From Oscillatoriales cyanobacterium M59_W2019_021 (GTDB taxonomy: Bacteria > Cyanobacteriota > Cyanobacteriia > Cyanobacteriales > Geitlerinemataceae), in the NCBI GenBank assembly GCA_015295945.1, contig DVED01000111.1, positions 1 to 62,410 on the forward strand: a stretch of DNA of 62,410 bases, written 5' to 3'. Shown piece after piece: positions 1 through 62,410 of the stretch. The notes beneath the pieces are model-generated. The model worked only from the letters and a program-made list of their open reading frames with translations, made no database searches and was not told the DNA's origin. How positions within the stretch are numbered: the stretch's first letter is position 1; every line of letters starts with the position of its first letter. Made by a program: the position numbers and the translations under genes.

Positions 1-99
1 GCAGGGGGAGCAAAGCGACTAACCACTAACCACTAACCACTAACAAACCCCAAACCCCAACAAGGGATACAGGGTTTTGCTTAACCCGTACTGAGGTTA
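1..99. repeat. Left copy of 99-bp dispersed inverted repeat
   Basis: The first 99 bases are the reverse complement of 10755..10853 with only one mismatch seen. The unit contains a CACTAAC heptamer run, a CCCCAAA run and a tail ending in AACCCGTACTGAGGTTA. The window may begin inside the element, so the true left edge is unknown. Bases 100-182 are A+T-rich and hold no gene that I can see. Confidence 0.85.
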
Positions 100-182
100 T
101 TAACGTTCAATTTTTAACTTTTAATTTTTAATTTTGCATTCTCTTCCCCTTCTACCTTCTGCCTTGGAGACCTTTGCCTTCT

Positions 183-1841
183 CTACTGACTGCGACGTTT
201 GAGGGGAATGGCAATCTCGACCGTGCTGGCATTATTTTTCGGTGGCGTCGCCGTAATGCCGATGCCGCGCACGGATTGTAGGAGGACGTTGGCTTCCGGA
301 GAAATCGGCGTGGCTTCCGGCGGTAAGCGGTTGAGGATGGATAGCGTTTGTTCCATATTGACGTAAACCGAGCCGAAGTTAGTTTGGGGTAAGGACTCGA
401 CGGCATCTCGAAACGTTTCGCTCTGGCTGAGATTAGTAGCGGGTTGGGGAACCATGACGTTAACTAGAGGACTGCCGAAGGCGATGAGCAAGGAGCGATC
501 GTCCAACCAACCGTAACTGACCAAAGCGCCCGGTGCAATTTGGGGAATCGACCACTCGGAGAGGGCAATGCCTTGAACTTCGGTTTCCTTCACGGTGAGA
601 GGTAGAGGCAACCGAGTGCGAACCACTTCGTTTAATTGTTTCAACGTTGCCGCCGCCGCCGCCCGATCGCTCGTTTGCAGCACCAATGCCCCACCAAATC
701 CAGTTTGCGCTAAAATCCCTTCCTGAGAGGGAATCAGACCGAGGGCAAAGTCGCCATCCATCCAGCGGAAAACCCCATCGGCTTCGAGCTGGATTTGTTT
801 AAATCCCGATCGCACCCGATCGACCCACTCCCCTACTTGGGGCTGGGTTTGGGAACGGGCGACCAACTGCATCCACACTCGGTGCGGACTGCGACCGCCG
901 ATCGCGACGAGGGTCTCGGCGGGAAAGCGAGTGGCGATTTGGCGGTTCGGGGAGACGGCTTCGGCAAAAGTGACCTCGGGATCGAGATCGGCGATGGCTT
1001 TGGCTTGCAATCCGCGATCGCCCACTCCCACGCCCAGAGCGATCGAGTTGACTGACTCGAGTTCCGACACGGCAGAGGGAGAAATTTCGCGATCGCCTTC
1101 TGCTGCCGCCGACTCGAGTAAGGGTTGGTAATCGGCAATGTAGGCTTGGGCGAGGGGCGTATCGACGCCCGTACCCCGCTCGAGCAGGTTTTCGATGTCC
1201 GGCTGGCTGGCAAAGGAGGGACTGCCTTTATACGTGTCGATCGCCTGACGGACGAGTTCGGGATCGAACGCCAGCACCCAGTGATTGCCCAAAATCGCCA
1301 TCCCTAACGTCGTTCCATCTTTCTGAGCCACTTCGGTGAGCGTGACCCCTTGATACTCTTGTTCGGCGATTTGTCCCTGAGCATTGGCTTTCATTTTTTT
1401 GGCGAACGCCATGGCTTTGAGTTTGTCCCGAATTCCCAAAACAATTAGCAGATCGGAGCGATCGGCAATTCCGTCGGTAGCATCTCCCGGCAACCGAGCG
1501 ATCGTCACGCCGCCCACCCAAGGTCGCACGTCTTTGAAGGGATCGACCCCCGTGCGATCGAGAATCTCTTGTCCGAGACGATCGAGTTGCGATTTTACGA
1601 CTGTTTGAGCCTCCGTCGTCCCGAATTCCTCTAACCGCGACCAGGAGGCGCGATCGGTCGAAAAATACACCGTTCCCCACGCCGACTCCGGCACGAGTCT
1701 CGCTGCCGCTAGCGCCCCCCGATTGCCCGTGGGCGCGCCCCGCAGGTAAATGTAAGCCCAGGCAGCGGAGGCGATTGCGACTGCCGCTATTCCGGCTAGG
1801 GATAGCAGACCCAAACGGGATTTTTTTGGGGTTGTAGACAT
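183..1841 (-). CDS. DUF3352 domain-containing membrane-anchored protein
   Basis: A protein of about 552 residues with one N-terminal transmembrane anchor (GLLSLAGIAAVAIASAAWAY) and a large, probably extracytoplasmic domain. Sequence character (hydrophobic repeats such as GVGVGDRGLQ, NRQIATRFP, GALVLQTSD) matches the DUF3352 family common in cyanobacteria; its function is unknown. I chose the ATG at 1841 (MSTTPKKS) because AGGAAG lies seven bases upstream and the anchor follows directly. The frame runs on upstream to 1979, but that extension reads through low-complexity intergenic sequence. It is the first gene on the minus strand here and shows no operon link beyond EbsA-like upstream. Confidence 0.8.
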   Translation of the reverse strand: MSTTPKKSRLGLLSLAGIAAVAIASAAWAYIYLRGAPTGNRGALAAARLVPESAWGTVYFSTDRASWSRLEEFGTTEAQTVVKSQLDRLGQEILDRTGVDPFKDVRPWVGGVTIARLPGDATDGIADRSDLLIVLGIRDKLKAMAFAKKMKANAQGQIAEQEYQGVTLTEVAQKDGTTLGMAILGNHWVLAFDPELVRQAIDTYKGSPSFASQPDIENLLERGTGVDTPLAQAYIADYQPLLESAAAEGDREISPSAVSELESVNSIALGVGVGDRGLQAKAIADLDPEVTFAEAVSPNRQIATRFPAETLVAIGGRSPHRVWMQLVARSQTQPQVGEWVDRVRSGFKQIQLEADGVFRWMDGDFALGLIPSQEGILAQTGFGGALVLQTSDRAAAAATLKQLNEVVRTRLPLPLTVKETEVQGIALSEWSIPQIAPGALVSYGWLDDRSLLIAFGSPLVNVMVPQPATNLSQSETFRDAVESLPQTNFGSVYVNMEQTLSILNRLPPEATPISPEANVLLQSVRGIGITATPPKNNASTVEIAIPLKRRSQ

Positions 1842-2004
1842 CTCAAGCTTCCTCAATGTTTCGGGCAATAGGTGCGATGCGCGCAAACTCTCGCAATAGA
1901 CCCCCCAACTATCGAGCATAGCGCAGCACAGATCGACCCGCGACCTGTAACCCGTCGTCAGTTCTTGGCTACGAGCCACTAGCCACTAGCCATTGAGGAA
2001 TCTA

Positions 2005-2388
2005 TTACTCTTCCATATTCAGTAACTTGCTATAGAATTTCCGGTGAAAATCGACGACGTGAGCGCGTTTAAAGTTAATCAACAATTCGATGAGAAAGTT
2101 GATGAACTCGTAATTGGGGAGAGTCACTTCGTAGCTGGAATCGGCATTGCCGTCAAACTGAAGGCGACAGCACGTTAAATCTGCGGGGAGGGACGAGACA
2201 TTCCAGGTGGCGACAAAAGGAATGTTTTTGCCACCTTCAATTTGTCGTTCGCCTTCTAAGCTGCCCGTATCGTACAGTCCAATGGCGTGGGGAAGGGCGA
2301 TGCGCTGGTTGGGAGATTTGTAGTAAGGGAGGTAGATCCCGACCTTAGTTTGGGGGGCGGGTTGCAATTTATCCAAAGAGGCACTCAT
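2005..2388 (-). CDS. ebsA: EbsA-like type IV pilus biogenesis protein
   Basis: A 127-residue soluble protein with no signal or membrane segment. The pattern LQPA...VGIYLPYY, then LEGERQIEGG, PFVATWNVSSLPADLT, CRLQFDGNAD and a C-terminal FYSKLLNMEE matches my memory of the cyanobacterial EbsA family. In Synechococcus elongatus EbsA forms a complex with pilus assembly proteins and is needed for biofilm self-suppression and competence. The assignment rests on recall of family sequence, not on a search. It ends 164 bases before the start of the DUF3352 gene on the same strand, so co-transcription is possible. The ATG start has no strong ribosome-binding site. Confidence 0.6.
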   Translation of the reverse strand: MSASLDKLQPAPQTKVGIYLPYYKSPNQRIALPHAIGLYDTGSLEGERQIEGGKNIPFVATWNVSSLPADLTCCRLQFDGNADSSYEVTLPNYEFINFLIELLINFKRAHVVDFHRKFYSKLLNMEE

Positions 2389-2780
2389 AAGTCATTCACA
2401 AGTCTATAAGCACAGTTTACGATCGTGCGGAGGTCGATCGAGTCGGTGGCGAAATTGTCGCTCGTCTTGGCGTAGCCCGTCCTTTGGACGTAGCGACTCC
2501 AACGGAGGATCGCCAACGGGTCGGACTTCCTACATCACAGCCTCGGATGCCGACTCGATTCCCAATGTCTGGAAGACACTCACACATTATCGCGCCCAGC
2601 GTTCCGAAATCGCTACGATCTTTGTAGTCTGTTGGATGTGATGGGTGACTGACACTGAATATGAATTCGTCATGTTTCCCGTAGTGCTATACAATCCAAG
2701 CGCAGTCTTCAGAACGATCAATTCGTAATTGTCGCTCGAATTCTGCGATCGCGCGCAGGTTTACTTACCCCGCCCAACCC
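2389..2780. other. Divergent intergenic region with short hairpin repeat
   Basis: A 392-bp gap between the divergently read EbsA-like and glycosyltransferase genes. It contains a short interspersed-type element near 2470-2515 (CGTAGC...GTAGCG with CCTTTGG between), of a kind often scattered in cyanobacterial genomes. I see no RNA gene and no convincing coding sequence. Both promoters must lie here. Confidence 0.5.
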
Positions 2781-3749
2781 ATGACCAAACTGATTATCCA
2801 AATCCCTTGTTTCAACGAAGAACGAACCCTGGGCATTACCTTAGCCGCCTTGCCGCGCCAAATTCCCGGTATCGACAAGATCGAATGGTTGATAATCGAC
2901 GACGGTAGCCGCGATCGCACGCTAGAAGTTGCCAAAGCCAGTGGAGTTGACCATATTGTCAGTTTTCGCCACAATCGCGGGTTGGCGAAAGCTTTTATGG
3001 CGGGATTGGAAGCCTGTCTCAAAGCGGGGGCGGATATCATTGTCAATACCGACGCCGACAATCAATACTGTGCCGACGACATTCCCAAACTCGTCCAACC
3101 CATTTTGGAGGGTCGCGCCGAAATCGTCATCGGGGCGCGTCCCATCGCCGATATCCTCCACTTTTCCCCCACCAAAAAGTTGCTGCAACGGTTTGGCAGT
3201 TGGGTGATGCGCCTGGTGAGTGGAACGAAGGTTGCCGACGCCCCCAGTGGGTTTCGCGCCTTCAGTCGGGAAGCTGCTATGCGGACGAACGTTTTTGGCG
3301 AATATACCTATACTCTGGAAACCATCATCCAAGCCGGACAAAAAGGGATAGCGGTAATGTCCGTCCCCATTCGCACCAACCGCGATTTGCGACCGTCTCG
3401 CTTGGTGAAAAGCATTCCTAACTATATTCAGCGTTCTTTGCTGACGATAATCAGAATCTCGCTAACCTATCGACCCTTACGATCGTTTGCCCTTCTCGGT
3501 AGCGTTCCTTTTGTTTTGGGGTTTGGCTTGGGACTGCGCTGGTTGTTCTTTCTGTTAATCGGCTCGGAAAGAACCCGGATTCCCAGCTTGATTTTAGCGG
3601 CAATTCTGATGATTATCGGCTTCCAACTCTGGATTTTGGGATTGGTCGCCGAGTTGCTGGGGGTCAACCGCAAACTGCTCGAAGATATTCAACTCCGCTT
3701 GCGCCGTACCGAATTTCAGAAAAGGGGCGATCGGGAAAGTAATAAGTAG
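2781..3749 (+). CDS. Glycosyltransferase family 2 (polyprenyl-phosphate sugar transferase type)
   Basis: A 322-residue GT-A fold enzyme resembling dolichyl- or undecaprenyl-phosphate mannosyl/glucosyl transferases. Visible motifs are IPCFNEE near the N-terminus, IIDDGSRD (nucleotide binding), NTDADNQ (the metal-binding DXD) around residue 92, and GARP...PSGFRAFSR in the acceptor half. Two hydrophobic helices close the protein (FALLGSVPFVLGFGLGLRWL and ILAAILMIIGFQLWILGL), so it is membrane-bound. It should transfer a sugar from a nucleotide donor to a lipid carrier or lipid-linked glycan; the exact sugar cannot be read from sequence. It stands alone; a repeat cluster begins at its stop codon. 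Confidence 0.85.
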   Translation: MTKLIIQIPCFNEERTLGITLAALPRQIPGIDKIEWLIIDDGSRDRTLEVAKASGVDHIVSFRHNRGLAKAFMAGLEACLKAGADIIVNTDADNQYCADDIPKLVQPILEGRAEIVIGARPIADILHFSPTKKLLQRFGSWVMRLVSGTKVADAPSGFRAFSREAAMRTNVFGEYTYTLETIIQAGQKGIAVMSVPIRTNRDLRPSRLVKSIPNYIQRSLLTIIRISLTYRPLRSFALLGSVPFVLGFGLGLRWLFFLLIGSERTRIPSLILAAILMIIGFQLWILGLVAELLGVNRKLLEDIQLRLRRTEFQKRGDRESNK

Positions 3750-3812
3750 TAAGTAATAAGTAATAAGTTTGTACGACCTACACCAATTACCCATTACCCA
3801 TTACCCAATTAA
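3735..3812. repeat. Heptanucleotide repeat cluster (AATAAGT and CATTACC types)
   Basis: Tandem seven-base units TAATAAG followed by TTACCCA units lie between the convergent glycosyltransferase and response-regulator genes, overlapping the last codons of both. Similar runs recur at many gene borders in the window and match the short tandemly repeated repetitive sequences described in filamentous cyanobacteria. Confidence 0.8.
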
Positions 3813-4570
3813 GTATGCGTTCTCGCCGGAGAAAGTTCGGGACTGCGATGGTGATTGTTGGTGTCGGGGACTTCTCGAGAAGACTGCAAACTTTCGATAT
3901 TGAAGCGATAGCCAACGTTGCGAACCGTTTGAATTAAACTGGGCTGGCGGGGATCGGTTTCGATTTTTTTCCGCAGAGAGAGAACGTGAGTATCGATGGT
4001 ACGGGGATTGTCGATGGCATCGGGCCAAGCGCGTTTGAGCAACTCTGTCCGACTTAGTGGAGTACCGCCAGCTTGAGCTAAAACGTAGAGCAAGCTAAAT
4101 TCTTGGGGGGTCAGTTCGATTTGTTCTTCCTGAAAGCGCACGCGGCGCTGTACCAGATCGATTTTGAGCGAACCGTATTCCAATGAAGCCGGGGGAGGTA
4201 GGGTGCGGCAGCGCCGGAGTAGTGCTTCCACCCGCGCCAAAAATTCCTGCATCCCAAAGGGTTTGGTGATGTAGTCGTCCGCGCCGGCTTTGAGTCCCGC
4301 CACGATATCGGCTTCGGCATTTCGCGCGGAAAGCATCAAAATTAAGGACTGTTGTTGTTTCCCTAACCATCGGCAAAATTCAAGACCGTCCCCATCGGGC
4401 AGATCGGAATCTACTATGACGAGTGTTGGTTGGCGACTGTAGTAGACTTCCCGAGCGTGGCGGATGTCTGCTGATTGAAACACGCCGTATCCGACTTGTT
4501 GCAAATGCCAACCCAAAAGCGATCGCAGTTGAGGGTTCCCCTCAACTATTTGAATGTAAACCGATCCCAC
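3809..4570 (-). CDS. OmpR-family response regulator, NblR-like
   Basis: A 253-residue receiver plus winged-helix DNA-binding protein. The receiver has the phosphoacceptor Asp near residue 54 (VIVDSDLPDGDG) and the conserved Lys in TKPF. The usual acidic pair is VEGN here, with Gly11 where Asp is expected, so metal binding may be impaired. The output domain carries RTIDTHVLSLRKKIE and VRNVGYRF. The wording MLSARNAEADIVAGLKAGADD resembles NblR, which controls phycobilisome degradation and stress survival and is reported to work without phosphorylation in S. elongatus. The start is GTG at 4570 with no clear ribosome-binding site. No histidine kinase lies beside it. Class is sure; the NblR label is a guess. 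Confidence 0.75.
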   Translation of the reverse strand: MGSVYIQIVEGNPQLRSLLGWHLQQVGYGVFQSADIRHAREVYYSRQPTLVIVDSDLPDGDGLEFCRWLGKQQQSLILMLSARNAEADIVAGLKAGADDYITKPFGMQEFLARVEALLRRCRTLPPPASLEYGSLKIDLVQRRVRFQEEQIELTPQEFSLLYVLAQAGGTPLSRTELLKRAWPDAIDNPRTIDTHVLSLRKKIETDPRQPSLIQTVRNVGYRFNIESLQSSREVPDTNNHHRSPELSPARTHT

Positions 4571-4781
4571 AATACACTTTTTTTTTCTTTACGTTGGTGG
4601 CTACCAGGTTAACAGACCTCATCGCTTGCGTGTTGTAAACCTCGATACTCCTAACTCTGAAGGATTAGTCTGGTGGGAACCCGATCGAGTTTTTCGGTTG
4701 AAATCTTGTCCGTGCGGATGGGTGTCACACCACAGACTCTTGAGTCTCAATTCGGAGCGTAGGGAAACATTTTATGGCACT
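4571..4781. other. Intergenic region, nothing recognised
   Basis: About 210 bases upstream of the response regulator. A T-rich tract (nine T at 4577-4585) lies just before its start. I see no RNA gene or small coding sequence. Confidence 0.4.
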
Positions 4782-4817
4782 AGCCCAAGCCCGGTTTACG
4801 CAAACCGGGCTTGGGCT
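4782..4817 (-). terminator. Strong hairpin downstream of the metallothionein gene
   Basis: A perfect 16-bp stem (AGCCCAAGCCCGGTTT and its complement) closes a four-base loop at 4798-4801. It begins 14 bases after the metallothionein stop codon on the minus strand. There is no T-run after it, so it may act as an RNA-stabilising or Rho-assisted hairpin rather than a classical terminator. It could also be a mobile palindrome. Confidence 0.6.
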
Positions 4818-4831
4818 GGAGAGGGTTGCGA

Positions 4832-4999
4832 TTAGCCGTTACACGCACAACCGGGATGACCGCAACCCGCACCGTCGGGATGACCGTTGGCACAAGCTTC
4901 GCAGCAATAGTATCGACCGTCTTTCTGCACGGCTGATTCGGCAGACACGGTACACGAACAAGATTCGCAAGCGCATTTCATTTGCGTGACAGCAGTCAT
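4832..4999 (-). CDS. smtA: Bacterial-type metallothionein
   Basis: A 55-residue cysteine-rich protein starting MTAVTQMKCACESCSCTVSA. It has nine to ten Cys as CAC, CESCSC, YYCCEAC, GCGHPGC and CAC plus two His (GH, GHPG), the SmtA/BmtA pattern that binds zinc or cadmium in a zinc-finger-like cluster. Function: sequestering excess Zn/Cd in the cytoplasm. AGGAGA lies at ideal spacing before the ATG at 4999, and an SmtB-type operator lies about 45-58 bases upstream. In Synechococcus the repressor gene smtB is divergently transcribed next door; here no ArsR-family gene is seen within the window. The gene is short and easily missed by length-limited gene callers. Confidence 0.93.
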   Translation of the reverse strand: MTAVTQMKCACESCSCTVSAESAVQKDGRYYCCEACANGHPDGAGCGHPGCACNG

Positions 5000-5043
5000 G
5001 GCTTTCTCCTGTGGTTGGATGGATTTGTTTTTAGTTTAACACA

Positions 5044-5057
5044 TGAACAGATATTCA
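5044..5057 (-). promoter_or_regulatory. SmtB/ArsR-type operator before the metallothionein gene
   Basis: TGAACAGATATTCA is an imperfect inverted repeat (TGAA, six bases, TTCA) extended as ATGAACAGATATTCAGAT. This matches the known 12-2-12 type recognition sequence of SmtB/CzrA-class zinc repressors. Its position 45-58 bases before the start codon fits a repressor overlapping the promoter, with metal release of the repressor inducing the gene. Confidence 0.75.
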
Positions 5058-5120
5058 GATATTGGTCGATCGAAATTCAAGGGTTTGATATCGATTACCT
5101 AAAGGGCATCTCGACTAATT

Positions 5121-5192
5121 GGCAGTTTTTGACGGCTCAAACGTCGAGGATTCGTTCGGGTTGGGTTCAGAATTTGAATTTTTCGAGGTTTC
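5121..5192. repeat. 72-bp dispersed repeat, copy A
   Basis: This stretch matches 61459..61530 in the same orientation with about three mismatches. It contains GACGGCTCAAACGTCGAGGA, in which GACG and CGTC can pair. It is directly followed by AAATGTTGGCTACACA, which also occurs at 34261-34276, another dispersed fragment. No coding function is visible. Confidence 0.8.
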
Positions 5193-5355
5193 CTAAATGT
5201 TGGCTACACAAACTCTCCCTCTACTCCCCCTGCTTCCCCTGCTCTTCAAAACCCGAAATCTAAAAAACATTCTCTTGTAAGGATCGCCCGACCCCCTGAA
5301 GAACTTGGGCTACAGTGGAAGGAGAATCGCACCACTCAACGCCAAGACCAATTCT

Positions 5356-6510
5356 ATGACTCGTTCTGTCACCGGAGTTCCTTTCGTCGATCTTCAATTC
5401 GTCCACCAACCCATTCAAGACCAAATCGAAGAAGCTGTCCGCACCGTGTTGCAACGGGGCGATTTTATTTTAGGTCAAGCCGTGACGGAATTTGAAACGG
5501 CATTTGCGGCAGCTTGCGGCGTCCCGTACGGCGTTGGCGTTGCCTGTGGAACCGATGCGATCGCATTAGGGTTAAAAGCCTGTGGCATCGGCGCGGGAGA
5601 TGAAGTTCTCGTCCCCGCCAACACGTTTATCGCCACCCTCATCGGCGTTCTCCACGCCGGGGCAACCCCCATCCTCGTCGATTGCGATCCGGATACGGCA
5701 CTGGTCGATCTCGCCGCTGCCGAACGAGCCGTGACACCCCGAACAAAAGCCATTCTCCCCGTTCACCTCTACGGACAAATGGTATCTCCCCAGCAATTAC
5801 TCGACTTTGCCGAAACCTACAACTTGACGATTTTTGAAGATGCCGCTCAAGCACACCTTGCCGAACGAGAGGGTTATAAAGCCGGATCGGTGGGACGCGC
5901 GGCAGCGTTTAGCTTTTATCCGAGTAAAAATTTGGGGGCAGCCGGCAATGGGGGAATCGTGGTGACGCAAGATGAAGCCGTCGCCCAAAAATTGCGATCG
6001 CTCCGCAACTACGGCGCCCCCCAAAAGTACATCCACCACGACTTGGGAACCAACAGCCGTTTGGATACGATGCAAGCGGCAATTCTCAACGTCAAGTTAC
6101 CGCATTTAGCCGATTGGAATCGCCAGCGCTACGAAGCCGCACGATACTACGATACGTTATTGCAACCCTTAAAAGAATGGGGTATCGAACCCTTGGAAAA
6201 TCGCAGTGGTTCCGGTCACGTTTATCACCTGTATGTGATTCGAGTTGGCGAATTGGACATCGATCGATCTGCGGTTGCCGATGCCCTCGCATCCCAAGGC
6301 ATTCAAACGGGAATTCACTATCCCCTTCCCTGTCACTTGCAACCGGCTTATCGCCATTTGGGCTACAAAGCGGGAGACTTTCCCCACGCCGAAATGTTGT
6401 GCGATCGCATTTTGTCGTTACCGATGTTTCCGGGATTGACTGCAACGGAGATCGATCGGGTTGTCGAGGCGATCGTTTCTATCTTTAAGCGTAAATTATC
6501 AGCAGCGTAA
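5356..6510 (+). CDS. DegT/DnrJ/EryC1/StrS-family PLP-dependent sugar aminotransferase
   Basis: A 384-residue PLP enzyme that aminates keto-sugar nucleotides for surface polysaccharide or glycoconjugate synthesis. Visible features are VPFVDLQ at the start, the LGQAVTEFE and ACGVPYGVGVACGTDAIAL segment, EDAAQAH, and SFYPSKNLGAAGNGG with the PLP-binding Lys around residue 190. The substrate loop contains NSRLDTMQAA. I take ATG 5356 (MTRSVTG); a TTG 51 bases upstream could extend it but adds unlike residues. Only 20 bases separate it from the cyanoexosortase, so the two may be co-transcribed. Homologues are often called WecE/WbpE-type; the exact sugar is unknown. Confidence 0.88.
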   Translation: MTRSVTGVPFVDLQFVHQPIQDQIEEAVRTVLQRGDFILGQAVTEFETAFAAACGVPYGVGVACGTDAIALGLKACGIGAGDEVLVPANTFIATLIGVLHAGATPILVDCDPDTALVDLAAAERAVTPRTKAILPVHLYGQMVSPQQLLDFAETYNLTIFEDAAQAHLAEREGYKAGSVGRAAAFSFYPSKNLGAAGNGGIVVTQDEAVAQKLRSLRNYGAPQKYIHHDLGTNSRLDTMQAAILNVKLPHLADWNRQRYEAARYYDTLLQPLKEWGIEPLENRSGSGHVYHLYVIRVGELDIDRSAVADALASQGIQTGIHYPLPCHLQPAYRHLGYKAGDFPHAEMLCDRILSLPMFPGLTATEIDRVVEAIVSIFKRKLSAA

Positions 6511-6530
6511 ATTTATAGTTGTTGTTGCCA

Positions 6531-7451
6531 ATGATCGATAACCAACCTCAAACCCCAAACCCCAAACCCCAAATCACTCAACTCAAAGAGACAGATTGGA
6601 TCGAAATCGCGATCGCCGTTTTATTGGTGTTACTCTACGCACCATCGATCGTGCATTGGGTCGATGGATGGCTGAATAAAAGCATCAGTTTAGAACACGA
6701 ATATTTCAGTCACGGTTTAATTGGCTTGCCCTTTGCGGCTTGGCTGGCGTGGGAAAAACGGCAAAAGTGGCAGAATTTGAGTTCGCACTCTCATCCCCTT
6801 GGCGCGGTAATTGTCGGATTGGCAGGGGCATTTTATCTCAGTGGGTTGTGGGATTTCGTTAACTTATCTCTGCCGTTGATGTTAGTCGGAATTTGCCTGT
6901 GGCTGAAAGGATTTTCCGGTTTGCGGCTGATGGGGTTTCCACTGCTCCTAGTGCTGCTGGCAACCCCCAATGATATCCCTTATCTCATTGCCCCTTATAC
7001 GTTGCCGCTACAAAGCTTTATTGCCGGGATGGCAGGGTTTATTCTCATGCTGTTGGGAGTGGATGCCACGGTTGATGGCATTCACTTATTTGTTGGGGGT
7101 CGCGTGGTGGAAGTTGCCCCGCACTGTTCGGGGATTAAGATGTTGTTTACCACGCTGTATGTGGCGCTGATGTTACTAGAATGGCGAGGAATTCTTTCTT
7201 CTCGTTTCCGCACAGTTGCTTTTTTAGGAAGCGCGGTTTTTGTCAGCGTTACCATTAATATTTTCCGCAATACACTGTTAGCTTTCTTATACGGGAAAGG
7301 ACTGGATAGTGCTTTTCACTGGTTTCACGAAGGATTGGGCGGCGATTTGATTTCACTGGTGATGTTAATTTTGCTTATTCCCATACTCTTAGTCATCGAA
7401 AAACTATCGCTGCGATCGATCTCGACAAATGAGCCGCGACCGTTAAGTTAA
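6531..7451 (+). CDS. Cyanoexosortase B (protein-sorting cysteine transpeptidase)
   Basis: A multi-pass membrane protein of 306 residues with eight or so hydrophobic helices. Exosortase signature residues are present: Cys in APHCSGIK, Arg in NIFRN and His in WFHEGLGG, in the order expected for the family. Exosortases cleave and re-anchor PEP-CTERM-type proteins in bacteria that make exopolysaccharide. The usual companion gene (exosortase-system-associated protein) and a PEP-CTERM substrate are not seen nearby. Residues 3-14 (DNQPQTPNPKPQ) are encoded by a CCCCAAA heptamer run, so the true start could be later or the repeat has entered the gene. The upstream aminotransferase fits a surface-glycan context. 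Confidence 0.82.
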   Translation: MIDNQPQTPNPKPQITQLKETDWIEIAIAVLLVLLYAPSIVHWVDGWLNKSISLEHEYFSHGLIGLPFAAWLAWEKRQKWQNLSSHSHPLGAVIVGLAGAFYLSGLWDFVNLSLPLMLVGICLWLKGFSGLRLMGFPLLLVLLATPNDIPYLIAPYTLPLQSFIAGMAGFILMLLGVDATVDGIHLFVGGRVVEVAPHCSGIKMLFTTLYVALMLLEWRGILSSRFRTVAFLGSAVFVSVTINIFRNTLLAFLYGKGLDSAFHWFHEGLGGDLISLVMLILLIPILLVIEKLSLRSISTNEPRPLS

Positions 7452-7543
7452 AATTCAAAAGACTTTATTGTATTCTGAAGAGAGTTGTTCGGATACCGTT
7501 TGACAGTGTTTTAAGGGAATATTTGCGATCTATTCTTTTGCCA

Positions 7544-7810
7544 TTAAGCCTCCAATAACAAGGAGCCTTCTAATAACACGAGGTAAAGAATTGCACCCGC
7601 TCCAAACCAGCGAAAACTTGAATTTTCTGGAGAGGGTAGTTCTTCTTTGAAAATGTTAAAGATTAGGGAACCCGCTAAAATAGCAATAAGAACATCGGAA
7701 ACTAATTCATTGGCGGGTTCGGTGAAGAAGTCGATCGTAAAAGCTGCGACTAATGCTGCTATGAGAACGTATCGACCCCAGGATTTAAACGGGTGGTGGT
7801 AGTTTTCCAT
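7544..7810 (-). CDS. Small membrane protein of unknown function
   Basis: An 88-residue protein with three hydrophobic stretches: YVLIAALVAAFTIDFF, VSDVLIAILAGSLIFNIF and WFGAGAILYLVLLEGSLLL. The ATG at 7810 gives MENYHHPF. I recognise no family. It looks like a genuine gene because the topology is even and the region has no competing frame. It stands between the convergent exosortase gene and a ribbon-helix-helix gene on the same strand. Confidence 0.65.
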   Translation of the reverse strand: MENYHHPFKSWGRYVLIAALVAAFTIDFFTEPANELVSDVLIAILAGSLIFNIFKEELPSPENSSFRWFGAGAILYLVLLEGSLLLEA

Positions 7811-7899
7811 TAAAGATCGATACTATAGATTGGAAATTAGCGATTAGTACTGATACGCTTTGTAGCTAAACATTTCCTTGTACGTCTCCTTTCCCAGTT

Positions 7900-8094
7900 T
7901 CAGCCGCTCGATCGTTCCTTAGCTCGTTGGAGGGGTTTCTGTGCCGATTCCCGCCCGACGGCTTCCCAGTCGGCTTGTTCCAAGACGGCATCGAGTACGT
8001 CGGAGATACTGCAACGCTGCTCGAAGGCAATGCGTCGTAAGATATCGTGGTGTTCCGGTCGCACGTAGGCGGTTTTTCGTTGGGTTTTCGCCAT
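7900..8094 (-). CDS. Ribbon-helix-helix-like small DNA-binding protein
   Basis: A 64-residue protein beginning MAKTQRKTAYVRPEHHDILR. The beta-strand (KTAYVRPE) followed by HDILRRIAFEQRCSISDVLDAVLEQ fits a CopG/Arc ribbon-helix-helix fold. Such proteins are antitoxins, plasmid copy regulators or local repressors. No toxin partner is adjacent. I chose the ATG at 8094; a longer reading to 8154 would add 20 unlike residues. It lies divergently from the methyltransferase remnant at 8227, so it could once have regulated it, which is speculation. Confidence 0.6.
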   Translation of the reverse strand: MAKTQRKTAYVRPEHHDILRRIAFEQRCSISDVLDAVLEQADWEAVGRESAQKPLQRAKERSSG

Positions 8095-8226
8095 GAGAGT
8101 TGGTGAAGGGGTTTGTTCTTCCGAGTATAGCTTAGCTACGTAGCTACTTGACATTTGAGTGGCTAGGGTAGTTAAATATTAAGTAGATTTTTTCATCAAT
8201 ATCGATCGCGCCCAGAAGAAATTCTT

Positions 8227-9295
8227 ATGAATAACACAATCGTCTCGCTTTTTTCAGGTTGTGGAGGCTTGGATTTAGGCTTTCAGAAGGCTGGATTTCG
8301 AGTCATTTGGGCGAATGAGTACGATAAAGAAATCTGGGAAACTTACGAAAAAAAATCATCCCGACACCTTTCTCGAACGCCGGGATATTCGGAGCATTGC
8401 TTCTCGCGAAATTCCAGACTGTATGGGGATTATCGGCGGACCTCCCTGTCAAAGTTGGAGTGAAGGTGGAGCTCAACGAGGAATTAACGATGCTCGCGGT
8501 CAACTGTTTCTAGAGTACGTTCGCATTCTCCGAGATAAACAACCTCAATTTTTCTTAGCAGAAAATGTTTCCGGTCTTTTACATCAAAAACATCAAGCAG
8601 CACTAAAAAATATTATTAAAGCTTTTGAGGAAGCGGGTTATATCGTATCGATAGAACTTCTAAATGCCGTTAACTACAATATACCGCAAGATCGCAAGCG
8701 CGTGATTTTAGTGGGCTATCATATCGATTTAAGTCGAAAGTTTAATTTTGAGATTTTACCTAAAAATTATAGCGTAAAAACGTTACGAGATGCCATTTGG
8801 AACTTGAGAGAGTCTGCACTTCCTGCCATTGATAAAAATAAAGCTAATGGCGATCGTTGCCTCGTCGATAATCATGAATATTTAACAGGGGGTTTTTCCA
8901 GTATTTATATGTCGAGAAACAGAGTACGATCGTGGAACGAACCCTCTTTTACGATTCAAGCTGGAGGTCGCCACGCTCCCATTCACCCTCAAGCTAGTAA
9001 AATGATTCAAGTTGGTACGGATAAATTTATTTTCGATCCGAATTCTTTAGGAGAATATCGACGACTTTCGATTCGAGAATGTGCGAGAATTCAAACTTTT
9101 TCCGACGAATTCATTTTTTATTACAAATATCTATCTGCCGCATATAAAATGATTGGTAATGCCGTTCCTGTTGAGCTTAGCTATAAGTTAGCTAAAAGTA
9201 TTTATCGAGATTTAATCGAACGTGGCACTCACTCTTGTAATTCTGAAGCAGAGAGAAGCCACAGGGATGCAGTGCAACTTAAACTCGCAATTTAG
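8227..9295 (+). pseudogene. Frameshifted M.HaeIII-like cytosine-5 DNA methyltransferase (GGCC)
   Basis: Two overlapping frames together encode a full C5-methyltransferase of about 350 residues. Frame one gives [19 protein letters not shown] (motif I, AdoMet binding) to ETYEK; frame two resumes at NHPDTF and carries [12 protein letters not shown] (motif IV, catalytic Cys), LAENV (VI), PQDRKRVI (VIII) and MIGNAVP (X). They join at a run of eight A at 8348-8355, where seven would restore the frame. Wording throughout, including MSRNRVRSWNEPSFTIQAGG in the recognition domain, closely follows M.HaeIII, so the target should be GGCC with the inner C methylated. Inactive as written unless slippage on the A-run or a sequencing error explains the shift. 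The DNA is richer in A+T than its neighbours. Confidence 0.85.
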
Positions 9296-9350
9296 AAAAG
9301 CTTAAAATCTTAAAATTTTCTCGGGGACAAAAATTTGAGAAGGTTGAGTA

Positions 9351-9650
9351 TCAAACTTCAAACTTGGATTGTTTTGAATTTTGATTTGAAGATCGATCGG
9401 AAAGACGATCGATTTCAATGCCGTAACTAGAAATCGAAAAATCATCTTCTAGCCAGCGAAAAATGCAGTTTGCTCCAGGTTGATAACGATTTTTCAGCGT
9501 ATCGGCTAAACTCATATATTTAGGACGATCGCGCAACTGGTCTTGTAAAGTGCGTGGAGAAAGCGTTACTTTATCCGATGGCAAATTACGAATGAGTTCT
9601 TCCACGATCGCGTATTCCCAGGCGCGACCTTGTTGGTTTGACTTTATCAT
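9351..9650 (-). pseudogene. N-terminal fragment of a HaeIII-like restriction endonuclease
   Basis: A 99-residue reading frame, convergent with the methyltransferase and ending 55 bases from it. It begins MIKSNQQGRAWEYAIVEEL, which has the look of the N-terminus of HaeIII-type nucleases (GRAxEYA). After about 85 residues it runs into SSNQNSKQSKFEV and stops, whereas HaeIII is over 300 residues long. The catalytic region would be missing. Position next to an M.HaeIII homologue supports the reading; the family match itself is from memory and moderate. Confidence 0.45.
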
Positions 9651-9716
9651 CGATCTATAAATAATTATTAATGAGTCAAATGTTTTGCGACCTCAATCCT
9701 CCAAACTCCCAACCCA

Positions 9717-9932
9717 CTAAACGCCACATTGTCCGATGCGGGAACCGAAGAACGACCACAGGCGACCCCGACGACCCCAACTGGGGAGATGTCCAATGGG
9801 TGCGGCAATATCGAACGTGAGGTCAGCATAGGGCAACCACAGGGTTCCCCGACGCCATCCCAAGCGATCGACCTCTTCCCAAATCCGACGTTGGACGCCA
9901 AATCCGAAGCGTCCGCCACTATATTTCACCCA
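9717..9932 (-). pseudogene. GUN4-domain C-terminal remnant
   Basis: Reading on the minus strand from 9932, the frame gives WVKYSGGRFGFGVQRRIWEE, then LPYADLTFDIAAPIGHLP and ends WSFFGSRIGQCGV. This is the C-terminal part of a GUN4 (tetrapyrrole-binding) domain. It overlaps the last codons of the kinase gene in another frame. Kinase-GUN4 fusions are common in cyanobacteria, so an internal deletion plus frame change has probably joined the two ends. The N-terminal half of GUN4 is absent. Confidence 0.7.
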
Positions 9933-10648
9933 CTTTGTTGGGGAGGAATCAACGGATCGGGTTTGCCTCGGGCGATGTGGTGATCGCGTGCCGTTGCCGA
10001 CTCGGGAACCTCGGCGGTGACGAGTGCGTAGAGGGTTGCCGCCAACCCGTATACGTCGGTATACGCACCCCGTCGCGATCGGCGATCGTACTGTTCGATC
10101 GGCGCAAACCCTCGCGAGACGTACTCTGTATGTACTTGCGTCAAGTTGGGGGTAAACTCTCGCGCCATTCCGAAGTCAATTAACACCGCTTGCGCGAGAT
10201 CGTTTTTGACTAAGATATTTAACGGTTTGACATCCCGATGCAAAAACCCTTGCTGGTGAACGACCCGCAACGCATCCCCAATTTGCCGAATGTATCGTAA
10301 AGCTTGGGTTTCCGGCAGTGCCCCCTCTTTTTCGACCCATCTTCCCAAGTTCGTGCCGTCGATATAATCCATGATGATGCACCACAGCGAATCGTGTTGG
10401 ATGACTTGACGGACGCGGACGACGTGGGGGTGGCGGCATTGTGCTAAACGCAATGCTTCGTTAAGGAAGTCTTCTTGGCATTGGTTGAAATCGCGCCGCT
10501 TGCGAATGTTATCGTTGAGGGTTTTGATAGCGACGGGTTTTCCGGTTTCGTCTGTGGCAAGGTAAGTGATGCCGAATCCCCCTTCGCCGAGGGTTTTCTG
10601 GATCGTGTATTTTCCGTTTTGCAGTTGTGTATGGGGTTGCCAAACCAT
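9926..10648 (-). pseudogene. Truncated serine/threonine protein kinase
   Basis: A Hanks-type kinase domain starting MVWQPHTQLQNGKYTI. It has the glycine loop GEGGFG, the VAIK lysine, LHRDVKPLNILV (catalytic Asp), the DFG motif in IDFGMA, and the APE-like APIEQY. It stops 240 residues in, right after PLIPPQQSG, where homologues continue through the last lobe and into linker and sensory domains. The next bases, in another frame, encode the end of a GUN4 domain. Catalytic residues are intact but the C-lobe lacks its final helices, so I treat it as a broken kinase-GUN4 gene. A TTG 15 bases upstream is an unlikely alternative start. Confidence 0.8.
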
Positions 10649-10754
10649 GTTGATAACTGTCAAAATTTGGGGTTTGGGGTTGGGTGTTGGTTATCCGCTA
10701 CTATAACAATTCGGCTCTCCTGTACTTGCGGCGATCGTCAGAGCTTATGTTTCG

Positions 10755-10853
10755 TAACCTCAGTACGGGTTAAGCAAAACCCTGTATCCCTTGTTGGGGT
10801 TTGGGGTTTGTTAATGGTTAGTGGTTAGTGGTTAGTCGCTTTGCTCCCCCTGC
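10755..10853. repeat. Right copy of 99-bp dispersed inverted repeat
   Basis: Reverse complement of bases 1-99 with one mismatch seen. Together the two copies bracket the first 10.7 kb in inverted orientation. Confidence 0.85.
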
Positions 10854-11046
10854 TCAAGACAGCTTCCCCTGCTCAAGACAGCTTCCCCTGCCTCCCCAGC
10901 TTCCCCGGCTTCCCCGGCTCACCTTCACCGGAAGCTGTCTTATCCCGTACGGAGGTTTCGTAGGGTGGGTTAGGCACGGGTACGGATCGGTCGGAAAAAC
11001 CCGTCCGTTTGAATCCGTGCCGTACAACTAACAACTAACAACTAAA
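10854..11046. repeat. Low-complexity intergenic repeats
   Basis: Copies of CTCAAGACAGCTTCCCCTG and TCCCCGGCT-type pieces, then a TAGGGTGGGTTAGGCACGG fragment and a closing ACAACTA run. The fragments recur near 19321, 24300, 45180 and 53090. No gene is visible. Confidence 0.7.
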
Positions 11047-11048
11047 TT

Positions 11049-12776
11049 TTATGACAATTTATCGAGTCGTTCTCGAATGGCGAGTACCACTAACGATCGC
11101 ACTAAAAATAAGCTTTCCAACCCCGTCAAGGCAAAAGCAAATACAGCCCAATGACTGTAGGGTCCCATGAGCAAAACGGCTCCGGACAGGAGGGTAAATC
11201 CGGTCAAACACGCATACATCAAACTTTTAATAGCTAGATGAATGCGTTTGAGAGCGCGATCGCTTTCGGGCGATCGCACGCGCACTTGCAATTCACCCCG
11301 TTCCAAACGAGTTTCTAACCGTTGGATTAACAGTTCTGCCGCACTGGGTTGATTGAATTTATACTTAACAAAATCTCGAGCTTGCCGAGCCAATTCGCCC
11401 ATCATCCCCCCGGATTGTTTGGTCAGTACCAAACTCTTAATAAAAGGTTTGGCACAGGCAATCAAATTGTACTCGCGATCGAGAGTGCGGGCGATGCCAT
11501 CTAAGGTTCCCAAAGCTTTTAAAATAAAGGTCATTTGTGCGGGCAAGCGGAACGGTTGCTGCTCGAACATCACGATCAGTTGACCTTTGATTTCGTTGAA
11601 TTCTTGAAAATCAACGGGTCTTTCTCGAAATCGATCGACGGCAAATTCAACTAACGCTCGGACGGGAGCCATATCTGCCGACGGTTCGAGCAACCCCATC
11701 GAAACTAAGGTTTCGAGCAGTTCGTCGGTATCTTTGCGCAACAAAGCAAAGAACGATCTCGTCATCTCGTTCTTATTGAGGGTATTGATTTCAGCCATCA
11801 TGCCAAAATCGTAGAAAATGATATTGCCATCGGGATCGACAGCCATATTTCCCGGATGGGGATCGACTTGAAAAAAGCCATCGACGAGAAGTTGTTTGAG
11901 GTAGCAACTAATTCCTAAAGTATTCAGTTGTTGGAGATCGATGTTAATTGACTCTAGAGTTTCTCGATCGTCGATTTTGATACCGGGCAAATATTCTAAC
12001 GTTAAAATTTTTGATGTCGTATACTGCCAATAGACGATGGGAACGCGAATTTGAGATTGATCTTTAAAATTTTCTCGAAATCGATCGGCATTTTTCCCTT
12101 CTTGAATGTAGTCGATTTCTTGAAAAACTAACTTGCGAAATTCGTGATGAATTCTTTCGAGATCGTACTTTCTCGTCCAGGGAAAATAGCGCTGTGCAAA
12201 GATAACTAACTGATATAACGCCTGAAAATCTAACGTTAATAACTGCTGGAGTCCGGGGCGCTGCACTTTTACCACCACTTCTTCCCCGGTATGCAGTCGG
12301 GCTTTGTGGACTTGCCCCAAACTGGCGGCGGCAATAGGAACGCGATCGAACTCCCGAAAAAGGGCGTGAATGGAATTATTCAGTTCCGATTCGATCAGGG
12401 CAATTGCCTCTCGACCGCTAAATGCCGGGACGCGATCCTGTAACTCGCTTAACGCCTTGACGTACTCCCAAGGCAGCAAATCGCCGCGCGTGGAAAGCGA
12501 TTGTCCGATTTTAATAAAGGTCGGACCCAATTCGATCAGCTTGTTGACCAATCGCCGGGCGCGACGAGCTTGTTGTTGGGGAGCGTTCAGCCCCCAAAGC
12601 TTCGCCCAGGCAAAAGAACCGGCTAACTGTGCAGCCGTGCTAAACACGTCAATTTGACGGGCGAATAGAGAATATTTATGGCGCTGCCAAGGCAGTTTTG
12701 GAGGAGCGGCGCGCACGATCGCTCTAGAGGCTTTGGCTGGCTTGGACGGGCGCTGACTCTGCAACTTTTTACCCAT
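11049..12776 (-). CDS. ABC1/UbiB (AarF) family atypical kinase-like protein
   Basis: A 575-residue protein of the UbiB/ABC1K family, which in cyanobacteria and plastids acts in prenylquinone metabolism and stress. Motifs are the KxGQ signature FIKIGQSLSTRGDLLP near residue 90, AAASLGQVHKARL (Ala-rich nucleotide loop), VVVKVQRPG with the lysine, the catalytic VDPHPGN near 300 and the metal-binding YDFGMM. Two hydrophobic segments at the C-terminus (SLMYACLTGFTLLSGAVLLM and WAVFAFALTGLESLFLV) anchor it in the membrane. The start at 12776 (MGKKLQSQ) gives a basic N-terminus. It stands alone, with a repeat-rich region downstream. Confidence 0.9.
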   Translation of the reverse strand: MGKKLQSQRPSKPAKASRAIVRAAPPKLPWQRHKYSLFARQIDVFSTAAQLAGSFAWAKLWGLNAPQQQARRARRLVNKLIELGPTFIKIGQSLSTRGDLLPWEYVKALSELQDRVPAFSGREAIALIESELNNSIHALFREFDRVPIAAASLGQVHKARLHTGEEVVVKVQRPGLQQLLTLDFQALYQLVIFAQRYFPWTRKYDLERIHHEFRKLVFQEIDYIQEGKNADRFRENFKDQSQIRVPIVYWQYTTSKILTLEYLPGIKIDDRETLESINIDLQQLNTLGISCYLKQLLVDGFFQVDPHPGNMAVDPDGNIIFYDFGMMAEINTLNKNEMTRSFFALLRKDTDELLETLVSMGLLEPSADMAPVRALVEFAVDRFRERPVDFQEFNEIKGQLIVMFEQQPFRLPAQMTFILKALGTLDGIARTLDREYNLIACAKPFIKSLVLTKQSGGMMGELARQARDFVKYKFNQPSAAELLIQRLETRLERGELQVRVRSPESDRALKRIHLAIKSLMYACLTGFTLLSGAVLLMGPYSHWAVFAFALTGLESLFLVRSLVVLAIRERLDKLS

Positions 12777-13071
12777 ACATCGCGATCGTAGCGGGATACA
12801 TCGAGTCCCATCTCAATAACACTCATCTAAAATTGTAGGCGTTCGGGCGCATTTGGCGATCGAGTGGGACAATCCGGCTGACATGGGGACGCGGTGAATG
12901 GGAGACAGGGCGAGAGATTCACGATTTGCAGAAATTCTATTCTTCTCTGTGCTCGCTTAAATCATTTCGGTTGCAGAGTCATTCTAGGCGTTAAACATTA
13001 GGAGAACGTGAAAAACACGAAGAATTCTCGTGCCAAAATCCTCGATCTCAGTTCCTGTCCCCTCTAAATTT
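12777..13071. other. Intergenic region, nothing recognised
   Basis: About 295 bases between two minus-strand genes. I find no RNA gene or hairpin of note. It must hold the promoter for the ABC1 gene. Confidence 0.4.
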
Positions 13072-13959
13072 CTATTCTTTAGGAACGATCGCTCCTTGTA
13101 ATGCTTCGTCCCAAACTTTGGCAATTTTGCGGAATCCTTCGCGGTTGGGATGAACGCCATCGGGCAAATCGTCCAAGCTGAGAATGTCGTATAAATCGAC
13201 AAAAACGATCGCTTTTTCTTCCGTTTGTTTTTGTTTCACTAACTTGGCAATTGCCCGATTGTAATCGATCACCCGTCCGTTAAGAACAGGTTCGCCGATG
13301 GGTGGAATTGACGCCACGAAGAGTCGAACGTTGGGTAATTGAGTCCAAATTTCTTCGATTAACGCATCGAGGCGATCGGGTGCGGTTTCTACGCCGTAAC
13401 CTTGTGCCATATCGTTCGTGCCGATCAGTAATAAAATGAGATCCGGTTGCGATCGAGCCAGCCATTCTCGAATCCTTTGATGGATTTCTTCGATTCTCCA
13501 ACCGGAATGTCCTTCGTGATCGCGATCGGGCAATCCTTCCGATCCATTCCGTTGCGAACCGACAAAATCGATAGCATATCCCCGTTCAGTCAGATGCTGC
13601 CACAAATCGATGCGATATCCACCGGGAACGAAGTAGCCGTCGGTAATCGAGTCGCCTAACGGCATGATTTTTAAGATGCGCTTTTCTGCCATCATCGTAG
13701 AGTTGGAGGTAAAACTAGAAGTGGAGTTAGAGGGAGGGTTTACAAACCGGGGTTGACAGCCATTAGCGGCGATCGCACTAAGAAATAGAGTCCCTAAAAA
13801 CCAGACTTTGATATCGAACTTGAGGTTGGGAGTGTGGGAAATCAACCTTGATGTTAGGGGTGGGAAAGGTTCGATCGATGGTTTTGATTTTACCAGATCG
13901 TTTTCAAATTGCAGTCCGACAAGTTGAAGGAAAAACGATCGTTCTTCAACTCGAAGCAT
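13072..13959 (-). CDS. SGNH/GDSL-family hydrolase, probable lipoprotein
   Basis: A GDSL-type esterase or acylhydrolase. Block I is MPLGDSITDGY (catalytic Ser), block III is LLIGTNDMAQG (Asn), and block V is LPDGVHPNREG (catalytic Asp and His). A lipobox-like signal LGTLFLSAIAANGC places a modifiable Cys near residue 68 of the 295-residue reading. That is far from the ATG at 13959; a TTG at 13845 would give a normal 30-residue lipoprotein signal, so the start is uncertain. Probably exported and membrane-tethered, acting on acyl or acetyl esters of sugars or lipids. Divergent from yjbQ with 49 bases between the outer starts. Confidence 0.82.
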   Translation of the reverse strand: MLRVEERSFFLQLVGLQFENDLVKSKPSIEPFPPLTSRLISHTPNLKFDIKVWFLGTLFLSAIAANGCQPRFVNPPSNSTSSFTSNSTMMAEKRILKIMPLGDSITDGYFVPGGYRIDLWQHLTERGYAIDFVGSQRNGSEGLPDRDHEGHSGWRIEEIHQRIREWLARSQPDLILLLIGTNDMAQGYGVETAPDRLDALIEEIWTQLPNVRLFVASIPPIGEPVLNGRVIDYNRAIAKLVKQKQTEEKAIVFVDLYDILSLDDLPDGVHPNREGFRKIAKVWDEALQGAIVPKE

Positions 13960-14008
13960 CTCTTGCTACACTTTTGCTTAAATCGAAAGTTCCAGGTTGA
14001 ATCCAACC

Positions 14009-14422
14009 ATGAACCACTACCAAAAACTGCTGCGAATTCAAACCACCGGAAAATCTCTGACTCGAATTACCTCTCAAGTTGAGGCGATCGTTGCCGAGTC
14101 GGGAATCGAACTGGGCTTGTGTACGCTGTTCTTGCGACACACCTCCGCCAGCTTGCTGATTCAAGAAAATGCCGATCCTGATGTATTAATCGATTTGGAA
14201 AACTTCTTCGCCCAACTCGTTCCCGAAAGCGGCGATTACGTTCACAGTGCCGAAGGACTCGACGATATGCCTGCCCACATCCGCACGGCACTCACCCACA
14301 CCTCCGAACACATTCCCATTTCTCGTGGCAGACTCGTCCTGGGAACCTGGCAGGGAATCTACATTTGGGAACACCGCCAGCGACGCCACGGGCGGGAGTT
14401 GGTGGTTCATGTGAGTAGCTAG
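14009..14422 (+). CDS. yjbQ: YjbQ-family protein (secondary thiamine-phosphate synthase-like)
   Basis: A 137-residue member of the YjbQ/UPF0047 family. Recognisable parts are LCTLFLRHTSASLLIQEN (the conserved HTSA segment), the DDMPAHIRTALTHTS block with its metal-binding His residues, and GTWQGIYIWEHR near the end. Family members show weak thiamine-phosphate synthase activity; the physiological role is unsettled. ATG 14009 (MNHYQKLL) is chosen over a TTG four codons earlier. The length is the family norm. Confidence 0.9.
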   Translation: MNHYQKLLRIQTTGKSLTRITSQVEAIVAESGIELGLCTLFLRHTSASLLIQENADPDVLIDLENFFAQLVPESGDYVHSAEGLDDMPAHIRTALTHTSEHIPISRGRLVLGTWQGIYIWEHRQRRHGRELVVHVSS

Positions 14423-14562
14423 CGGTGCAGTAAGTTTGCAAGTTGATCGTTGTAAATTCTGACTCTAATTAGAAAATTTATCGCGATTTAAAATTGAAAG
14501 TTCGATATCGTTAACATTCGATCGAAAAATTAGAGTTAATTTTAGTCGATCTTTAGCATCAG

Positions 14563-15852
14563 TCATACTGATGACTCATTGCTGATTGCTGAATTCTGAG
14601 ATCGCCGTTTTGCTGCCTGCTGAAACGCCTTGCAATATTGCGAATGTCCGCCGGGAAATGCTACGTTTAACGTTAAGGGATCGTCAGAATCGCGAGGATC
14701 TCCGGGACCTTCGATCACCACCCATTTACCATTTTTTTCAGTACATTTGATGGGTTTGCGATTTTTCAGTTCGCCGCCGCTGCTATCGACATAAACCGTA
14801 AGATTTGGGCGATCGAACGCGCGACCGATGGATTGGACGAGTTGGAGAAAATTGCGATCGCTACCGCCGCGTTTAGCTTGCAACCCTTCGGGAGTTTCGA
14901 CGATTTGGCTGGTGACGGTATCGCCCACTCCGACAATCGTCGGCATCAAATTCGGGTCGCAATTTTGTTGTAATAACGCTAATAAATCTCCCTCCGCTTT
15001 CGGAGCTTGGCGCACGTTAAAATTTTCTCCAAGGGGATATTTACCCGTGCGTTGGTAGTAGTAGCGATTTAGGAGTGCGAGAACTCCCGCTTCTTTAATT
15101 GCCCCTCGCAACATAAATTGAAAATCCGTGGTTCCGGAGGATCGATCGTCGGCAAACCAAACGATTTCTCGATCTGCACTATCTCGTCCTAAATTGGGCG
15201 CGTAGTGAATGAAGAAAGAATCAGCTAGTCCGCTATTAGCAGCATCTTGGAGTAAATCTTCCATCAAAACTTGCATCTGTTTTTGAAGATCCTGATAGGC
15301 AGAAATATCGTCAAGTGTTTCGTAACAGGTATTGAGATTTGCTGTGGGCGAAGCCACATTATCGAGAACCGAAGAACGAATGCACCGATCAATTTCGGCA
15401 GTGGAACAAGAGTGAGGAATCGTTTCAAAAAATGCGCGAAGTTCAGTTTCGATGCGTTGGGGAACCTCTGCTAAAAACGCGAGTTCGGCATCGCTGACCC
15501 CCGGATGAGCTACGCAACCATAGCGGTCTTGCCATTGTACCCCTCCCGCCGCCAATCCCGGTAGATAAAACCCTTTTTCATCTAAATTCGTATCGGGCAT
15601 CGATCGCTTGAGAATACCATTCACCCCTCGCTTGCCGATATGTTCCCCATTGGTGAGGACGAAAAAATGACCGTCAAACGCGGGAACCGCTTCGATATAA
15701 CGGGGATTGATCGTTCGATCCAACGGATCTTTCACCAATCCCATACAAACGCCGTCGAGATCTTGAACGATGAGCAAATTTTCAGTTTCGGCAAGCAAAT
15801 CGATAAACGTCGAATGTTCCAGAGAAAGGCTTTGTTGGCAGAGAAAAGACAT
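14563..15852 (-). CDS. stpA: Glucosylglycerol 3-phosphate phosphatase
   Basis: A 429-residue enzyme closely following Synechocystis StpA in wording: LLIVQDLDGVCM (HAD-like DxD nucleophile), FFVLTNGEHIGKRGV, LPGLAAGGVQWQDRYG, SVLDNVASPTANLNT, SGTTDFQFMLRG, IVGVGDTVTSQ and LNVAFPGGHSQY. It dephosphorylates glucosylglycerol phosphate in the last step of making glucosylglycerol, the main compatible solute of moderately halotolerant cyanobacteria. Its partner GgpS is not in the window. The gene stands alone. The start at 15852 gives MSFLCQQSLSLEHS, matching the family start region. Confidence 0.9.
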   Translation of the reverse strand: MSFLCQQSLSLEHSTFIDLLAETENLLIVQDLDGVCMGLVKDPLDRTINPRYIEAVPAFDGHFFVLTNGEHIGKRGVNGILKRSMPDTNLDEKGFYLPGLAAGGVQWQDRYGCVAHPGVSDAELAFLAEVPQRIETELRAFFETIPHSCSTAEIDRCIRSSVLDNVASPTANLNTCYETLDDISAYQDLQKQMQVLMEDLLQDAANSGLADSFFIHYAPNLGRDSADREIVWFADDRSSGTTDFQFMLRGAIKEAGVLALLNRYYYQRTGKYPLGENFNVRQAPKAEGDLLALLQQNCDPNLMPTIVGVGDTVTSQIVETPEGLQAKRGGSDRNFLQLVQSIGRAFDRPNLTVYVDSSGGELKNRKPIKCTEKNGKWVVIEGPGDPRDSDDPLTLNVAFPGGHSQYCKAFQQAAKRRSQNSAISNESSV

Positions 15853-15960
15853 GAGCGATTGAGTAGAGTCAACACGAACCGAGTATAGATCGTCGTAGGG
15901 GAAGTTTACAAGTAATCAGTAATAATTTTACTTCCTAAATCCTTTCCCCCTCTGCCTTCT

Positions 15961-17574
15961 TCACTTCACCAATTTTTGACGAATCCGATCGACCAAAATG
16001 CCCACTTCCGGAAGCGGCAAGCGCATCGCCAACAAGGCAAACAAACCCAATCCCGCAAATCCACCCGCACACAATTCCAATAACAAAATCAAAAACCCTT
16101 CCGTCCCCAAAACATTTTGGGTAGACCAGAAAATCAACCGAGCAAACACCCCAGAAATAAAGCTAATCAGCGTTAGCAAAGCGATCGGTTCGACCCATTC
16201 CCAAAATGGCAAACCGTTAATTTTGCGATCGAGCAGAACGTATAGAGCCACAGTGGAAATCAAATTCACCCCTACGGTGGAGATAATCAAACCCGCTGCA
16301 CCAAAAGCATTGATGAAAATCGCATCGAACAGCGCATTGAGAAAAATATTGATAATACTAATCCGAAACGGCGTCGTTCCATCTCCCAGGGCGTAGAAAA
16401 CCCGCACCAAGACATCCCGCGCCAAATAGACAAACATTCCCAACCCATACGCCACCAGAATCTCAGCCACAAACCTCGACGCTTCCAGATCGAAAGCATA
16501 GCGTTCGTATACCACCCGGACGATCGGTTTTGCCAGCGCCATCATCAACGCTCCCAACGGTAACATTGTCAGTGCCGTCAGCATCAACCCCTGGCGGATG
16601 CGCTGCTTCAATTCCGCCCAGTTCTGGGGATCGGCAAGGCGGGAAAAGACAGGCATCATCGGCACCAGAATAGCGCTAGAAAGGATGCCGAGGGGAGTTT
16701 GCACCAATAATCCCGCATACCCCAACGCCGACGCCGCCTGGGGGATAAACGACGCAAACCACAAATCCGTATAGACGTTGATTTGCATCATCCCCGAAGA
16801 AAACGTCGCCGGGCCCATGACGTTGAGAACTTCCTTGACTTCCGGACGGTGAAAATCGAAGCGCAAGCGCAGGGTTCCCAATCCCGATCGCCATTGTGCC
16901 ACGCTCTGTACCAGCCATTGCAACCCCGCACCGATGAGGGTTCCCCACGCCAGCACCATACCGCCGAGAACGGCATATTCCGGTTGGGTGACTTTTTCCC
17001 CCAATTGCCACGCCAGCACCCCCAAACCGCCAATTAAAGCCGTACTGGACAGCAACGGACTGATGGAGGGCAACCAGTACATATCCGCCGCGTTCAGCGT
17101 GCCGAAACCGATACCGATCCAACCCGCCAGCAGCGCCATCGGTGCCATAATTTGTAATTGTTGGATGGCGATCGCCCGAATTTGCGGTCCGGTTTCCGTT
17201 GCCCCCAACCCCGGTGCCACCAGATCGATGATCGGTCCGGCAAGTAAAATTAAACCCACCGTCACCACCAGTAAAATCCCGCCAATTAGGGTGGTAATAG
17301 TTTCCACGATGGGGGCGGATTGGGATCGATCGCGCTTGGCAAGGACGCTAACGATCGCGCTGTGAAAGGGACCGTTAATCCCCCCTAGCAGCACCAACAA
17401 GAAACCGGGGACGATATAGGCGTAGGTGTAGGCATCCACCACCACCCCCACGCCAAAGGCAGCGGCGATCGCTTGTTGGCGCACCAACCCGAACACCTTA
17501 CTGATTAAGGTGGCAATGGCAACGATTCCAGCAATCCCCGCCAGGGAACGAGCAGCATTTCGATCTCGAGACAC
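15961..17574 (-). CDS. murJ: MurJ/MviN lipid II flippase
   Basis: A polytopic MATE-like protein with about fourteen hydrophobic helices, starting LAGIAGIVAIATLISKVFGL and including FGVGVVVDAYTYAYIVPG, the MurJ/MviN N-terminal signature. It flips lipid II across the inner membrane for peptidoglycan synthesis. I favour the GTG at 17574, giving 537 residues, near the family size. An upstream ATG at 17709 adds 45 residues, of which PITHYPTPNPK is encoded by CATTACC and CCCCAAA repeats. No good ribosome-binding site marks either start, so the N-terminus is uncertain. Confidence 0.88.
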   Translation of the reverse strand: MSRDRNAARSLAGIAGIVAIATLISKVFGLVRQQAIAAAFGVGVVVDAYTYAYIVPGFLLVLLGGINGPFHSAIVSVLAKRDRSQSAPIVETITTLIGGILLVVTVGLILLAGPIIDLVAPGLGATETGPQIRAIAIQQLQIMAPMALLAGWIGIGFGTLNAADMYWLPSISPLLSSTALIGGLGVLAWQLGEKVTQPEYAVLGGMVLAWGTLIGAGLQWLVQSVAQWRSGLGTLRLRFDFHRPEVKEVLNVMGPATFSSGMMQINVYTDLWFASFIPQAASALGYAGLLVQTPLGILSSAILVPMMPVFSRLADPQNWAELKQRIRQGLMLTALTMLPLGALMMALAKPIVRVVYERYAFDLEASRFVAEILVAYGLGMFVYLARDVLVRVFYALGDGTTPFRISIINIFLNALFDAIFINAFGAAGLIISTVGVNLISTVALYVLLDRKINGLPFWEWVEPIALLTLISFISGVFARLIFWSTQNVLGTEGFLILLLELCAGGFAGLGLFALLAMRLPLPEVGILVDRIRQKLVK

Positions 17575-17647
17575 AAATGCTAAAGAATAAATAAAGGTTT
17601 CTCCAACATTTAACCGCAACCTCTGACGCTTTTGTTGGGAGAATTTG

Positions 17648-17783
17648 TAAATAGACTTGGGGTTTGGGGTTGGGTAATGGGTAATGGGTAATGGGTAATT
17701 GGCAAACATCTTCTCCCCCTGCCTCCCCGGCTCCCCCCGCTCTCTTCCTCCCGAACTCCCGAACTCCCGAACTCCTCGAATCC
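17648..17783. repeat. Repeat cluster, inverted partner of 19345-19455
   Basis: CCCCAAA and CATTACC heptamers (read on the minus strand), then GGCAAACATCTTCTCCCC, C-rich pieces and three CCCGAACT octamers. The first 75 bases are the near-complement of 19380-19455. The cluster fills the divergent gap between murJ and sfsA. Confidence 0.75.
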
Positions 17784-18509
17784 ATGAACGACTTCGTTTA
17801 CAACTACCCCCTGTTGGTTTCCGGCACGTTAGTCAAGCGCTACAAGCGCTTTCTGGCTGACGTGGAATTGGTCAACGGCGAGATCGTCACCGCGCACTGT
17901 CCCAATACCGGACCGATGATCGGCGTCAGCGATCCGTGCAGTCCCGTATTGATGTCCTGTAGCACCGATCCCAAGCGCAAGTATCCCTACACGTGGGAAA
18001 CGATCCAGATGCGCGACGCGCGACGAACGTGGGTGGGGATCAATACGGCGTTGCCCAATCGTATTGTCAAAACCATGCTGGAAAAGCGCCTGCTACCGGA
18101 GTTGGGAAACTACAGCCGCATTCAACCGGAAGTAGCGTACGGACGAGATCGCAAAAGCCGGGTGGATTTCGTGCTGTGGGGGGAAGAAGGCGAACCGCCG
18201 ATTTACGTCGAGGTGAAAAACACCACTTGGGCGGATAACGGACTGGCGCTGTTTCCCGATACGGTGACCACTCGGGGACAGCGGCACTTGCAGGAATTGA
18301 TGGCGATCGTCCCTCAATGTCGAGCGGTGATGCTGTATTTTATTAATCGGGGTGACTGCGATCGCTTTTCCCCTGGCGATACTGCCGATCCGGCGTACGG
18401 TCAACTGTTGCGAGAAGCAGTCCATCGGGGTGTAGAGGTTTTGCCCTGTCGGTTTGAGGTGACGCCGGAGGGAATTCGATATCTCGGTTTGGCGCAGTTG
18501 GCGTATTGA
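17784..18509 (+). CDS. sfsA: SfsA family DNA/RNA nuclease-like protein
   Basis: A 241-residue SfsA homologue. Conserved strings are VKRYKRFLADVEL at the N-terminal OB-like part, HCPNTGPMIG, KYPYTWE, and the nuclease-like core VDFVLWG...YVEVKNTTW followed by FPDTVTTRGQRHLQEL. SfsA was first linked to sugar fermentation regulation in E. coli; its core resembles PD-(D/E)XK nucleases. I chose ATG 17784 (MNDFVYNYP) because the upstream in-frame stretch translates repeat sequence. A short hairpin (ACTCC-taaa-GGGAGT) lies near 18560. Neighbouring glnB is not obviously co-transcribed. Confidence 0.92.
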   Translation: MNDFVYNYPLLVSGTLVKRYKRFLADVELVNGEIVTAHCPNTGPMIGVSDPCSPVLMSCSTDPKRKYPYTWETIQMRDARRTWVGINTALPNRIVKTMLEKRLLPELGNYSRIQPEVAYGRDRKSRVDFVLWGEEGEPPIYVEVKNTTWADNGLALFPDTVTTRGQRHLQELMAIVPQCRAVMLYFINRGDCDRFSPGDTADPAYGQLLREAVHRGVEVLPCRFEVTPEGIRYLGLAQLAY

Positions 18510-18757
18510 CAAGCTCGACACCTTCTGTATCCTAGGGAATGGATGAGGGAGCGGCGATACTCCTAAAGGGAGTTACTTGTGCGAGCGTCAATTCATGACC
18601 GACGGCATCGCCATTTTCGCAGGAATGCGGTACATCTTGACAGGGAGAACGATCGATCGCCCCCACGGGAGCGATGGATTTCCCACCCGCGACCCCTAGC
18701 TAGCCCCTCGAAACGTCGGTTCGCACTCCCCGCTAACCAACAGAAAAACCGCACGAC
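18510..18757. other. Leader region between sfsA and glnB
   Basis: About 250 bases with a weak hairpin near 18560. It has no gene that I can support and leads into the NtcA-type promoter of glnB. Confidence 0.4.
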
Positions 18758-18801
18758 GTATAATCGGTTACAAAAGATGCACTGTTTTCAGTGGTACTAA
18801 A
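18758..18801 (+). promoter_or_regulatory. NtcA-activated promoter of glnB
   Basis: GTATAATCGGTTAC at 18758-18771 is a perfect GTA-N8-TAC site. It is followed 23 bases later by TACTAA at 18795-18800 as a -10-like element. This is the class II NtcA architecture known for nitrogen-regulated cyanobacterial genes including glnB, so nitrogen limitation should activate transcription. Confidence 0.8.
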
Positions 18802-18841
18802 TGTGCCAGACCGATCGAGCGCTTAAATCATTAGAAACTAA

Positions 18842-19192
<351 letters not shown>

Positions 19193-19264
19193 CTCGAAGG
19201 GTCAGTGGGTGCGGTTTAGCTGTGCCACCTGCCCTCGACTCCATTCATCTTCTATCCTCTCTAG

Positions 19265-19293
19265 GATTGCCTCGCAATCTTGGGGGTTTTTTT
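19265..19293 (+). terminator. Rho-independent terminator of glnB
   Basis: GATTGC-ctc-GCAATC stem, then TTGGGGG and seven T. It lies about 70 bases after the glnB stop codon. Confidence 0.8.
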
Positions 19294-19344
19294 ATAGCCA
19301 AAGGTAGAAGGAAAGAAAGTAGAGGGGAACTGTCTTGAGCCGGG

Positions 19345-19455
19345 GGAGCGGGGGGAGCCGGGGAGGCCGGGGGAGCAAGGGGAGAAGATGTTTGCCAATT
19401 ACCCATTACCCATTACCCATTACCAACACTCAACACCCAACCCCAAACCCCAAAT
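19345..19455. repeat. Repeat cluster, inverted partner of 17648-17735
   Basis: G-rich pieces, GGGGAGAAGATGTTTGCC, three CATTACC units and a CCCCAAA run. It is the near-complement of the cluster before sfsA, so sfsA and glnB are bracketed by inverted copies. Confidence 0.75.
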
Positions 19456-19586
19456 GACCAATGACTAATGACAGGAGAAAAGTTGGCGATCTTGGGGTGT
19501 GCCTACTTAGAATGGAAAGTAACGAGGCGTCGATCGATCGTTGCCTCCATTCCAGACCTGTTGCATCGCGATCGTTCTCAATACTT

Positions 19587-20051
19587 ATGGAGATCGAACC
19601 CCAAGCACGCATTCCCGATTCATCCGAACCTCTAGAATTCGCCGAACCTCCAACACCCTTATCTTTAAACTACGGGCAACCCCCGTCCCCACTGGATCTG
19701 AACCTCGATCTTCAGGTCCGAGAACCACCGGATTTCGAGCTTGCCCGTCCTTCTGCGGTCGGGATTTTAGACGGGGAAAGGGCGGCGGAACCCGAGCGAC
19801 ATTTTCAGGTTTCCCGCATCTCGCGTTCCCTCAGCGATCGCGAACTCCGTTACCCTCGAATTCAAGCCGGCTTAACCTTTGTTGGTTTTGGCGCATTAGG
19901 CTTAGTTTGTTTGCTGCTCTATACTCGCGCCCTCCATCCCGAATTCGATTGGGAGGCGCTGGTGAGCGAATATTGGTATCCCTACGCGGGATTGGCGAGT
20001 TTGGGGGTCGCGGGTTTAATCGTCCTCGGACGCGAATCGTTGCGATCTTAA
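19587..20051 (+). CDS. Proline-rich membrane protein of unknown function
   Basis: About 154 residues. The N-terminal half is rich in Pro, Glu and Leu (DSSEPLEFAEPPTPLSLNYG) and likely disordered and cytoplasmic. Two hydrophobic helices follow: IQAGLTFVGFGALGLVCLLL and WYPYAGLASLGVAGLIVLG. I recognise no family. ATG 19587 (MEIEPQ) is the nearest plausible start; another ATG at 19512 would add 25 residues; neither has a clear ribosome-binding site. The pentapeptide gene follows 45 bases later on the same strand. Confidence 0.6.
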   Translation: MEIEPQARIPDSSEPLEFAEPPTPLSLNYGQPPSPLDLNLDLQVREPPDFELARPSAVGILDGERAAEPERHFQVSRISRSLSDRELRYPRIQAGLTFVGFGALGLVCLLLYTRALHPEFDWEALVSEYWYPYAGLASLGVAGLIVLGRESLRS

Positions 20052-20096
20052 CGAACTCAACAGCCAGAACTCGGTGCACTCCCACGCGATCGTCGC

Positions 20097-21650
20097 ATGA
20101 AAACTGAAGAACTTTTACAACAATATACGATGGGGGAACGCAGGTTCTCCCAAATCAACCTCAGCGAAGCCAATCTCAGCCAGGCGAACCTCAGCGACAT
20201 CAATTTGAGCGAGGCGAGTTTGATCGTTGCCAATTTGAGCGGTGCGAATCTGTCTCGCGCCAACTTGAGCGGCGCGAGACTCAATGTCGCCAAACTGAAT
20301 GGTACGAACTTGCGCGGCGCCAATCTCAGCAAAGCCGATTTAAACGTCGCCAACCTTACCCTTGCCGACTTGCGCGGTGCCGTTCTCACCGAAGCAGCGC
20401 TAGTGCGAGCGGAAATGATGCGATCGGATTTGAGCCGAGCGGATTTGAGCGATACCAATCTCAGCAACGCCGTCTTGAAGGAAGCCAAAGCCATCGGGGC
20501 GAATTTTCGGGGGGCGAATTTCAGCGAAGCCGATCTCTCCCTGGCTAACCTAACGGCTGCCACCCTAGAACGAGCGACGTTGAGACTGGCAAACCTGCAA
20601 CAAGCGGAGTTGAGTGGGGCAAACCTCCGCAAAGCCGAACTGAAGCAAGTCAATCTCGCCGGAGCAAAATTGGTGAATGCGGACTTGCGGGGGGCGAACC
20701 TGCGGTGGGCGGATTTGAGTGGGGCGGACTTAACAGGAGCGGATTTAAAGGGGGCGAAATTGAGCGGGGCGAAATTGACGGGGGCAAAGCTCAGCGATGC
20801 CAACTTGCTCAATGCCAGTTTGGTGTATGCCGATTTGGGGGGCGCTAACCTAGTTCGCGCCGATTGGACGGGGGCGGATTTATCGGGCGCGACGCTCACC
20901 GGGTCTAAATTGTACGGCGTCTCCCGGTTCGGTCTCAAAAGCGAGGGCGTTCGCTGCGATTGGGTCGATCTCAGCCCGGAGGGGGACGATTCGCAAGTGC
21001 GCTGGTTGACCTTTGAGGAGGTGGGACGATTTTTCAATACGACGCCGCCGACAGTGCGCATTGCCATCGAACGGGCGATCGATCCGGCTGCCCATATGGC
21101 GATCGCCCTAGCGTATTACCAACTGGCTCGCTACTCTCCCGATTTGCGGATGTGTCCCAGTATTGAAGTCGGCGATCGCCGCACGATTCTAACATTTCGT
21201 CTCGAAAATGACTTCAAGTTATTTGCCGTTGCTTGGATGGCGATTTTGCCCTTCCAAGATGCCCGAGTCACCCAACAAAATCTCCTGCATTTAGTGCGAT
21301 CGTTACAAATTCAAGCTTCGGGAAATATCCAACCTAATCGATTAAAATATATCAAAAAAATAGAAAAATATCTCAATCGCGCGATCGAACTCGAGCGTAA
21401 AATTGACAAAAGAAAAATTTTGCTATCGGCATTCGAGTCAGACAGCTTATTTATTCAAGCGCCCACCTCGGTCACGCTAACCAACTCGAGAAACCAAACC
21501 TTAGACGTTCATCAAGCGCCAAAATTCAGTCAGTATTCTCAAGATTTTTCTAGAATTTACCCGCTCGAAATTCCCGTTTTGCAACCTGCCATTCAGACGG
21601 AAAGTGCTGTGGACGAAGATGTTTTAAGTTTTATAAATTTGCGCTCTTAA
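20097..21650 (+). CDS. Pentapeptide-repeat protein with conserved C-terminal domain (paralogue 1)
   Basis: A 517-residue protein. After a short head (MKTEELLQQYTMGERRFSQI), residues 20-275 are about fifty A(N/D)LSX-type pentapeptides that should fold into a right-handed quadrilateral beta-helix. The repeat ends at LYGVSRFGLKSEGVRCDWVD. A globular tail of about 230 residues follows, with MAIALAYYQLARYSPDL and RRTILTFRLEN; I do not recognise it. No signal peptide or membrane helix. Function unknown; such helices often serve as binding scaffolds or DNA mimics. A close paralogue lies 198 bases downstream, clearly a tandem duplication. Confidence 0.88.
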   Translation: MKTEELLQQYTMGERRFSQINLSEANLSQANLSDINLSEASLIVANLSGANLSRANLSGARLNVAKLNGTNLRGANLSKADLNVANLTLADLRGAVLTEAALVRAEMMRSDLSRADLSDTNLSNAVLKEAKAIGANFRGANFSEADLSLANLTAATLERATLRLANLQQAELSGANLRKAELKQVNLAGAKLVNADLRGANLRWADLSGADLTGADLKGAKLSGAKLTGAKLSDANLLNASLVYADLGGANLVRADWTGADLSGATLTGSKLYGVSRFGLKSEGVRCDWVDLSPEGDDSQVRWLTFEEVGRFFNTTPPTVRIAIERAIDPAAHMAIALAYYQLARYSPDLRMCPSIEVGDRRTILTFRLENDFKLFAVAWMAILPFQDARVTQQNLLHLVRSLQIQASGNIQPNRLKYIKKIEKYLNRAIELERKIDKRKILLSAFESDSLFIQAPTSVTLTNSRNQTLDVHQAPKFSQYSQDFSRIYPLEIPVLQPAIQTESAVDEDVLSFINLRS

Positions 21651-21848
21651 GCCCCGTCCTCAAGGCGATCGAGGTTTACCCGTTCGATCGGCGTCTCGGC
21701 GTTTTTGCGAAGCAACAACGCCAGGAATATCGCGTAAAATACAATTCATCGATTCAATGTATGGGGTGCGGTTGGATTCTGGCGAAAAATTCGCTTCTCC
21801 TAGCCGACTGAGTTGCTAAAGGTATCGGGCTTCAAGAGGTTAATGGGT

Positions 21849-23456
21849 ATGAGTATTCAGGAACTATTAGGAAAATATGCCGCAGGGGAGCGAGACTTCT
21901 CGGGGGCAAACCTGACGGAAGCCAACCTGAGTCGGGTGCATCTGTGCCGCGCCAACTTCAGTCGTGCCGTTCTCAGTATTGCCAATTTGAGCGGTTCTAA
22001 TCTCAACGGCGCCAACCTCAGTTATGCCAAACTCAACGTGGCTCGTTTGAGCGGCGCGAGTTTGATCGGCGCCAATCTCAACGGGGCGCTGTTGAACGTT
22101 GCCAACCTGATTCGCGCCAATTTAACCGAAGCCGAACTGGTACAAGCGGCTCTCATTCGCGCCGAGATGATTCGCGCCAATTTAACCCGCGCCAATCTCA
22201 GCGAAGCCAATTTGAACGGGGCGGATTTGCGGGAGTCTAAATTCGATCGCGCCAATCTCAGTGGCGCCAATCTCAGCGAAGCCGACGTTCGCGGGGCGTC
22301 TCTGATCGAAGCTAACTTAAGCGAAGCCAATTTAAACGGCACGGATTTGAGCAAGGCGGATCTCGGCGGCGTCGAACTCCGGGATGCCGAACTGCGGCAC
22401 GCCAATTTACATCGGGCGAACCTGCAAGGGGCGAACTTGCAAGGGGCAAACTTGCGGTGGGCGGATTTAAGCGGGGCGGATTTGCGGTGGGCGGATTTGA
22501 GCGATGCCAAGTTGAGCGGAGCCAACTTAATCGGCGCCAACCTCAGCCACGCTAACCTGCTCAATACCAGCTTGGTACATGCCGATCTCACTCAAGCGAA
22601 TTTGATGTGGGTGCACCTCGAAGGTGCCGATCTCAGTGGGGCGATTTTAACCGGAGCGAAGTTACACGGGGTGTCTCGCTTTAACCTCCGCACCGAAGGC
22701 ATGAGTTGCGATTGGCTCGATTTGAGTCCTCACGGGGATTACAGCCGGGTTTGCCGCTTTACCCCCGATGAATTTCAGAAATTTTTCAATCAAATTCATC
22801 CGATGGTGCAGATCGTTATCGATCGCCCCCTGTCTCAAGCAGCGAATTTTGCCCTCGCCGAAACCTACTATCACATTGCCAAACAATACCCGGAACTCAG
22901 CTTGTTGCCCAGTATCGATGTAGGGCATCGGCGGACGACGCTATCGTTTAAGGTGGATGTCGATGAGTTGTTATTTCCCACCGCTTACGTGGCGATTTTT
23001 CCCTTTGCCGATGCCGAAGCCACCCAAAAAAGCGCGATCGCCCTCCTCAAATTCATGCAGGTTAAGGGATCGGAGGTTTTGGACGTCCAAGATGCCAATC
23101 GAGTTGCCAAGCTCAGCGTGTCGATTCTCAAAAAAATGCGGCGAGCTAGTGCCATCGATCGACCCTCGGTGTCTTCTCAAACTGGGGCGGAATCGGAATT
23201 TTTTAACGCTCCCACCCATGTGATTTTGACCAATTCTAGCGCTCACAGTTTGAGTCTCTATCACAATCCCTTATTTGGCAAACGCTATCTCCCGAGTGTG
23301 GAGACCATCGCTTCCAACCCGGCGAATGAGGCAACTCCGAATCCGATCGTTTTGCCCCCTCAAGGGTTAGCTTTGGAGTTTATCCAGGGGTTTTATTCCC
23401 TCGATGAGGGTCTTTCGACGGTCAATCTGGGACAGCAGGTGGGCGATCAAGAGTAA
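21849..23456 (+). CDS. Pentapeptide-repeat protein with conserved C-terminal domain (paralogue 2)
   Basis: A 535-residue paralogue of the upstream protein. The heads align (MSIQELLGKYAAGERDFSGA), the repeat region runs to LHGVSRFNLRTEGMSCDWLD, and the tail repeats the partner's layout (FALAETYYHIAKQYPEL, RRTTLSFKVDVD). I chose ATG 21849 because it aligns with the paralogue and has AAGAGG nine bases upstream; ATG 21843 would be too close. The conserved CDW-DLSP junction and tail in both copies suggest that the tail is a true domain rather than a decayed repeat. Function unknown. Confidence 0.88.
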   Translation: MSIQELLGKYAAGERDFSGANLTEANLSRVHLCRANFSRAVLSIANLSGSNLNGANLSYAKLNVARLSGASLIGANLNGALLNVANLIRANLTEAELVQAALIRAEMIRANLTRANLSEANLNGADLRESKFDRANLSGANLSEADVRGASLIEANLSEANLNGTDLSKADLGGVELRDAELRHANLHRANLQGANLQGANLRWADLSGADLRWADLSDAKLSGANLIGANLSHANLLNTSLVHADLTQANLMWVHLEGADLSGAILTGAKLHGVSRFNLRTEGMSCDWLDLSPHGDYSRVCRFTPDEFQKFFNQIHPMVQIVIDRPLSQAANFALAETYYHIAKQYPELSLLPSIDVGHRRTTLSFKVDVDELLFPTAYVAIFPFADAEATQKSAIALLKFMQVKGSEVLDVQDANRVAKLSVSILKKMRRASAIDRPSVSSQTGAESEFFNAPTHVILTNSSAHSLSLYHNPLFGKRYLPSVETIASNPANEATPNPIVLPPQGLALEFIQGFYSLDEGLSTVNLGQQVGDQE

Positions 23457-23706
23457 ACGGGTGGGGAACGCGGCGGGAAACCCGATTCTCGGCTCCTAGC
23501 CGAGTCGTATCGACAGCTTTGCGAACCGTTCGGAGAATTGAAAAGATTTTGAGAATAACCCGGACTGAAGTGACAAATAGCAAGGTTTTTGCTGATGGCT
23601 GATAGCTATAAAACCTTGCGATTTGGCGATCCCCGGCGTATAGCTATCTTACAAGGAGCGATCGCGGTATAGTGGAGGCAATCTTGGCGTTTTGCAGGTG
23701 AAAAGC

Positions 23707-24174
23707 ATGAAACTGAAAGCCTTCAGTACCGCAGCCATCATAGCTGGATGCAGCATTCTGACTCCGATGGTCGTTTGGTCGCAGCCCAGCCCTACGGGCA
23801 GTCGCGAACCTGGCTTTTGGCAGCCGGAAGTCAATGTCGATCCCAACCAACCCGTAACGGTGATTATTTCCAATCAAACCGGACTGCCTCTAACCTATAA
23901 TTCTTACTCCGCTTCTGTCAGTGGGGAACGCATTATCGATGATCGAGATCTGCCCGCCAACGGAACGGCTCAAGTCAACGTGGGAATCAGCAGCGAGTTG
24001 GCAGATATTGCTAGTATCAATATCTACAACGCCGACGGCGCCGTGTTGCTCTACGATTTTAACGCTCGAGGCAACCAAGTCACCGTGCGAGTTCGCTTGC
24101 GCTTGGAAGATTCCACCGAAGAACCGGATTTAGCTGTATATATCGATGAAAATGGTCGGGTGTATGCCTTTTAG
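23707..24174 (+). CDS. Secreted protein of unknown function
   Basis: 155 residues with a clear Sec signal peptide (MKLKAFSTAAIIAGCSILTP...VVWSQ). The mature part is acidic, with beta-strand character: PVTVIISNQTGLPLTYNSYS, ASINIYNADGAVLLYDF, and repeated VRVRLRL. It has no membrane segment after the signal and no recognised catalytic motif. It is probably periplasmic or released. An own terminator follows, and a TATAGT-containing stretch near 23672 may be its promoter. Confidence 0.7.
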   Translation: MKLKAFSTAAIIAGCSILTPMVVWSQPSPTGSREPGFWQPEVNVDPNQPVTVIISNQTGLPLTYNSYSASVSGERIIDDRDLPANGTAQVNVGISSELADIASINIYNADGAVLLYDFNARGNQVTVRVRLRLEDSTEEPDLAVYIDENGRVYAF

Positions 24175-24233
24175 TCGTGTTGAATGGGTATTGATCGAGA
24201 TTTAACTCTTATCGTCACCTCATACAATCTTAG

Positions 24234-24264
24234 GCCCTCCCTTTTTAGAAGTGGAGGGCTTTTT
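24234..24264 (+). terminator. Rho-independent terminator
   Basis: GCCCTCC and GGAGGGC stem with a 12-base loop, then TTTTT. It lies about 60 bases after the stop codon of the secreted protein gene. Confidence 0.85.
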
Positions 24265-24298
24265 CAGGAGTTGGGGAGTAAGAGAAGGCAGAACACAG

Positions 24299-24391
24299 AA
24301 GGAGCGGGGGGAGCAGGGGGAGCAATAATGGTGCGTTTCGTTCCTCAACACACCCTACTCCCAAACCCCAAACCCCAAACCCCTAACTCAT
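24299..24391. repeat. Intergenic repeats
   Basis: GGGGGAGCAG pieces, the dispersed GGTGCGTTTCGTTCCTCAAC fragment (also near 59670 and 62235) and a CCCCAAA heptamer run. The cluster reaches the stop codon of the following minus-strand gene. Confidence 0.7.
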
Positions 24392-24706
24392 CCAACACCG
24401 TTCTAGAAAACTGACGAGTTCTTGACGGGGGGCTGAGATCGATCGAACGGCACTCCACAGTTGAATGGCGGCTTGCAGGCTGGGGACTCGAACTCGCAAC
24501 GGTTGGTAGAGTTCGCAATGACAGGGAATATCGAGTTCTTGCAAGCGCTGGTACACGAGCCAGCGATCGCACGGGGAAAGACCGACAATCTGGAGAGTTT
24601 CGGGGGATTCGGGTTGTAAATTCACGCTTAGCGATCGAGGGGGAACACTACAAGGGGATCGCGCAATCCATAATTCGACTATATCGTTATTGAAATTTTT
24701 TAGCAA
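24383..24706 (-). CDS. Asr1405/Asl0597 family protein
   Basis: Up to 107 residues. The core CDRWLVYQRLQELDIPCHCELYQPLRVRV...AAIQLWSAVR and RQELVSFLERCW matches the small Asr1405/Asl0597 family that I recall from Nostoc and relatives; function unknown. The frame has no ATG; TTG 24706 and GTG 24625 are both possible and neither has a good ribosome-binding site, so the N-terminus is uncertain. Convergent with the secreted protein gene across a repeat cluster. Confidence 0.7.
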   Translation of the reverse strand: MLKNFNNDIVELWIARSPCSVPPRSLSVNLQPESPETLQIVGLSPCDRWLVYQRLQELDIPCHCELYQPLRVRVPSLQAAIQLWSAVRSISAPRQELVSFLERCWMS

Positions 24707-25135
24707 CTAATCTGAGAGAGATGAAGGCAAGCGATCGACCCCGAAGCTCCGAAACTTCCCATATAATCAGGGCGATCGAGCAGTCCGATTGGGGAATCGC
24801 CGAACCTCAATCGCGATCGCCTCAAAGCTAATCAGTAAAATCTATCAATTATCGAGACAAGAATTTTTATTAAAAAAAATTTAGAAATCTACAGAATTGT
24901 GTCATCGATTCCCCACCATCTTTAAAAATCTTGAAAACTTTTATACAACTCGATCGAGGGCATTACCTTAGATCTATCGAACCGTCAGCATTGGGTCGTT
25001 GGTGTGCGGGCGATCGGTTTGCAAGTCTAGCAGGCGCGTTTCGCCCACAGAGATGCGGCAGTTTTCCACCCAGTCTGACCGCTGGAGTTTCAATGCTGAA
25101 TGCCGATTTCAAACGCTTGATCGCAAGGAGTCATC
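24707..25135. other. Intergenic region, A+T-rich, nothing recognised
   Basis: About 430 bases including an A-rich stretch near 24870. A short reading frame in the middle has no support. The region must hold the promoter of the small membrane protein gene. Confidence 0.4.
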
Positions 25136-25438
25136 ATGGAAAAACCACAAGACTATCGCTTAGTTTGCACCCTCTCTTTTGGGGACATCTACGGTCAAAT
25201 CATTATTTGGTTAATCGTCATATTTCTCAGCCTAGCTTCTGCATTAGCCTTATGGAGTAGCGCTCGCGAAATCTATGCGTTGCTAACCGTAGGACTGATT
25301 TTGGTATTGTCCTTACCCTTTTTACTCTTTGCATTTGTTACGACTTTGCTCAATCATATCGAGTTAACGGCGATCGATTCCGCTGAAGAAAAAGCCAAAT
25401 TAGAAGCGCGGCGAGCCTCTCGACCGAAAACGGCGTAG
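25136..25438 (+). CDS. Small two-helix membrane protein
   Basis: A 100-residue protein with two long hydrophobic helices (QIIIWLIVIFLSLASALALW and YALLTVGLILVLSLPFLLFA) and a charged C-terminal tail ending EEKAKLEARRASRPKTA. GCAAGGAGTCATC precedes the ATG, a good ribosome-binding site. I recognise no family. It lies 84 bases before sdhA with a repeat run between, so a role as an Sdh membrane anchor is tempting but unsupported: it lacks heme-ligand context. Confidence 0.7.
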   Translation: MEKPQDYRLVCTLSFGDIYGQIIIWLIVIFLSLASALALWSSAREIYALLTVGLILVLSLPFLLFAFVTTLLNHIELTAIDSAEEKAKLEARRASRPKTA

Positions 25439-25451
25439 ACTGACTAGAGAG

Positions 25452-25504
25452 GTTAGTTGTTAGTTGTTAGTTGTTAGTGGTTAATTGCTAACCGCTAACC
25501 GCTA
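25452..25504. repeat. Heptanucleotide repeats (TTAGTTG type)
   Basis: Four TTAGTTG-like units followed by TAACCGC units directly before sdhA. Confidence 0.75.
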
Positions 25505-25522
25505 AAATCCGGAAAATTTGCC

Positions 25523-27250
25523 ATGCTAGAACACGATGTCGTTATTGTTGGGGGCGGATTGGCTGGCTGTCGGGCAGCCGTGGAAATCGCCCGCACCGAA
25601 CCCGGCTTAAACATTGCCGTCGTTGCCAAAACCCATCCCATTCGATCGCACTCCGTCGCCGCCCAAGGGGGAATCGCCGCTACCCTGAAAAACGTAGACG
25701 ATGCCGATAGCTGGGAAGCCCACGCTTTCGATACCGTCAAGGGTTCCGACTATCTCGCCGATCAAGATGCGGTGGCACTCCTCACCCAAGAAGCCCCCAA
25801 CGTCGTCATCGATCTCGAACACATGGGGGTGCTGTTTTCCCGCTTAGACGACGGACGCATCGCCCAACGTGCATTTGGCGGACATTCCCACCGCCGCACC
25901 TGCTACGCCGCCGATAAAACCGGACACGCCATCCTCCACGAATTGGTCAACAACCTGCGTCGCTACGGCGTGACGATTTACGACGAGTGGTACGTGATGC
26001 GCCTGATTTTGGAAGAGGGGGCAGCGAAGGGCATCGTCATGTACCGCATCGAAGACGGGGAGATTCGAGTCGTTCGTGCCAAGGCGGTGATGTTCGGCAC
26101 GGGGGGATACGGTCGCGTTTTCAACACCACGTCCAATGATTTTGCCTCGACTGGGGACGGGTTGGCGATGGCGGCAATGGCGGGACTGCCCTTAGAGGAT
26201 ATGGAATTCGTCCAGTTTCACCCCACGGGGTTGTATCCGGTCGGGGTGCTGATTTCCGAGGCGGTACGGGGGGAAGGGGCGTATTTAAAGAATGCAGCGG
26301 GCGATCGATTTATGGCAACTTATGCCCCATCGAGAATGGAACTCGCCCCTCGCGATATTACCTCAAGAGCGATCGCGACGGAAATCCGCCAAGGACGCGG
26401 CATCCATCCCGATGGCAGTGCCGGAGGACCGTTCGTCCATCTGGATTTGCGCCACATGGGGAAAGAGAAGATTATGAGTCGGGTTCCTTTCGCCTGGGAA
26501 GAGGCGCATCGCTTGGTGGGGGTTGATGCAGTACATCAACCGATGCCCGTTCGTCCGACGGCACACTATTCGATGGGGGGAATTCCCGTCAATACGCGGG
26601 GACAAGTTCGCAGCAGTGCAGACGGTTTGGTAGAAGGGTTCTATGCCGCCGGAGAATGCGCTTGCGTGTCGGTTCATGGGGCAAATCGGTTGGGCAGTAA
26701 TTCGCTGTTGGAATGCGTGGTATACGGGAAATTAACGGGAAGTGCGATCGCTTCTGACGTTCCCAAGCGCAAGTTTCCCGAGGTGGACGAAGGGCGATAT
26801 TTGCGGGAAGCGAAACAGCAAATTCAAGAACTATTAGATCGATCGGGCGAAAACCGCATCAACTCCGTCCGTCAAGCCTTGCAAGATGCCATGACCGAAT
26901 ATTGCGGCGTTTTCCGAACGGAAGAATTAATGCGACAAGGCATCGAGAAACTGGGAGAATTGCAGCAACAAGCTCAGAATGTTTATCTCGACGATAAAAA
27001 TCAGTTGTGGAATACGGAAATTGTGGAAGCGCTGGAATTACAGAGTTTAATCGTCGTCGCCCAAACCATTTTAACTTCGGCTTTGAACCGCCAAGAAAGT
27101 CGGGGCGCGCATTTTCGAGAAGATTTTCCCCAACGCGATGACGAGAATTTCCTCAAACATACGCTTGCTTATTATTCTCCGGCTGGAATCGATTTAGCGA
27201 CGATGCCTGTGGTCATTAATATGTTTGAACCGAAAGAACGGAAGTATTGA
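25523..27250 (+). CDS. sdhA: Succinate dehydrogenase/fumarate reductase flavoprotein subunit
   Basis: A 575-residue flavoprotein. It has the FAD dinucleotide fold (VVIVGGGLAGCRAAVE), the segment HPIRSHSVAAQGGIAAT with the FAD-linking His, HSHRRTCYAADKTGH, the substrate-binding FHPTGLYPVG, and HGANRLGSNSLLECVVYG near residue 385. The C-terminal domain has SALNRQESRGAHFREDFP. It oxidises succinate and feeds the thylakoid quinone pool. The iron-sulfur subunit gene sdhB is not adjacent, which is usual for cyanobacteria. Confidence 0.95.
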   Translation: MLEHDVVIVGGGLAGCRAAVEIARTEPGLNIAVVAKTHPIRSHSVAAQGGIAATLKNVDDADSWEAHAFDTVKGSDYLADQDAVALLTQEAPNVVIDLEHMGVLFSRLDDGRIAQRAFGGHSHRRTCYAADKTGHAILHELVNNLRRYGVTIYDEWYVMRLILEEGAAKGIVMYRIEDGEIRVVRAKAVMFGTGGYGRVFNTTSNDFASTGDGLAMAAMAGLPLEDMEFVQFHPTGLYPVGVLISEAVRGEGAYLKNAAGDRFMATYAPSRMELAPRDITSRAIATEIRQGRGIHPDGSAGGPFVHLDLRHMGKEKIMSRVPFAWEEAHRLVGVDAVHQPMPVRPTAHYSMGGIPVNTRGQVRSSADGLVEGFYAAGECACVSVHGANRLGSNSLLECVVYGKLTGSAIASDVPKRKFPEVDEGRYLREAKQQIQELLDRSGENRINSVRQALQDAMTEYCGVFRTEELMRQGIEKLGELQQQAQNVYLDDKNQLWNTEIVEALELQSLIVVAQTILTSALNRQESRGAHFREDFPQRDDENFLKHTLAYYSPAGIDLATMPVVINMFEPKERKY

Positions 27251-27300
27251 CGATCGATTACAATTCAAACATAAACAGCGATCGAGGGTAAAGTCGCAAA

Positions 27301-27882
27301 ATGACACAAACTGCGGTAAAGAAATTCTCCTTAGAAGAGTACCATCGCCTCGCCGAAATCGGGTTCTTTCAAGAAGACGATCGGATCGAATTAATTCGTG
27401 GAGAAATTGTCAAAATGGTTGCCAAAGGAACGGCTCATGTTTTTTGCTGCCGAAACTTAATTAAGGAACTTTCCTTGCTAATTGAAGATCGAGCAATTCT
27501 CCAATGCCAAGATCCGATTACCCTGCCGAATAATAGCGAACCGGAACCCGATTTCACGATCGCCCGTCCTCGAGAAGATCGTTACTTATCTCACCATCCG
27601 TATCCGGAAGATATTATTTTAGTTATCGAAATTTCCGATTCGTCATTAGAATACGATCGCGCGGTCAAATTACCCCTGTACGCCGAAGCGGGAATTCCCC
27701 ACTATTGGATTGTCAATTTACTCGAGTTGCAGCTAGAAGCTTACAGCAATCCCTATCAAAAAGTACGAGGAGATTTTGACTACAGCCAGAGACAAATTTT
27801 ATTGCCCAATTCCAGTATTGCATTACCGGAATTGGGAGATCGATCTCTCGACTTATCCCGAATTTTCCCGAAAACAGCGTAA
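27301..27882 (+). CDS. Uma2 family (DUF820) putative restriction-like endonuclease
   Basis: A 193-residue PD-(D/E)XK-fold protein. Visible motifs are SLEEYHRLAEIGFFQEDDRIELIRGEI, EPDFTIARP (catalytic Asp), ILVIEISDSSLEYDRAVKLPLYAEAGI (Glu and Lys) and PHYWIVNL. Uma2 genes are amplified in cyanobacteria, often tens per genome, and their target is unknown. Length is normal for the family and no partner gene is adjacent. Confidence 0.9.
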   Translation: MTQTAVKKFSLEEYHRLAEIGFFQEDDRIELIRGEIVKMVAKGTAHVFCCRNLIKELSLLIEDRAILQCQDPITLPNNSEPEPDFTIARPREDRYLSHHPYPEDIILVIEISDSSLEYDRAVKLPLYAEAGIPHYWIVNLLELQLEAYSNPYQKVRGDFDYSQRQILLPNSSIALPELGDRSLDLSRIFPKTA

Positions 27883-27919
27883 TCGAATTGAGAAGTTTTC
27901 GGGATCGATCGTACGGTAC

Positions 27920-28912
27920 TTATTTTAATAACGAGACATCGATCCGATTCATGCGAAACTTAACGCGCTTCTGGAAATTAGGCAAGGGAAGGCGCCGCGA
28001 CAGCCAATCGAGTACCATCAGAGGCAAACCGTAACGCTGAATGCGGATGCGGATGCGCGACAGCCGATCTTGTATTTTTAATTGTAGCTGCATTTTGGCA
28101 TCGACTTTGAGTCGCCGCAATCCGCTAAGTGTATAGCCTCGAGCGACAAGCATCTCAGAAATTCGTGCTTCTGCGAGTTGAATTTGACGCTTGTTAAATT
28201 GATGTTGCCACAATCCGACATACCTCGGATCGGGTAGTCCGTAAGTGCTAGTTTGATGATACGTCATCATTGCCGGATGGTAGGATACGCCCAGAAATTG
28301 GCAAATCCGATCGAGGGTTTGAACGGGTTGGCAAACTAACTCTTCATAAGTTATTTCTAGTTTTCTTTCATTGGGAATTCGATCGCGAATTTTGTCCCAC
28401 AATCTTTCGGCTTCCATCCAACGTTCCGTTGCCAGCCAGGGATTTCCCGACCAACCTTTTTCCCGAATGCAGGAGTAGGCAACATCTCGACCGTCGCGAA
28501 CCATGTGGATGAATCGAGCTTGGGGCCAAAGTTGCAAGAGGCGATCAAAATGGAAATGGCTGACTGCACAGAGAATCGGTTTGCGATCGCGCTTTTGTTC
28601 GAGAAAACTATTGACGAGTTCCGGATAGCTTAAAGTTCGATCGATTCTGAGATTTCGACCTTGAAAAATTCGATTGGTTTCCAACCATTGATAGTAGCGA
28701 TCGAGTTGGGGAAACTCTCCCGTATTGGAGATGAGATGGGTCATAAAGTCGATTTCCTCCGAGCAGGCGATTTGAGGATGGCAATCGAGCATCAACCGCA
28801 GGTGAGTCGAACCGGAACGACCGGAGGCACAAATGAAACAAGGTCGATCGTCGATCGATGCCTGTTGGCGATCGATCTGATGTGAGATCGACTGTGGCGT
28901 TGCGAGAACCAT
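27920..28912 (-). CDS. Sulfotransferase family protein
   Basis: 330 residues from the ATG at 28912, which has AGGAG at good spacing. The PAPS 5'-phosphosulfate loop is CFICASGRSGSTHLRLML; the 3'-phosphate site is FIHMVRDGRDVAYSC. A later ITYEELVCQP...QFLGV segment is also typical. It should move sulfate from PAPS to a hydroxyl or amine on a glycan or other metabolite; the acceptor is unknown. The C-terminal 60 residues are basic. No PAPS synthesis gene is nearby. Confidence 0.85.
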   Translation of the reverse strand: MVLATPQSISHQIDRQQASIDDRPCFICASGRSGSTHLRLMLDCHPQIACSEEIDFMTHLISNTGEFPQLDRYYQWLETNRIFQGRNLRIDRTLSYPELVNSFLEQKRDRKPILCAVSHFHFDRLLQLWPQARFIHMVRDGRDVAYSCIREKGWSGNPWLATERWMEAERLWDKIRDRIPNERKLEITYEELVCQPVQTLDRICQFLGVSYHPAMMTYHQTSTYGLPDPRYVGLWQHQFNKRQIQLAEARISEMLVARGYTLSGLRRLKVDAKMQLQLKIQDRLSRIRIRIQRYGLPLMVLDWLSRRLPLPNFQKRVKFRMNRIDVSLLK

Positions 28913-29580
28913 AGGTATTGACTCCTTAAGAGAAGGTGGGGAAAAGCAACTCGCCAATGATGTTTGAAAAGGTTAATTTCAAATTAAGATTGGGTTAAGC
29001 TAACACGTTAACGACTAATCTGTCTCGGTAATAACCTCTACATTGCCCAAAATTAACCAAATTTTTACCTTGTGACATAAAACATATTGTGCCGATCGAC
29101 CGAAAAAGTTTGCTGTGGCTTCGTTTTGAGCTCTTTTAGACGAGCGACATAAATCTTAAATATTTTGTAAAGCGCTCCTACCAAAACCCCTCGAATGGCA
29201 GTTTCACGCAAGCTTTTTCCCTGGGTTAACTCGCTTTTTGAAATATTTTATTGCGTGTAAATACGTATTTATATGCAATAAAATCGACAAATACAGTTTT
29301 ATGTATCCAAATTTTTCAGTATTTATACTGAGGTTTGCGAGGTGGAGATCGCGATTTACTCCGAAAAAATAGCAACGCAACGACTCGCACAGGCAGCGAA
29401 GAGACCTCTCCAGAAATCCCAACAACGATCGACGTTTAGAGCAAAACGATCGCGCCACCGATCGCCATGACTGCTAGTCCTCGAGACGTTTTCGCCAACA
29501 AAATGAATCCTAGGTGGCAGTGGTAAGATCGATCGACACACCGATCTTTCGATGTTCCCTGATCGATATCATCTAAACGG
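28913..29580. other. Non-coding region, nothing recognised
   Basis: About 670 A+T-rich bases. Short frames exist but lack ribosome-binding sites and coding character. I see no tRNA, no strong hairpin and no repeat family. Confidence 0.45.
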
Positions 29581-31020
29581 ATGCCAACCGCTCATCGACC
29601 CACGACCGATCTCCCAGTTTGGGCAAAAGCCATTACCCGTACTGCGACGGAGTTCCCCCGCACGCCGCTTCCCCTTCTCTGCGGAAAAATACCGGAAGGA
29701 TTGCGGGGAACGCTCTACCGTAACGGACCGGGGCGTTTGGAACGGGGGGGAATGCGGATGGGACATTGGTTCGACGGCGACGGGGCAATTCTAGCCGTTG
29801 ACTTTACCAACGAGGGGGCAACGGGAACCTATCGCTACGTCCGAACCCAGAAGTACCGCGAGGAAGAGGCAGCGGGCAAACTCCTCTACGGCAATTACGG
29901 CATGGTGGCACCGGGATCGCTGTGGCAGCGATGGAGCAAATCCGTCGGCAACGTAGCGAATACGTCGGTTTTGGCACTGGACGATCGCCTGTTAGCGTTG
30001 TGGGAAGGTGGCAAACCCCATGCCTTGGACTTGCAAACCTTGGAAACGCGGGGACTCGACGATTTGTCGGCATTGGGGAAAAACGGCTGTTATTCCGCGC
30101 ACCCCAAACGCGACGGACAAACCGGGGAGATTTTCAACTTCGGCGTGACGGTGGGACGTCCGGCAATTCTGAATTTATATAAAAGCGATCGCACGGGGAA
30201 AATCATGCAAACTTCGGCAACCCCCCTCGATCGCATGCCGATGCTGCACGATTTCGTCTTGGCGGGGCAATATCTGATCTTTTTCCTGCCGCCAATTCAG
30301 ATGAAACTCTTTCCGGTACTGCTGGGGTTATCGAGTTTTAGCGATGCCATGGTTTGGCAACCGGAATGGGGAACGCAGATTTTAGTGTTCGATCGCCAAA
30401 CCCTGGAATTGGTGAGTCGGGGGGAAGCCCAACCTTGGTTTCAGTGGCACTTTGCCAATGGATATCAGGAAGAGTCGGGAATCGTGGCGATCGATTTTGT
30501 CCGTTACGACGATTGGACGACCAATCGTCGTCTCAAAGAGATCGGTGCGGGAAAAACGAACACGATCGCCGAAGGAATGCTGACTCGCGTGCGCTTAGAT
30601 GCCAAAACCGGAAAAGGGGTGGGAAGTGAGCCACTGAGCGATCGTCCCGGAGAATTTCCCAGCGTGCCCCCCTCGCAAGTGGGGCGCGAAGCATCGCAGA
30701 TTTATCTCTCTTGTCATCGCCGCCATGCCGACATTGCCCGAGAACTCTACGGGGCGATCGCCTGTATCGATTGCCACATGGGAACTTGGCAAGAATTCGA
30801 CTTCGGGGAAAATCGCTATCCCACCGAACCGATTTACGCGCCGGATGCCTTCGATGCCGAGCGGGGTTGGGTGACAACCGTAGTTTACGACGGCAATACT
30901 GACACGAGTGAAGTTTGGGTATTTGCGGGCGATCGTCTCGACGACGAACCCGTCTGTCGCCTCGGTTTGCCCCAAGTCGTGCCGATGGGATTTCACGGGA
31001 CTTGGAAACCCCATAATTGA
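29581..31020 (+). CDS. Carotenoid oxygenase family protein
   Basis: A 479-residue seven-bladed propeller enzyme. The four iron-binding His fit SAHPKRD, LHDFVLAG, WHFANGYQE and FHGTW at the C-terminus. Other family strings are LRGTLYRNGPGRLERGG, HWFDGDGAI and ANTSVLAL. It cleaves a double bond of a carotenoid or apocarotenoid with oxygen, giving retinal-like products; the bond cut is not clear from sequence, and it resembles apocarotenoid 15,15'-oxygenase type proteins. Nearby genes give no pathway clue. Confidence 0.92.
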   Translation: MPTAHRPTTDLPVWAKAITRTATEFPRTPLPLLCGKIPEGLRGTLYRNGPGRLERGGMRMGHWFDGDGAILAVDFTNEGATGTYRYVRTQKYREEEAAGKLLYGNYGMVAPGSLWQRWSKSVGNVANTSVLALDDRLLALWEGGKPHALDLQTLETRGLDDLSALGKNGCYSAHPKRDGQTGEIFNFGVTVGRPAILNLYKSDRTGKIMQTSATPLDRMPMLHDFVLAGQYLIFFLPPIQMKLFPVLLGLSSFSDAMVWQPEWGTQILVFDRQTLELVSRGEAQPWFQWHFANGYQEESGIVAIDFVRYDDWTTNRRLKEIGAGKTNTIAEGMLTRVRLDAKTGKGVGSEPLSDRPGEFPSVPPSQVGREASQIYLSCHRRHADIARELYGAIACIDCHMGTWQEFDFGENRYPTEPIYAPDAFDAERGWVTTVVYDGNTDTSEVWVFAGDRLDDEPVCRLGLPQVVPMGFHGTWKPHN

Positions 31021-31038
31021 ACCCGTACTGAGGTTAGG

Positions 31039-32313
31039 TTAATTCCTTTCAAACAACCGGGTAGCAAAATTTTGCGATCGCGTGGGAGACAGCGCTCGAG
31101 CTTTGAGAATCGCCGCCGCCAGGAACGCATAAGAAATCACCCCCACCACCACCAACAAACCCGTATCCAAAAATCCAGCGGTATTCCACAGCGCGTGCAG
31201 TCCCGCCGCCGTCAGCAACCCCACCCCCAAGGTTCGCCAGCGCTTCGAGGGGATTAAAACGCTCAACCCGATGGCATAGCCGAAATAGCCGCTATACGCC
31301 ATATGTCCCGCAACGGAACCTAAAATCCGGGCGATCAGCAGTTGCAATCCCGCCTCTCCCCCCAAATTTTGAATGGCGTTGGGGACGTACTGTCCCAAAG
31401 TTTCCAACAGCGTAAACCCCACTGCCGAAGCCGTTCCCAGTAAAATTCCATCCAGGGGTTCCCAGATACCGAGGCGATCGCGCCACGGCGAAGGCAATCC
31501 TCGAGCGATAAAATAGAGGACAAACAAGGGGACGGCTTTGAGCAATTCTTCCAACAATCCCGCCCCGAAAAACATCCGAATGGTTAGCTCTACGAGATTG
31601 AGGCTTTCTCCCGGCGAGGGAAACTGACCGGGCAAAATCTCCCGAAACACGTAGATAAACCCATTGAGAACGGGGCTGAGCAGCAGGAGAACAGTAGCGT
31701 ACCCCGTCAGAAACAAAACCCACCACGGCTTTCGCTTGCCGCACAGTTGGTAAACGAAGTAATATGCCATCCCGGCAATATAGAAGCCAATTGCCCGGTT
31801 GAAAATCTCCGGGTTGCCGACGGTGGCAAACATGACCGCCACGAAACCGACGGTAATGATGGCGGGAATGAAGTAAGCTTTGTGGGTTAACTCCCCCCCT
31901 GTAGAGAGAATGGGGAACAGTTTGGTGAAGGTGACGGTAACGGGATCGGCAACGACGGGAGAATGCACGACGGTGGGAGCCGACGCAAAAACGACCTCGA
32001 ACCGAAATTCCGCGCCATTTTGCCCGAGGGCGATGGTATCTCCCGGTTGCAACACCTGAGAGCCCCGCAGTTGTTGTCCGTTAAGATAAGTACCGTTGGC
32101 ACTGTCGAGGTCGCAGAGTTCCCAATGGGGGTTGGGAGTGGTGCGGGGGCGGATGACGGCATGGCGGCGGGACACCATGCCGTGGTTGTGGCTGTCCAAA
32201 ACCAGATTGCAGCTCGGATCGCGCCCGATAGTCACCTCTCGATCAAGCGGCAATTCCCACTCACCCCCAATCCCCACTGTATGGGTCGATCGTAAATATC
32301 CGCGATCGGGCAT
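31039..32313 (-). CDS. FHA-domain fused PrsW-type intramembrane protease
   Basis: 424 residues from ATG 32313. Residues 15-95 form a forkhead-associated domain (VTIGRDPSCNLVL, SRRHAVI, DSANGTYLNGQQL) that binds phosphothreonine. Then come eight or so membrane helices with the PrsW glutamic-protease motifs GLLEELLKAVPLF, EPLDGILLGTASAVGF, AHMAYSGYFGYAIG and LHALWN. PrsW in Bacillus cuts an anti-sigma factor; the FHA domain suggests control by protein phosphorylation here. The upstream in-frame extension translates repeats and is not coding. Confidence 0.88.
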   Translation of the reverse strand: MPDRGYLRSTHTVGIGGEWELPLDREVTIGRDPSCNLVLDSHNHGMVSRRHAVIRPRTTPNPHWELCDLDSANGTYLNGQQLRGSQVLQPGDTIALGQNGAEFRFEVVFASAPTVVHSPVVADPVTVTFTKLFPILSTGGELTHKAYFIPAIITVGFVAVMFATVGNPEIFNRAIGFYIAGMAYYFVYQLCGKRKPWWVLFLTGYATVLLLLSPVLNGFIYVFREILPGQFPSPGESLNLVELTIRMFFGAGLLEELLKAVPLFVLYFIARGLPSPWRDRLGIWEPLDGILLGTASAVGFTLLETLGQYVPNAIQNLGGEAGLQLLIARILGSVAGHMAYSGYFGYAIGLSVLIPSKRWRTLGVGLLTAAGLHALWNTAGFLDTGLLVVVGVISYAFLAAAILKARALSPTRSQNFATRLFERN

Positions 32314-32433
32314 AACAATTGCTAATTGGTTATTCGTGATTCGTGTCGAATCGGTAATCGGTAATCGGTAATTGGTGAAAAACCACTTATTACTTATTAC
32401 TTCAAACCCCAAAACCCAAACCCCCAACCCCCA
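32314..32433. repeat. Heptanucleotide repeat cluster
   Basis: ATCGGTA units, a TTATTAC run and CCAAACC-type units fill the gap between the small membrane protein gene (ending 32436) and the FHA-PrsW start. Confidence 0.7.
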
Positions 32434-32435
32434 AT

Positions 32436-32636
32436 TTACGAATTGGCATTGGCATCGCGAACGGCTGCCAGGAAGCAGACAATACCCAGGGGAATGCTGA
32501 GGGCGAGGATGATGCCCGTTAATAGCGTGCCGTATTGGGGCGTTCCCGAAGATAGCTCGAAGACAGAACCCACAGCCGCAATGCCCGCGACGCAAGCTCC
32601 TGCCAGGAGCAAACCGCTTTTCGGTGTTGTTACCAT
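32436..32636 (-). CDS. Small two-helix membrane protein
   Basis: 66 residues: MVTTPKSG, then helices LLLAGACVAGIAAVGSVFEL and GTLLTGIILALSIPLGIVCF. The rest is a short polar loop and tail. I know no family for it. It lies 24 bases after the deformylase stop codon on the same strand, so co-transcription with def is likely. Confidence 0.65.
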   Translation of the reverse strand: MVTTPKSGLLLAGACVAGIAAVGSVFELSSGTPQYGTLLTGIILALSIPLGIVCFLAAVRDANANS

Positions 32637-32660
32637 AATTTTAGAATCAGCCTTTGTGAG

Positions 32661-33230
32661 TTAGCGAACGGGTTTGACATCGCGCACGGAGAATCCTTCT
32701 TTGCTGAGGGCTTCCGTCATCGCCAATTGGTTATCGACGCGATCGACAAATAGCACGCCGTTGAGGTGATCCATTTCGTGCTGGATGACGCGGGCCGGTA
32801 AATCGTTGAAGCGGCGGGTTTGCGGGCGACCGTTTTCGTCTTTATAAGAGACTTCAATTTCCTCGGGTCGCTTGACATCCAGAAAAACGTTGGGAATGCT
32901 CAGACAGCCTTCTTGGGCGACGGCAATTTCCTTGCCGAAACTTTTAATGACGGGATTGATCAGCACCAAAGGCGGCGTTGCCGCATTTTCCCAATCTACA
33001 TCGACCACGAGAATTTGCTTGTGAATGCCCACTTGTGGTGCTGCTAGACCGATCCCGTCGGAGGTGTACATGGTCTGCAACATCTCTTTGACCAGTTGGC
33101 GAATGCTGTTGTCTACCCGAGCGATCCGCTTAGTCGGCTGACGCAGAACGCGATCGCCCATATAGTGCAATTCTAAAGGCGCTTTATCTAATTTTTTCTT
33201 TTCAACGAGAATTTTAGTCGCGGTTGCCAT
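32661..33230 (-). CDS. def: Peptide deformylase
   Basis: A 189-residue metalloenzyme removing the formyl group from nascent N-terminal Met. All three motifs are intact: GIGLAAPQVG, EGCLSI (metal-binding Cys) and QHEMDHLNG (HExxH metal ligands and catalytic Glu). The N-terminus MATATKILVEKKKLDKAPLEL is a normal cyanobacterial extension. It probably leads a two-gene unit with the small membrane protein downstream. Confidence 0.96.
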   Translation of the reverse strand: MATATKILVEKKKLDKAPLELHYMGDRVLRQPTKRIARVDNSIRQLVKEMLQTMYTSDGIGLAAPQVGIHKQILVVDVDWENAATPPLVLINPVIKSFGKEIAVAQEGCLSIPNVFLDVKRPEEIEVSYKDENGRPQTRRFNDLPARVIQHEMDHLNGVLFVDRVDNQLAMTEALSKEGFSVRDVKPVR

Positions 33231-33291
33231 GAATTTTACGGATAATTTAAGGGCAAATCGAGATGGAAATGATTTTGGTTCTTCTTCAATC

Positions 33292-33915
33292 TTAACAATT
33301 GTCGGGTGTTTGGGGTTGGATGTTTGTTCTGGGTAATGGGTGATGGGTTGATCGATCTCCAGTCATCGTCCCCTCCGGCGAAGGTTCGGCGTCTTCAGAG
33401 GGGGTAGGGTTGGGAACTTCTGAATTCTTCGCAGCTTCCCGTTCTCGTTTGGCTCGAGCCTGCTGGGCGATCGCACTCAGGCGAGCGTAAAATTCCGATC
33501 GATCGGCGTCCGGCGTAAACTGACCGATCGTGGGCGGCGGGGTTTCTTTGTCGCCAGTTGGGGACATTTCTGTCGGGGCTGTATCGGCGGGGGAATCCGC
33601 TGCGGAAGCCTCGCTCGCATTCCCCGGTAAGTTGTTGCACACCAAACACTCGAAATCGTAGTTAAAGTGTTGGAAAACTTGATGCCGACGCTGCCAAACT
33701 TCTAAAATTTGACTGACGGAAATGGCTTTATATCGACCTTGGTAAAGCGACTCGATAATCGCCAAACGAATCCAAGATGCGGGATAGCGATCCAACCACT
33801 CCTCGAATAAGACGTCGGCAGAGGCATTTCCCAACTCGAAATAATAGTTCAGCAGTGCCACTGCGTCGGTGGCAATGGGGTTTGCCCCGAGTTCGTTGTT
33901 ATCCAAGCTCGACAT
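33292..33915 (-). CDS. Cyanobacterial hypothetical protein with HEAT-like head and disordered tail
   Basis: 207 residues. The first 100 are helical and look conserved (ALLNYYFELGNASADVLFEE, RLAIIESLYQGRYKAISVSQ, WQRRHQVFQHFNYDFECLV). The rest is acidic, Pro-rich and low in complexity. The final residues (HHPLPRTNIQPQTPDNC) are encoded by CATTACC and CCCCAAA repeats, so the original stop has probably been lost. I cannot assign a function. Confidence 0.65.
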   Translation of the reverse strand: MSSLDNNELGANPIATDAVALLNYYFELGNASADVLFEEWLDRYPASWIRLAIIESLYQGRYKAISVSQILEVWQRRHQVFQHFNYDFECLVCNNLPGNASEASAADSPADTAPTEMSPTGDKETPPPTIGQFTPDADRSEFYARLSAIAQQARAKREREAAKNSEVPNPTPSEDAEPSPEGTMTGDRSTHHPLPRTNIQPQTPDNC

Positions 33916-34162
33916 TCACATCAAGTAGTGACATTGACTGTTGCTTCTTATCTTAGGGCAGAAGGTCGTGAATCATGGGTAAATAGACGGCGATCGATGG
34001 CGGGTGACCCGTAATCCGAACGAGTTGACGTTGTTGCTGCCGAGGAAGGGCGATCGATCTTCCGTCACGCGAACTCGCATTTTGGGAAATCCCCCTCCAT
34101 GATGAGACAAAAAGTGGCAACAAATCTTAAAATAGTAGAAATGAACTTCTAAACTCTGATTG
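33916..34162. other. Intergenic region before an orphan terminator
   Basis: No coding sequence is supported here. TAAAAT near 34128-34133 could be a -10 element about 65 bases before the end of the terminator, so a short RNA is possible. Confidence 0.4.
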
Positions 34163-34204
34163 TGTCCCCATGGATCTACTCGTTAGATCTGGGGACATTT
34201 TTTT
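34163..34204 (+). terminator. Strong orphan terminator, possible small RNA end
   Basis: TGTCCCC...GGGGACA outer stem with a GATCT/AGATC inner stem, followed by seven T. No upstream plus-strand gene ends here: the nearest CDS is on the other strand. It may end an unannotated small RNA starting near 34140. Confidence 0.75.
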
Positions 34205-34516
34205 GCCTCTCTTACGGGAACTGGGATCTGGGGTTGGTTATTGGTTATATCGATGACCTAAATGTTGGCTACACACACTCTCCCCCAGCTCCCCCAGCTC
34301 GGGATTTGTAGCAGCATTAAGTAAAAACCATATTAGTGGTTATTGGTTGTTTGTTAACTTCTTCACCCCCTCCTGTCCAGGCTTCTCCGGCTTCCCCAGA
34401 TCCTCTTAAACAGCAACAGTTCAACCCATACTGACGTTAAACCGAGTTCGTCGGGCGAAAACCTCGCCCACTGCCAACATTCGGCGATCGGATCTGCATT
34501 TCCGGGGTCAGTGGTT
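34205..34516. repeat. Intergenic repeats before rpsU
   Basis: Includes the AAATGTTGGCTACACA fragment shared with 5197, C-rich CCCCCAGCT pieces, TTATTGG units and a CCATACTGACGTTAAAC piece related to the 99-bp repeat tail. Confidence 0.6.
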
Positions 34517-34522
34517 TATAAT
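34517..34522 (+). promoter_or_regulatory. -10 element of rpsU
   Basis: A perfect TATAAT lies 52 bases before the rpsU start codon. No good -35 box is seen at 16-18 bases upstream. Confidence 0.5.
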
Positions 34523-34573
34523 CGATAAGAGTCTAGTTGACTAACTTCATGATGTTTATTAGGAGGATCTCGA

Positions 34574-34750
34574 ATGACCCAAGTGGTTGTGGGTGAAAAC
34601 GAAGAAATTGAATCAGCCCTACGTCGATTTAAGCGTCAAGTTTCTAAGGCGGGAATCTTCGCCGACATCAAGCGTCGCCGCCACTTTGAAACCCCCATCG
34701 AAAAGCGCAAGCGCAAAGCCATAGCTCGGCGCAAGAAACGTTTTCGTTAA
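34574..34750 (+). CDS. rpsU: 30S ribosomal protein bS21 (paralogue 1)
   Basis: A 58-residue basic protein [20 protein letters not shown], then [18 protein letters not shown] and [15 protein letters not shown]. This is complete bS21, which binds the 30S head-platform region near the anti-Shine-Dalgarno sequence. AGGAGG precedes the ATG at ideal spacing. A second, longer copy is at 41575. The gene is short and may be missed by length cutoffs. Confidence 0.95.
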
Positions 34751-34795
34751 TTTTCCCTTTGTCCTTTGTCACCCAGCAAAGACAAAGGACATTTC

Positions 34796-35770
34796 TTATC
34801 GACTTTCAGCAATGCCAACTTCTTGTAATTTTTGCAAGAAAAACTCTTCTAGGGTTGGGCGGGTCAAACTCAACGACACGAGTTGAGCGTCCATCAAGCG
34901 CAAGCTTGCCAGAAAATCCTCAACGTTTCCCTGAAGTTCGCCCTGCCAATAGTTTGATTCCAGGCGAACCGTCGGCATCCACTCTTTCAACATATCGAGT
35001 TGACCCCCTCGTCCCCGCACTTGATATCGGTCTTCCGTTCCCAACAGATCGCCGAGGGAACCCGAGCAAATCAAGTCTCCTCGGGCGAGGATGGCGACGC
35101 GATCGCAAATTTTCTCGACATCTGCCAGAATGTGGCTGTTAAAAAAGATGGTCTTCCCGCGTTCTTTCAGGGCGAGAATCGTTTCTCGCATTTGGTAGCG
35201 TCCCATGGGGTCGAGTCCAGACATCGGTTCGTCTAAAAACAAAACATCCGGATCGGCAATTAAGGCTTGAGCCATGCCCAATCGCTGGAGCATCCCTTTA
35301 GAATATTGCTTGAGGGGTTTTTGACGGGCTGTCGATCGATCCAATCTCACGAGATCGATCGTTTCGGGAATGCGCTGCCTTCGGACGCTAGCGGGGATCT
35401 CGAACAGTCCGGCAGCAAATTCCAAAAATTCCCACGCTGTTAAATAGTCGTAAAAATAGGGATTTTCCGGCAAGTATCCCACTCGATACCGGGCGCGACG
35501 ATTGCCGAGAGGATAGCCGAACACGCCTCCCCGACCAGATGTCGGTCGCACGATGCCTAATAAAATCTTCAGTAACGTCGTTTTTCCCGCACCGTTGGGA
35601 CCGAGCAAACCAAAGGTTTCTCCCCGATACACTTCCAACGAGCATCCAGCCAGGGATTCGATCGTTTGATTCAACCAAAAGCCGGTTCGGTAACGCTTGC
35701 GAATTCCTTCAGCCCAAACGGCAATCGGGCGAGGGTCTCCGGTGGGTTCGATTGGGGAAGCTACGGGCAT
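34796..35770 (-). CDS. ABC transporter ATP-binding protein
   Basis: A 324-residue single-domain ATPase: Walker A GPNGAGKT, Q-loop YLPENPYFYDYLT, signature YSKGMLQRLGMAQAL, Walker B VLFLDEP, and H-loop FNSHIL. The C-terminal 90 residues form an extra domain as in CcmA/NatA-type exporters (LEEFFLQKL). The permease is not adjacent, so it probably works with a membrane subunit encoded elsewhere. Substrate unknown. The start at 35770 has the ATG for MPVASPIE. It converges on rpsU. Confidence 0.9.
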   Translation of the reverse strand: MPVASPIEPTGDPRPIAVWAEGIRKRYRTGFWLNQTIESLAGCSLEVYRGETFGLLGPNGAGKTTLLKILLGIVRPTSGRGGVFGYPLGNRRARYRVGYLPENPYFYDYLTAWEFLEFAAGLFEIPASVRRQRIPETIDLVRLDRSTARQKPLKQYSKGMLQRLGMAQALIADPDVLFLDEPMSGLDPMGRYQMRETILALKERGKTIFFNSHILADVEKICDRVAILARGDLICSGSLGDLLGTEDRYQVRGRGGQLDMLKEWMPTVRLESNYWQGELQGNVEDFLASLRLMDAQLVSLSLTRPTLEEFFLQKLQEVGIAESR

Positions 35771-35875
35771 AGCTCGGTTATCGCAAGGAAATCATTCAAG
35801 GAAATTAGGCTGATTGTTTTGGAGAGTTTCGAGGCACTCATCAGGTATAGTCCGCGATCGACACCGCTTGACTTC

Positions 35876-35886
35876 ACTCCTCACAC
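35876..35886 (+). other. First copy of the Yfr1 core motif ACTCCTCACAC
   Basis: An exact 11-base match to the ultraconserved single-stranded core of the cyanobacterial small RNA Yfr1. It is followed by AGCACTCCGCACTCG, which also follows the second copy in shortened form. The flanks do not fold as cleanly as those of the second copy. Confidence 0.45.
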
Positions 35887-35952
35887 ACCAGCACTCCGCA
35901 CTCGAAACGAGAGATCGCGCCACTGACCCCTGACGCCGACTTCTCGAATTAG

Positions 35953-36025
35953 GCAGATAGGGAGACGAGGGTTTTCCCTATCTGCGAACCGCTACTCCTC
36001 ACACTTTAACTCCGCACTCGGGGTT
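35953..36025 (+). ncRNA. yfr1: Yfr1-like small RNA candidate
   Basis: The layout is that described for Yfr1. A perfect 11-bp stem (GCAGATAGGGA, 11-base loop, TCCCTATCTGC) is followed by an unpaired stretch of about 22 bases holding the exact core ACTCCTCACAC at 35994-36004. A second stem follows (AACTCCG-cact-CGGGGTT). Yfr1 is a 54-69-nt antisense regulator found across cyanobacteria. Against it: no T-run follows the second stem and no clear promoter is visible. It lies between the convergent ends of nothing else: both neighbours read leftward. Confidence 0.5.
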
Positions 36026-36057
36026 AATTCGCACTAGGTCGTATGCCGATATGCCAA

Positions 36058-38025
36058 CTATTGGGGCAGTAAAGCCATCGGATCGATCGCTCCCTGTCCG
36101 GGGGGGTGTACCTCGAAGTGCAGGTGAGGTCCGGTACTGAAACCGGTGCTACCCATCTCCGAGATTTGCTCCCCTTGCTCGACCCGCTGTCCCTCGCTGA
36201 CGAGGATGCGATCATTGTGAGCGTACAGGGTGACGCTACCGTCAACGTGGGTGATTTCGACGAGATTGCCGTAGCCGCCATCATTCCAAGACGCATAGGT
36301 GACGACTCCCGCTGCTGCCGCTACAATAGGCGTACCGACATCGGCGGCAATATCGATGCCCTTGTGCATCCGACCCCAACGCCACCCGTAACCCGAAGTC
36401 AAAGCCCCGCGAGCGGGCCAAATATATCCTTCGAGTTTTTCGTTGTACCCCGCCGAAGACGGTTTGGGGAGATACGCTTGGGGGCTTTGCAGTGCGGGCA
36501 GTTCTGGAGAAACGAGCTGGGGCGCGCGAATGGGGGCATAATTTGCAGCACCCAGGGGAGCGACGCTCACTTCGGACTCTTTATCCGTCGTCTCACTAGA
36601 CGCGGCGATCGCAACGGTTGTTTCGTCAGCCGTTGAATTTTCGTCACTTTGCAACTCTTCGTCGGCGAGTGCGTGGGGTTGCGCCCACGGCGTCAGACCC
36701 GCCGATTGCAGGGCGGCTGCATGCTGTTCGGGGTTAAACTCGGGATTGATTTGTCTGACCGATTCAGCTAGCTCGATTTCCTCCGACGCAGCAGCGGAAT
36801 CTTCCGGCGGACTGGGAATCGCCGCCGCGACATTCGGTTCCTCCCGTCTCACGCGAGATTTGGCGCGAAGTTGGCTGACTTCCGATCTCAGTTCTTCCAC
36901 ATAGGCGTTGTTCGCCGTTTCAGTATGAGGTTTGAGCTTGCTAGCCAAACGCTGAGCTGCATCTTCGGTTTCATTGTTACCCGCCCAAGAGATTTGGGGT
37001 GCCGGAGCGGTGGGAACCACCTCGGGCGTCGGGCTTTCCGTTTCGCCTTCTGCCAGAATCAATTGGGTTTCTTTCGAGTCTGGGGAAATCGACTGGGTCG
37101 CATCGGCATCTTCCTCCGTGGCTTCCAGGATTGCCACTTTAGGCTCGCTGGCTTTCACCGCTTTGGGGCTGGAGGCAAGCTGAGTGCCGAAGACCGACAA
37201 CACTGCCGGGGTAATGCGTTTGACACCGGGAGGAAGCGCGATCGACTGACCGATTTTCAGTAATGTGGGATCGTTGATGGGGTTGATGGCTTCTAGCTCG
37301 TCCTCAGACACCCCGTACTGGCGGGCGATCGAGTAGAGCGTTTCTCCCTGGGCGACTTGGTGTACGCTTCCAGAGGCTGCCGCTGGTGCTGACCTGTCCG
37401 GAGCGAGGCTCGGAGGGGTTAAGTCCCCATTGGGAAGCGTTTCAGTCGCACCCAAGCGGGTGTTGGGGGAAAATTCTGAATGGGGTGCGATTTGATTCGC
37501 AGGAACCCGTTTGACCGACGGGGAATGGGTTGGGGCGATTGCCGCTCCGGATGGGAAAACCTTCAATGGGCGATCGATACTGTCAGGCTGATTCGACAAC
37601 GGCGCAGAAGAATCGAAATCTTTCACCGCTTGGGTTTTAGAGATTGACTTGCGGAGATCGACCTTGTCAATCGACCCGATCTCGGCGGAATACACGCGAT
37701 CGGCGTTCCAGGCTTCGCTGGGAGCTAGATCGACAGAAGACTCTACCGCGTCAACTTGGGGAACGCCAACTCCGCCGGAGGCAGAGGGAGAGAAAGTCGT
37801 ATGAGAGCTGGCGGTGTCTGGTTCCGCTGCCATGGCAGAATCTCTTTGACCCGGTAGAATGAGGCTAGAAGCCCCCATAGAGATTGCCAGCCCGATCGTC
37901 GCAGCCGAGAGACGCACTCGACGATTGCTTTCGCCCTGGGATGACTTCAACAGTGCCGTGGTAGCCTTTGCATCTGCTTCGCACGCCAGGGCAGAATTAA
38001 CTTGATTCGGAAATGCTCGTTTCAA
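36058..38025 (-). CDS. LysM and M23 (lysostaphin-type) peptidoglycan endopeptidase
   Basis: 655 residues. An N-terminal hydrophobic segment (LSAATIGLAISMGASSLILP) around residue 45 anchors or exports it. A long disordered linker follows. A LysM domain (VHQVAQGETLYSIARQYGVS...IGQSIALP, about 215-260) binds peptidoglycan. A coiled part with SEVSQLRAK comes next, then the C-terminal M23 domain with HKGIDIAADVGTPI and HLHFEVH supplying zinc ligands. It should cut peptide cross-links, or activate amidases as NlpD/EnvC do; the zinc His are present, which favours activity. The leader is long and structured. Confidence 0.9.
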   Translation of the reverse strand: MKRAFPNQVNSALACEADAKATTALLKSSQGESNRRVRLSAATIGLAISMGASSLILPGQRDSAMAAEPDTASSHTTFSPSASGGVGVPQVDAVESSVDLAPSEAWNADRVYSAEIGSIDKVDLRKSISKTQAVKDFDSSAPLSNQPDSIDRPLKVFPSGAAIAPTHSPSVKRVPANQIAPHSEFSPNTRLGATETLPNGDLTPPSLAPDRSAPAAASGSVHQVAQGETLYSIARQYGVSEDELEAINPINDPTLLKIGQSIALPPGVKRITPAVLSVFGTQLASSPKAVKASEPKVAILEATEEDADATQSISPDSKETQLILAEGETESPTPEVVPTAPAPQISWAGNNETEDAAQRLASKLKPHTETANNAYVEELRSEVSQLRAKSRVRREEPNVAAAIPSPPEDSAAASEEIELAESVRQINPEFNPEQHAAALQSAGLTPWAQPHALADEELQSDENSTADETTVAIAASSETTDKESEVSVAPLGAANYAPIRAPQLVSPELPALQSPQAYLPKPSSAGYNEKLEGYIWPARGALTSGYGWRWGRMHKGIDIAADVGTPIVAAAAGVVTYASWNDGGYGNLVEITHVDGSVTLYAHNDRILVSEGQRVEQGEQISEMGSTGFSTGPHLHFEVHPPGQGAIDPMALLPQ

Positions 38026-38480
38026 AAAAACGACCTCCTAGTAAGTAACCAATGATGAGCAGTCTTGAGCTTGACTAGCCGATGAACCTAGACGTGATGT
38101 CAATCACCCTAAGAGCCGATCCAAATCACTGACAGTTAAGATGCTTAAGAAAGATTAACGCAGCTTCTGGGAAATCGCAACTAGGGACTGTTGGAAACTC
38201 TTGGGTTTTTGTCGGTCAAAGGACTGTTGCTCAGTCGATAGTGCACCCTAACCGTGCAGTCGAACGGAACGTTGACTGCCGGATTCGGAGTTCAGACAGT
38301 TGGGAAACTGTCCGAGCCTAAACGAAAATTTACGCTGTTTTCTGGTAAAACAGCAAGTCGGGATCGGGGCAAAATCAAAGGACGCCGATTCGGTTGCCCT
38401 CGGCAATTTCGGGAGCGACGCGGACGCATTTTCCTTACGGCGTAAGGCTTTGAACGCAATGAGGCTCGGGTGTAGACGGC
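38026..38480 (-). promoter_or_regulatory. Long structured leader of the M23 gene, possible c-di-AMP (ydaO-type) riboswitch
   Basis: About 650 non-coding bases precede the peptidase start. On the minus strand they hold several hairpins: CTGTTTT/AAAACAG (38334-38352), GACAGTT-ggga-AACTGTC (38294-38311), and a GTGCA pair near 38240. Just after, on the minus strand, CCGAATCCGGCAGTCAACG resembles the conserved 3' part of ydaO riboswitches, which are known upstream of cell-wall hydrolase genes. The 5' conserved half is not convincing, so this is a candidate only. Confidence 0.35.
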
Positions 38481-38681
38481 TCTCGATACCGCTCGAGGTT
38501 TGATAGAAATTTCTTATCAGATTGCCGCCGCGTAGGAGATCGTCGATAGTTGCATAGCTTTGCAGTCTACTAATGTTACGTACTGGGGATTTCTGTCGGG
38601 TCATCCAGTCACAGGGTTGTGAAGCCTCTCGAAATTTTGAGCGGTATATATTTATTGTGTGTAACATTAATTTGCGAAGCG

Positions 38682-39149
38682 TTACACAACATCTAAAAGT
38701 CCCAATTGGCGTCGAGCTTCAAAGAGTCCTAATGCCGCACTCACCGACAAATTCAAGCTGCGAACGCGGGGTTGCGCCATAGGGATATGCACCGTCGCAT
38801 CGCAGGCTGCCAAGACTTCGGTGGATAGCCCCAAAGTTTCGCTGCCGAATAATAACCAGTCGTCGGCTCGGAAAGAAAACTTAACATAACTATACTCTCC
38901 ACGAGTGCTAAACCCGATCCAACGTCCTCCTTGTTGTTGGCACGCCGTTTGAAAGATTTCCAGAGAGTCGTGATAGTGCCATTCGACGTAGGGCCAATAG
39001 TCCAAACCCGCTCGCTTCAAATAGCGATCGTTGATTTGGAAGCCGAGGGGTCCGACTAAATGCAGCGGAGTTCCCGTAGCCGCGCAAGTTCGGGCAATAT
39101 TTCCCGTATTGGGCGGAATTTGGGGGTGAATCAAAGCTATTCGAGGCAT
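38682..39149 (-). CDS. trmL: tRNA (cytidine/uridine-34 2'-O)-methyltransferase TrmL
   Basis: A 155-residue SPOUT methyltransferase modifying the wobble base of tRNA-Leu. It starts MPRIALIHPQIPPNTGNIAR, has GPLGFQI, the knot motifs LLFGSETLGLS and PMAQPRVRSLNLSVSAALGLFEARRQ. I chose ATG 39149; an upstream reading to 39251 adds unlike residues. An 8-bp stem (38658-38665 with 38681-38688) overlaps the stop codon and may help end transcription. Confidence 0.93.
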   Translation of the reverse strand: MPRIALIHPQIPPNTGNIARTCAATGTPLHLVGPLGFQINDRYLKRAGLDYWPYVEWHYHDSLEIFQTACQQQGGRWIGFSTRGEYSYVKFSFRADDWLLFGSETLGLSTEVLAACDATVHIPMAQPRVRSLNLSVSAALGLFEARRQLGLLDVV

Positions 39150-39437
39150 ATCGGGCAGAATTGATAATAGTACGGTTTCAAAATCGGCAAACTTCCTTGG
39201 CGATCGCGGTTGGCGGCGATTGATGTGGCACACCCGACCGGAGAACGCCATCTGTCGATCGATAGTTTTTTTTAATCATTGGTGGGATCGCGGGATTGAT
39301 TAGATATTCCGATCTAGAACGATCGATTCGCTTATAGAATTTAATCATCCCTTAATCAAGCTGGAATCTCTTTCGTGGTAATGCTTTAGCGAGATCGAGG
39401 TCAAAAAATACCGCATTGCTGCCCTCTTCACAGACCT
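39150..39437. other. Intergenic region, nothing recognised
   Basis: About 290 bases between two minus-strand genes, with an A+T-rich part near 39290-39350. No RNA gene or repeat is seen. Confidence 0.4.
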
Positions 39438-40649
39438 TCACACCCGCTCTCGGGCGGGAGGCACGATCCCGCGATCGCTCAAACCGCGATCGATATTGCG
39501 CAGGACTTGAAAATCGTCTTCGGGCAAGGGATAACTACTACTGCTAAATAACCCCGTACTCACGGACGGCTGCCGTTCTAAAAAAGCGAATGCTTGGCGG
39601 AACTGAGATGGCGTAGCGGTAATCGGCGCGTCGAAATGGCAGGGAACGATGCGATCGAACGACCAACCCGCCACTTCGTCCGCCCATTTTAACGTTTCGG
39701 CAGGGGCGCGATTGAGAATGAGCGCTTGCAAGACTGGGGCGACGAAGGGGCGACCGTTCCCGCGCAACGCCTCGAAGGATTGCTGCCAGTTGGGGTGCCA
39801 CTGAAAGGGAAACAAGCCAAAATACCCCTTCGCCGAACGATCGCTAGCTTTGATGGCATTGCGCAATACAGTACCCCATCGCGGCACTTCTAAGGCGCTG
39901 GGCTGGAAATACAGGGCAAACAGAGCGATGCGCTGCCATCCCCGACGACGGTTTGCTGGCGTATCTTCTAAGGCATCGGAGGCGGTATCGCGAGCGTGAA
40001 ACAGTAGGGGGTAGGGATCGAGTTGGAGAATGGCAGGCGGTTCGGCGGGAACGGAAACTAATGAATCGGCGACCAACAGCGTGCGCGATCGCCGATCGCA
40101 CCATGCCACCTCGGCAAACCGCCCCAGTCCGAGGTCGATCGGATCCAAGATGGCGAACTCAAATTGATCGCCAAAGGGAGTTTGCTGGAGATCTCGGAGC
40201 AAGACGTGGGTGCGGTGGCGGGGAAACCCCAACCAACTCAGCGGCAAATCGATCGGGAAACTCCACTGTTGGGGAGCGATCCAAATTTGGGCCTCGGGAA
40301 AGCATCGAGCAAAGGGGACGACGAACACCTTGTGTTCCAAACCCGAGATCGTCGGCAGGACAATATATTTAACATCGCCGTGTTCGGCAACTAACTCGTG
40401 GACGAGGCGCACGCATTCGGGGGTGGGCGCGACGGGGGCGTAAACCAACAAGCCCCCGCCGTCTAATTTCACCACGGTCATCCGAATCGGCACGACCACG
40501 TAAAAAATCCCTTGAAGTTGGTCGAAAGTCCAAATCGACCCGGCAATGACTTCTCGGCGAAGGGTACGCCGCTGGCTAAAGGGATAGAGGGGAAACAGGG
40601 GCCACCACCCCCATTGAAAGTCCTGAAGCTGGAGCGGTTGTCCTGGCAT
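39438..40649 (-). CDS. DUF4336 domain-containing protein
   Basis: 403 residues. A tryptophan-rich head (LQDFQWGWWPLFPLYPFSQR) is followed by a metallo-hydrolase-like fold: LLVYAPVAPTPECVRLV, KYIVLPTISGLEHKV, LLVADSLVSVP and FDRIVPCHFDAPI. DUF4336 proteins look like beta-lactamase-fold relatives lacking the full HxHxDH motif. No function is established. It is widespread in cyanobacteria and plants. It stands alone. Confidence 0.8.
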   Translation of the reverse strand: MPGQPLQLQDFQWGWWPLFPLYPFSQRRTLRREVIAGSIWTFDQLQGIFYVVVPIRMTVVKLDGGGLLVYAPVAPTPECVRLVHELVAEHGDVKYIVLPTISGLEHKVFVVPFARCFPEAQIWIAPQQWSFPIDLPLSWLGFPRHRTHVLLRDLQQTPFGDQFEFAILDPIDLGLGRFAEVAWCDRRSRTLLVADSLVSVPAEPPAILQLDPYPLLFHARDTASDALEDTPANRRRGWQRIALFALYFQPSALEVPRWGTVLRNAIKASDRSAKGYFGLFPFQWHPNWQQSFEALRGNGRPFVAPVLQALILNRAPAETLKWADEVAGWSFDRIVPCHFDAPITATPSQFRQAFAFLERQPSVSTGLFSSSSYPLPEDDFQVLRNIDRGLSDRGIVPPARERV

Positions 40650-41013
40650 GGTTTGGGTGTCGATCTCTGGACTCCTTTTTCAAGGGAGGATATCTTAACA
40701 CATCCGAGTGGGACGGATCTAGCGCAGCACAGCAGAAATAACTGATCCGCTCTCAAACCCTGAAAGCCATGCTGAATCGGCGTTTTACATTTTTAATTTC
40801 GCGTAGCAGCACTAGAGCGATCGCGGGCAGTCGAGGCGATCTCGACGAACTTCTTCCCTATTTTCCAGATCGGCGCTATGGTAGTAACTGAGAATAAGTA
40901 TAGATGACTGAGTCTGGGCAACTATTACGAGACTTTTGTGACTGGTATTAGATTAGTAGACTGGCATCTGGATTAAAATCTCTACACACTATCGAAAGTT
41001 CGAGAGGTCAGTA
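40650..41013. other. Long upstream region of the RNA-binding protein gene
   Basis: About 360 bases. TAAAAT near 40973 may be the -10 box for the RRM gene, leaving a short leader with GAGAGGTCAGTA before the ATG. Cold-induced Rbp genes often have such leaders. I see no other gene here. Confidence 0.4.
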
Positions 41014-41325
41014 ATGACTATTTACGTAGGTAATCTGTCTTATGATGTGACAGAAGCCGATCTAAACACCGTGTTTGCAGAATACGGAACGGTTAAGCGC
41101 GTTCAACTCCCAGTCGATCGGGAAACCGGTCGGATGCGGGGATTTGGCTTTGTGGAAATGGATTCCGACGATGAAGAAACCGCAGCGATCGACGCTCTAG
41201 ACGGAGCCGAATGGATGGAGCGAACCTTGAAAGTGAATAAAGCCAAGCCTCGGACCGATCGGCGTCCGGGTGGCGGCGGCGGTGGTGGCAGCTGGGGCAA
41301 CAACCGCAATTCCCGACGCTACTAA
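41014..41325 (+). CDS. RRM-type RNA-binding protein (Rbp, glycine-rich tail)
   Basis: 103 residues with one RNA-recognition motif: RNP2 is IYVGNLS at the start and RNP1 is RGFGFVEM near residue 46. A short Gly-rich tail (RRPGGGGGGGSWGNN) ends the protein. These cyanobacterial Rbp proteins bind U-rich RNA, many are cold-inducible, and some localise thylakoid mRNAs. The rpsU gene follows after a terminator, the classic rbpA-rpsU arrangement. Confidence 0.93.
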   Translation: MTIYVGNLSYDVTEADLNTVFAEYGTVKRVQLPVDRETGRMRGFGFVEMDSDDEETAAIDALDGAEWMERTLKVNKAKPRTDRRPGGGGGGGSWGNNRNSRRY

Positions 41326-41486
41326 TCATCCAATCGCCGACTCAGATTGGTTTGATCGGCGAATTTTCGCGTTGCTCCCGTCCTCCGAATTGGAGATCTC
41401 GGGTAAATCTGTTTGCGGATACTCGTAAATTTGGCGAGCGACTCGATTCTGAGTTCCAAATCGAACTCCATTCCCAGACCTGAAAG

Positions 41487-41520
41487 CAGGACCGGGTTTT
41501 GACCCGGTTCTGTTTTTTTT
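41487..41520 (+). terminator. Terminator between rbp and rpsU
   Basis: An 11-bp stem (CAGGACCGGGT with ACCCGGTTCTG, one G-T pair) with a TTTG loop, followed by eight T. It lies 160 bases after rbp and 55 bases before rpsU, so rpsU needs read-through or its own promoter. Confidence 0.9.
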
Positions 41521-41574
41521 AGTCGAAACGAGGGCTGTTGGGTCAGCCTTACCATCTGATTGAGAGGATATTGA

Positions 41575-41778
41575 ATGGCTCAAGTAATCCTGGGCGAAGA
41601 CGAGCTGTTAGAGTCAGCCTTGCGTCGATTCAAACGCAAAGTTTCCGGAGCCGGAATCTTTGCGGACATGAAGAAAAATCGGCATTTTGAAACCCCAGCC
41701 CAAAAACGCAAGCGCAAAGAAATTGCCAGACATCGAGAACGCCGCCGGATGCGCAACCGGGGCAAACGGTTTAACTAA
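41575..41778 (+). CDS. rpsU: 30S ribosomal protein bS21 (paralogue 2)
   Basis: 67 residues: [38 protein letters not shown] and a longer basic tail [29 protein letters not shown] provides the ribosome-binding site. It differs from the 58-residue copy at 34574 mainly in the tail. Pairing with the RRM gene suggests joint cold or stress control; two bS21 versions could give two ribosome types. Confidence 0.94.
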
Positions 41779-41811
41779 ACGTCAATACGGGATAACACGG
41801 TTTTCGGTGAA

Positions 41812-41948
41812 GATGGGTAATGGGTAATGGGTAGTTGGAGAGAAACCACTTATTACTTCCCAAACCCCAAACCCCCTCGAGATCGGGGATTGAGCTTTCT
41901 GCTTAACCCGTACTGATGTTAACTAACACCCATACGGGTTAAGACGTT
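41812..41948. repeat. Repeat cluster
   Basis: GGGTAAT heptamers, AACCACTTATTACTT (also near 32390), a CCCCAAA run and two copies of the GTACTGATGTTA / TACGGGTTAAG pieces related to the 99-bp repeat. Confidence 0.75.
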
Positions 41949-41949
41949 A

Positions 41950-42912
41950 TTAGTTCGATAGGGTTTGGGGGGCAGCTTGGGAGTCTTGGAAGAGAGGAGT
42001 ACTCAAATACCGCTCGCCGAAGCTGGGTTGAATCATGACGATCGTCTTGCCTTCGTTCTCCGGTTGTCGTGCCACTCGAATCGCCGCGCACAACGCCGCC
42101 CCGGTGGAAATTCCCGAGAGCAATCCCTCCTCGCGTGCCAAACGGCGACCGTAGGTGATCGCCTCGTCATCGCTGACGGTGACCACTTCGTCGATCGCCT
42201 CTAAATCGAGAACTTGCGGTACGAATCCCGCCCCAATCCCTTGGATTTTGTGAGGTCCAGGACTGCCTCCCGATAACACTGGACTGTTTTCCGGCTCGAC
42301 GGCGATCGCCTGTAAGGTGGGCTTTTTGGGCTTCAGAGCTTGGGCGATTCCCGTAATCGTACCTCCGGTGCCCACCCCCGCGATCGCAATATCGATCTCG
42401 CCGTCCGTATCTTCCCAAATTTCCAGTGCCGTCGTCTCTCGATGGATTTGAGGGTTGGCGGGATTGCTGAATTGTTGCAACATATAAGCGTCGGGCAGGC
42501 TGTCGAGAATTTCTTGGGATCGGGCGATCGCCCCTCGCATCCCTTCCGCACCCGGTGTTAGTTCCAACTGCGCTCCATAGGCTTGCAGCATATTTCGACG
42601 TTCTACGCTCATGGTCTCCGGCATGGTGAGAATGAGTTGGTAGCCTCTGGCAGCGGCGACCATGGCGAGGGCGATGCCCGTATTGCCCGAAGTCGGTTCC
42701 ACGAGAACAGTTTTGCCAGGGATAATTTTGCCTTCGGCTTCGGCAACGCGAATCATATTCACTCCGATGCGATCCTTAACAGAAGAGGCGGGGTTCATGC
42801 CTTCGAGTTTGACGAGAATTCGCGCGACACAGCCTTCGGATTGGGGAATGCGATTCAATTGGACTAAGGGAGTGCGACCGACGAGTTCGGTGATGTTACG
42901 GGCAATATTCAT
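41950..42912 (-). CDS. cysK: Cysteine synthase A (O-acetylserine sulfhydrylase)
   Basis: A 320-residue PLP enzyme. The PLP lysine is in [11 protein letters not shown], the substrate loop is [13 protein letters not shown], the phosphate-binding loop is [11 protein letters not shown], and the end has [12 protein letters not shown]. It makes cysteine from O-acetylserine and sulfide. Length and all sites are normal. The start at 42912 is ATG ([16 protein letters not shown]). A TCAGC-type repeat lies upstream. Confidence 0.95.
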
Positions 42913-43119
42913 GATGTTTCCTAGATTGCGTGTTTGACAGTGAGCTTTTAGCTATCAGCCGTCAGCCATCAGCTATTAGTTATTCTTTCTGAGAAAAACT
43001 TTGCCAATAGCTAAGAAGGCGACAACAACTGTGTCGATCCTTAAGGGCAGGTGTGAATCCTCTATCCTACACGAAGAAAAAGCCGATCGCTGATGGCTAG
43101 CTAATGGCTGACTTCAGTT

Positions 43120-44061
43120 TTACGAAGCGATCGCACTTAAAATTTCATCGTCGGTGGAAAAATCCACATCGGCGTTATCGCTTCCGTTCGCCAGATAATC
43201 ATTTTGGAATGAGTCTTTTAAGCCGGATACCAAGTCGAATTTCGGTTGCCAGTTGAGTTCGGTTTTGGCTTTGTGAATATCAGCGAAGAAATGCTGGGGA
43301 CGCAGGGGAAATGCTTTGCGCTTGCCAAAGTCGAATTGCTGGGGATCGTAATGGACGATTTTGAGAGTTTCGGCAGATTTTCCAGCCGCTTGGGCACAGG
43401 CTTTAGCCAAACCGTCGAAGGTGACGTAGCGATCGCCGGAGATATTGTAAATTTGCCCGATCGCCTTTTTGTTTTCCAACACGGCAGCCATAGCTTCGGC
43501 TAAATCGGCGCAGTGTCCCAGTTGAGTGATGTGCTGTCCGTTGCCGGGAATGGGGATGGGGCGATCGCGAATGATGCGATCGAAAAACCAGGATTCTAAG
43601 GGATTGTAATTCTGCGGACCGTAGATATAAACAGGACGAATGGAGGTAAACGGTAAACCCTTTTCTTGCAAGTAAGTTTCCGTTTCAAATTTGCCTTTGT
43701 GTCGGCTTTTGGGATCGACAGGGTCGCCTTCGACATGGGGCATGAAATCGGATTTTAAATAGACTCCAGCCGAACTGACATAAACGAAGTGTTTGACTTT
43801 GCCTTGAAAAATATCGGCGAGGGGTTGCGTATCGCTTAATTCTCGACCATTATTATCAAAAACAGCATCGAAACTTTCTAGCGAAAGTTTTTCTTTCAGT
43901 TGGTTGGCGTCGGTGCGATCTCCTTTTATTTGACGGATATTCTCTACGGGAGCGGGCTTTTTTCCTCGATTGAAAAGAACGACTTCATGTCCTTGATCGA
44001 GAAGTATTTTTGTTAAGTAAACTCCGATAAATCGGGTTCCGCCCATCATTAAAATTTTCAT
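43120..44061 (-). CDS. NAD-dependent epimerase/dehydratase, CSP41-like
   Basis: A 313-residue extended SDR protein: Rossmann GGTRFIGVYLTKIL at the N-terminus, FVYVSSAGVYL and PVYIYGPQNYNP at the catalytic area. Wording such as SDFMPHVEGDPVDPKSRHKGK and QFDFGKRKAFPLRPQHFFAD follows the CSP41b family of chloroplast stem-loop RNA-binding proteins and their cyanobacterial kin, which act in RNA stability rather than sugar metabolism. The classical YxxxK is not obvious, agreeing with that. Confidence 0.82.
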   Translation of the reverse strand: MKILMMGGTRFIGVYLTKILLDQGHEVVLFNRGKKPAPVENIRQIKGDRTDANQLKEKLSLESFDAVFDNNGRELSDTQPLADIFQGKVKHFVYVSSAGVYLKSDFMPHVEGDPVDPKSRHKGKFETETYLQEKGLPFTSIRPVYIYGPQNYNPLESWFFDRIIRDRPIPIPGNGQHITQLGHCADLAEAMAAVLENKKAIGQIYNISGDRYVTFDGLAKACAQAAGKSAETLKIVHYDPQQFDFGKRKAFPLRPQHFFADIHKAKTELNWQPKFDLVSGLKDSFQNDYLANGSDNADVDFSTDDEILSAIAS

Positions 44062-44110
44062 CGTTTCGGCTCTCTCAAATGGTTAAAACGTTGGATCGAT
44101 TTTCCTCAAT

Positions 44111-44515
44111 CTACGGCAAAGCGATCTGGATTGTAGGATAGATACAAGAGTAGGATACAAGAGATCGAGGACGAATTGACGGCGACAAATGCAAAACTTC
44201 TGCGAGATCGGGCGAGGATTCTAGCACTACAGCGGGGAGCGATCGCTGTTGCCACGATAGTTCATCCACTTGGGGTCTTCCCCAAACCGCACTGGCTTCT
44301 CTCTGAAAAACCATGACCTTTGTATGAATTTGAAGGCCAGGTCGAAGGACTTTCCACTTTTCTGTTTCTTCATCAATCGCCTCGATCGCATTAGCTAGAA
44401 GATTCATGAACACCTGATTTAACTGTCCGGCGAAGCATTGTATGAAGGGAAGTTCGCCGTAGTTCTTGACACTCGACACTTCTTTCTCAATCTCCGAGCG
44501 CCAGTTGAATGGCAA
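44111..44515 (-). pseudogene. Remnant of a sensor histidine kinase ATPase domain
   Basis: 134 residues containing one recognisable piece, VKNYGELPFIQCFAGQLNQVFMNLLANAIEAI, the N-box of a HATPase domain of the type next to HWE/HisKA kinases. Homology fades after LQIHTKV, the G1 and G2 boxes are absent and nothing of the sensor or HisKA domain precedes it. The first bases overlap the divergent GNAT gene. I read it as a decayed internal fragment. Confidence 0.65.
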
Positions 44516-45066
44516 ACAAAGGTTACAATCGGGAAGTTGTCGTGCAACCTTTGAGGAAAAACGTGACGGATCGATCGGCGATTGCCCCCGAACTGACGAT
44601 TCGATCGGCTCGAATCGAGGACGTTCCCGTTCTCTTCGATCTGATTCTCGCTTTAGCCAAGTACGAGAAACTCTCCCACGCCGTTACTGGAAATGCGGCA
44701 GCGCTCGAGCGGCATTTATTGGGAGACCGCCCCTATGCTGAAGCGCTACTCGCCCAGTGGTCGGGAAATGCCGTCGGATTTGCCCTTTTTTTCCACAACT
44801 ATTCCACTTTTTTAACGCAACCGGGTCTTTATCTTGAAGATTTATTTGTATTACCGGAGTATCGAGGTCGGGGGATTGGGGGCGCGTTGATCCGCCAAGT
44901 TGCCCGAATAGCTGTCGATCGCAGTTGCGGTCGCTTGGAGTGGACGGTGCTAGATTGGAACGAGTCGGCGATCGGCTTTTACCGACATCTGGGTGCTGTG
45001 GTGTTGCCGGACTGGCGGGTATGTCGGGTGACCGATGGATCGTTACGCGATTTAGCGGCGGGATAA
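44509..45066 (+). CDS. GNAT-family N-acetyltransferase
   Basis: 185 residues. The acetyl-CoA loop is VLPEYRGRGIGGALI; LTIRSARIEDVPVLFDLI opens the fold and LEWTVLDWNESAIGFYRHLG supplies motif B. Wording resembles spermidine/diamine or small amine acetyltransferases. The first 25 residues (MANKGYNREVVVQPLRKN) may be extra; the fold starts at LTIRSA. No ribosome-binding site is clear. It overlaps a kinase remnant by seven bases. Confidence 0.85.
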   Translation: MANKGYNREVVVQPLRKNVTDRSAIAPELTIRSARIEDVPVLFDLILALAKYEKLSHAVTGNAAALERHLLGDRPYAEALLAQWSGNAVGFALFFHNYSTFLTQPGLYLEDLFVLPEYRGRGIGGALIRQVARIAVDRSCGRLEWTVLDWNESAIGFYRHLGAVVLPDWRVCRVTDGSLRDLAAG

Positions 45067-45230
45067 CCATTGGTTATTCGTTATTTGAGGTTTGGGGTTT
45101 GTTAGTGGTTAGTGGTTAGTGGTACATCACTGATAACGGGTCACAGTTCAGCGATCGCCGATCTCGGGTCACTGTTTCTCCCCCCGCTCAAGACAGCTCC
45201 CCCTGTAACTCCCGAATGCCCGAACTTCTT
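45067..45230. repeat. Repeat cluster
   Basis: TTATTCG, GGTTTGTTAGTGG, TTAGTGG units, CCCCCCGCTCAAGACAGC and CCCGAATGCCCGAAC pieces. All also occur elsewhere in the window. Confidence 0.7.
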
Positions 45231-45383
45231 TTCTCAAAAATTGAGAAATTGTCGATCTCCGCGCGAGTGCTATCGGACTTTGATCGGCATCGTAAAATAA
45301 ACATACGAACGGGTTTATCCTTTCAAGTCATTGAGAGAGCAGCCCAATCCCACATTCATTTTGTCGAGTTGGATAAAAGTATT

Positions 45384-45614
45384 ATGGATGATTCGGCTGT
45401 CGGTTCCGTGTCAGGTCGCCATCAAGTAGAAGTCTCGATTCAGATCGATTCCGAACTGCTCGAGCAAATTCAGCATTTGACCAACGAGCCGAGTAAAGTC
45501 ATCGAAACGGCGATTCGGCAGTGGTTGCGCGGGGAAACCCACCGCGACGACGAACTCAGTCGCCGCCTGCAACGGAATCCCCCGGTTCCCCCACGAGGTG
45601 AGTGGAACGATTAA
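45384..45614 (+). CDS. Ribbon-helix-helix protein, CcdA-like
   Basis: 76 residues from ATG 45384. The strand HQVEVSIQID precedes SELLEQIQHLTNEPSKVIETAIRQWL, a ribbon-helix-helix layout, and the tail RRLQRNPPVPPRGEWND is disordered and could be a toxin-binding tail as in CcdA antitoxins. No toxin is adjacent: the next gene is a sensor kinase 118 bases on. An upstream extension to 45216 would add 56 residues and is less likely. Confidence 0.6.
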   Translation: MDDSAVGSVSGRHQVEVSIQIDSELLEQIQHLTNEPSKVIETAIRQWLRGETHRDDELSRRLQRNPPVPPRGEWND

Positions 45615-45732
45615 AAATTGGCGCTCGGGCAACTCGATCTCGACGATCGCCCTCGAGCACACTTTCCGTTGTGGACATTCGCGAACAGGGTGTTTTTCTC
45701 GCTCGTACAGGCAGTTCCAACCCCGAAATTTG

Positions 45733-47541
45733 ATGACCCCTTCCACTGACTCTTCCGTACCTTTCCCGATCGCTCTAGAGCCATCTGCCATCGGCAAAGA
45801 TGCCAGTTTTTTACGGAATCTCGGGGCGGAGTTGGCATTCGTTCAGGATGCCACGGGTTTGTACCGATCGTTTTACTGGGAAGATGCCCGATCGGACGAT
45901 TTCCGATCGGCGTCGGAGATCGAGCGTCCGACTCCGAAAACCTTCGTCCCGCTCGATCTCGAATCGTATTGGGAGCGGATCTCGCAAGTTCTCTCCAGCC
46001 ATCAACCCCAAGCCTTTACCTGCTACTTCAGCGACGGGCAACGATCTTTACGGTTCAAACTGGTGGTCAGTCCGATTTTACACTCGAGTTCGACGGTGGG
46101 AACGGTATTAGTGATGGGGCAGCAGGTTCTGCCAACCGATGCGAGTCCGGAGTCCGATCTCCGGCAAACCGAGGTTTCTCCATCACCCGACCCGAATCCG
46201 GGAATGGAAGGGGGACAAACCCCCAACCTCAAAGCGGCTGAGAGTTGGCTGACGCCGATTGCCGGGGCGCAAATCCTCGATCGCGTTGCCCGTCAAATTC
46301 GCCACACCCTCGATCTGTTGGAAATTTGGCAGCAATCGGTTTGTGGACTGGGAGAGGCACTGCAAACCAGTCAATGCTTGATGTGTGCCTACAGCGATCG
46401 CGATGACGGCGTGCGAGTGGTTTCGGAGTTCGATCGAGCGGGGGCGGAAGTTTGGCTGGCTCGGAAGCTCAAATTTACGGACTATCCCGAGATTGATCGG
46501 GCGTTGACCGAGTTAGAACCGACGATCCTTGAGGAAAGTTCGTGTTTGAAGTTGGGCGTGTCATCCGGGTTGGTGGTGGCAACATTCAAACAAGAAGAAC
46601 CCAATGGAGTGCTGCTGTTGCTGCAAGACGATTTCCCGCGTCGCTGGCATCGTGCGGAAATCGACAGGGTGCGGGAATTTGCCGATCGGGTGGGAACGGC
46701 GATCGCTCACGTTACCCTGTACCGAGAACTGGAAAAAGCCCGCCAATCGGCTGAAGAGTTATCCCAACTCAAAAGCGATTTTCTGGCGCGAACTTCCCAC
46801 GAATTGCGCACGCCTCTCAACGGCATTCTCGGCTTTCTCAAGTTGATTCTCGACGGGATGGCAGACGATCCCGAAGAGCAAATGGAGTTCGTTCTGGAAG
46901 CCTATCGCGCGGGGAAACACCTGCTCAATTTGATTAACGATATTTTAGATATCGCCAAAATTGAAGCGGGCAAAATGGAATTGGAGTTCAGTCCGGTCGA
47001 ACTCTCCGAAATTTTTGATGAATTGAGCAAGTTCGTCCAAACTCAAGTGCGGCAAAAAGGGTTATATTTTCAAATTCGGATGCCGCCGACAGAAGATGAA
47101 ATTGTCTTATACTGTAACTACCAAAGATTGCTACAAGTTCTATTAAATTTAGTGGGAAATGCAATCAAGTTCACTCACGAAGGAGGAATTACGATCTCCG
47201 CCGAAGTCATCCATAAAAAACTCAGAGTTGAAGAGCGAGACTGTCCGGGAGTTTTAAAGTTCCGCATTGCCGATACGGGAATCGGGGTATCTTTAGACAA
47301 ACAAAATAAACTGTTCCAATCTTTCAGTCAGATCGATAGCTCTCGCACTCGCCAATACGGCGGCACCGGTTTGGGGCTAGCAATTTCTCAAAAACTGATC
47401 GAATCGATGGGTGGCGTAGTTAATTTTTACAGCATGGGGGAAGGACTGGGTTCGACGGTGACATTTACCGTTCCCCTGTTCCAAGAACCTTTGATGGTTT
47501 CTGACGATTCGATTCCCAATTTGTGGGACGAAGAGGGTTAG
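45733..47541 (+). CDS. GAF-domain sensor histidine kinase
   Basis: 602 residues, no transmembrane helix. A PAS-like head is at residues 20-140 (LGAELAFVQDATGLYRSFYW). A GAF domain spans about 190-345. A HisKA box has SELKSDFLARTSHELRTPLNGIL-type wording (phosphorylatable His in SHELRTPLN) near 355; the HATPase has N-box NLVGNAIKFTHEGG, G1 DTGIGV and G2 GGTGLGLAIS. It is cytoplasmic; its partner regulator is not next to it. ATG 45733 (MTPSTDSS) is chosen over an upstream alternative that reads low-complexity DNA. Confidence 0.88.
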   Translation: MTPSTDSSVPFPIALEPSAIGKDASFLRNLGAELAFVQDATGLYRSFYWEDARSDDFRSASEIERPTPKTFVPLDLESYWERISQVLSSHQPQAFTCYFSDGQRSLRFKLVVSPILHSSSTVGTVLVMGQQVLPTDASPESDLRQTEVSPSPDPNPGMEGGQTPNLKAAESWLTPIAGAQILDRVARQIRHTLDLLEIWQQSVCGLGEALQTSQCLMCAYSDRDDGVRVVSEFDRAGAEVWLARKLKFTDYPEIDRALTELEPTILEESSCLKLGVSSGLVVATFKQEEPNGVLLLLQDDFPRRWHRAEIDRVREFADRVGTAIAHVTLYRELEKARQSAEELSQLKSDFLARTSHELRTPLNGILGFLKLILDGMADDPEEQMEFVLEAYRAGKHLLNLINDILDIAKIEAGKMELEFSPVELSEIFDELSKFVQTQVRQKGLYFQIRMPPTEDEIVLYCNYQRLLQVLLNLVGNAIKFTHEGGITISAEVIHKKLRVEERDCPGVLKFRIADTGIGVSLDKQNKLFQSFSQIDSSRTRQYGGTGLGLAISQKLIESMGGVVNFYSMGEGLGSTVTFTVPLFQEPLMVSDDSIPNLWDEEG

Positions 47542-47544
47542 TAC

Positions 47545-47689
47545 GCTTTTTTGTGTCGCATTGAACCTGCGATCGCGGAGTGAGGAAGTGAGGGAACAGG
47601 GGGAAAGGAGGAGAGGAGATTCGGGGATAGTGAACGCCAAAGCGCCACCAGTAATTAACAAACCCCAAACCCCAAAGGACTAATGACCA
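47545..47689. repeat. Repeat cluster before the DUF3493 gene
   Basis: G-rich pieces, a CCCCAAA run and TGACTAA/TGACCAA units reaching the ATG of the next gene. Confidence 0.6.
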
Positions 47690-47959
47690 ATGACTAATAA
47701 CAAATCCAAACCATCTTTAAAATATACCGATCGAGAACGATACGATCGGTTGCGATCCGAAGCAAAAGCACCCTATCGCGGGTTGCGAAAATTTGTTTAC
47801 GTTGCCTTTGGCGCATCCGGTTGTATTGGGGGGCTAGTCTTTTTCGCCCAGATTTTATCCGGGCGAGATGTTGCCGGAGCGCTGCCGAATTTTGCCCTGC
47901 AAATTGGTGTAGTTGCCTTAATGGTTTGGCTGTTTCGGTTGGAGGGGAGAAAGCCTTAA
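47690..47959 (+). CDS. DUF3493 domain-containing protein (LPA3-like)
   Basis: 89 residues. The pattern RERYDRLRSEAKAPYRGLRK, then two helices (FVYVAFGASGCIGGLVFFAQ and ALQIGVVALMVWLF) is DUF3493. The plant relative LPA3 helps photosystem II assembly, so a thylakoid role is likely by analogy. The ATG at 47690 lies in a CAATGACTAATAAC repeat unit, so the first few residues may vary. Confidence 0.75.
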   Translation: MTNNKSKPSLKYTDRERYDRLRSEAKAPYRGLRKFVYVAFGASGCIGGLVFFAQILSGRDVAGALPNFALQIGVVALMVWLFRLEGRKP

Positions 47960-48024
47960 GTAATAAGTAATAAGTTTAAGGTTGGTAATTGGTTAATTCC
48001 AATTACCAATTACCCATTACCCAT
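47960..48024. repeat. Heptanucleotide repeats (AATAAGT and CATTACC)
   Basis: Between convergent genes. It overlaps the last residues of the dihydroorotase-like protein. Confidence 0.75.
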
Positions 48025-49272
48025 CCAAGTTTGCACCACTCGACCCTGAATTGTATGTCCCAACCAAGAGGTATTTCTCGATAAGGATTTTAAGGTTTGT
48101 CCGTCAACCGTCCAAGTTCGATCGGGATCGAACAACGTCATTTCGGCGGGGCGATCGATCTCCAATTGCGGTGGTTTTTGCTGGAGGCATCGGGCGGGAT
48201 GGGTACTGAGAACGCGCCACAAATCCAACGGCGATCCGTTGTGTTCGACGACGAAAGATTGCCACAATAACGGAAGTGCTAATTCTAATCCGATCGCCCC
48301 GGGTGGTGCTTGGGCGAAGGCAACGGTTTTGTCTTCGTAAGTGTGGGGAGTATGATCGATCGCTACGGCATCGAGAACGCCCGTTTTCACCCCTTCGATT
48401 AAGGCTTGGCGATCGCTCGGGTTTCCTAACGGCGGTTCCAAGCGTAAATTGGGATCGTAGCTGGCGAGATCGCGGGCATCGCGCAACAAGTGCAGCCAAG
48501 TAGTACTCGCCGTGACGGGCAAGTTTCGCGCCTTGGCATCTCGAATCAGTTCCACGCTGCGGGCAGTAGAAATTCGCATTAGATGAATCGGGGTTCCCGT
48601 TGCCGCTACGCATTCGAGCAAAGCCGCCACTGCTGACGTTTCCGAGATTGCCGGATTTCCCGGCAACCCCAACCGCACCGATTCGACCCCTTCTCGGGCA
48701 ACGCCGTCCCCCGCTAAGGCGCGATCGCAACACCAAAATGCCACGGGTTTGCCCACCGGTTGCAAGTATTCCAACAACCGACGCACCAAAACCCAATTAT
48801 TCAGCGGTTTTCCGTCGGTAAATCCCACCACGCCAGCCGCCGCTAACTCCACCAACTCCGCCATGCGTTCCCCGGCAAGATCCAGCGTTAGCGCCCCCCA
48901 AATGCCAATTTGGGGCGAATTTGGGGGAGAAGGTTGCGATCGCAAAAATGACGGCTCCGACGGGCGATCGATCGGCGGATCGGTATTGGGAAGAATGGTA
49001 ATTCGAGTAAACCCTCCAGCCGCCGCCGCTTGTCGTAAAGACTCCAGCGTTTCGCGATCTTCGTGTCCCGGTTCGCCGCTCGCACTGTAGAGATCCACCA
49101 ATCCCGGACCCAAAACGAATCCCTGACAATCGCGAAGTTCGGTATCGGTGGGATAGTCGGAAAGGCGATCGCCCATTGCCCGAATCGTACCCCCAACAAT
49201 TAGCACATCTGCAACGCGATCGACTCCACCAACCGGATCGAGAACTCGTACTTGCTGCAACAATTCATTCAT
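48010..49272 (-). CDS. pyrC: Dihydroorotase-like amidohydrolase lacking the HxH zinc motif
   Basis: A 420-residue class I dihydroorotase fold: VDRVADVLIVGG, GPGLVDLYSASGEPGHEDRE, ITILPNTDPPIDRPS, and DAVAIDHTPHTYEDK near 310. The canonical HxH after the GxxD stretch, which binds two zinc ions, is replaced: the sequence is DLYSASGEPG. The later DHxPH part is kept. Such pseudo-dihydroorotases in other bacteria support aspartate transcarbamoylase as non-catalytic partners. It may still act in pyrimidine synthesis that way; a true PyrC may exist elsewhere. The family-typical cyanobacterial sequence also looks like this, so it is not a local mutation. Confidence 0.85.
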   Translation of the reverse strand: MNELLQQVRVLDPVGGVDRVADVLIVGGTIRAMGDRLSDYPTDTELRDCQGFVLGPGLVDLYSASGEPGHEDRETLESLRQAAAAGGFTRITILPNTDPPIDRPSEPSFLRSQPSPPNSPQIGIWGALTLDLAGERMAELVELAAAGVVGFTDGKPLNNWVLVRRLLEYLQPVGKPVAFWCCDRALAGDGVAREGVESVRLGLPGNPAISETSAVAALLECVAATGTPIHLMRISTARSVELIRDAKARNLPVTASTTWLHLLRDARDLASYDPNLRLEPPLGNPSDRQALIEGVKTGVLDAVAIDHTPHTYEDKTVAFAQAPPGAIGLELALPLLWQSFVVEHNGSPLDLWRVLSTHPARCLQQKPPQLEIDRPAEMTLFDPDRTWTVDGQTLKSLSRNTSWLGHTIQGRVVQTWMGNG

Positions 49273-49340
49273 AAATTCGCTAGTTGCTAGTGGCTAGTTG
49301 CTGACGATCGTCCATTCACTTATTACTTATTACTTATTAC

Positions 49341-50690
49341 TTACAAAGCTCCTGCTGCTGTTTTATCTAAAATACTGCCAGAAAGATGATAGGTAATATT
49401 CATCGTTTCTAAGACGGGTGCGCCTTCGGGTCCGTAGGGATAGTCGATAACGCTAACGCCGCCGTTTCCTTGTTTAAACGTCCAGAAATGGTCGGGATCT
49501 AAGTTGAAGAGATGGCACAATAAGGCTTTGTTGACAGCATCGTGAGCGACGACAATTCCCGTCAGGGGGCGATCGCCATTCGCATATTTCGCGACGATTT
49601 CTTTCCAGGCAACGATCGAGCGATCCCACACCTGTTGCAAGTTTTCCCCTTCCGGCATCTGCACCGTTTCCGGTTTGGTTTTCCACTGTTGCAGCAACTC
49701 GCCGTACTCTCGATCGATTTCCGACTCCAGCTTGCCTTCCCACAATCCGTGACTGATTTCCGCCAAACCCGGACTCAACTCCAGCGTCACGCCGGGATGG
49801 TGTTCCAGAATTAACTCCGCCGTTTCCTTGGGACGCAGCATCGGACTGCTGACAGCAAAGTCTAAATTGACTGACTTGAGTAACTCCGCCGCTCGCCGTC
49901 CCTGTTCCCGACCGTTGTCGTTGAGGGGTACGTCGATTTGCCCCTGGAACCGACCGTCTCGATTCCACTGGGTTTCCCCGTGACGCACCAGCAGCAGGCG
50001 CGGTCCGCGATGGGGAGGGCGAGGTTTGGGGAAAGGATTGCCCAAATGGGCGATTTGATTCATCGACTCCAACTGCACCACATCGTCCAAACCGCCGCTG
50101 AAGTTGAGGACGTTGATACAGCAATTGGATTGTTGCACCGAATGGTAACTCGAGGGCGGAAAACCGAGAGCGGTACTAATCAAACAGCGATTGATACCGT
50201 TGTGCGCCACCACCATAATAGTTTTGCCCTGATGGCGCGGTAGGATCTCCTGCCAGAACTGTTTGGCTTGTTCGTACAGCGCCAAAACCGGGAAATGTTC
50301 GATGGTTCCCTCGGGACGGGAAACAGTCATTTTAAACTCGTGGGGGCGTTCTTTCCAACACTGATAATCGTCGGGAAATTGGACGATAACCTCGTCTTTG
50401 CCCATCTTTTCCCACAGGGGCAAATCGATTTCCAGCAACAAATCCGACGCTTGCGGGGAAGGGAGCGAGTCGGGTAAGTTGGCGTGAATCAGTTCGGCGG
50501 TTTGTTGGGCGCGTTGCAGGGGACTGGTGTAGATAGCATCGAAGGCAATCCCCTGTAGTGCTGCCGCGACTTTGGGGGCAGCATCGCGCCCTTTGTCGGT
50601 CAAGACCGATTCGTCGGTACGACCTTGGATTTTTTGTTGGGCGTTGTAGGTACTTTGTCCGTGGCGGACGATGATGACGCGAGTAGCCAG
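49341..50690 (-). CDS. Double-domain histidine phosphatase (phosphoglycerate mutase-like), CTG start
   Basis: 449 residues with two histidine-phosphatase domains. The first has RVIIVRHGQSTYN at its very start; the second has LLLVRHGETQWNRDG near residue 240 with SSPMLRPKETAE and VVAHDAVNK. The first domain's RHG lies upstream of every ATG, GTG or TTG. GGAGGA at 50698-50703 is seven bases before CTG GCT ACT CGC, giving MATRVIIVRHG, so CTG at 50690 is the likely start codon. Family members act on small phosphate esters; some plant and algal relatives are 2-carboxyarabinitol-1-phosphate phosphatases. Confidence 0.85.
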   Translation of the reverse strand: MATRVIIVRHGQSTYNAQQKIQGRTDESVLTDKGRDAAPKVAAALQGIAFDAIYTSPLQRAQQTAELIHANLPDSLPSPQASDLLLEIDLPLWEKMGKDEVIVQFPDDYQCWKERPHEFKMTVSRPEGTIEHFPVLALYEQAKQFWQEILPRHQGKTIMVVAHNGINRCLISTALGFPPSSYHSVQQSNCCINVLNFSGGLDDVVQLESMNQIAHLGNPFPKPRPPHRGPRLLLVRHGETQWNRDGRFQGQIDVPLNDNGREQGRRAAELLKSVNLDFAVSSPMLRPKETAELILEHHPGVTLELSPGLAEISHGLWEGKLESEIDREYGELLQQWKTKPETVQMPEGENLQQVWDRSIVAWKEIVAKYANGDRPLTGIVVAHDAVNKALLCHLFNLDPDHFWTFKQGNGGVSVIDYPYGPEGAPVLETMNITYHLSGSILDKTAAGAL

Positions 50691-50899
50691 GGTTCTATCC
50701 TCCAGATGCTTGCAACGGCGTTCCTCAAGCCGATGAAGATACCAGGATGATTCTACACTGTTATACGTTCTCCGTGTCGATCGACCTTTCTGGGAGAAGA
50801 ATTTAGGAGTCAGAATCGATCGAAGATCTGGAGAAGAAGATGGCGACCAATAGGGGCGGGTTTAGTGGTGATTTAACTGGACACCACCCGAAATTCATC

Positions 50900-50950
50900 A
50901 TCAAAACCCACCCCAACACCCAACCCCAAACCCCCAACACCAAATCACCA
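50900..50950. repeat. CCCCAAC/CCCCAAA repeats
   Basis: Heptamer-like runs ahead of the sensor kinase, in the region between the divergent genes. Confidence 0.6.
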
Positions 50951-51086
50951 ATATCCCATGCCCAGTTTCCGGTAAGGTAGAAATAGGCTCGACGATCGGG
51001 ACTTACGGGGAAGAGTGCGATGCAACCCGGTATCCCACCTCGCCAAGTTGGGGATTCTGAATACATTGGACGATCGAGAATCATCG

Positions 51087-53132
51087 ATGAGGATTACCAC
51101 TTCCGTATTGGAAGAGTTGCTGCAAGCCTTGCCTCAACTGCGACCTCAACTCTATTTCAAATCTTCCTTGACCGCTTTGTCTCACGCCATGGAAGATCGG
51201 GTGTTAGCTGGAGATGAGGCGCCTTTAGTGATTGCCAACTTTCAGCGCGAGCGTTTCTATCGCATGGAAACTCGCCGCTATTTGCGCATTTCGCAGGTGA
51301 CGCCGCAGGTTTACGTTCTCGCCGCACCGGAGACGGATTTTACCAATCACTCGGGGGTCTACGAAACCATTGCTTTCGCTCCCGAGGATGCGTTGAGCCA
51401 AGAATGGCATTTGGTGGTGTTGGGTCAAACCTATGGCATTTGTTTGATGTGTCGGGAGCGACTGGCAATGGAGGGCGAAACTCAAGGTTTGAGGGGTATG
51501 CCGATCGATCTGGACTCGTCGCGCCGATTTGAAGGGATTTGGTCGTTCGAGCGCCAGGTGAGCGTCCGCGCTGCCGCCTTCATGCTCGATCGCATTTTAG
51601 TGTACCGACCGGAACTCGCCGACAAAGTAGAGGAGGCGCGTACCGCCTACGGGATCGATCTCTTCTTATCCCAAAATTCCGCCGCCTTGGACTTGCACCC
51701 CGACCCCTTTGCCGAACGCCTCGTCACCTACTTGCAAGCGGGTCAGTATAAATTACTCAAAGCCTATCGATCGATCTCCTCCCAAGAACGCAAAGAACGA
51801 TTGGTCAATTCCATCGCCAGCGCCATCCGCACTTCGCTCGATCCCGAGGAAATTCTCGAAATTGCCACGCAAGAACTGGGACAAGCGCTGCAAGTCTGTC
51901 GCTGTCTGATTTATCGCTGCAAAGCCACCGATGCCACGGCAACGATTTCTCATGAATATTTGGGGAATGACGTGAGTTCCCTTGCCGGACAAACTTGGCC
52001 CCTGCAAACCAATCCCGTGTTTCAAGCGGTGGTGGAACGCCGGGAGCGAGTGGCGATCGAAAATACCAGTCGTCCGCAATCGCTGGAGGAAGACGAGCAA
52101 TTTCAAAATCCCTGTTTTCAAGAGTTGGTGAGGCGCTGGCACATCGGTGCGTGGCTAGTGGTTCCGGTGTTGTATCGCGAGCAAATCTTAGGGACGATCG
52201 AACTGCACCAATGCGGATTTTGCCCGCAATCGTGGGATCGCGACCAATTGGCGTTGGTAGATGCCATTGCCACTCAGGTAGGAGTTGCCTTGATTCAAGC
52301 CGAAACCTACGCCAACCTCGAGGACCTTAACGGACAACTCGAAGATCTCGAACGCACTCGCAGCAACCTGATCGCCATCACCGGACACGAACTGCGCACG
52401 CCGCTTTCAACTATTCGCGTGTGCTTGGAAAGCTTAGCCAGCGAGCCGGATATGCCCCTCGAAGTGCAGCAAGTGATGCTCAGTACCGCTCTTGCCGATA
52501 CCGATCGCCTGCGAGAACTCGTCCAAGACTTCCTTATTTTATCGAATCTCGAAAGCGGTCGCGTGGAATGGAATTTGGAGCCGTTGATGGTACAAGAGTG
52601 CGTGGATTTAGCCCTCAGCAGCGTGCGCGCGCGTCCCTCGCAAGGGGAATTGCCGCAAATTTTGGTGCGGGTGCCGCCGGAGCTACCCCTGGTGCAAGTC
52701 GATGGGGAATGGTTGGTGCAAGTGCTGGGGAAACTTTTGGACAATGCTTGCAAGTTCACGCCACCGCAGAAACAGGTGACCATCGAAGCTCGACTCAGCG
52801 GAGAGCGGACGATCGAAGTTATTGTTGCCGATACCGGACGGGGCATCGAACCCGATCGCCTCGAAGCCATTTTCGATCGCTTCTACCAAGAAGAAGGAGC
52901 GCTGCGCCGTACCGCCGGAGGCACGGGGCTGGGACTCGCGATTTGCCGACAGATCGTCCAACGCTGGGGCGGACAAATTTGGGCGCACTCCGCCGGAAAA
53001 GATCGCGGCAGCCAGTTTCACTTTACCATCCCGATCGCCGATCGCGAAACCCCCAAAGATAGCAGTAAATCCCCGGTTAAGGGGAGCAGGGGGAGCTGTC
53101 TTGAGCGGGGGAAGAAGAGGGTGAGGAGGTGA
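51087..53132 (+). CDS. DICT-GAF sensor histidine kinase
   Basis: 681 residues from ATG 51087. An N-terminal DICT domain (residues 1-230: LTALSHAMEDRVL, NFQRERFYRMETRRYLRIS) is followed by a GAF domain (about 250-430), a HisKA box with GHELRTPLSTIRV, and a HATPase (LGKLLDNACKFTPP, VADTGRGI, GGTGLGLAICRQIV). DICT-containing kinases are typical of cyanobacteria and respond to light or redox. The last 25 residues (SPVKGSRGSCLERGKKRVRR) come from a G-rich repeat that is intergenic elsewhere, so the C-terminus has been extended. Confidence 0.87.
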   Translation: MRITTSVLEELLQALPQLRPQLYFKSSLTALSHAMEDRVLAGDEAPLVIANFQRERFYRMETRRYLRISQVTPQVYVLAAPETDFTNHSGVYETIAFAPEDALSQEWHLVVLGQTYGICLMCRERLAMEGETQGLRGMPIDLDSSRRFEGIWSFERQVSVRAAAFMLDRILVYRPELADKVEEARTAYGIDLFLSQNSAALDLHPDPFAERLVTYLQAGQYKLLKAYRSISSQERKERLVNSIASAIRTSLDPEEILEIATQELGQALQVCRCLIYRCKATDATATISHEYLGNDVSSLAGQTWPLQTNPVFQAVVERRERVAIENTSRPQSLEEDEQFQNPCFQELVRRWHIGAWLVVPVLYREQILGTIELHQCGFCPQSWDRDQLALVDAIATQVGVALIQAETYANLEDLNGQLEDLERTRSNLIAITGHELRTPLSTIRVCLESLASEPDMPLEVQQVMLSTALADTDRLRELVQDFLILSNLESGRVEWNLEPLMVQECVDLALSSVRARPSQGELPQILVRVPPELPLVQVDGEWLVQVLGKLLDNACKFTPPQKQVTIEARLSGERTIEVIVADTGRGIEPDRLEAIFDRFYQEEGALRRTAGGTGLGLAICRQIVQRWGGQIWAHSAGKDRGSQFHFTIPIADRETPKDSSKSPVKGSRGSCLERGKKRVRR

Positions 53133-53177
53133 GGGGACAGTGACAAATGACCCATGACCGATGACCAACGACAAACT

Positions 53178-53193
53178 GTTACATTTGTTGACA
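53178..53193 (+). promoter_or_regulatory. HLR1-type RpaB site in the psaD promoter
   Basis: GTTACATTTGTTGACA is a near-perfect HLR1 direct repeat ((G/T)TTACA, four bases, (G/T)TTACA; one mismatch). With the -10-like TAGGAT at 53223-53228 it would sit at about -57 to -42, where RpaB activates photosystem I genes in low light. Confidence 0.6.
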
Positions 53194-53256
53194 ACTTGGG
53201 TCGGGAGCCTAGTTTGGAGTGATAGGATGCCATCAAACCATTTGTGAGAACACTTT

Positions 53257-53685
53257 ATGGCAGAAGAACTTACTGGAAAAGCTCCGATATTCGGCGGTAG
53301 CACGGGTGGCTTGCTGAGCAAAGCCGATAAGGAAGAAAAATACGCGATTACTTGGACGAGCTCCAAGGAACAAGTGTTTGAAATGCCTACCGGTGGCGCC
53401 GCAGTCATGAACGAAGGCGAAAACTTGCTCTACCTGGCTCGGAAAGAGCAATGCTTGGCTTTGGGAACTCAATTGCGGACGAAATTCAAGCCCAAAATTG
53501 AGGACTACAAAGTCTACCGGATTTACGCTAGCGGCGAAACCGAGTACCTCCATCCCAAAGATGGTGTCTTCCCCGAGAAGGTCAACGAAGGTCGCGAACA
53601 GGTCAACACCATCGGTCGCAAGATTGGGAACAATCCCAACCCTTCGAGCGTGAAATTCAGCGGTAAAGCTACTTACGAAGTGTAG
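53257..53685 (+). CDS. psaD: Photosystem I reaction centre subunit II
   Basis: 142 residues, the normal cyanobacterial length. Wording ([71 protein letters not shown]) is plainly PsaD, the stromal subunit that docks ferredoxin. It is followed by trpE, the same neighbour as in Synechocystis. The HLR1 site upstream implies control by light through RpaB. Confidence 0.99.
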
Positions 53686-53915
53686 TTCCCCACTACTCCA
53701 TTTGCCGATCGGGAAAGGGCGCGGGAGTGCGGTGAAGGACGATGCAAACCTAAGTCAGAAAACCTGGCGATCAAAGTTAGCATCACTCTGTTTTCCACCT
53801 CCCAAACCCCTTTCCCGCTTACTGTTCATTAGTCATATTTGTCCCTTGGGGTTTGGGGTTTGTCATGGGTCACTATACTTCTGAAATCCTGAACTCCTAA
53901 ACTCCTTTCCCCTAA
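53686..53915. other. psaD-trpE intergenic region
   Basis: About 230 bases with a TTGGGGTTTGGGG heptamer run and CTCCTAAA pieces just before trpE. No terminator with a T-run is obvious. Confidence 0.4.
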
Positions 53916-55445
53916 ATGATCTTTCCCGATTTCTCCGAATTTTCAGCATTAGCGCAACAAGGGAACTTCGTTCCGGTCTACCAGGAGTGGGTGGCGGATT
54001 TGGATACCCCAGTGTCGGCATGGTACAAGGTGTGTGCGGGTCAACCCTACAGTTTTTTGTTGGAGTCGGTGGAAGGCGGGGAAAATGTGGGACGCTACAG
54101 CTTTTTGGGTTGCGATCCCCTGTGGGTGCTGTCGGCACGAGGCAACACCACGACGCAAACGTATCGCGACGGCAGGGTAGAAGAATTTACAGGCGATCCG
54201 TTTGACGTGCTGTCGCACTGCCTCGAACCGTTCCATCCCGTGAAACTGCCGCAACTGCCGCCGGGAATTGGTGGGTTGTTTGGCTTTTGGGGATACGAAC
54301 TGATTAACTGGATCGAACCTCGGGTTCCGGTGTATCCCCTTTCAGAGGAAGATTTACCCGATGGGTTGTGGATGCAGGTCGATCGGCTGTTGATTTTCGA
54401 CCAGGTACGGCGTAAGATTTGGGCGATCGCCTATGGGGATTTGCGCGATCCGGGGGTGGATGTTGCCGCTGCGTATCGCCAAGCGTGCGATCGCGTAACT
54501 CAAATGGTGGACAAGCTCCAATTGCCACTGTCCCATCGAGATACGGTGTTGGAGTGGGTTCCGCCGAGTCAAGAACGCGAAAAACTGCCCTATACCAGCA
54601 ATACCACACCCGATCGATTTTGCCAAAACGTCCTCAAAGCCAAAGAGTACATCAAAGCTGGGGATATTTTCCAAGTCGTCATTTCTCAACGGTTGGCGAC
54701 GGAATATAACGGCGATCCTTTTGCGCTATATCGTTCTCTGCGAACGATCAATCCCTCGCCGTATATGGCATATTTCCAATTCGGCGAGTGGCAACTGATC
54801 GGATCGAGTCCAGAAGTGATGGTGAAAGCCGAAATCGCGCCGGATGGGAGTAAAATTGCCACAGTGCGACCGATCGCCGGAACCCGCCGCCGGGGGAAAA
54901 CCCACGCCGAAGATGTTGCCTTAGCCGCAGAATTGCTCCAAGATCCTAAAGAAGTCGCCGAACACGTGATGTTGGTGGATTTGGGACGCAACGATCTCGG
55001 ACGGGTGTGCGAGAAAGGATCGGTGCGGGTGGACGAGTTGATGGTCATCGAGCGTTATTCCCACGTCATGCATATCGTCAGCAATGTGGTTGGCAAGCTG
55101 GAAGCCGATAAAACCGCCTGGGATTTGCTCAAAGCCTGCTTCCCCGCCGGAACGGTTAGCGGTGCGCCGAAAATTCGCGCCATGGAGATTATCCACGAGT
55201 TAGAACCCTGCCGTCGCGGACCTTATTCTGGGGTTTACGGCTACTACGATTTTGAAGGACAACTCAACAGTGCCATCACCATTCGGACGATGGTGGTGCG
55301 TCGCGACGAGGCGGGGAAACAGACGGTTTCGGTGCAAGCGGGTGCGGGATTGGTTGCCGATTCCCAGCCGCAATTGGAGTATGAAGAAACGTTAAATAAG
55401 GCGCGGGGATTGCTCGAGGCGATCGGTTGTTTGCGGCGGGGATAA
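53916..55445 (+). CDS. trpE: Anthranilate synthase component I
   Basis: A 509-residue chorismate-using enzyme. The N-terminal regulatory part contains SFLLESVEGGENVGRYSF (tryptophan feedback site). The catalytic half has AGDIFQVVISQRL, TVRPIAGTRRRGK, VDLGRNDLGRVC, FPAGTVSGAPKIRAMEII and YSGVYGYYDF. With a TrpG partner it makes anthranilate from chorismate and glutamine. Start ATG 53916 (MIFPDFSEF). Adjacent psaD is a conserved cyanobacterial neighbour rather than a pathway partner. Confidence 0.96.
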   Translation: MIFPDFSEFSALAQQGNFVPVYQEWVADLDTPVSAWYKVCAGQPYSFLLESVEGGENVGRYSFLGCDPLWVLSARGNTTTQTYRDGRVEEFTGDPFDVLSHCLEPFHPVKLPQLPPGIGGLFGFWGYELINWIEPRVPVYPLSEEDLPDGLWMQVDRLLIFDQVRRKIWAIAYGDLRDPGVDVAAAYRQACDRVTQMVDKLQLPLSHRDTVLEWVPPSQEREKLPYTSNTTPDRFCQNVLKAKEYIKAGDIFQVVISQRLATEYNGDPFALYRSLRTINPSPYMAYFQFGEWQLIGSSPEVMVKAEIAPDGSKIATVRPIAGTRRRGKTHAEDVALAAELLQDPKEVAEHVMLVDLGRNDLGRVCEKGSVRVDELMVIERYSHVMHIVSNVVGKLEADKTAWDLLKACFPAGTVSGAPKIRAMEIIHELEPCRRGPYSGVYGYYDFEGQLNSAITIRTMVVRRDEAGKQTVSVQAGAGLVADSQPQLEYEETLNKARGLLEAIGCLRRG

Positions 55446-55635
55446 CTGAATTTTTCGATAGGATAATGGGAAAAATTGCGGCGAGCTTTTTGGGCGATCG
55501 TCCGCTATATTTGATGTTGTTACAGCATCATAACTACTAATGCTTAGAAGTGGTTATAAAGTTCAAGCGGGGGGTAATCCAATGTGGAATCATGGCGCTT
55601 TATTAAGGTCTGAAGTTTTTGAAAAGGACGATCGA
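55446..55635. other. A+T-rich region before the DarT-macro gene
   Basis: About 190 bases without a gene. AAAAGGACGATCG provides a ribosome-binding site for the ATG at 55636. The composition shifts to A+T-rich from here to about 56.9 kb, as expected for acquired DNA. Confidence 0.4.
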
Positions 55636-56829
55636 ATGGCACGTAAAGTTGGATTTTAAGGACTTTACTATATTACTCACATTGATAATGTAATTTCAAT
55701 TTTACAAAGAGGAATTTTATGTCACAGACGTATTGCACAGGGAGATATTAATTTTACACCAATCTATGATTCTGCGATTATTTCAAATCGTCAACAAAGG
55801 CAAGTAGATGAGAATCGAGTTTTATGGGATTTTGCCAATCTCTACTTTCAACCTCGCAATGCAATGCTGTACCGAGTGATGCGAGAGAAATCACATAAAC
55901 AAATCGCAATCCTCTTGATTAGCCCAACTATTTTAAATCAGAAAGATATATATATTACCAATGGTAATGCAGCAAGCGATAATTCTGCAATTTTTTCTTC
56001 AGTAGAAGGTCGCAGAATAGCGTCAAATATTCGCGATGAAATCGATAAAGAATGGTGGACGGATAGCGATGGTTCTAAACGAAAAATCATGGCTGAATGT
56101 TTAGTACCTGAAAGCGTATCTCCGGAATTAATTCGAGGAATTTATGTTGCTAGCGAATCGGCTAAATCCGAACTGGAGCAACGCATAGTTCAAGCAGCTA
56201 GCAATATTAAATCAGTCCCAGTCACGATCGAACCTAAAATCTTCTTTCAACCCGATTGGAGAAAATCTATTACTCCTAGACTTTCCTTAGTGAAAGGAGA
56301 TATGTTCTTTTCCAAGCATCAAACTTTAACCATTAGCGTTAACTGCGTTGGCGTTATGGCAAAAGGTTTAGCTTCTACTGCAAAACATAGATTTCCAGAT
56401 GTGTATGTAAAATATGAAGATTTATGTAAAAGTCGTGTCCTCAAAATGGGAGTTCCTTACGTTTACAAACGAGAGTCTTCTATCTTTAATAAATTGGCAT
56501 ATGCCAGTTTTGGCATAGAAAATCTAGAACAGCAAACCTGGTTTTTACTGTTTCCTACTAAAGACCATTGGAAAAACAAAGCTAATTTGACGGAAATCGA
56601 AAGCGGATTGATGTGGTTAAGGGATAATTACAAGCAACAAGGGATAGAATCTTTAGCCATGCCAGCACTGGGGTGTGGTCTTGGTCATTTAGAATGGACA
56701 GATGTGGGACCGCTAATGTGCAAATATCTAACCAAAATGGATATTGTGACTTCTATTTATTTGCCAGCCGACAAGAAAGTTTCTGATGAATACCTTTCTG
56801 AAGATTTTTTACTGTCTCAAACTCGGTAA
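55636..56829 (+). pseudogene. DarT-macrodomain fusion interrupted by a stop at codon 8
   Basis: One frame from ATG 55636 to 56829 would encode about 397 residues but has TAA at 55657-55659 (MARKVGF-stop-GLYYITHID). After the stop it continues through the DarT DNA ADP-ribosyltransferase fold (THIDNVISILQRGIL, LWDFANLYFQPRNAMLYRV, KRKIMAECLVPESVSPELI with the catalytic-type Glu). A macrodomain follows (LSLVKGDMFFSKHQTLTISV, NCVGVMAKGLA, PALGCGLGHLEW) like the antitoxin DarG. DarT adds ADP-ribose to thymidine in single-stranded DNA; DarG removes it. No ATG, GTG or TTG follows the stop until ATG 55864, so the part made would lack the N-terminal NAD-binding region and keep the macrodomain. Confidence 0.8.
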
Positions 56830-57058
56830 TTCGAGAAAAACTGAAGGTTGAGATTGACGTAAATTGGGTTGATTTTGCGATCGGGAAGGCGATCGAACGT
56901 GAAAATCGATCGCCTAGATAGCCATTTTTACCTTTGACAATCGCCATCGTTGCCAAGTCGCAATCAGGCATTATCCAGAACAATTTTCACCGCGTGTCGC
57001 AGAGACGATCGTAAAATAAGAAGATGCCTTGGCGTGTCCCGAATTGAAAGGAGTCCCG

Positions 57059-59659
57059 ATGCCGAACGTTTACTTGGATGTGGAACAAAACGGTCGCCGA
57101 TCGTTTGAGTTACCCGGTGCTAAACCTCACTATAATCCTGATCGTCCCGGACAGGTCGAACATATTTTTCTCGATTTGGTGCTCAACATTGCCTGTCGCA
57201 GTTTTCGGGGAACGTGCAGCATTCGCCTCAACCCGGTACGGGACGGGATTTCGCGCCTCACCTTAGATGCCGTCAACCTCTACATCGAAGCGGTGAAGGT
57301 GGGGGGAGTTTCCCAAAAATTTGACTGCGACGGGGAACAGTTGCACGTTGTCCTGACAGAACCCACCCAAGCGGGAGTTCCCATTACTTTAGAAATTACC
57401 TACGGCGTCGATAAACCCCAACGGGGACTTTATTTCATTCATCCCGACGAGCATTACCCGAAAAAACCCGTCCAAGTGTGGACTCAGGGAGAGGATGAGG
57501 ATTCCCGGTTCTGGTTTCCCTGTTTCGACTATCCCGGACAACTGGCAACTTCGGAAATTCGAGTGAGAGTGCCACAACCTTATATGGCAATTTCCAACGG
57601 GGAACTCATCGCCACGGAATGCGGGGAGAAAGACACGACGTATCATTGGTCGCAGAAACAGGTTCATCCCACGTATTTAATGACGCTGGCGGTGGGGGAT
57701 TTTGCGGAACTGCGGGACGAGTGGCAAGGCAAACCCGTGACCTATTACGTGGAAAAGGGACGGGAAGAGGAGGCGCGTCTCAGTATGGGGAAAACGCCGA
57801 TGGCGATCGAGTTTTTCTCCAATACGTTTGGGTATCCGTATCCGTTCCCGAAATACGCGCAAGTGTGCGTGGATGACTTTATTTTCGGGGGGATGGAGAA
57901 TACTTCCACCACGTTGCTGACCGATCGTTGCTTGATCGACGCGCGCGCGGCGTTGGATAATCGGACGACGGAAAGTTTGGTGGTTCACGAACTGGCACAT
58001 CAGTGGTTCGGGGATTTGGTGGTCATCAAACATTGGTCGCACGCTTGGATCAAAGAAGGGATGGCATCCTATGCTGAGGTGCTGTGGACGGCGCGGGAGT
58101 ACGGTGCGGAGGCGGCGGCGTATTATCGGTTGCAGGAGGCGCGATCATATTTGAGCGAGGATAGCGGTCGGTATCGCCGTCCCATTGTGACTCACGTTTA
58201 CCGAGAGGCGATCGAACTGTACGATCGTCACTTATACGAAAAAGGATCGTGCGTTTATCACATGATTCGCGCCGAATTGGGCGATGAGTTATTTTTTAAG
58301 GCGATCGCCACTTTCGTCAACGACAACGCCCACCAGACGGTGGAAACGGTGGATTTGTTGCGGGCGATCGAGAAGGCAACAGGGCGCAATTTGTTGTTCT
58401 TATTCGACCAATACGTCTATCGCGGCGGACACCCGGATTACAAGGTTTCCTACTCCTGGGATGGCGATAGCAATTTGGCAAAAGTGACGGTTACGCAAAC
58501 CCAAGCAACAGAAGGAAATACGCTCAATGACAGCAATTTGTTCGATTTAAAAATTCCGATCGCCTTCGGGTTTACCTCAGAAGACGCGGAAACTCCAACG
58601 TTAAAAACCTTCTCTGTCCGCGTTCGTGAAAAAGAGCAAAGTTTCTACTTCCCCTTAGAAGAAAAGCCTCACTTTATCAGTTTCGATGCGGGAAATCACA
58701 TCCTCAAAACTGTTGAGTTAGAGTATCCTTTACCGGAACTAAAAGCGCAATTGCAGCACGATCCTGATCCGATTTCCCGAATTTACGCCGCACAGGCGAT
58801 CGCCAAAAAAGGTGGATTGGAAGCGGTTAAAGCGCTATCGGAAGCCTTAATTAACGATCGATTTTGGGGCGTACGATCGGAAGTTGCCAAGTCTCTAGCA
58901 ACCATCGAACTCGACGAAGCTTTTGACGGATTGGTTGCCGGATTGAACGATCTCGAAGCGCGAGTTCGCCGCGCCGTTATTGAGGCTTTAGCGGATATCA
59001 AAACCTACGCCAGTTACAAAGCGATTAAGAATTTCGTCAAAAAAGGCGATCCTAGCTATTACGTAGAAGCGTCAGCTTGTCGGGCGATCGGGGCGATCGC
59101 TGCTGCCAATTTAGGAGAAAAACCCAGCGAAAAGAAAGTCATCAAACGCTTGAAGTGGGTGTTAGAAACTAAAGCCGGATGGAACGAAGTGGTTCGCAGT
59201 GGAGCGATCGGCGGTTTGAGTTATCTCAAAACATCGGAAGAGGCTTTAAATCTGATTTTAGAGTATACCGAACCCGGAGTTCCCCAAGCGTTACGGCTAG
59301 CCTCTATTCGCGCATTGGGAGCCATTTCTACGGGGCAAACTCCAACGAATTTAGAACGCATTTTAGAACGGTTATCGCAACTTTCCCGAGAAACTTTTTT
59401 CTTAACTCAAGTTGCTGTCGTCGCGGCTTTAGGACAAATGGAAACTCCCAAAGCCATGTCGATCGCCCGATCGCTTGCCGAACAATCTCCCGACGGTCGA
59501 GTGAAGCGAATTGCCGAAGAAACCCTCTCCAAAATTCAGAAAAACATTGGTTCTGACAAAGCCGTTCAACAGTTACGCCAAGAACTCGATCGCCTGAAAA
59601 AAGACAACCAAGAACTTCGCAGTCGCCTAGAAAACCTAGAAGCCAAAACAAAATCGTAG
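57059..59659 (+). CDS. M1-family aminopeptidase with C-terminal HEAT repeats and coiled coil
   Basis: 866 residues. The substrate-binding FGGMENTSTT (GAMEN type) is near 285, the zinc motif VVHELAHQWFGDLV (HExxH) near 325, with the third ligand in WIKEGMASYAEVLW. From about 560 a series of HEAT-like helical repeats runs to 840 (DPISRIYAAQAIAKKGG, NDLEARVRRAVIEALADIK, LRLASIRALGAIS). The end is a coiled coil (LRQELDRLKKDNQELRSRLE). It removes N-terminal residues from peptides in the cytoplasm. ATG 57059 (MPNVYLDVEQ) has AAGGAG upstream. Confidence 0.94.
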   Translation: MPNVYLDVEQNGRRSFELPGAKPHYNPDRPGQVEHIFLDLVLNIACRSFRGTCSIRLNPVRDGISRLTLDAVNLYIEAVKVGGVSQKFDCDGEQLHVVLTEPTQAGVPITLEITYGVDKPQRGLYFIHPDEHYPKKPVQVWTQGEDEDSRFWFPCFDYPGQLATSEIRVRVPQPYMAISNGELIATECGEKDTTYHWSQKQVHPTYLMTLAVGDFAELRDEWQGKPVTYYVEKGREEEARLSMGKTPMAIEFFSNTFGYPYPFPKYAQVCVDDFIFGGMENTSTTLLTDRCLIDARAALDNRTTESLVVHELAHQWFGDLVVIKHWSHAWIKEGMASYAEVLWTAREYGAEAAAYYRLQEARSYLSEDSGRYRRPIVTHVYREAIELYDRHLYEKGSCVYHMIRAELGDELFFKAIATFVNDNAHQTVETVDLLRAIEKATGRNLLFLFDQYVYRGGHPDYKVSYSWDGDSNLAKVTVTQTQATEGNTLNDSNLFDLKIPIAFGFTSEDAETPTLKTFSVRVREKEQSFYFPLEEKPHFISFDAGNHILKTVELEYPLPELKAQLQHDPDPISRIYAAQAIAKKGGLEAVKALSEALINDRFWGVRSEVAKSLATIELDEAFDGLVAGLNDLEARVRRAVIEALADIKTYASYKAIKNFVKKGDPSYYVEASACRAIGAIAAANLGEKPSEKKVIKRLKWVLETKAGWNEVVRSGAIGGLSYLKTSEEALNLILEYTEPGVPQALRLASIRALGAISTGQTPTNLERILERLSQLSRETFFLTQVAVVAALGQMETPKAMSIARSLAEQSPDGRVKRIAEETLSKIQKNIGSDKAVQQLRQELDRLKKDNQELRSRLENLEAKTKS

Positions 59660-59712
59660 GGTGTGTTGAGGAACGAAACGCACCATTACCAATTACCAAT
59701 TACCAATTACCA
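59658..59712. repeat. Dispersed fragment plus TTACCAA heptamers
   Basis: GTAGGGTGTGTTGAGGAACG (complement of a piece near 24331) and four TTACCAA-type units that reach the cupin ATG. Confidence 0.75.
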
Positions 59713-60075
59713 ATGCCCAAGTTTATTGAAAATCCGGCGATCGTGGAATCGGCGGGAAACCTCCCCAAAAAGATCGAAGAATTCGTCGGTCGAGTCAATA
59801 CTGGAGATAGCCAAATTAGCATTGCCCGAATGACCTCTCCTGAAGGTTGGGAAGAACCCGGTCAGCGTCCCGAATTTCAGGAAATTACGGTCGTTTTAGA
59901 AGGAACGATTGTGGTGGAATTTGAAGGGGGAACGCGGGAAGTTAATGCGGGAAGTGCGATCGTTGCCGAACCGGGAGAATGGGTGCGATATCGCACTCCC
60001 AAACCCGGCGGGGCGCATTATATTGCCATTTGTTTGCCTGCCTTTTCTCCAGATATCGTCCATCGGGATTTTTGA
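59713..60075 (+). CDS. Cupin-domain protein
   Basis: 120 residues of single cupin fold: SIARMTSPEGWEEPGQRPEF, EFQEITVVLEGTIVVEFEGG, VNAGSAIVAEPGEWVRY. Canonical metal His of motif 1 is largely replaced, so metal binding is doubtful. I cannot name a substrate. It starts within a CCAATGCCC repeat unit and lies 54 bases after the aminopeptidase and 73 before the ADP-ribosylglycohydrolase, all in one direction, so the three may be co-expressed. Confidence 0.8.
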   Translation: MPKFIENPAIVESAGNLPKKIEEFVGRVNTGDSQISIARMTSPEGWEEPGQRPEFQEITVVLEGTIVVEFEGGTREVNAGSAIVAEPGEWVRYRTPKPGGAHYIAICLPAFSPDIVHRDF

Positions 60076-60147
60076 TAAGTGATAAGTAATAAGTAATAAT
60101 TAATAAGTTTGACATCTGTCTAAAGCTAAAGAATTCGATCGAAGAAA
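60076..60147. repeat. AATAAGT heptamer run
   Basis: Four to five AAGTAAT-type units follow the cupin stop codon. Confidence 0.7.
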
Positions 60148-61194
60148 ATGATGCCAAAACCACAAACTCAATATGACGCGGCAATGGGGTGTTTGCTGGG
60201 GGCATTATCCGGAGATGCGGCGGGGGCAACCTTGGAATTTTGGGGGCGCAAACCTACCGTAGAAGATGTCGATTGGGCGATGCAAATGTCCGGCGGCGGA
60301 GTTTGGAATGTTGCCCCCGGACAAATTACCGACGATGGAGAATTAACGCTGTGTTTGGCACAAGCATTAGCAGAAAGTTCCCATTTTGATATCGAATCGA
60401 TCGCCCGAAATTACGCCAGATGGGTCGATTCAAATCCATTTGATATTGGCAGTACGACGGCAAAATCTTTAGGGGCTTACGCACGAGTAACCTTGTCCAA
60501 TCTATTCGCCAAAAATCGCTATGCTGCTACCATGACGCAAGCGGCTGCTGAACGCTGTATGAGTTCTAAAGCCAATGGTTCTTTGATGCGAATTTCTCCT
60601 TTAGGACTTTGGGGATTTCGATCGAGCGATCACGAATTAGCTAATTTTGCCCGCCGAGATTCGCAGCTATCCCATCCTAACCCCAGTTGCGGATATGCAG
60701 CCGCTTGTTATGTTATTGCGATCGCCAGTTTGATGAGAGAATTGGGCGATCGAATGGTTGCTTTCCAGAATGCAAAAAATTGGTTGAAATCGCAAATTGA
60801 AGGAAATCGCAACCCATTAGAATTAGCCTCTCGTGAAGAAGTTCTCGGTTGGCTGAACGATGCCGAAACGAATACAATTATCGAGTATTCCCCGCACGAA
60901 GGTTTCGTAAAAATAGCCTTTACCCATGCGTTTCGCCATTTATTATTAGGTTCGGATTACGAAACTGCCATTCGGGAAACCCTAGCGGGTGGCGGCGATA
61001 CCGATACCAATGCTTGTATCGTCGGCGGATTGATTGGTGCAGCTTGCGGCGTCGATGCTATTCCCGAAACGATGAAACGTGCCGTTCTGAATTGCGATAC
61101 AAAGTTAGGACAAAATCCCCGACCTGAATTTTTAAACGCACAACAAGTTCCTTTTTTGGTCGAACGGTTACTCCGTTCGCGTAACGCCGGGTAG
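60148..61194 (+). CDS. ADP-ribosylglycohydrolase family protein
   Basis: 348 residues of the DraG/ARH fold. Motifs are GCLLGALSGDAAGATLEFWG at the start, GQITDDGELTLCLAQAL (the TDD metal motif), KANGSLMRISPLGL and LAGGGDTDTNACIVGGLIGA (the second Asp cluster holding Mg2+). It should remove ADP-ribose from proteins, nucleic acids or small molecules. DraG itself regulates nitrogenase, but no DraT is here. A DarT-type transferase lies 3.3 kb upstream, making it possible that this enzyme acts on the same modification. Confidence 0.92.
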   Translation: MMPKPQTQYDAAMGCLLGALSGDAAGATLEFWGRKPTVEDVDWAMQMSGGGVWNVAPGQITDDGELTLCLAQALAESSHFDIESIARNYARWVDSNPFDIGSTTAKSLGAYARVTLSNLFAKNRYAATMTQAAAERCMSSKANGSLMRISPLGLWGFRSSDHELANFARRDSQLSHPNPSCGYAAACYVIAIASLMRELGDRMVAFQNAKNWLKSQIEGNRNPLELASREEVLGWLNDAETNTIIEYSPHEGFVKIAFTHAFRHLLLGSDYETAIRETLAGGGDTDTNACIVGGLIGAACGVDAIPETMKRAVLNCDTKLGQNPRPEFLNAQQVPFLVERLLRSRNAG

Positions 61195-61306
61195 GGATCG
61201 AGGGTTTCCCCACCCAATTAGAAAGACTCACATCTTGCAGCAGTCACAATAACCCGCCTGGGGTTTAAAACCCAGGCTAATAGTTCAACTCCATTAAAAT
61301 GGACTA
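61195..61306. other. Intergenic region with near-palindrome
   Basis: GCCTGGG...CCCAGGC near 61255-61280 forms a hairpin. It might act as a transcription end for the glycohydrolase gene. Confidence 0.5.
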
Positions 61307-61431
61307 ATACCATTTTTCAAAAATAGTTGGAGACAAAGGATCTCGCCCTCTTCCCCCAACCCCTTCTCCCAACCTTGGGAGAAGGGGAGTCAGAAGTCCA
61401 GATTTTTCTCAGGAATTATGAAAAATGGTAT
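61307..61431. mobile_element. MITE-like element, 125 bp, 13-bp terminal inverted repeats
   Basis: Perfect 13-bp ends (ATACCATTTTTCA and TGAAAAATGGTAT) enclose 99 bases with an inner hairpin CTTCTCCCAACCTTGGGAGA-type and CCCCAACCCC pieces. No open frame inside, so it would be moved by a transposase encoded elsewhere. A target-site duplication is not clear. Confidence 0.7.
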
Positions 61432-61458
61432 AAGGATCTCTTAATTAATTGCACTTTT

Positions 61459-61530
61459 GGCAGTTTGTGACGGCTCAAACGTCGAGGATTCCTTCGGGTT
61501 GGGTTCAGAATTTGAATTTTTCGAGGTTCC
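61459..61530. repeat. 72-bp dispersed repeat, copy B
   Basis: Same orientation as 5121..5192, about three mismatches. It lies just after the MITE-like element. Confidence 0.8.
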
Positions 61531-61574
61531 CATAAAATTCTTTCCGAGTCTTCTTTAGAAGACTTTCGCTATTA

Positions 61575-61596
61575 GCCTGGAACTTTAGTTCCAGGC
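61575..61596 (-). terminator. Hairpin after the small minus-strand gene
   Basis: A perfect 9-bp stem GCCTGGAAC-ttta-GTTCCAGGC. It lies 23 bases beyond the stop codon at 61619. There is no T-run. Confidence 0.5.
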
Positions 61597-61618
61597 GAGT
61601 TCGGAGTCTTACCGAAAT

Positions 61619-61855
61619 TTAGTCGAGAACCAAGTGCCGTACCAACACCCGCATCACTTCACCGGGAATGGCAGTGGGAAGCGGCGGACTCCATTCGGTG
61701 ACTTCGGCAAACCCTCGGCGGTAGAGGGTGTGGATGATGTTGACGACGCCTTGAGGCGTGCCGACGAGCATGATTTTCACCGCTTCGCGTCCGGAAGTCG
61801 ATGGCATTTCTACAACGTCGGTGGTTTGGGCATCCTGGGGATTTTCTTGGAACAT
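61619..61855 (-). CDS. Conserved small cyanobacterial protein, divergent from XRE gene
   Basis: 78 residues. After a polar head (MFQENPQDAQTTDVVEMPST) comes a compact domain REAVKIMLVGTPQGVVNIIH, TLYRRGFAEVTEWSPPLP, TAIPGEVMRVLVRHLVLD. It reads like a well-conserved cyanobacterial family that I cannot name; its function is unknown. It faces the XRE regulator gene with 119 bases between, and two copies of one palindrome lie in that gap, so the two are probably controlled together. Confidence 0.75.
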   Translation of the reverse strand: MFQENPQDAQTTDVVEMPSTSGREAVKIMLVGTPQGVVNIIHTLYRRGFAEVTEWSPPLPTAIPGEVMRVLVRHLVLD

Positions 61856-61884
61856 TGGGATCTCCTACTTTTGGAACTCAAATC

Positions 61885-61936
61885 TTCGCAGATCTGCGAA
61901 TATGCAAATTATACTGAATCTTCGCAGATCTGCAAA
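61885..61936. promoter_or_regulatory. Twin palindromic operators
   Basis: TTCGCAGATCTGCGAA at 61885-61900 is a perfect 16-bp palindrome; TTCGCAGATCTGCAAA at 61921-61936 is the same with one change. The centres are 36 bp apart. TATACT at 61911-61916 between them may be a -10 box. The layout is that of a repressor binding two sites over a divergent promoter, the XRE protein being the obvious candidate. Confidence 0.75.
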
Positions 61937-61974
61937 TATTTACGAGATTGTCATCTTCTGAGACGATCGAGGGC

Positions 61975-62217
61975 ATGGGAAAAGCGGGAAAAGCCCTCCG
62001 ACAAGTTTTAGAATCTTATGGCATCAGCCAAAATCAGTTAGCCGTCCAAATCGGGGCGAAGCCTTCCGTTGTTTTTCGCTGGTTTCACCAGAAAACCGAT
62101 CCCAGTGGCAACACTATTGATGAAATAGCCAAAGCACTACAGCAAATCGACCCGTCAGCCGCCACCGAGTTCGTGCGGTTGTATTTGGGGGAATATTTGG
62201 ATGAATTAGAAGAATAA
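61975..62217 (+). CDS. XRE-family helix-turn-helix regulator
   Basis: 80 residues from ATG 61975. The HTH is LRQVLESYGISQNQLAVQIG...PSVVFRWFHQKTDPSGNTID, then EIAKALQQIDPSAATEFVRL. It is a small DNA-binding protein with no other domain. The twin palindromes upstream suggest that it represses itself and the divergent small gene. An upstream extension to 61948 adds nine residues and runs out of the operator region. Confidence 0.85.
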   Translation: MGKAGKALRQVLESYGISQNQLAVQIGAKPSVVFRWFHQKTDPSGNTIDEIAKALQQIDPSAATEFVRLYLGEYLDELEE

Positions 62218-62268
62218 GATCGGATCGGGGGATGGTGCGTTTCGTGCCTCAACGCACCCTACGAAAAC
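62218..62268. repeat. Dispersed GGTGCGTTTCGTGCC fragment
   Basis: Related to the pieces at 24331 and 59658. It lies between the XRE gene and the convergent CHAT gene. Confidence 0.6.
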
Positions 62269-62410
62269 TTAATTCGCTTCGCCGATTAACGTAAACGCCG
62301 CCCAATGACTGGGTTCGGGATGCTGCTGCATCGTCGTCAGCATGGCTTGACGCAAGGCTTGGGCTTTATCGCCACTTTCCTGCCAATTCCGGTAAAACTG
62401 CTGCATCAAC
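62269..62410 (-). CDS. C-terminal end of a CHAT-domain protein (partial)
   Basis: The last 46 codons of a minus-strand gene that leaves the window: LMQQFYRNWQESGDKAQALR, then QAMLTTMQQHPEPSHWAAFT and LIGEAN before TAA. This is the standard ending of CHAT (caspase HetF-associated TPR) peptidase domains, frequent in cyanobacteria and often preceded by TPR repeats. The catalytic His-Cys pair lies outside the window. Confidence 0.8.
   Translation of the reverse strand, partial: LMQQFYRNWQESGDKAQALRQAMLTTMQQHPEPSHWAAFTLIGEAN

Follow-up and report, generated by a model that had tools for sequence, protein, structure and literature searches.

Does the window analysed here, the whole 62,410-nucleotide contig DVED01000111.1 of Oscillatoriales cyanobacterium M59_W2019_021, carry a living GGCC restriction-modification (R-M) system, the remains of one, or a methyltransferase that has outlived its nuclease? 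We lean towards remains: a convergent HaeIII-type type II GGCC R-M pair that died recently, with a dead nuclease and a recently frameshifted methyltransferase that is perhaps a leaky orphan. To the decaying pair described in the initial annotation, the present analysis adds an internal deletion and a surviving tail in the nuclease gene, a purge of GGCC from the genome, and a mutual exclusion with GGm4CC-type enzymes. Complete convergent methyltransferase/nuclease pairs were found in genome G608 (locus L025) and in Pantanalinema (locus L060), and the features of the window are as follows.

8227..9295, + strand: M.HaeIII-type cytosine-5 DNA methyltransferase gene, split by a frameshift (open reading frames; domain, structure and homologue matches; conservation)
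8227..8463, + strand: frame A, 78 aa; residues 1 to about 43, with motif I, then out-of-frame residues until the stop (open reading frame, domain)
8315..9295, + strand: frame B, the rest of the methyltransferase; 326 aa from its own ATG at 8315, without motif I (open reading frame, domain, 1dct match)
8348..8355, + strand: A8 run, the point of frame loss (sequence, relatives)
9302..9385, − strand: nuclease C-terminus (tail), read in a different frame; its stop codon lies 6 bases from that of the methyltransferase (alignment)
9378..9388, − strand: junction of an out-of-frame internal deletion that removed about 172 residues by comparison with L060; approximate bounds (alignment)
9381..9650, − strand: N-terminus of a HaeIII-type nuclease, about 88 residues, the homologous part of the 99-aa frame at 9351-9650 (homology to G608 and L060)

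The methyltransferase belongs to the family of M.HaeIII, the modification enzyme of the HaeIII R-M system (1dct/3ubt). Aligned to it as the initial annotation had proposed, frame B matches M.HaeIII (1dct) with an E of 4.3e-100; frame A holds motif I (DNA_methylase match, E 2e-13), and the C5-methylase domain and the family similarity extend over the whole length of the gene, spread over two frames. The earlier description of the enzyme as almost word for word M.HaeIII is right about the homology but too strong about the likeness: M.HaeIII falls short of near-identity. The nearest relatives found are 70-73% identical. No supported sister was found for it in the tree (L040, with too few columns, was omitted), and viral contigs yielded one distant relative (26% identity), which was not used. 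Its homology to 1dct/3ubt and the nuclease remnant suggest GGCC specificity. M.HaeIII modifies the inner cytosine of that word.

The gene is not a single open frame: it is split into frames A and B at the eight-A run at 8348-8355, exactly where the initial annotation had placed the break. We compared 34 cyanobacterial relatives at this site (29 drawn from the 82 further genomes in which an M.HaeIII-like match was seen, plus 5 more). The frame is open across it in all 34, with A7 in 8, shorter runs in 26 and A8 in none. Read across the run, the window gene departs at 0 of 109 columns that are at least 95% conserved, while 13 other rows depart at 1-4 (leave-one-out test, 34 aligned rows; L040, with 1 column, was unusable there). 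The proposal that the gene is broken at the A-run only is thus borne out, and the slip is its sole visible lesion.

A gene this well kept would also be expected if the eighth A were a mistake of sequencing or assembly, with only the nuclease dead and the methyltransferase an intact GGCC-methylating orphan. Assemblies often contain single-base errors in homopolymers; this one is a draft in 212 contigs, and a C5 methyltransferase on another of its contigs (C160) also lies in two overlapping frames. Against an error, 15 of 18 other runs of at least 8 within open frames of a 350-kb sample sit in frames 200 aa or longer; the check covered 19 runs in open frames of 100 aa or more, among them the A8 site, which itself passes and so shows the limit of the test. 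A homology scan with 1534 query frames and good matches at 81 places flagged, besides the A8 site, a single further candidate frameshift of lesser strength; this check too is limited, having few queries and having overlooked the C160 frames. A general homopolymer problem was not seen in the assembly; a single error is possible, and we regard an error as the explanation with appreciable but minor probability.

An ATG at 8315 opens frame B, and C5 enzymes made of two subunits, M.AquI among them, are known, so that frames A and B might instead encode a split two-subunit methyltransferase. The break, however, falls between what we take to be motifs I and IV, outside the variable region, each fragment would bear out-of-frame residues, and 34 of 34 relatives have one open frame across the site; a split enzyme is highly improbable. 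A canonical −1 ribosomal frameshift does not fit, because going from frame A to frame B takes a shift of +1.

Some expression across the run is nevertheless conceivable by analogy. According to the available text on laboratory drift of M.HaeIII (Rockah-Shmuel 2013, PMC3812077), A7, A9 and A10 variants of that gene's own A8 run gave 23, 88 and 94% plasmid protection, respectively, at basal expression from a multicopy plasmid in E. coli. Both cases concern a one-base frameshift at a long A-run in an M.HaeIII-type gene; the window differs in being a natural chromosome with the run at another site of the gene, whereas the laboratory gene normally carries A8, and its tested variants were A7, A9 and A10. 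Slippage of E. coli RNA polymerase at A8 is weak, with deletions rarer than insertions, in the part of PMC6260861 available to us. Leaky expression of the window methyltransferase across A8 is therefore possible, since the M.HaeIII A-run frameshifts were bypassed in E. coli, though slippage at A8 is otherwise weak. Alternatively, the A-run might be a maintained switch, with orphan GGCC methylation held at a low level under selection by slippage in replication (phase variation) or in transcription. The 23-94% protection of the variants at basal expression (PMC3812077) fits this, as do a gene pristine apart from the run, the A7 kept at the site by 8 of 34 relatives, and the few GGCC sites left to methylate. 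Yet the A7 is a product of Glu-Lys-Asn codons; it is missing from 26 of the 34 relatives, and A8 from all 34. The weak slippage with its deficit of deletions (PMC6260861) also tells against a switch, which we consider improbable.

On the opposite strand, the 99-residue frame matches the N-terminus of a 318-aa frame of G608 with 47% identity over 86-88 residues (E 2.8e-22). The G608 frame is a RE_HaeIII member (PF09556; E 9.8e-26) convergent to an open M.HaeIII-like gene, and the earlier reading of the facing fragment as the start of a HaeIII-type nuclease is thereby confirmed. Searched alone against Pfam and NCBIfam, the 99-residue frame matched no family at E ≤ 10; its PADLOC match was weak (E 0.0025), and 5 of the 6 plasmid records that match it weakly (E 0.005-0.9) are annotated as HaeIII-family nucleases. 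The tail, which the initial annotation missed, is the last ~24 residues of the nuclease, with 71-74% identity to L060 over 23-24 residues and an E of ~2e-7 that comes from comparisons with a handful of sequences. Near 9381, the deletion junction takes the place of about 172 residues that include a conserved GDVTDIR...SxKHNH stretch, read as the presumed catalytic core because it is conserved. With these ~172 internal codons lost out of frame, the gene cannot make a whole enzyme, in agreement with the initial annotation, which held the nuclease to be gone. The remnant thus keeps RE_HaeIII similarity and is free of further stops, and it lacks a complete presumed core. Compared with the HaeIII R-M system, both genes of the window are damaged, in the convergent order seen in G608 and Pantanalinema, and the two activities of an active type II R-M system are not both encoded intact.

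Among the cyanobacterial M.HaeIII-like loci examined, whose flanks often extended 1.5 kb, a HaeIII-type nuclease was found in the flanks of G608, Pantanalinema and the window only. G138 (L027), which belongs to the genus of G608, has lost nearly all of the nuclease in a separate deletion, beside a solitary M.HaeIII-like gene. The nuclease has thus been deleted beside a retained methyltransferase in both G138 and the window, but the methyltransferase frame is open in G138 and broken in the window. The nuclease adjoining the M.HaeIII-like gene in L058 is NgoPII-like, and others are similar by eye. Opposite further M.HaeIII-like genes lie neighbours of ~260-276 aa without a Pfam match (L022 664-1440, L062 1890-2690, L035 2456-3283), L022 and L062 sharing one kind, which by eye also occurs in L029 and L059, and L035 and L036 sharing another; they are possibly undescribed GGCC nucleases.

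The genome itself was searched for related genes. It yielded no second M.HaeIII-like gene at E ≤ 1e-30, which answers the question of another GGCC methyltransferase raised by the initial annotation for that type; other C5 methyltransferases, an N6/N4 enzyme, a TdeIII-like nuclease (C40) and other putative nucleases are encoded, which weighs against the reading that we favour. The RE_HaeIII profile found no match in the genome; it also misses the window's own fragment and would therefore miss other fragments. The RE_NgoPII search likewise gave no match in the genome and none in any control genome, so this negative is weak. The sole complete D12 enzyme is Dam-like, and there is no DmtB-like match at E ≤ 1e-40; a resident GGm4CC enzyme that would make the methyltransferase redundant is accordingly unsupported. 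A second C5 methyltransferase (L100 7263-8521; G000:C160:47263-48521) lies in two overlapping frames, which would reflect either a frameshift or a two-subunit organisation like that of M.AquI.

The genome also bears a trace of past restriction. In 349,934 bases (~7% of the genome), there are 59 GGCC sites where 1360 would be expected (0.043; ~23-fold depletion), and the word is the lowest of all 256 tetranucleotides, whereas the observed/expected ratio is 0.45-0.86 in 10 of 13 other family members (11-360 kb sampled each; G063, with two of its three stretches reading N, was left out). A whole-genome pattern containing TGGCC gave 151 matches, nested ones included, versus 915 for the same pattern reversed as a control. 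The loss occurred by synonymous change. The Ala codon GCC is used in 18 of 2042 cases after G and in 3064 of 6234 after other bases, the Gly codon GGC stands at 0.8% before C and 19.4% before T, and Trp-Pro, where GGCC is unavoidable, accounts for 22 of the 53 remaining coding sites, compared with 21 of 1555 in G010. Deamination of 5mC as the remover is disfavoured, because the replacements are mainly GCG and GCA for Ala GCC after G, and GGA and GGT for Gly GGC before C.

Host genomes avoid restriction sites, more strongly for long-lived systems, according to the accessible part of PMC4687349. In our survey, the median GGCC observed/expected ratio was 0.159 in 23 M.HaeIII-like genomes and 0.42 in 22 DmtB-like genomes (P 0.01, ignoring kinship and based mostly on one 20-kb stretch per genome). 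GGCC avoidance is common in the order, including some DmtB-type genomes (G196, 0.033); G400, in which neither enzyme type was found, stands at 0.34, and G608, with its intact pair, is moderately depleted at 0.43. Several 6-base palindromes are also nearly absent from the own-genome sample (ACGCGT 0 of 39.6 expected, TTCGAA 1 of 126.6, GTCGAC 2 of 97.6). Since other palindromes are equally depleted and avoidance is common in the order, the purge need not be tied to the window pair; it points to past GGCC restriction without proving that pair to be the agent. A GGCC nuclease probably acted for a long time and stopped recently. As a rough dating, the 18 of 2042 Ala GCC codons after G correspond to ~0.014 changes per fourfold site, an estimate that assumes that avoidance has stopped, that the count started at zero and that there was no other GGCC nuclease.

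We propose the following course for the recently dead pair. While alive, it would have cut unmethylated GGCC and protected its own DNA. Restriction-site avoidance may be taken to stem from self-cutting, and leaky self-cutting by the live pair would have driven GGCC out of the genome through synonymous change. Deletion within the nuclease would then have orphaned the methyltransferase, with few sites left and its loss unpenalised, and a one-base slip at the hotspot A-run would have followed in the drifting gene, if the lesions came in this order. The methyltransferase would now be off or leaky, with at most some full-length enzyme made by transcriptional or ribosomal bypass of the run. Dead restriction systems are common.

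The same word is also methylated by an unrelated family. DmtB, M.Ssp6803II and M.CbeI are D12-class GGm4CC enzymes with the target word of the window's enzyme type, at the inner cytosine for DmtB and M.Ssp6803II per the papers, but of another family and chemistry, and no match to them was found in the own genome. In the available portions of the sources, the GGCC enzyme Alr1052 belongs to the D12 class (PMC4390886), HaeIII is blocked by GGm4CC (PMC6560206), and M.CbeI is a D12-annotated GGCC N4 enzyme that adjoins a HaeIII isoschizomer and is 57% identical to DmtB (PMC3425538). HaeIII-like nucleases in L012, L013, L049, L050, L052 and L053 adjoin D12-class, not C5, methyltransferases, as in CbeI/M.CbeI in the same partial text (PMC3425538).

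Among 388 genomes of the order, with the best few candidates per genome scored, 83 have an M.HaeIII-like match (E ≤ 1e-50; own genome included), 153 have a DmtB-type D12 match (E ≤ 1e-40) and, by subtraction, 153 have neither. Both occur together in 1 genome (G315) against 32.7 expected (one-sided Fisher P 6e-20, kinship ignored), and its M.HaeIII-like match carries six stops. On the typed part of the DmtB-type list, both kinds are present within at least 10 families and within four genera (g7, g17, g50, g221). The query is identified as DmtB by its D12 class, motifs and HaeIII-like nuclease neighbour, DmtB itself standing outside the comparison. A literature search, which was not exhaustive, found no report of this exclusion. 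Speculatively, and we think it unlikely, GGCC methylation in the order would be one interchangeable job, held by a restriction-derived C5 enzyme or by the N4 enzyme DmtB and almost never by both, because the same cytosine is modified. The own genome would then stand at a handover: the pair would have come in from outside, taken the place of DmtB and cleared GGCC from the genome, and would now be dying out itself at an A-run through which some enzyme is still made.

For the recently dead pair, three concordant clocks point to a recent death: the methyltransferase is untouched, the nuclease remnant carries no further stops, and GGCC is still nearly absent from the genome. The locus is a natural counterpart of the laboratory bypass of M.HaeIII A-run frameshifts. 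The exclusion of two unrelated GGCC enzymes raises the question of whether the mark itself, rather than its chemistry, is what cyanobacteria retain.
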